Assembly: GCA_016928495.1 (NCBI GenBank)
Contig: JAFGKQ010000011.1
Location: forward strand, 1-8,248
Source: Candidatus Fermentibacterales bacterium
GTDB taxonomy: Bacteria > Fermentibacterota > Fermentibacteria > Fermentibacterales > JAFGKQ01
Length of the DNA: 8,248 nucleotides
Reading direction: 5' to 3'
A program made the translations under genes and the position numbers. A model generated the notes under the pieces. The model ran no database searches, was not told the origin of the DNA, and saw only the letters and a program-made list of their open reading frames with translations. Of this stretch, positions 1 to 8,248 are shown in pieces. Each line of letters starts with the position of its first letter. The stretch's first letter is position 1.

Positions 1-815
1 AGACCCTGCGCCCTCAGGGAGAGAGCGTCCACCAGATCCGCGATCGCAACGTATTCGTAGGTGTAGGTCGGGCCGTGGTACCCGATGAGGAGCTCGTAGC
101 TGCCGTCCAGAGGGAGCCACCTGCCGTTGAGCCATAGCCGGTCAGGCTCCAGGCGGATGCTGTCCGGACCGCCCAGTGCCAGTATCGCGACCGCCAGAGG
201 GAAGCTCGGAACCGGACCGACCGGTGTCCTCGTCATCAGGTTCATCCTTCGATAGACGCCGTCCGGATCGGGCCGCACGTAGGTATTGCCGAGCAGCGCG
301 GCGCCTTCGGCTATCGAGGGCTGGGGAGAGGTAGAGGTCCAGGCGGAGTCGAGACCGGACAGGTCGCCTCCCACGCGATCCAGGGCGGCCATTCCGGGCA
401 CCTCCCTGCCGGGGCGCTTGTGCAGCGCCATCGCGAAGACAGTGGTTCCGGAGGCTGCCACGGCTCCCAGCTCCTCGTCGAACACGCTCCCGTAGACCGA
501 TGGAAGGTCGAAGAGGATGTCGAAGGCGACTATCTTCGCCCCCATGCCAAAGATGAGGTCGAGACACCCCGTGTAGATCTGCCTGGGCCAGGGCCAGGTC
601 AGGTAGTCGAGCCTGTCCATGGATTCCCCGTCGACGGCTACGATCACTATGTCCCGGCTTGCCCGAGCGGTGTCCGAGAGAAGCCTGAAGCGCAGGTCGA
701 GCGTCTTGCCCTCGATCGTCTCGAAGAACTCGAGCTTCGAGACCGGCAGAAGGAGCAGGACGACCACGAGAGCTATGAGAGCCAGCCGGGTGTTCCTCGC
801 TCCGGGCATCCTCAT
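1..815 (-). CDS. CHASE2-domain membrane sensor protein, N-terminal part (runs off left edge)
   Basis: The open frame starts at ATG 815 and has no stop before the edge, giving 271 full codons. Residues 10-24 form a hydrophobic segment (LALIALVVVLLLLPV) that would anchor the protein. The rest matches CHASE2, an extracytoplasmic sensor domain: KTLDLRFRL (37-45), DIVIVAVDGESMDRL (55-69), WPWPRQIY (74-81), GAKIVAFDILF (92-102), a DPDGVYRRMNL stretch (183-193), PSFPLAVAILAL (203-214) and GYHGPTYTYEY (245-255). In this family CHASE2 is followed by about three membrane helices and a cytoplasmic effector, commonly a nucleotide cyclase, a Ser/Thr kinase or a histidine kinase. That part is outside the window, so the output is unknown. 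The start overlaps the upstream GH18 stop as ATGA and has no clear Shine-Dalgarno, which points to translational coupling. ATG 809 and, upstream, ATG 860 are in the same frame. CHASE2 is confident; ligand and output are not known. Confidence 0.85.
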   Translation of the reverse strand, partial: MRMPGARNTRLALIALVVVLLLLPVSKLEFFETIEGKTLDLRFRLLSDTARASRDIVIVAVDGESMDRLDYLTWPWPRQIYTGCLDLIFGMGAKIVAFDILFDLPSVYGSVFDEELGAVAASGTTVFAMALHKRPGREVPGMAALDRVGGDLSGLDSAWTSTSPQPSIAEGAALLGNTYVRPDPDGVYRRMNLMTRTPVGPVPSFPLAVAILALGGPDSIRLEPDRLWLNGRWLPLDGSYELLIGYHGPTYTYEYVAIADLVDALSLRAQG

Positions 816-2692
816 GGCACGAGGACGATTCTGGACAGGATCGTCTGGCCTCCCCCCCATGCTCTCAGAAGGTAGACCCCGGGTGCCGCTCCCGCCGGTC
901 CGGGCCAGATCAGGCTCCGGCTGGAGCACTCGTCGAAGCTGGCTCTCTCGACAAGGCGTCCCGCGAGGTCGAAGACGCCGAGCTCCACTTCGGTCCCCTC
1001 GTGCGGCAGGATCGTGAAGAGGAAGGAGCGGGCCGGCGAGGGGGAGACCTCGATGTAGAAGCGAGAGCACGGCTCCAGATCCGACGCAGAGCCATCGCCG
1101 ACGCCTGTCAGCCAGGAGAGCCTCACGGCGTCGAACGTGATGCGTTCCCCTGAGACTCCCGTGGCGTCGCCCAGCTCCACCTCCAGCTCGCCCTGCACTC
1201 TGTATGGACCGCCGAGGCTGACCCACTGGCCCTGCCACGCACTCTGGTCGACCGGCACGGTGTCGCAGCCCCCGGCGTGGTGGACCCTGTAGAATGCCGA
1301 GCCTGCCGTTGCGCCGTCGTTTACCATCGCTTCGAGCCAGCAGGCTCCCGTGCTGTCCTCGAGGGTGAAGCGCCAGCTTGCCCAGTTGACGTCCGGCCCC
1401 GACGCCACGGAGAAGGTGTAGAAGTGGCTCAGCATGTCCCCGGTGCCCGTGTAGTGCCAGTAGGCCTCGGGTCCGCGCAGAGTGAAGGTGCTCTCCAGGT
1501 TGTCGGTCCTGTCGTCCGGAAGAGCGGGCTCCCCGAAGGTGTCCTCGATGGCCTGCCAGAGCTCCGGCCTGTCCCCGTCGTAGCCGAGGGCCCAGATGCC
1601 GATGCCCTGCATTCCGCTTCTCCGAAGCATGTCGTATTTCAGCACCAGGGAGCTGTCGGAGTCGAACCATCCCTGGTTCCAGCCCGCCGAGTAGAAGGCA
1701 TACCAGGGTGTCATGGACTCCTGGTCCCAGAGCTCCCCGTAGGTTTCCGCACGCTCCGCCAGCACCTCGTAGGTGAGGGTCTGGCACGAGCCGGTCACCG
1801 CAGAGTGAGGATCTCCCGACTCTGTCTGCCACTGGTGCCCGTAGTACGGAAGGCCCACGACGAGCTTCTCGTGGACCTCCGGCGCGTAGATTATGTAGTC
1901 CCCGAGTGTCCACATCATGTTTGTCGGAGACGATGGACTCGACCCCCAGCCCGTGAGCGGGCAGTTGGGCCCCGCGACGGTGGACCAGGATCCGCTGAAC
2001 GCGTAGCACATCATCATGAGGGCATCCACCGACCCTGCGAGAACGTCGTAGTCGAAGGCCCCGGACCAGTCCACCGCAGGCGTGCAGATGGAGAGATGGG
2101 ACCCCGGAGCTGCGAGATCGAGCTCTTCCCTGAGCTCCTGCATGAAGGCAGTGAGGTTGTCCCTGTCCGAGGAGGAGACGTTCTCGAAATCTATGCATGC
2201 GCCGTCCACGTCGTCGTTATCGACAACGAGTGCGACGATCGTCGAGATCGCGGTCTCCCTGTAGGTTGTGAGGATGGAGTGGATGGAGGAGCTGCTGAAG
2301 CAGCAGACCGTCACCACTCCTATTCCCTCCGAGGAATGGATGCCCAGCAGCTCTTCCTCGAACACCTCCGGAAAGCCGTGCCAGCTCGTTATCTGGCCCT
2401 GGGCTCCCATGTCGACGCAGAAGCAGGCCAGGATCGACAGCAGGTCGTACTGGAGCCAGGCGCTCCCCGTCCAGTAGGGCAGGAACCCGAGCACGGTCGC
2501 ATGAAGCTCCCTTCCGTAATCGGATCCGCCGCAGTCGACCACCGGGCCCTCACCCACGTGGAGAATGCTCTCGATCTCGTGCTGGCCCCGAAGCCCGGCG
2601 GGAATCAGGGCCACGCGGGCCTCCGATGGCCCGGGACCGGCAAGAAGTGCCTGCACGAGAACGCACAGAGCGAACAGGGCTCCGAGCCTCAC
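812..2692 (-). CDS. Secreted GH18-family (YaaH/chitinase-like) protein with golvesin-like domain and C-terminal sorting module
   Basis: This is an exported 626-residue protein. Residues 1-25 form a signal peptide (MRLGALFALCVLVQALLAG, likely cut after SEA). Residues about 66-385 are a GH18 barrel: VLGFLPYW (67-74), catalytic-strand motif DGACIDFE (163-170) with D168 and proton-donor E170, MMMCYAF (226-232), VGLPYYGHQW (279-288) and GIGIWALGYD (363-372). The IDFENV form resembles the YaaH/spore-cortex-lytic branch rather than classical chitinases; the usual third-to-last Asp (DxDxE) is Cys166. Residues about 400-528 resemble the golvesin C-terminal/xanthan-lyase accessory domain (AFYRVHHAGG, VDQSAWQGQW, FDAVRL). 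Residues about 546-626 resemble a FlgD-like/type IX sorting module (SPSPARS, VFDLAGRLV, APGVYLLRA). Substrate is unknown; a beta-1,4-linked amino-sugar polymer would be usual for the family. The mature chain has 14 Cys, many for an exported protein. The start is GTG 2692, set by a good Shine-Dalgarno. The stop overlaps the CHASE2 start. Confidence 0.9.
   Translation of the reverse strand: MRLGALFALCVLVQALLAGPGPSEARVALIPAGLRGQHEIESILHVGEGPVVDCGGSDYGRELHATVLGFLPYWTGSAWLQYDLLSILACFCVDMGAQGQITSWHGFPEVFEEELLGIHSSEGIGVVTVCCFSSSSIHSILTTYRETAISTIVALVVDNDDVDGACIDFENVSSSDRDNLTAFMQELREELDLAAPGSHLSICTPAVDWSGAFDYDVLAGSVDALMMMCYAFSGSWSTVAGPNCPLTGWGSSPSSPTNMMWTLGDYIIYAPEVHEKLVVGLPYYGHQWQTESGDPHSAVTGSCQTLTYEVLAERAETYGELWDQESMTPWYAFYSAGWNQGWFDSDSSLVLKYDMLRRSGMQGIGIWALGYDGDRPELWQAIEDTFGEPALPDDRTDNLESTFTLRGPEAYWHYTGTGDMLSHFYTFSVASGPDVNWASWRFTLEDSTGACWLEAMVNDGATAGSAFYRVHHAGGCDTVPVDQSAWQGQWVSLGGPYRVQGELEVELGDATGVSGERITFDAVRLSWLTGVGDGSASDLEPCSRFYIEVSPSPARSFLFTILPHEGTEVELGVFDLAGRLVERASFDECSSRSLIWPGPAGAAPGVYLLRAWGGGQTILSRIVLVP
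851..857 (-). other. Possible -1 slippery heptamer at the end of the GH18 gene
   Basis: On the minus strand a run of seven G (858-852) followed by A gives G_GGG_GGA in the GH18 reading frame (Trp612-Gly-Gly). This has the X_XXY_YYZ form of a -1 slip site. A -1 shift here enters exactly the CHASE2 frame, which is open from above this point through ATG 815. No well-placed stimulatory hairpin or internal Shine-Dalgarno was found, and G runs are common in GC-rich DNA, so this is a weak candidate. Confidence 0.2.
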
Positions 2693-2697
2693 GAGTC

Positions 2698-2702
2698 CCT
2701 CC
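2698..2702 (-). promoter_or_regulatory. Ribosome binding site for the GH18 gene
   Basis: Read on the minus strand, GGAGG lies five bases upstream of GTG 2692, inside the run GGGGAGGGACTC. It selects the GTG start and places the hydrophobic signal peptide immediately at the N-terminus. Confidence 0.75.
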
Positions 2703-2726
2703 CCGGCTGGAGGTAACCGCCGACTG

Positions 2727-2756
2727 GCGGGGCGCAGCCCTGCGGCCGCGCCCCGC
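2727..2756 (-). terminator. Strong GC hairpin between the small secreted gene and the GH18 gene
   Basis: The arms 2727-2735 (GCGGGGCGC) and 2748-2756 (GCGCCCCGC) are a perfect 9-bp inverted repeat. In minus-strand RNA the stem extends by three more pairs (one G-U), leaving a six-base loop. It lies 15 bases past the stop of the small gene and about 35 bases before GTG 2692. There is no U tract after it, so it may be a weak or Rho-assisted terminator, an RNA-stability element, or a means of lowering GH18 expression relative to the genes upstream. Confidence 0.4.
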
Positions 2757-2771
2757 TCCAGGGCTTCCGCG

Positions 2772-3074
2772 CTAGTCTATCACATAGGTGAAGCCCCCGT
2801 CTAGCTCGTCGCCTATCCAGAGGAGCTGATCCTGGTCGTACGGGTCGCTCTCCGACAGGTAGACCGTGATATCGTAGTAGCCCTCGCGGACCTCTATCGA
2901 CTCGGTCTGGAACGCGGGGACGCTTGCGGGATCCACCTGGTAGCCTCCGTTCACCGGGGTGAGGATGACGGTCGCATCCTCGTCGAGGGTGTTGATGAGA
3001 GTAGCTGTCGCCGAGCTAGACACGCCGGTCAGAGCGATCAGCAGAAGAGTGCAGACGGCCTTGGCCGTGTTCAT
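2772..3074 (-). CDS. Small exported acidic protein, function unknown
   Basis: I do not recognise a family for this 100-residue protein. Residues 1-24 are a typical Sec signal peptide (MNTAKAVCTLLLIALTG, then SSSATA), with likely cleavage after ATA24 and no lipobox at that site. The mature 76 residues hold about 16 Asp/Glu against a single basic residue (Arg63), so the protein is strongly acidic. It looks beta-rich (ATVILTPV, SIEVREGYYDITVYL), as in small immunoglobulin- or prealbumin-like envelope modules, and the C-terminal half is Asp/Glu-rich (SESDPYDQDQ, GDELDGG), which could bind cations. ATG 3074 is preceded by a moderate GGGTAGG about seven bases upstream. It sits between the TPR gene (87-base gap) and the GH18 gene (79-base gap), each gap holding a hairpin. 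Coding is supported by the signal peptide and position, but a homologue search would decide. Confidence 0.7.
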   Translation of the reverse strand: MNTAKAVCTLLLIALTGVSSSATATLINTLDEDATVILTPVNGGYQVDPASVPAFQTESIEVREGYYDITVYLSESDPYDQDQLLWIGDELDGGFTYVID

Positions 3075-3137
3075 GGGGTTGCCTACCCGTCAAGCGATCC
3101 GGGAAAAACCCTGGTCCCGGCACCAGCTCGAGGATCG

Positions 3138-3156
3138 TGAGGGCTCTCTGCCCTCA
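3138..3156 (-). terminator. Hairpin just after the TPR gene stop
   Basis: TGAGGGC (3138-3144) and GCCCTCA (3150-3156) form a perfect 7-bp stem with a five-base loop, beginning six bases beyond the TPR stop codon (minus-strand direction). There is no U run directly after it; a TTTTT occurs about 30 bases later (3107-3103) inside a second, weaker CCGGG/CCCGG hairpin. The position fits a transcript end or a processing/stability stem. Confidence 0.4.
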
Positions 3157-3161
3157 GGGCA

Positions 3162-4622
3162 TCAGCGGCTCAGCTCGTCCAGGCAGCGCCCGAGCTCCCA
3201 TTCCGGAAAGCTCTCGTAGAGAGTCCGGTAGAGCCCTTCGGCGGCGGCTCGGTTGCCCTCCCTTCCGGTGAGTCGGTACAGCTCCATGTTGGCTGCCGCT
3301 CTCTGCCTGTCGTCCCGAGCCTCGAGAAGCAGCTCCTCGAGATCCGAAGCAGCGCTCTCCGGGTCGGTTGTACTCATCGTGACGGCGTTCTGCATCCTGC
3401 AGAAGAAGGTCCTCGGCCAGTCTCCGGAGCGCCGGGCCGCCTCCAGCGCTCTCCTGGCGGTGGCAGGAGCCTCGGGGTCCCGGCCGGCATGCCGGATGTC
3501 GGCGAGGTCGTACAGGCATCCGCAGAGCTCGTACTGGAGATCCAGGTCCTCGAACAGGCCGGCTGCCCGTTCGAGCCTGGCCATGGCCTCTTCGAGCCTT
3601 CCGGCGAGCTTCAGAGAGTGTCCCAGGCCCGAGAGCCCACCGGCCAGTATCCTCTGGTCCCCCGTCTTCTCCGCTGTTCTCACGAGCTTCTCGGTGCAGT
3701 TGATGGCCTGGCTCAACTCACCCCTGATGGAGTGGATGGTAGCCATGTTGCCGAGCGCCAGGCTCATCTGGCCATGGTTGTCCGTCTCCCAGGCCGTTCT
3801 GAACTGCTCCCTGAAGCTGGACATCGCTTCGTCGTACATGCCCCGGCGTCTGTAGATCATCCCCATTCTCCCCAGGGCGGTCATTACGCTCTGGAGGTGT
3901 CCGATCTCCTCCGCCAGATCCAGTTGGGAATGGAAGCGCAGCATCGCGTCGTCGAGCCTGGAGATGCTCGCGAGACACTGGCCGAGATTGCCCAGCGCCA
4001 CGCACTCGCTCAGCCTGTTGCGGCTCTCCCGCGCCAGCGCCAGGCTCTCCTCGTAGAGGCCGCAGGCTGTCAGGGAGTCCCCTCTGGTCTCGAAGACACC
4101 TGCCAGGTTGTTCAGGCACACGCACATCAGCCGGCGGTTCTGCATGCTCGCCGCTGTGGAGAGCTGCTGGCGGTAGAGCTCGATCGCCGGGTCGTACTGT
4201 CCCATCCGGCGGTGGACGTTCGCCAGGTGGCCGAGCTCCGCGCACTCGGCTCCCACGCTGCCTCTGGCCCGTGCGAGCTCCAGGGCCCTGCGGAAGATGA
4301 CCAGCGCCCGGCGATAATCGCCCATCTCGAAGCAGGCTCTGCCGGAGCCTCTGAGAGAAGCGGCCAGGAGATCCATGTCCTCCGCTTCGCCCGCTATCCT
4401 CTCGACCGCCTCGAAAAGCCAGAGAGCCTCCAGATGCCTGCCAATGTCCAGGAGCACGAAGGCATGGCTGGCCTGGGTCCTTGCGATAGCCATCACGTCC
4501 CCGGACGCCTCGGCAAGGGCCAGCGTCCTCTCGCCGAGGCTCAGAGCCTCATGAAGGCGACCGGAGGTACGGAGCGAGGTCATTTCCTCGCCAACCCTCC
4601 GGATCTGCTCGAGTAGGTCCAT
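3162..4622 (-). CDS. Tetratricopeptide-repeat protein (ten 40-residue repeats)
   Basis: This 486-residue protein has no signal peptide or membrane segment, so it is probably cytoplasmic. It is almost wholly TPR in the 40-residue (TPR_12, kinesin-light-chain/LGN-like) form. The turn signature GxxxEA recurs in exact 40-residue register at 21 (GRLHEA), 61 (GRHLEA), 101 (GDYRRA), 141 (GQYDPA), 181 (GDSLTA), 221 (SRLDDA), 261 (GMYDEA), 301 (GELSQA), 341 (GRLEEA) and, degraded, 381. Residues about 400-486 carry further helical, TPR-like sequence out of register. Such arrays bind peptides or partner proteins, and similar arrays form the C-terminal part of some bacterial cyclases and regulators; no catalytic domain is visible here. 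The start is fixed: an in-frame TAG lies six codons upstream of ATG 4622, and AGGAAG/GGGAG precede it. It is divergent from the kinase pair and first in the leftward block, which suits a scaffold or regulator role, but this is inference. Confidence 0.88.
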   Translation of the reverse strand: MDLLEQIRRVGEEMTSLRTSGRLHEALSLGERTLALAEASGDVMAIARTQASHAFVLLDIGRHLEALWLFEAVERIAGEAEDMDLLAASLRGSGRACFEMGDYRRALVIFRRALELARARGSVGAECAELGHLANVHRRMGQYDPAIELYRQQLSTAASMQNRRLMCVCLNNLAGVFETRGDSLTACGLYEESLALARESRNRLSECVALGNLGQCLASISRLDDAMLRFHSQLDLAEEIGHLQSVMTALGRMGMIYRRRGMYDEAMSSFREQFRTAWETDNHGQMSLALGNMATIHSIRGELSQAINCTEKLVRTAEKTGDQRILAGGLSGLGHSLKLAGRLEEAMARLERAAGLFEDLDLQYELCGCLYDLADIRHAGRDPEAPATARRALEAARRSGDWPRTFFCRMQNAVTMSTTDPESAASDLEELLLEARDDRQRAAANMELYRLTGREGNRAAAEGLYRTLYESFPEWELGRCLDELSR

Positions 4623-4752
4623 GCTCCCGCTTCCTGGCTAGCCTGGTCAGGGCTGCTCTCTCGAGTGAGGAGGCCCGCCCGCCGCCGGCCAGCGCTACCG
4701 GGCAGGCAACCAGCTCCGCGGCTCGAGTGCGGCGAGCCCCATGTCCGGCTGA

Positions 4753-4767
4753 TCGAGCAGGGCTCGA
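4753..4767. promoter_or_regulatory. Operator-like inverted repeat in the divergent intergenic region
   Basis: TCGAGC and GCTCGA flank a three-base spacer, giving a perfect 15-base dyad just upstream of a possible -35 (TTGTCG, 4773-4778) for the rightward kinase genes. The wider intergenic region (4623-4853) also has the direct repeat CTCGAGTG at 4660-4667 and 4722-4729. A repressor or activator site is possible. No particular regulator is recognised, and short GC dyads arise by chance in such DNA. Confidence 0.25.
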
Positions 4768-4797
4768 CGGGCTTGTCGTCACTCATGCCACGATGGA

Positions 4798-4805
4798 TAT
4801 TAATA
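4798..4805. promoter_or_regulatory. AT-rich palindrome, possible shared -10 for divergent promoters
   Basis: TATTAATA is an 8-base perfect palindrome and the only AT-rich island in the 230-base region between the divergent TPR and kinase genes. It reads as a -10-like hexamer (TATTAA) on both strands. On the plus strand TTGTCG (4773-4778) lies upstream at a long 19-base spacing; on the minus strand the best upstream match is poor. It is about 48 bases before GTG 4854 and about 175 bases before ATG 4622. This is a plausible promoter region; the exact start sites cannot be called. Confidence 0.35.
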
Positions 4806-4842
4806 CGAACACTGTGAACACCGGAAGGCTCTTGTCGACCCT

Positions 4843-4847
4843 GGAGG
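4843..4847 (+). promoter_or_regulatory. Ribosome binding site that selects GTG 4854
   Basis: GGAGG sits six bases upstream of GTG 4854. The longer reading from TTG 4848 would place the same GGAGG directly against the start codon, which is unsuitable, and an in-frame TGA at 4815 rules out a start further upstream. Confidence 0.7.
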
Positions 4848-4853
4848 TTGCCG

Positions 4854-6002
4854 GTGCCCGGTAGTGCCAATGACACGGCCAGGAGCGAGTGCCTTGCGAT
4901 CCTGGCCGGCAGGATCGCCCACGAGCTGGAATCGGTCCTCAACTCGGTTCTCAGCAGTCTGTCTCTCGCCGCCGTCCTCGTCCCCGGCAACGTCCCCTGT
5001 GCCGAGGGGCTTCTCAGGGAGGCCGAGAAGGGTGCGCTGAGAGCCCGCAACCTTACATCCCAGCTCTCTGCCTTCTCGGACACGGGCGAGCCCCGGCTGA
5101 GGCTGTCCTATCTCCGCAAGCTCATAGAGGACTCCAGTCGGTTTTCGCTCATCGGCACGGAGGCCTCCTGTGACTTCAGGCTGCCCCTGGATCTCTGGCC
5201 GGCGAAGGTCGACGCGAAGCAGTTCGCTCTCCTGATAACCAGCCTGCTGATGCACGCCCTCTCCGCCAACGACGACAGGGGCGAGGTCGTCGTCGGGGCC
5301 GAGAACCTCACTCTCGCCGACGGGAACAGCGTAGGGCTCGAGCCCGGCAACTACGTCCGCATCGTTGTCCGCGACAGCGGGGGCGGACTGCCCGAGAAGC
5401 GCCTCGAGGAGGCCTTCGATCCGCTTAGCAGCTCCGGGCATTTCGGCGTTGCGCTGGCCGCCTGCAACATGATCGTCGGCAGACACGGGGGCATGATGGT
5501 GGCCAGGTCGCTACCCGGGCTCGGTTCGGCCTTCAGCGTGTATATCCCGGCCATCCCTGACGGAGTCCCGTCGGGTCAGGAGGCGTACGCTCCGCTGTCG
5601 TCCGGCCGCGTGCTGGTGATGGATGACGACCAGTGGGTGCTGCAGGTGGCCAGGGAGATGCTCTCGCATCTCGGCTACTCCGTCGTCACGACCTGTGATG
5701 GCAGGGAGGCGATAGGGGAGTACTCCCGTCTCTCGGGCTCCGGAGGGCGGTTCGATGCCGTACTGATGGATCTCTGCGTACCCGGAGGGATGGGTGGGAT
5801 AGAGGCTCTGGCCGGCATCCTGGAGGTGGATCCCGAAGCCAGGGTGATCGTCTCGAGCGGGCACTTCAGCCTGCCGGTCATGTGGGACTTCAGGTCCAGA
5901 GGCTTCGCCGCAGCCCTCGCGAAGCCGTACAGCCTCTCGATGCTCGCAGGAGCGCTGTCCGAAGCCACGGGAGCGGGGAGGGAAGAGAGCCCAGTCTCTT
6001 GA
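4854..6002 (+). CDS. Histidine-kinase-like/receiver protein with degenerate ATP-binding domain (probable pseudokinase)
   Basis: This 382-residue protein (start GTG 4854) is cytoplasmic, with no membrane segment. Residues about 11-75 are a HisKA-like dimerisation helix pair with acceptor His23 (IAHELESVL); about 115-232 are HATPase-like; about 251-370 are a receiver domain. It aligns almost without gaps to the core of the kinase downstream (LLREAEK-ALRARNLT-QL, LPxDLWPA, IVGRHGG, FSVYIPAIPDG). The essential N-box Asn is replaced: SLLMHALSA (His134) against NLVINAVQA. The first glycine box DSGGGLP (174-180) is intact. The region from FDP to the second glycine box is two residues shorter and reads HFGVALA against GSGLGLA. 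ATP binding is therefore doubtful, while the receiver is complete: acidic D257-D259, phospho-acceptor D306 (VLMDL), S334/S335 and K357 (AKPY). It has no sensor domain. Possible roles are phosphorelay intermediate, phosphatase, or heterodimer partner of the neighbouring kinase. It leads the rightward operon, 98 bases before the next gene. Confidence 0.88.
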   Translation: MPGSANDTARSECLAILAGRIAHELESVLNSVLSSLSLAAVLVPGNVPCAEGLLREAEKGALRARNLTSQLSAFSDTGEPRLRLSYLRKLIEDSSRFSLIGTEASCDFRLPLDLWPAKVDAKQFALLITSLLMHALSANDDRGEVVVGAENLTLADGNSVGLEPGNYVRIVVRDSGGGLPEKRLEEAFDPLSSSGHFGVALAACNMIVGRHGGMMVARSLPGLGSAFSVYIPAIPDGVPSGQEAYAPLSSGRVLVMDDDQWVLQVAREMLSHLGYSVVTTCDGREAIGEYSRLSGSGGRFDAVLMDLCVPGGMGGIEALAGILEVDPEARVIVSSGHFSLPVMWDFRSRGFAAALAKPYSLSMLAGALSEATGAGREESPVS

Positions 6003-6034
6003 TCGTTGCCGAGTGGACCGTTATGCAATCCCCG

Positions 6035-6068
6035 CAGGGCTCCGGTCCGCCCTGACGGCCGGGCCCTG
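6035..6068 (+). other. Strong hairpin between the two kinase genes
   Basis: CAGGGC (6035-6040) pairs with GCCCTG (6063-6068), and CCGG (6042-6045) with CCGG (6059-6062). An inner CCG/CGG (6047-6049, 6056-6058) closes a six-base loop; single bulged T bases lie at 6041 and 6046. This gives about 13 pairs. No U tract follows, so it is better read as an RNA-processing, stability or attenuation element within an operon than as an intrinsic terminator. It starts 33 bases after the first kinase stop and ends 33 bases before GTG 6101. Confidence 0.4.
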
Positions 6069-6091
6069 TCCGCAGGTTCACCATTCCGTCT

Positions 6092-6096
6092 GGAGG
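6092..6096 (+). promoter_or_regulatory. Ribosome binding site for the hybrid kinase gene
   Basis: GGAGG lies four bases upstream of GTG 6101, supporting this non-ATG start. The start places the first receiver-like strand (RVLLIES) at residues 7-13, as expected. Confidence 0.65.
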
Positions 6097-6100
6097 TCCA

Positions 6101-8038
6101 GTGGTCTCTCCACCTACCAGAGTCCTTCTCATAGAGAGCTTGCCGGTCACTCCCCTCCCTCACGGAGGGGACGACCCACGAGCCGGCTCCGGCCTGCTCT
6201 TCGATGGCAACAGCGCCTTCCAGGTCGTACGCGTTCCGAGCGTTGACGCGGCGAGGGAGGCGCTCTCCCGTTCCGGGTTCGACGTACTGGTCGCGGACCT
6301 CGACGCTCTCGATGACGGCTCTCCCGGGTCGCTGCTCCCCATCCTCTCATCGCGCACATCTCCGCCCGTTCTCGCCGTAGGCGACGAGCACCATTCCGGA
6401 AGGGCTCTGGACTACCTGCAGTTCGGCGTGCAGGACTTCCTGCTGAAGGGGTCTTTCAGCCCGGTGGTTCTGGAGAGGGCCATCAGGTACTCCATCGAGA
6501 GGGAGAGGCTGCGCAAGCAGCTCGAGCAGCAGTCGCTCGACCTGTCCTCCAGCGAAGGGCGTCTCCGGGCGATCATCGACAACACGACCGATGCCATAGT
6601 GGTCGTCGGCGCGGACGGCTACATAAGGTTCGCCAACGCCCCTGCCTCCGAGATCTTCGGAGTGCCGCTAGAGGTCCTCCTGAGCGGCCGCTTCGAGTAC
6701 GATCTCGCGCCCGGAGCGATCACCGAGCTGGAGAGGCCGGGCCCCGACGGATCCCCGAGGACACTCGAGATGAGGGCGGCCGAGGTGGTCTGGGAGTCGG
6801 AGCGAGGCATGCTCGCCACGCTCAGGGATGTCACCGACAGGAAGCAGTCGGAGCAGGAGCACCGCAGGCTGATGGATCGCATCCAGCAGATGCAGAAGAT
6901 CGAGGCCATCGGTATCCTGGCGGGAGGCATCGCTCACGACTTCAACAACATACTGACTTCAATACTGGGCAGCCTGTCCCTGGCCACCAGCATAGCTCCC
7001 CCGAAGCCGGAGGACCTGAGGAACCTCCTCAGAGAGGCTGAGAAGGCGGCGCTGAGGGCAAGGAACCTGACCGCGCAGCTTCTCACCTTCTCGAGGGGGG
7101 GCGAGCCGGTCAAGAAGGTGAGGTTCCTGCGGAACGTCATCAAGGATGCCTGCCTGTTCTCGATGATGGGGTCGGGCTGCAAGTGCGAGCTCGAGCTGCC
7201 CGTCGATCTCTGGCCCGCCGAGGTGGACGAGAACCAGTTCACGCAGGTCGTCGACAACCTGGTCATCAACGCGGTGCAGGCGATGGCCGATGCCGGCACC
7301 CTGGAAGTGACTGCCGGTAACATCGAGATCGGCGAGGGCGACAGCCTGCAGCTCGAGCCGGGGCCGTACATACGACTCGAAGTGAGGGATGAAGGCCCCG
7401 GCATACCCGAGGAGTATCTCGGCCGCATCTTCGACCCCTATTTCACCACCAAGCAGAACGGCAGCGGGCTGGGCCTCGCGATATCCTACTCCATAATAGG
7501 CCAGCACGGAGGACTGATCGAGGTGGACTCCAGGCTGGGCGAGGGCAGCCGCTTCTCCGTGTACCTTCCCGCGATTCCGGAGGGCCTGCCGAGGACCGAG
7601 GAGAGCGCCGACCCCCCTCGCAGGGGGGTGGGATGGGTACTCGTGATGGACGATGACGAAGGCGTGCTGAGCATCGCCTCCCAGATGCTGGAGCACCTTG
7701 GTTACCGCGTTGCCACCGCGTCGGATGGAGACGAAGCGGTATCGATCTACGCCAGGGAGCGCCGGAGCCCTGATGGCAACCCGTTCTCGGCAGTGATAAT
7801 GGATCTCACGGTGCCGGGCGCGAAGAACGGCGTGGAAGCTCTCGGCGAGCTGAGGCAGATCGATCCCGAAGTAACGGCGATCGTCTCCAGCGGCTACTTC
7901 AACGACCCTGTCATGGCCAACTACAGGGAATACGGCTTCTCCGGCGTGCTCACCAAGCCCTACAGGCTTGCCGAGATCGGAGAGGTGCTCTCAGAGGTGC
8001 TAGGCTCTCCGGGTGGCCCCCCGGGCGAGCCCGAGTAG
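6101..8038 (+). CDS. Hybrid sensor histidine kinase: receiver-like, PAS, HisKA, HATPase, receiver
   Basis: This 645-residue protein is soluble, with no membrane segment. Residues about 7-130 are a receiver-like domain with D66 (VLVADLDAL) and K116 (FLLKG), but the acidic pair is reduced to Glu12 (LLIES) and the switch Thr/Ser position is Gly94. Residues about 131-150 are a helical linker (YSIERERLRKQLEQQ). Residues about 154-248 are a PAS domain (IIDNTTDAIVVVGADGYIRF, ending ATLRDVTDRKQ). HisKA carries acceptor H279 (GGIAHDFNNIL). The HATPase is complete: N-box N386/N390 (NLVINAVQAM), DEGPGIP (430-436), FDPYFTTK (444-451) and GSGLGL (454-459). The C-terminal receiver (about 512-632) has D517-D519, phospho-acceptor D568 (VIMDL), S596/S597 and K619 (TKPY). 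It should autophosphorylate H279 and pass phosphate to D568 or to the receiver of its paralogue. The PAS ligand is unknown. No DNA-binding output is present. A cyclase gene starts 20 bases after the stop, suggesting a common transcript. Confidence 0.95.
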   Translation: MVSPPTRVLLIESLPVTPLPHGGDDPRAGSGLLFDGNSAFQVVRVPSVDAAREALSRSGFDVLVADLDALDDGSPGSLLPILSSRTSPPVLAVGDEHHSGRALDYLQFGVQDFLLKGSFSPVVLERAIRYSIERERLRKQLEQQSLDLSSSEGRLRAIIDNTTDAIVVVGADGYIRFANAPASEIFGVPLEVLLSGRFEYDLAPGAITELERPGPDGSPRTLEMRAAEVVWESERGMLATLRDVTDRKQSEQEHRRLMDRIQQMQKIEAIGILAGGIAHDFNNILTSILGSLSLATSIAPPKPEDLRNLLREAEKAALRARNLTAQLLTFSRGGEPVKKVRFLRNVIKDACLFSMMGSGCKCELELPVDLWPAEVDENQFTQVVDNLVINAVQAMADAGTLEVTAGNIEIGEGDSLQLEPGPYIRLEVRDEGPGIPEEYLGRIFDPYFTTKQNGSGLGLAISYSIIGQHGGLIEVDSRLGEGSRFSVYLPAIPEGLPRTEESADPPRRGVGWVLVMDDDEGVLSIASQMLEHLGYRVATASDGDEAVSIYARERRSPDGNPFSAVIMDLTVPGAKNGVEALGELRQIDPEVTAIVSSGYFNDPVMANYREYGFSGVLTKPYRLAEIGEVLSEVLGSPGGPPGEPE

Positions 8039-8068
8039 CGCCCGGGAACGGGCGGCCCATGCCCGGGC
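8039..8068 (+). promoter_or_regulatory. Overlapping alternative hairpins around the cyclase start codon
   Basis: CGCCCG (8039-8044) and CGGGCG (8049-8054) form a perfect stem closed by a GGAA (GNRA-type) tetraloop directly after the kinase stop. The same left arm can instead pair as GCCCGGG (8040-8046) with CCCGGGC (8062-8068), which holds ATG 8059 in the loop beside the stem. The two folds exclude each other, and the only weak Shine-Dalgarno-like bases (GGGCGG, 8050-8055) are involved. Ribosomes finishing the kinase would open this structure, consistent with translational coupling. High GC content makes chance pairing possible. Confidence 0.35.
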
Positions 8069-8248
8069 ATCAGATAGTCTTCCTCTTCACGGACATAGAG
8101 GGCTCCACCCGCAAGTGGCAGGAGCACCAGGACTCGATGCCGGAGGCGCTTTCCGAGCACGACAGGATCGTTCTGTCCTGCATCTCCGAGTTCGGAGGCA
8201 GACGGGTCAAGCATACCGGCGATGGGGTCATGGCCGTGTTCGACGATG
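8059..8248 (+). CDS. Class III adenylate/guanylate cyclase, N-terminal fragment (runs off right edge)
   Basis: Only the first 63 residues are in the window, but the catalytic domain starts at once: VFLFTDIEGST (7-17) with first metal ligand Asp12, then the central helix (EHDRIVLSCISEFGGRRV, 33-50) and KHTGDGVMAVF (51-61) with second metal ligand Asp55. This is the class III cyclase signature. Lys51, in the position before TGDG, is typical of enzymes that use ATP, so adenylate cyclase is likelier than guanylate cyclase; the partner purine-binding residue lies outside the window. A catalytic domain at the very N-terminus often goes with a C-terminal AAA/TPR or other regulatory region, which cannot be seen here. 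No good Shine-Dalgarno is present. The gene lies 20 bases after the hybrid kinase stop, suggesting co-transcription and coupling, and making cyclic nucleotide synthesis a candidate output of the kinase pair. Confidence 0.9.
   Translation, partial: MPGHQIVFLFTDIEGSTRKWQEHQDSMPEALSEHDRIVLSCISEFGGRRVKHTGDGVMAVFDD

Follow-up and report, generated by a model that had tools for sequence, protein, structure and literature searches.

A predicted kinase-dead histidine kinase core with a receiver, encoded beside its intact paralogue in a Fermentibacterales genome

Organization of the locus

The window, meaning the whole stretch of 8,248 nucleotides analysed here (contig JAFGKQ010000011.1 of a Candidatus Fermentibacterales bacterium), hosts two kinase-like genes, denominated P1 and P2. 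Both are on the + strand at a distance of 98 bp, a spacing which suggests that they probably share a transcript.

P1 (4854-6002, + strand) is an ORF of 382 aa free of internal stops. It starts with GTG, and a GGAGG located 6 bases upstream provides a good ribosome site. The product is a sensorless histidine-kinase core joined to a receiver, and is predicted to be kinase-dead. Pfam identifies in it HATPase_c (1.1e-11) and Response_reg (6e-14). HisKA is not detected by Pfam, because the domain is too altered. In the AlphaFold2 model (mean pLDDT 85.9) a two-helix DHp, a CA and a REC fold are all recognizable. Model and alignment assign to the DHp domain residues 10-76 (4881-5081, + strand), organized in two long helices. 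The model helices span residues 4-42 and 48-75, and the His23 codon is found at 4920-4922. The receiver corresponds to residues 251-374 (5604-5975, + strand). Structure searches retrieved kinase and receiver folds; DivL, RetS and CckA are found among many kinases, and function is not distinguishable in this way.

P2 (6101-8038, + strand) is, according to Pfam, NCBIfam and alignment data, an intact CckA-type hybrid kinase of 645 aa, and the putative partner of P1. It too starts with GTG, with GGAGG 4 bases upstream. The Pfam domain order is a weak receiver-like N-terminus, PAS, HisKA, HATPase_c and receiver. The best NCBIfam model is CckA (3.2e-73), yet the match is below the full-length cut-off of the model. 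The P2 core has also been modelled, and its lid differs from that of P1 as expected. The N-terminal receiver-like stretch, which precedes the PAS domain (6101-6580, + strand), matches Response_reg below the cut-off (0.0007). Related species have open frames, about 450-480 aa in length, which contain stretches resembling this N-terminus.

The other genes noted in the window are on the - strand. The one closest to P1 (3162-4622) encodes a tetratricopeptide-repeat protein of 486 aa; it is divergent from P1, and the two starts are about 230 bases apart. The ORF at 812-2692 encodes a glycosyl hydrolase family 18 protein with a Golvesin-C domain, the C-terminal stretch of which resembles a cell-surface sorting domain. 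The gene at 3-812, broken off by the contig end, features a CHASE2 sensor domain (Pfam 2.5e-31). A partner response regulator is not visible on the 8.2 kb contig.

Sequence changes in P1

P1 and P2 are 47% identical over 367 aa (BLASTP). The two proteins have been aligned for comparison with a reference set of kinase-receiver cores, consisting of 118 non-redundant homologues which come almost entirely from the same order. A first-pass annotation of the window had described the alignment of P1 to P2 as gapless, which is wrong, since the P1 lid is shorter by two codons. The same annotation had correctly noticed the loss of both N-box asparagines. In the degenerate N-box (residues 126-135, LLITSLLMHA, 5229-5258) Ser130 replaces N386 of P2, an Asn in 114 of the 118 homologues, and His134 replaces N390, which is Asn in all 118. 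The Gln found four residues ahead of the first N-box Asn (Gln382 of P2; Q in 107/118) is replaced by Leu126.

The ATP lid, i.e. F-box plus G2 box, has been rewritten. Residues 188-202 of P1 (FDPLSSSGHFGVALA, 5415-5459) correspond to FDPYFTTKQNGSGLGLA in P2. The change from GSGLGL to HFGVAL, and the shortening by two codons, had been pointed out earlier and are both found in the alignment; the L-G-L of the G2 box, present in all 118 homologues, is V-A-L in P1. The F-box changes from YFTTK to LSSSG. The loss of five codons combined with the gain of three, which keeps the Ser-Gly of GSG, accounts for the shorter lid equally well.

The H-box (residues 18-27, 4905-4934) reads AGRIAHELES in place of AGGIAHDFNN. 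The D-F-N-N that follows the acceptor His, conserved in 117-118 of the 118 homologues, is E-L-E-S in P1. Both H-box asparagines, each found in 118/118 homologues, are thus missing, and Ser27 occupies the H+4 position. The H-box and Gln382 changes, and the extent to which the F-box is rewritten, had been overlooked in the earlier list. The substitutions on that list are confirmed, and P1 turns out to be more degenerate than it indicated.

Other landmarks are intact, most of them already pointed out earlier. Opposite the acceptor H23 the alignment has H279 in P2 and a His in 117/118 homologues; an acidic H+1 residue follows (H23-E24). The rewritten H-box resembles the general HisKA box (H-E-L), in which His and H+1 acid survive. 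The G1 box is kept (D174-x-G176-x-G178, 5373-5387), the DxGxG motif being invariant across the 118 homologues and P1. The receiver phospho-site is complete (D257, D258, D306, S335, K357); next to the active-site Ser, a Tyr present in 116/118 homologues is replaced by His337.

Altogether, of the 46 columns that are at least 95% conserved, 13 are altered in P1 and not one in P2. The homologue that ranks next after P1, which belongs to another phylum, departs at eight. The departure of P1 from conserved columns is far beyond chance. Neither loss of G2 nor, where the N-box is covered, loss of the N-box Asn was found in the other aligned HATPase stretches of this genome. A sequence error or a compensated frameshift has been considered and, on sequence grounds, rejected: the reading frame is uninterrupted, in-frame changes suffice to explain the lid, and the remaining losses are located far away from it.

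Predicted activity

The Asp of the DxGxG motif binds adenine; P1 retains the motif, and some nucleotide binding is therefore conceivable. Contacts with either ATP or the DHp acid are made in WalK by the Asn residues of the N-box, by the Gln preceding them and by the G2 box (PMC5633905). According to the same report, mutation of the Gln disrupts autokinase activity in VicK, and a VicK double Asn to Ala mutant, as cited there, still exhibits observable autokinase activity (PMC5633905). For this reason the assignment of P1 as kinase-dead rests on combined loss, not on His134 alone. Since the changes extend to N-box, adjacent Gln, F-box and G2 box alike, the suggestion already made in the first-pass annotation that P1 lacks kinase activity is well supported at the sequence level, and P1 is likely kinase-dead.

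In HisKA kinases the H+1 acid is needed for kinase activity, and the H+4 Thr or Asn for receiver dephosphorylation (PMC3510030). With Ser27 replacing the H+4 Asn, P1 is on this basis probably phosphatase-poor or phosphatase-dead.

Origin and constraint

In the tree P1 and P2 are sisters (support 100/97). The branch of P1 is 4.5 times as long as that of P2 (1.4 and 0.31, respectively), and changes are unevenly distributed. Strict columns are changed at 1/14 positions in the receiver, 13 being kept, at 7/14 in DHp and at 5/18 in CA. At columns conserved in at least 70% of the sequences, DHp has 12 changes found only in P1 and 0 found only in P2; the corresponding counts for CA are 17 and 1, and for the receiver 6 and 4. 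The receiver of P1 evolves at the pace of that of P2, and DHp and CA are accelerated. It had been proposed that acceptor and receiver residues were selectively retained, which would argue against decay. The receiver data fit this proposal; the surroundings of the acceptor His do not, DHp being, in terms of strict columns, the most altered domain.

P1 could be a recently non-functional duplicate at an early stage of decay, still free of stops and frameshifts; we consider this rather unlikely. The accelerated branch, the substitutions at highly conserved positions in two of the three domains, also around the acceptor His, and the letter composition of P1, flagged at the tree step as unlike the alignment, are all in line with decay. 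The good ribosome site and the conservation of receiver and DHp helix 2 are not. Nor is the GC content by codon position (0.66/0.49/0.83), which is similar to that of neighbouring genes, the third value being coding-like. In 200 runs simulating neutral drift over the P2 to P1 divergence, a mean of 5.2 stops, and a minimum of one, were introduced, against none in the 382 codons of P1. The absence of stops where about five are simulated points to coding constraint for most of the history of P1, not necessarily today. Pseudogene signs are thus mixed: open frame, coding-like GC3 and fewer stops than in neutral simulations on one side, accelerated branch on the other. The P1-P2 pairwise dN/dS (0.39, with dS 1.27) is an average of both branches, too coarse for dating the loss.

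Decay would also fit the single occurrence of P1. No P1 orthologue was found in 60 chosen relatives, in 42 genomes of the phylum, or in the GTDB contig collection, the best hits in other genomes being intact kinases of no more than about 41% identity. Nor were orthologues of P2 found in the 42 genomes of the phylum. For the sensor half of P2 no orthologue emerged, the search yielding only partial matches to other proteins, in their PAS or receiver-like portions. Among the genomes searched, that of the window is the sole member of its family.

P1 and P2 share 73% identity in DHp helix 2 (residues 51-76). P1 matches P2 at 10 of 14 otherwise variable columns in this tract, and at 34% elsewhere (p 0.005, post hoc). 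In histidine kinases of this class helix 2 contributes to dimerisation and receiver docking, and its similarity in P1 and P2 therefore fits a partnership. Gene conversion has been considered as a source of the similarity and rejected, because third-position identity in helix 2 (0.40) is no higher than elsewhere.

P1 as a candidate non-catalytic partner of P2

The hypothesis that we favour, and regard as evenly balanced between right and wrong, is that P1 is a non-catalytic hybrid partner of P2, kinase-dead and probably phosphatase-dead, with a mode of action comparable to that of RetS or FasC. P1 would derive from a duplicated copy of the DHp-CA-REC core of P2, or of a P2 ancestor, without the sensor part. 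Changes in N-box, Gln, F-box and G2 box would then have abolished ATP-dependent autophosphorylation, and the H+4 Asn to Ser change probably also receiver-phosphatase activity; P1 would have kept the phospho-acceptor His, the acid next to it, and a receiver with its full set of active-site residues. The DHp of P1 may pair with P2 or dock onto it. Asp306 could take a P2-derived phosphoryl group either directly from His279 of P2, or via trans-phosphorylated His23, and P1 would thereby divert or relay the P2 signal. Heterodimerisation and trans-phosphorylation are plausible in view of the adjacency of the genes, their sister paralogy and the helix 2 similarity, and P1 may carry phosphate. The loss in P1 only of residues invariant in the 118 relatives supports a partner role, as do the conserved receiver, the intact frame and the well-folded model. 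Against it are the surroundings of His23, which are among the most changed regions of P1, the retained DxGxG, the lack of a visible partner response regulator on the contig, and the searches for orthologues, which returned no second case of the degenerate state being maintained.

Alternatively, P1 may titrate P2 as a decoy or inhibitor in an inactive dimer, carrying no phosphate and using its receiver for structural or docking purposes only. The resemblance of the DHp helices 2 suits this hypothesis, and inhibition of GacS autophosphorylation is one of three mechanisms used by RetS (PMC5992135). None of the five receiver active-site residues has been lost, though, and a docking-only domain would have no need for them; we regard a decoy as very improbable.

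P1 might also act as a histidine phosphotransferase similar to ChpT or Spo0B, moving phosphate from Asp568 of P2 to His23, and from there to another receiver. A ChpT-like relay competes seriously with the partner hypothesis, even if we give it a low probability. Without a His carrier, the terminal receiver of P2 could not pass its signal on to a separate regulator. An Hpt domain is present in 28 of the 42 genomes of the phylum, and none was detected in this one; the assembly is only about 81% complete, and an Hpt domain may therefore be missing from it. P2 is CckA-like, and CckA uses the pseudo-kinase ChpT, in which H+4 is also Ser (S26, corresponding to N326 of CckA) (PMC9981736). ChpT lacks a receiver of its own, whereas P1 has a fused one, and in P1 the carrier domain is less conserved than the receiver. 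Moreover, a Pfam scan up to E 10 gives no match of P1 to the ChpT family (HPTransfase, PF10090).

Returning to the partner hypothesis, an elaboration of it, speculative and unlikely as it stands, is that the two proteins form an obligate asymmetric pair. P2 would provide ATP catalysis and sensing, and the sensorless, kinase- and phosphatase-dead P1 an additional His-Asp relay free of hydrolysis, in replacement of an Hpt protein, none of which was detected in this lineage.

Comparison with known systems

RetS, ChpT, DivL and FasC are examples of histidine kinases which are kinase-dead, and in which signalling has been rewired through loss of catalysis. P1 is sensorless, and its gene adjoins that of its closest live relative; it could therefore illustrate the origin of a phosphorelay partner by duplication and loss. 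If P1 is instead decaying, it is an ordinary redundant duplicate. RetS has two receivers and, to our knowledge, is not the immediate neighbour and closest paralogue of GacS. FasC belongs to a kinase class different from that of P1.

P1 features the RetS-type architecture, namely degenerate HATPase, His-bearing DHp and receiver. RetS of Pseudomonas aeruginosa similarly associates a DHp and a degenerate HATPase with receivers; its HATPase lacks conserved G-boxes, it does not autophosphorylate, and it modulates the hybrid kinase GacS, from which it takes phosphoryl groups (PMC5992135). Thr428 of RetS is needed for its phosphatase mechanism, whereas P1 has Ser at H+4. RetS includes sensor domains; P1 has none, and a single receiver.

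ChpT of Caulobacter and Brucella shares with P1 a DHp, a functionally degenerate CA, a retained His and Ser at H+4, and partners a CckA-type hybrid kinase, as proposed here for P1 with P2 (PMC9981736). Unlike ChpT, P1 carries a receiver, is outside PF10090, and is a close paralogue of an active kinase.

FasC and FasB of Streptococcus pyogenes are encoded, as P1 and P2, by adjacent kinase-like genes. FasC is a proposed pseudokinase which interacts with FasB, and in which the His is required and the kinase domain dispensable (PMC12675982). It differs from P1 for having membrane domains and, in the described architecture, no receiver.

In Corynebacterium glutamicum, ChrS heterodimerises with its active paralogue HrrS, and a dead copy gains function (PMC9491836). 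The ChrS pseudokinase is, as P1, a paralogue made kinase-dead via its CA domain, by a frameshift (PMC9491836). That frameshift is laboratory-evolved, and in this differs from P1, which is a natural gene.

Short, apparently sensorless kinase-receiver frames are found also in related species. N-box and G2 box are not lost in those of 375, 384, 455 and 462 aa, the 455-aa frame starting at the edge of its contig. Those of 375 aa (L046:3541-4665) and 384 aa (L047:4957-6108) come from the same order as the window.
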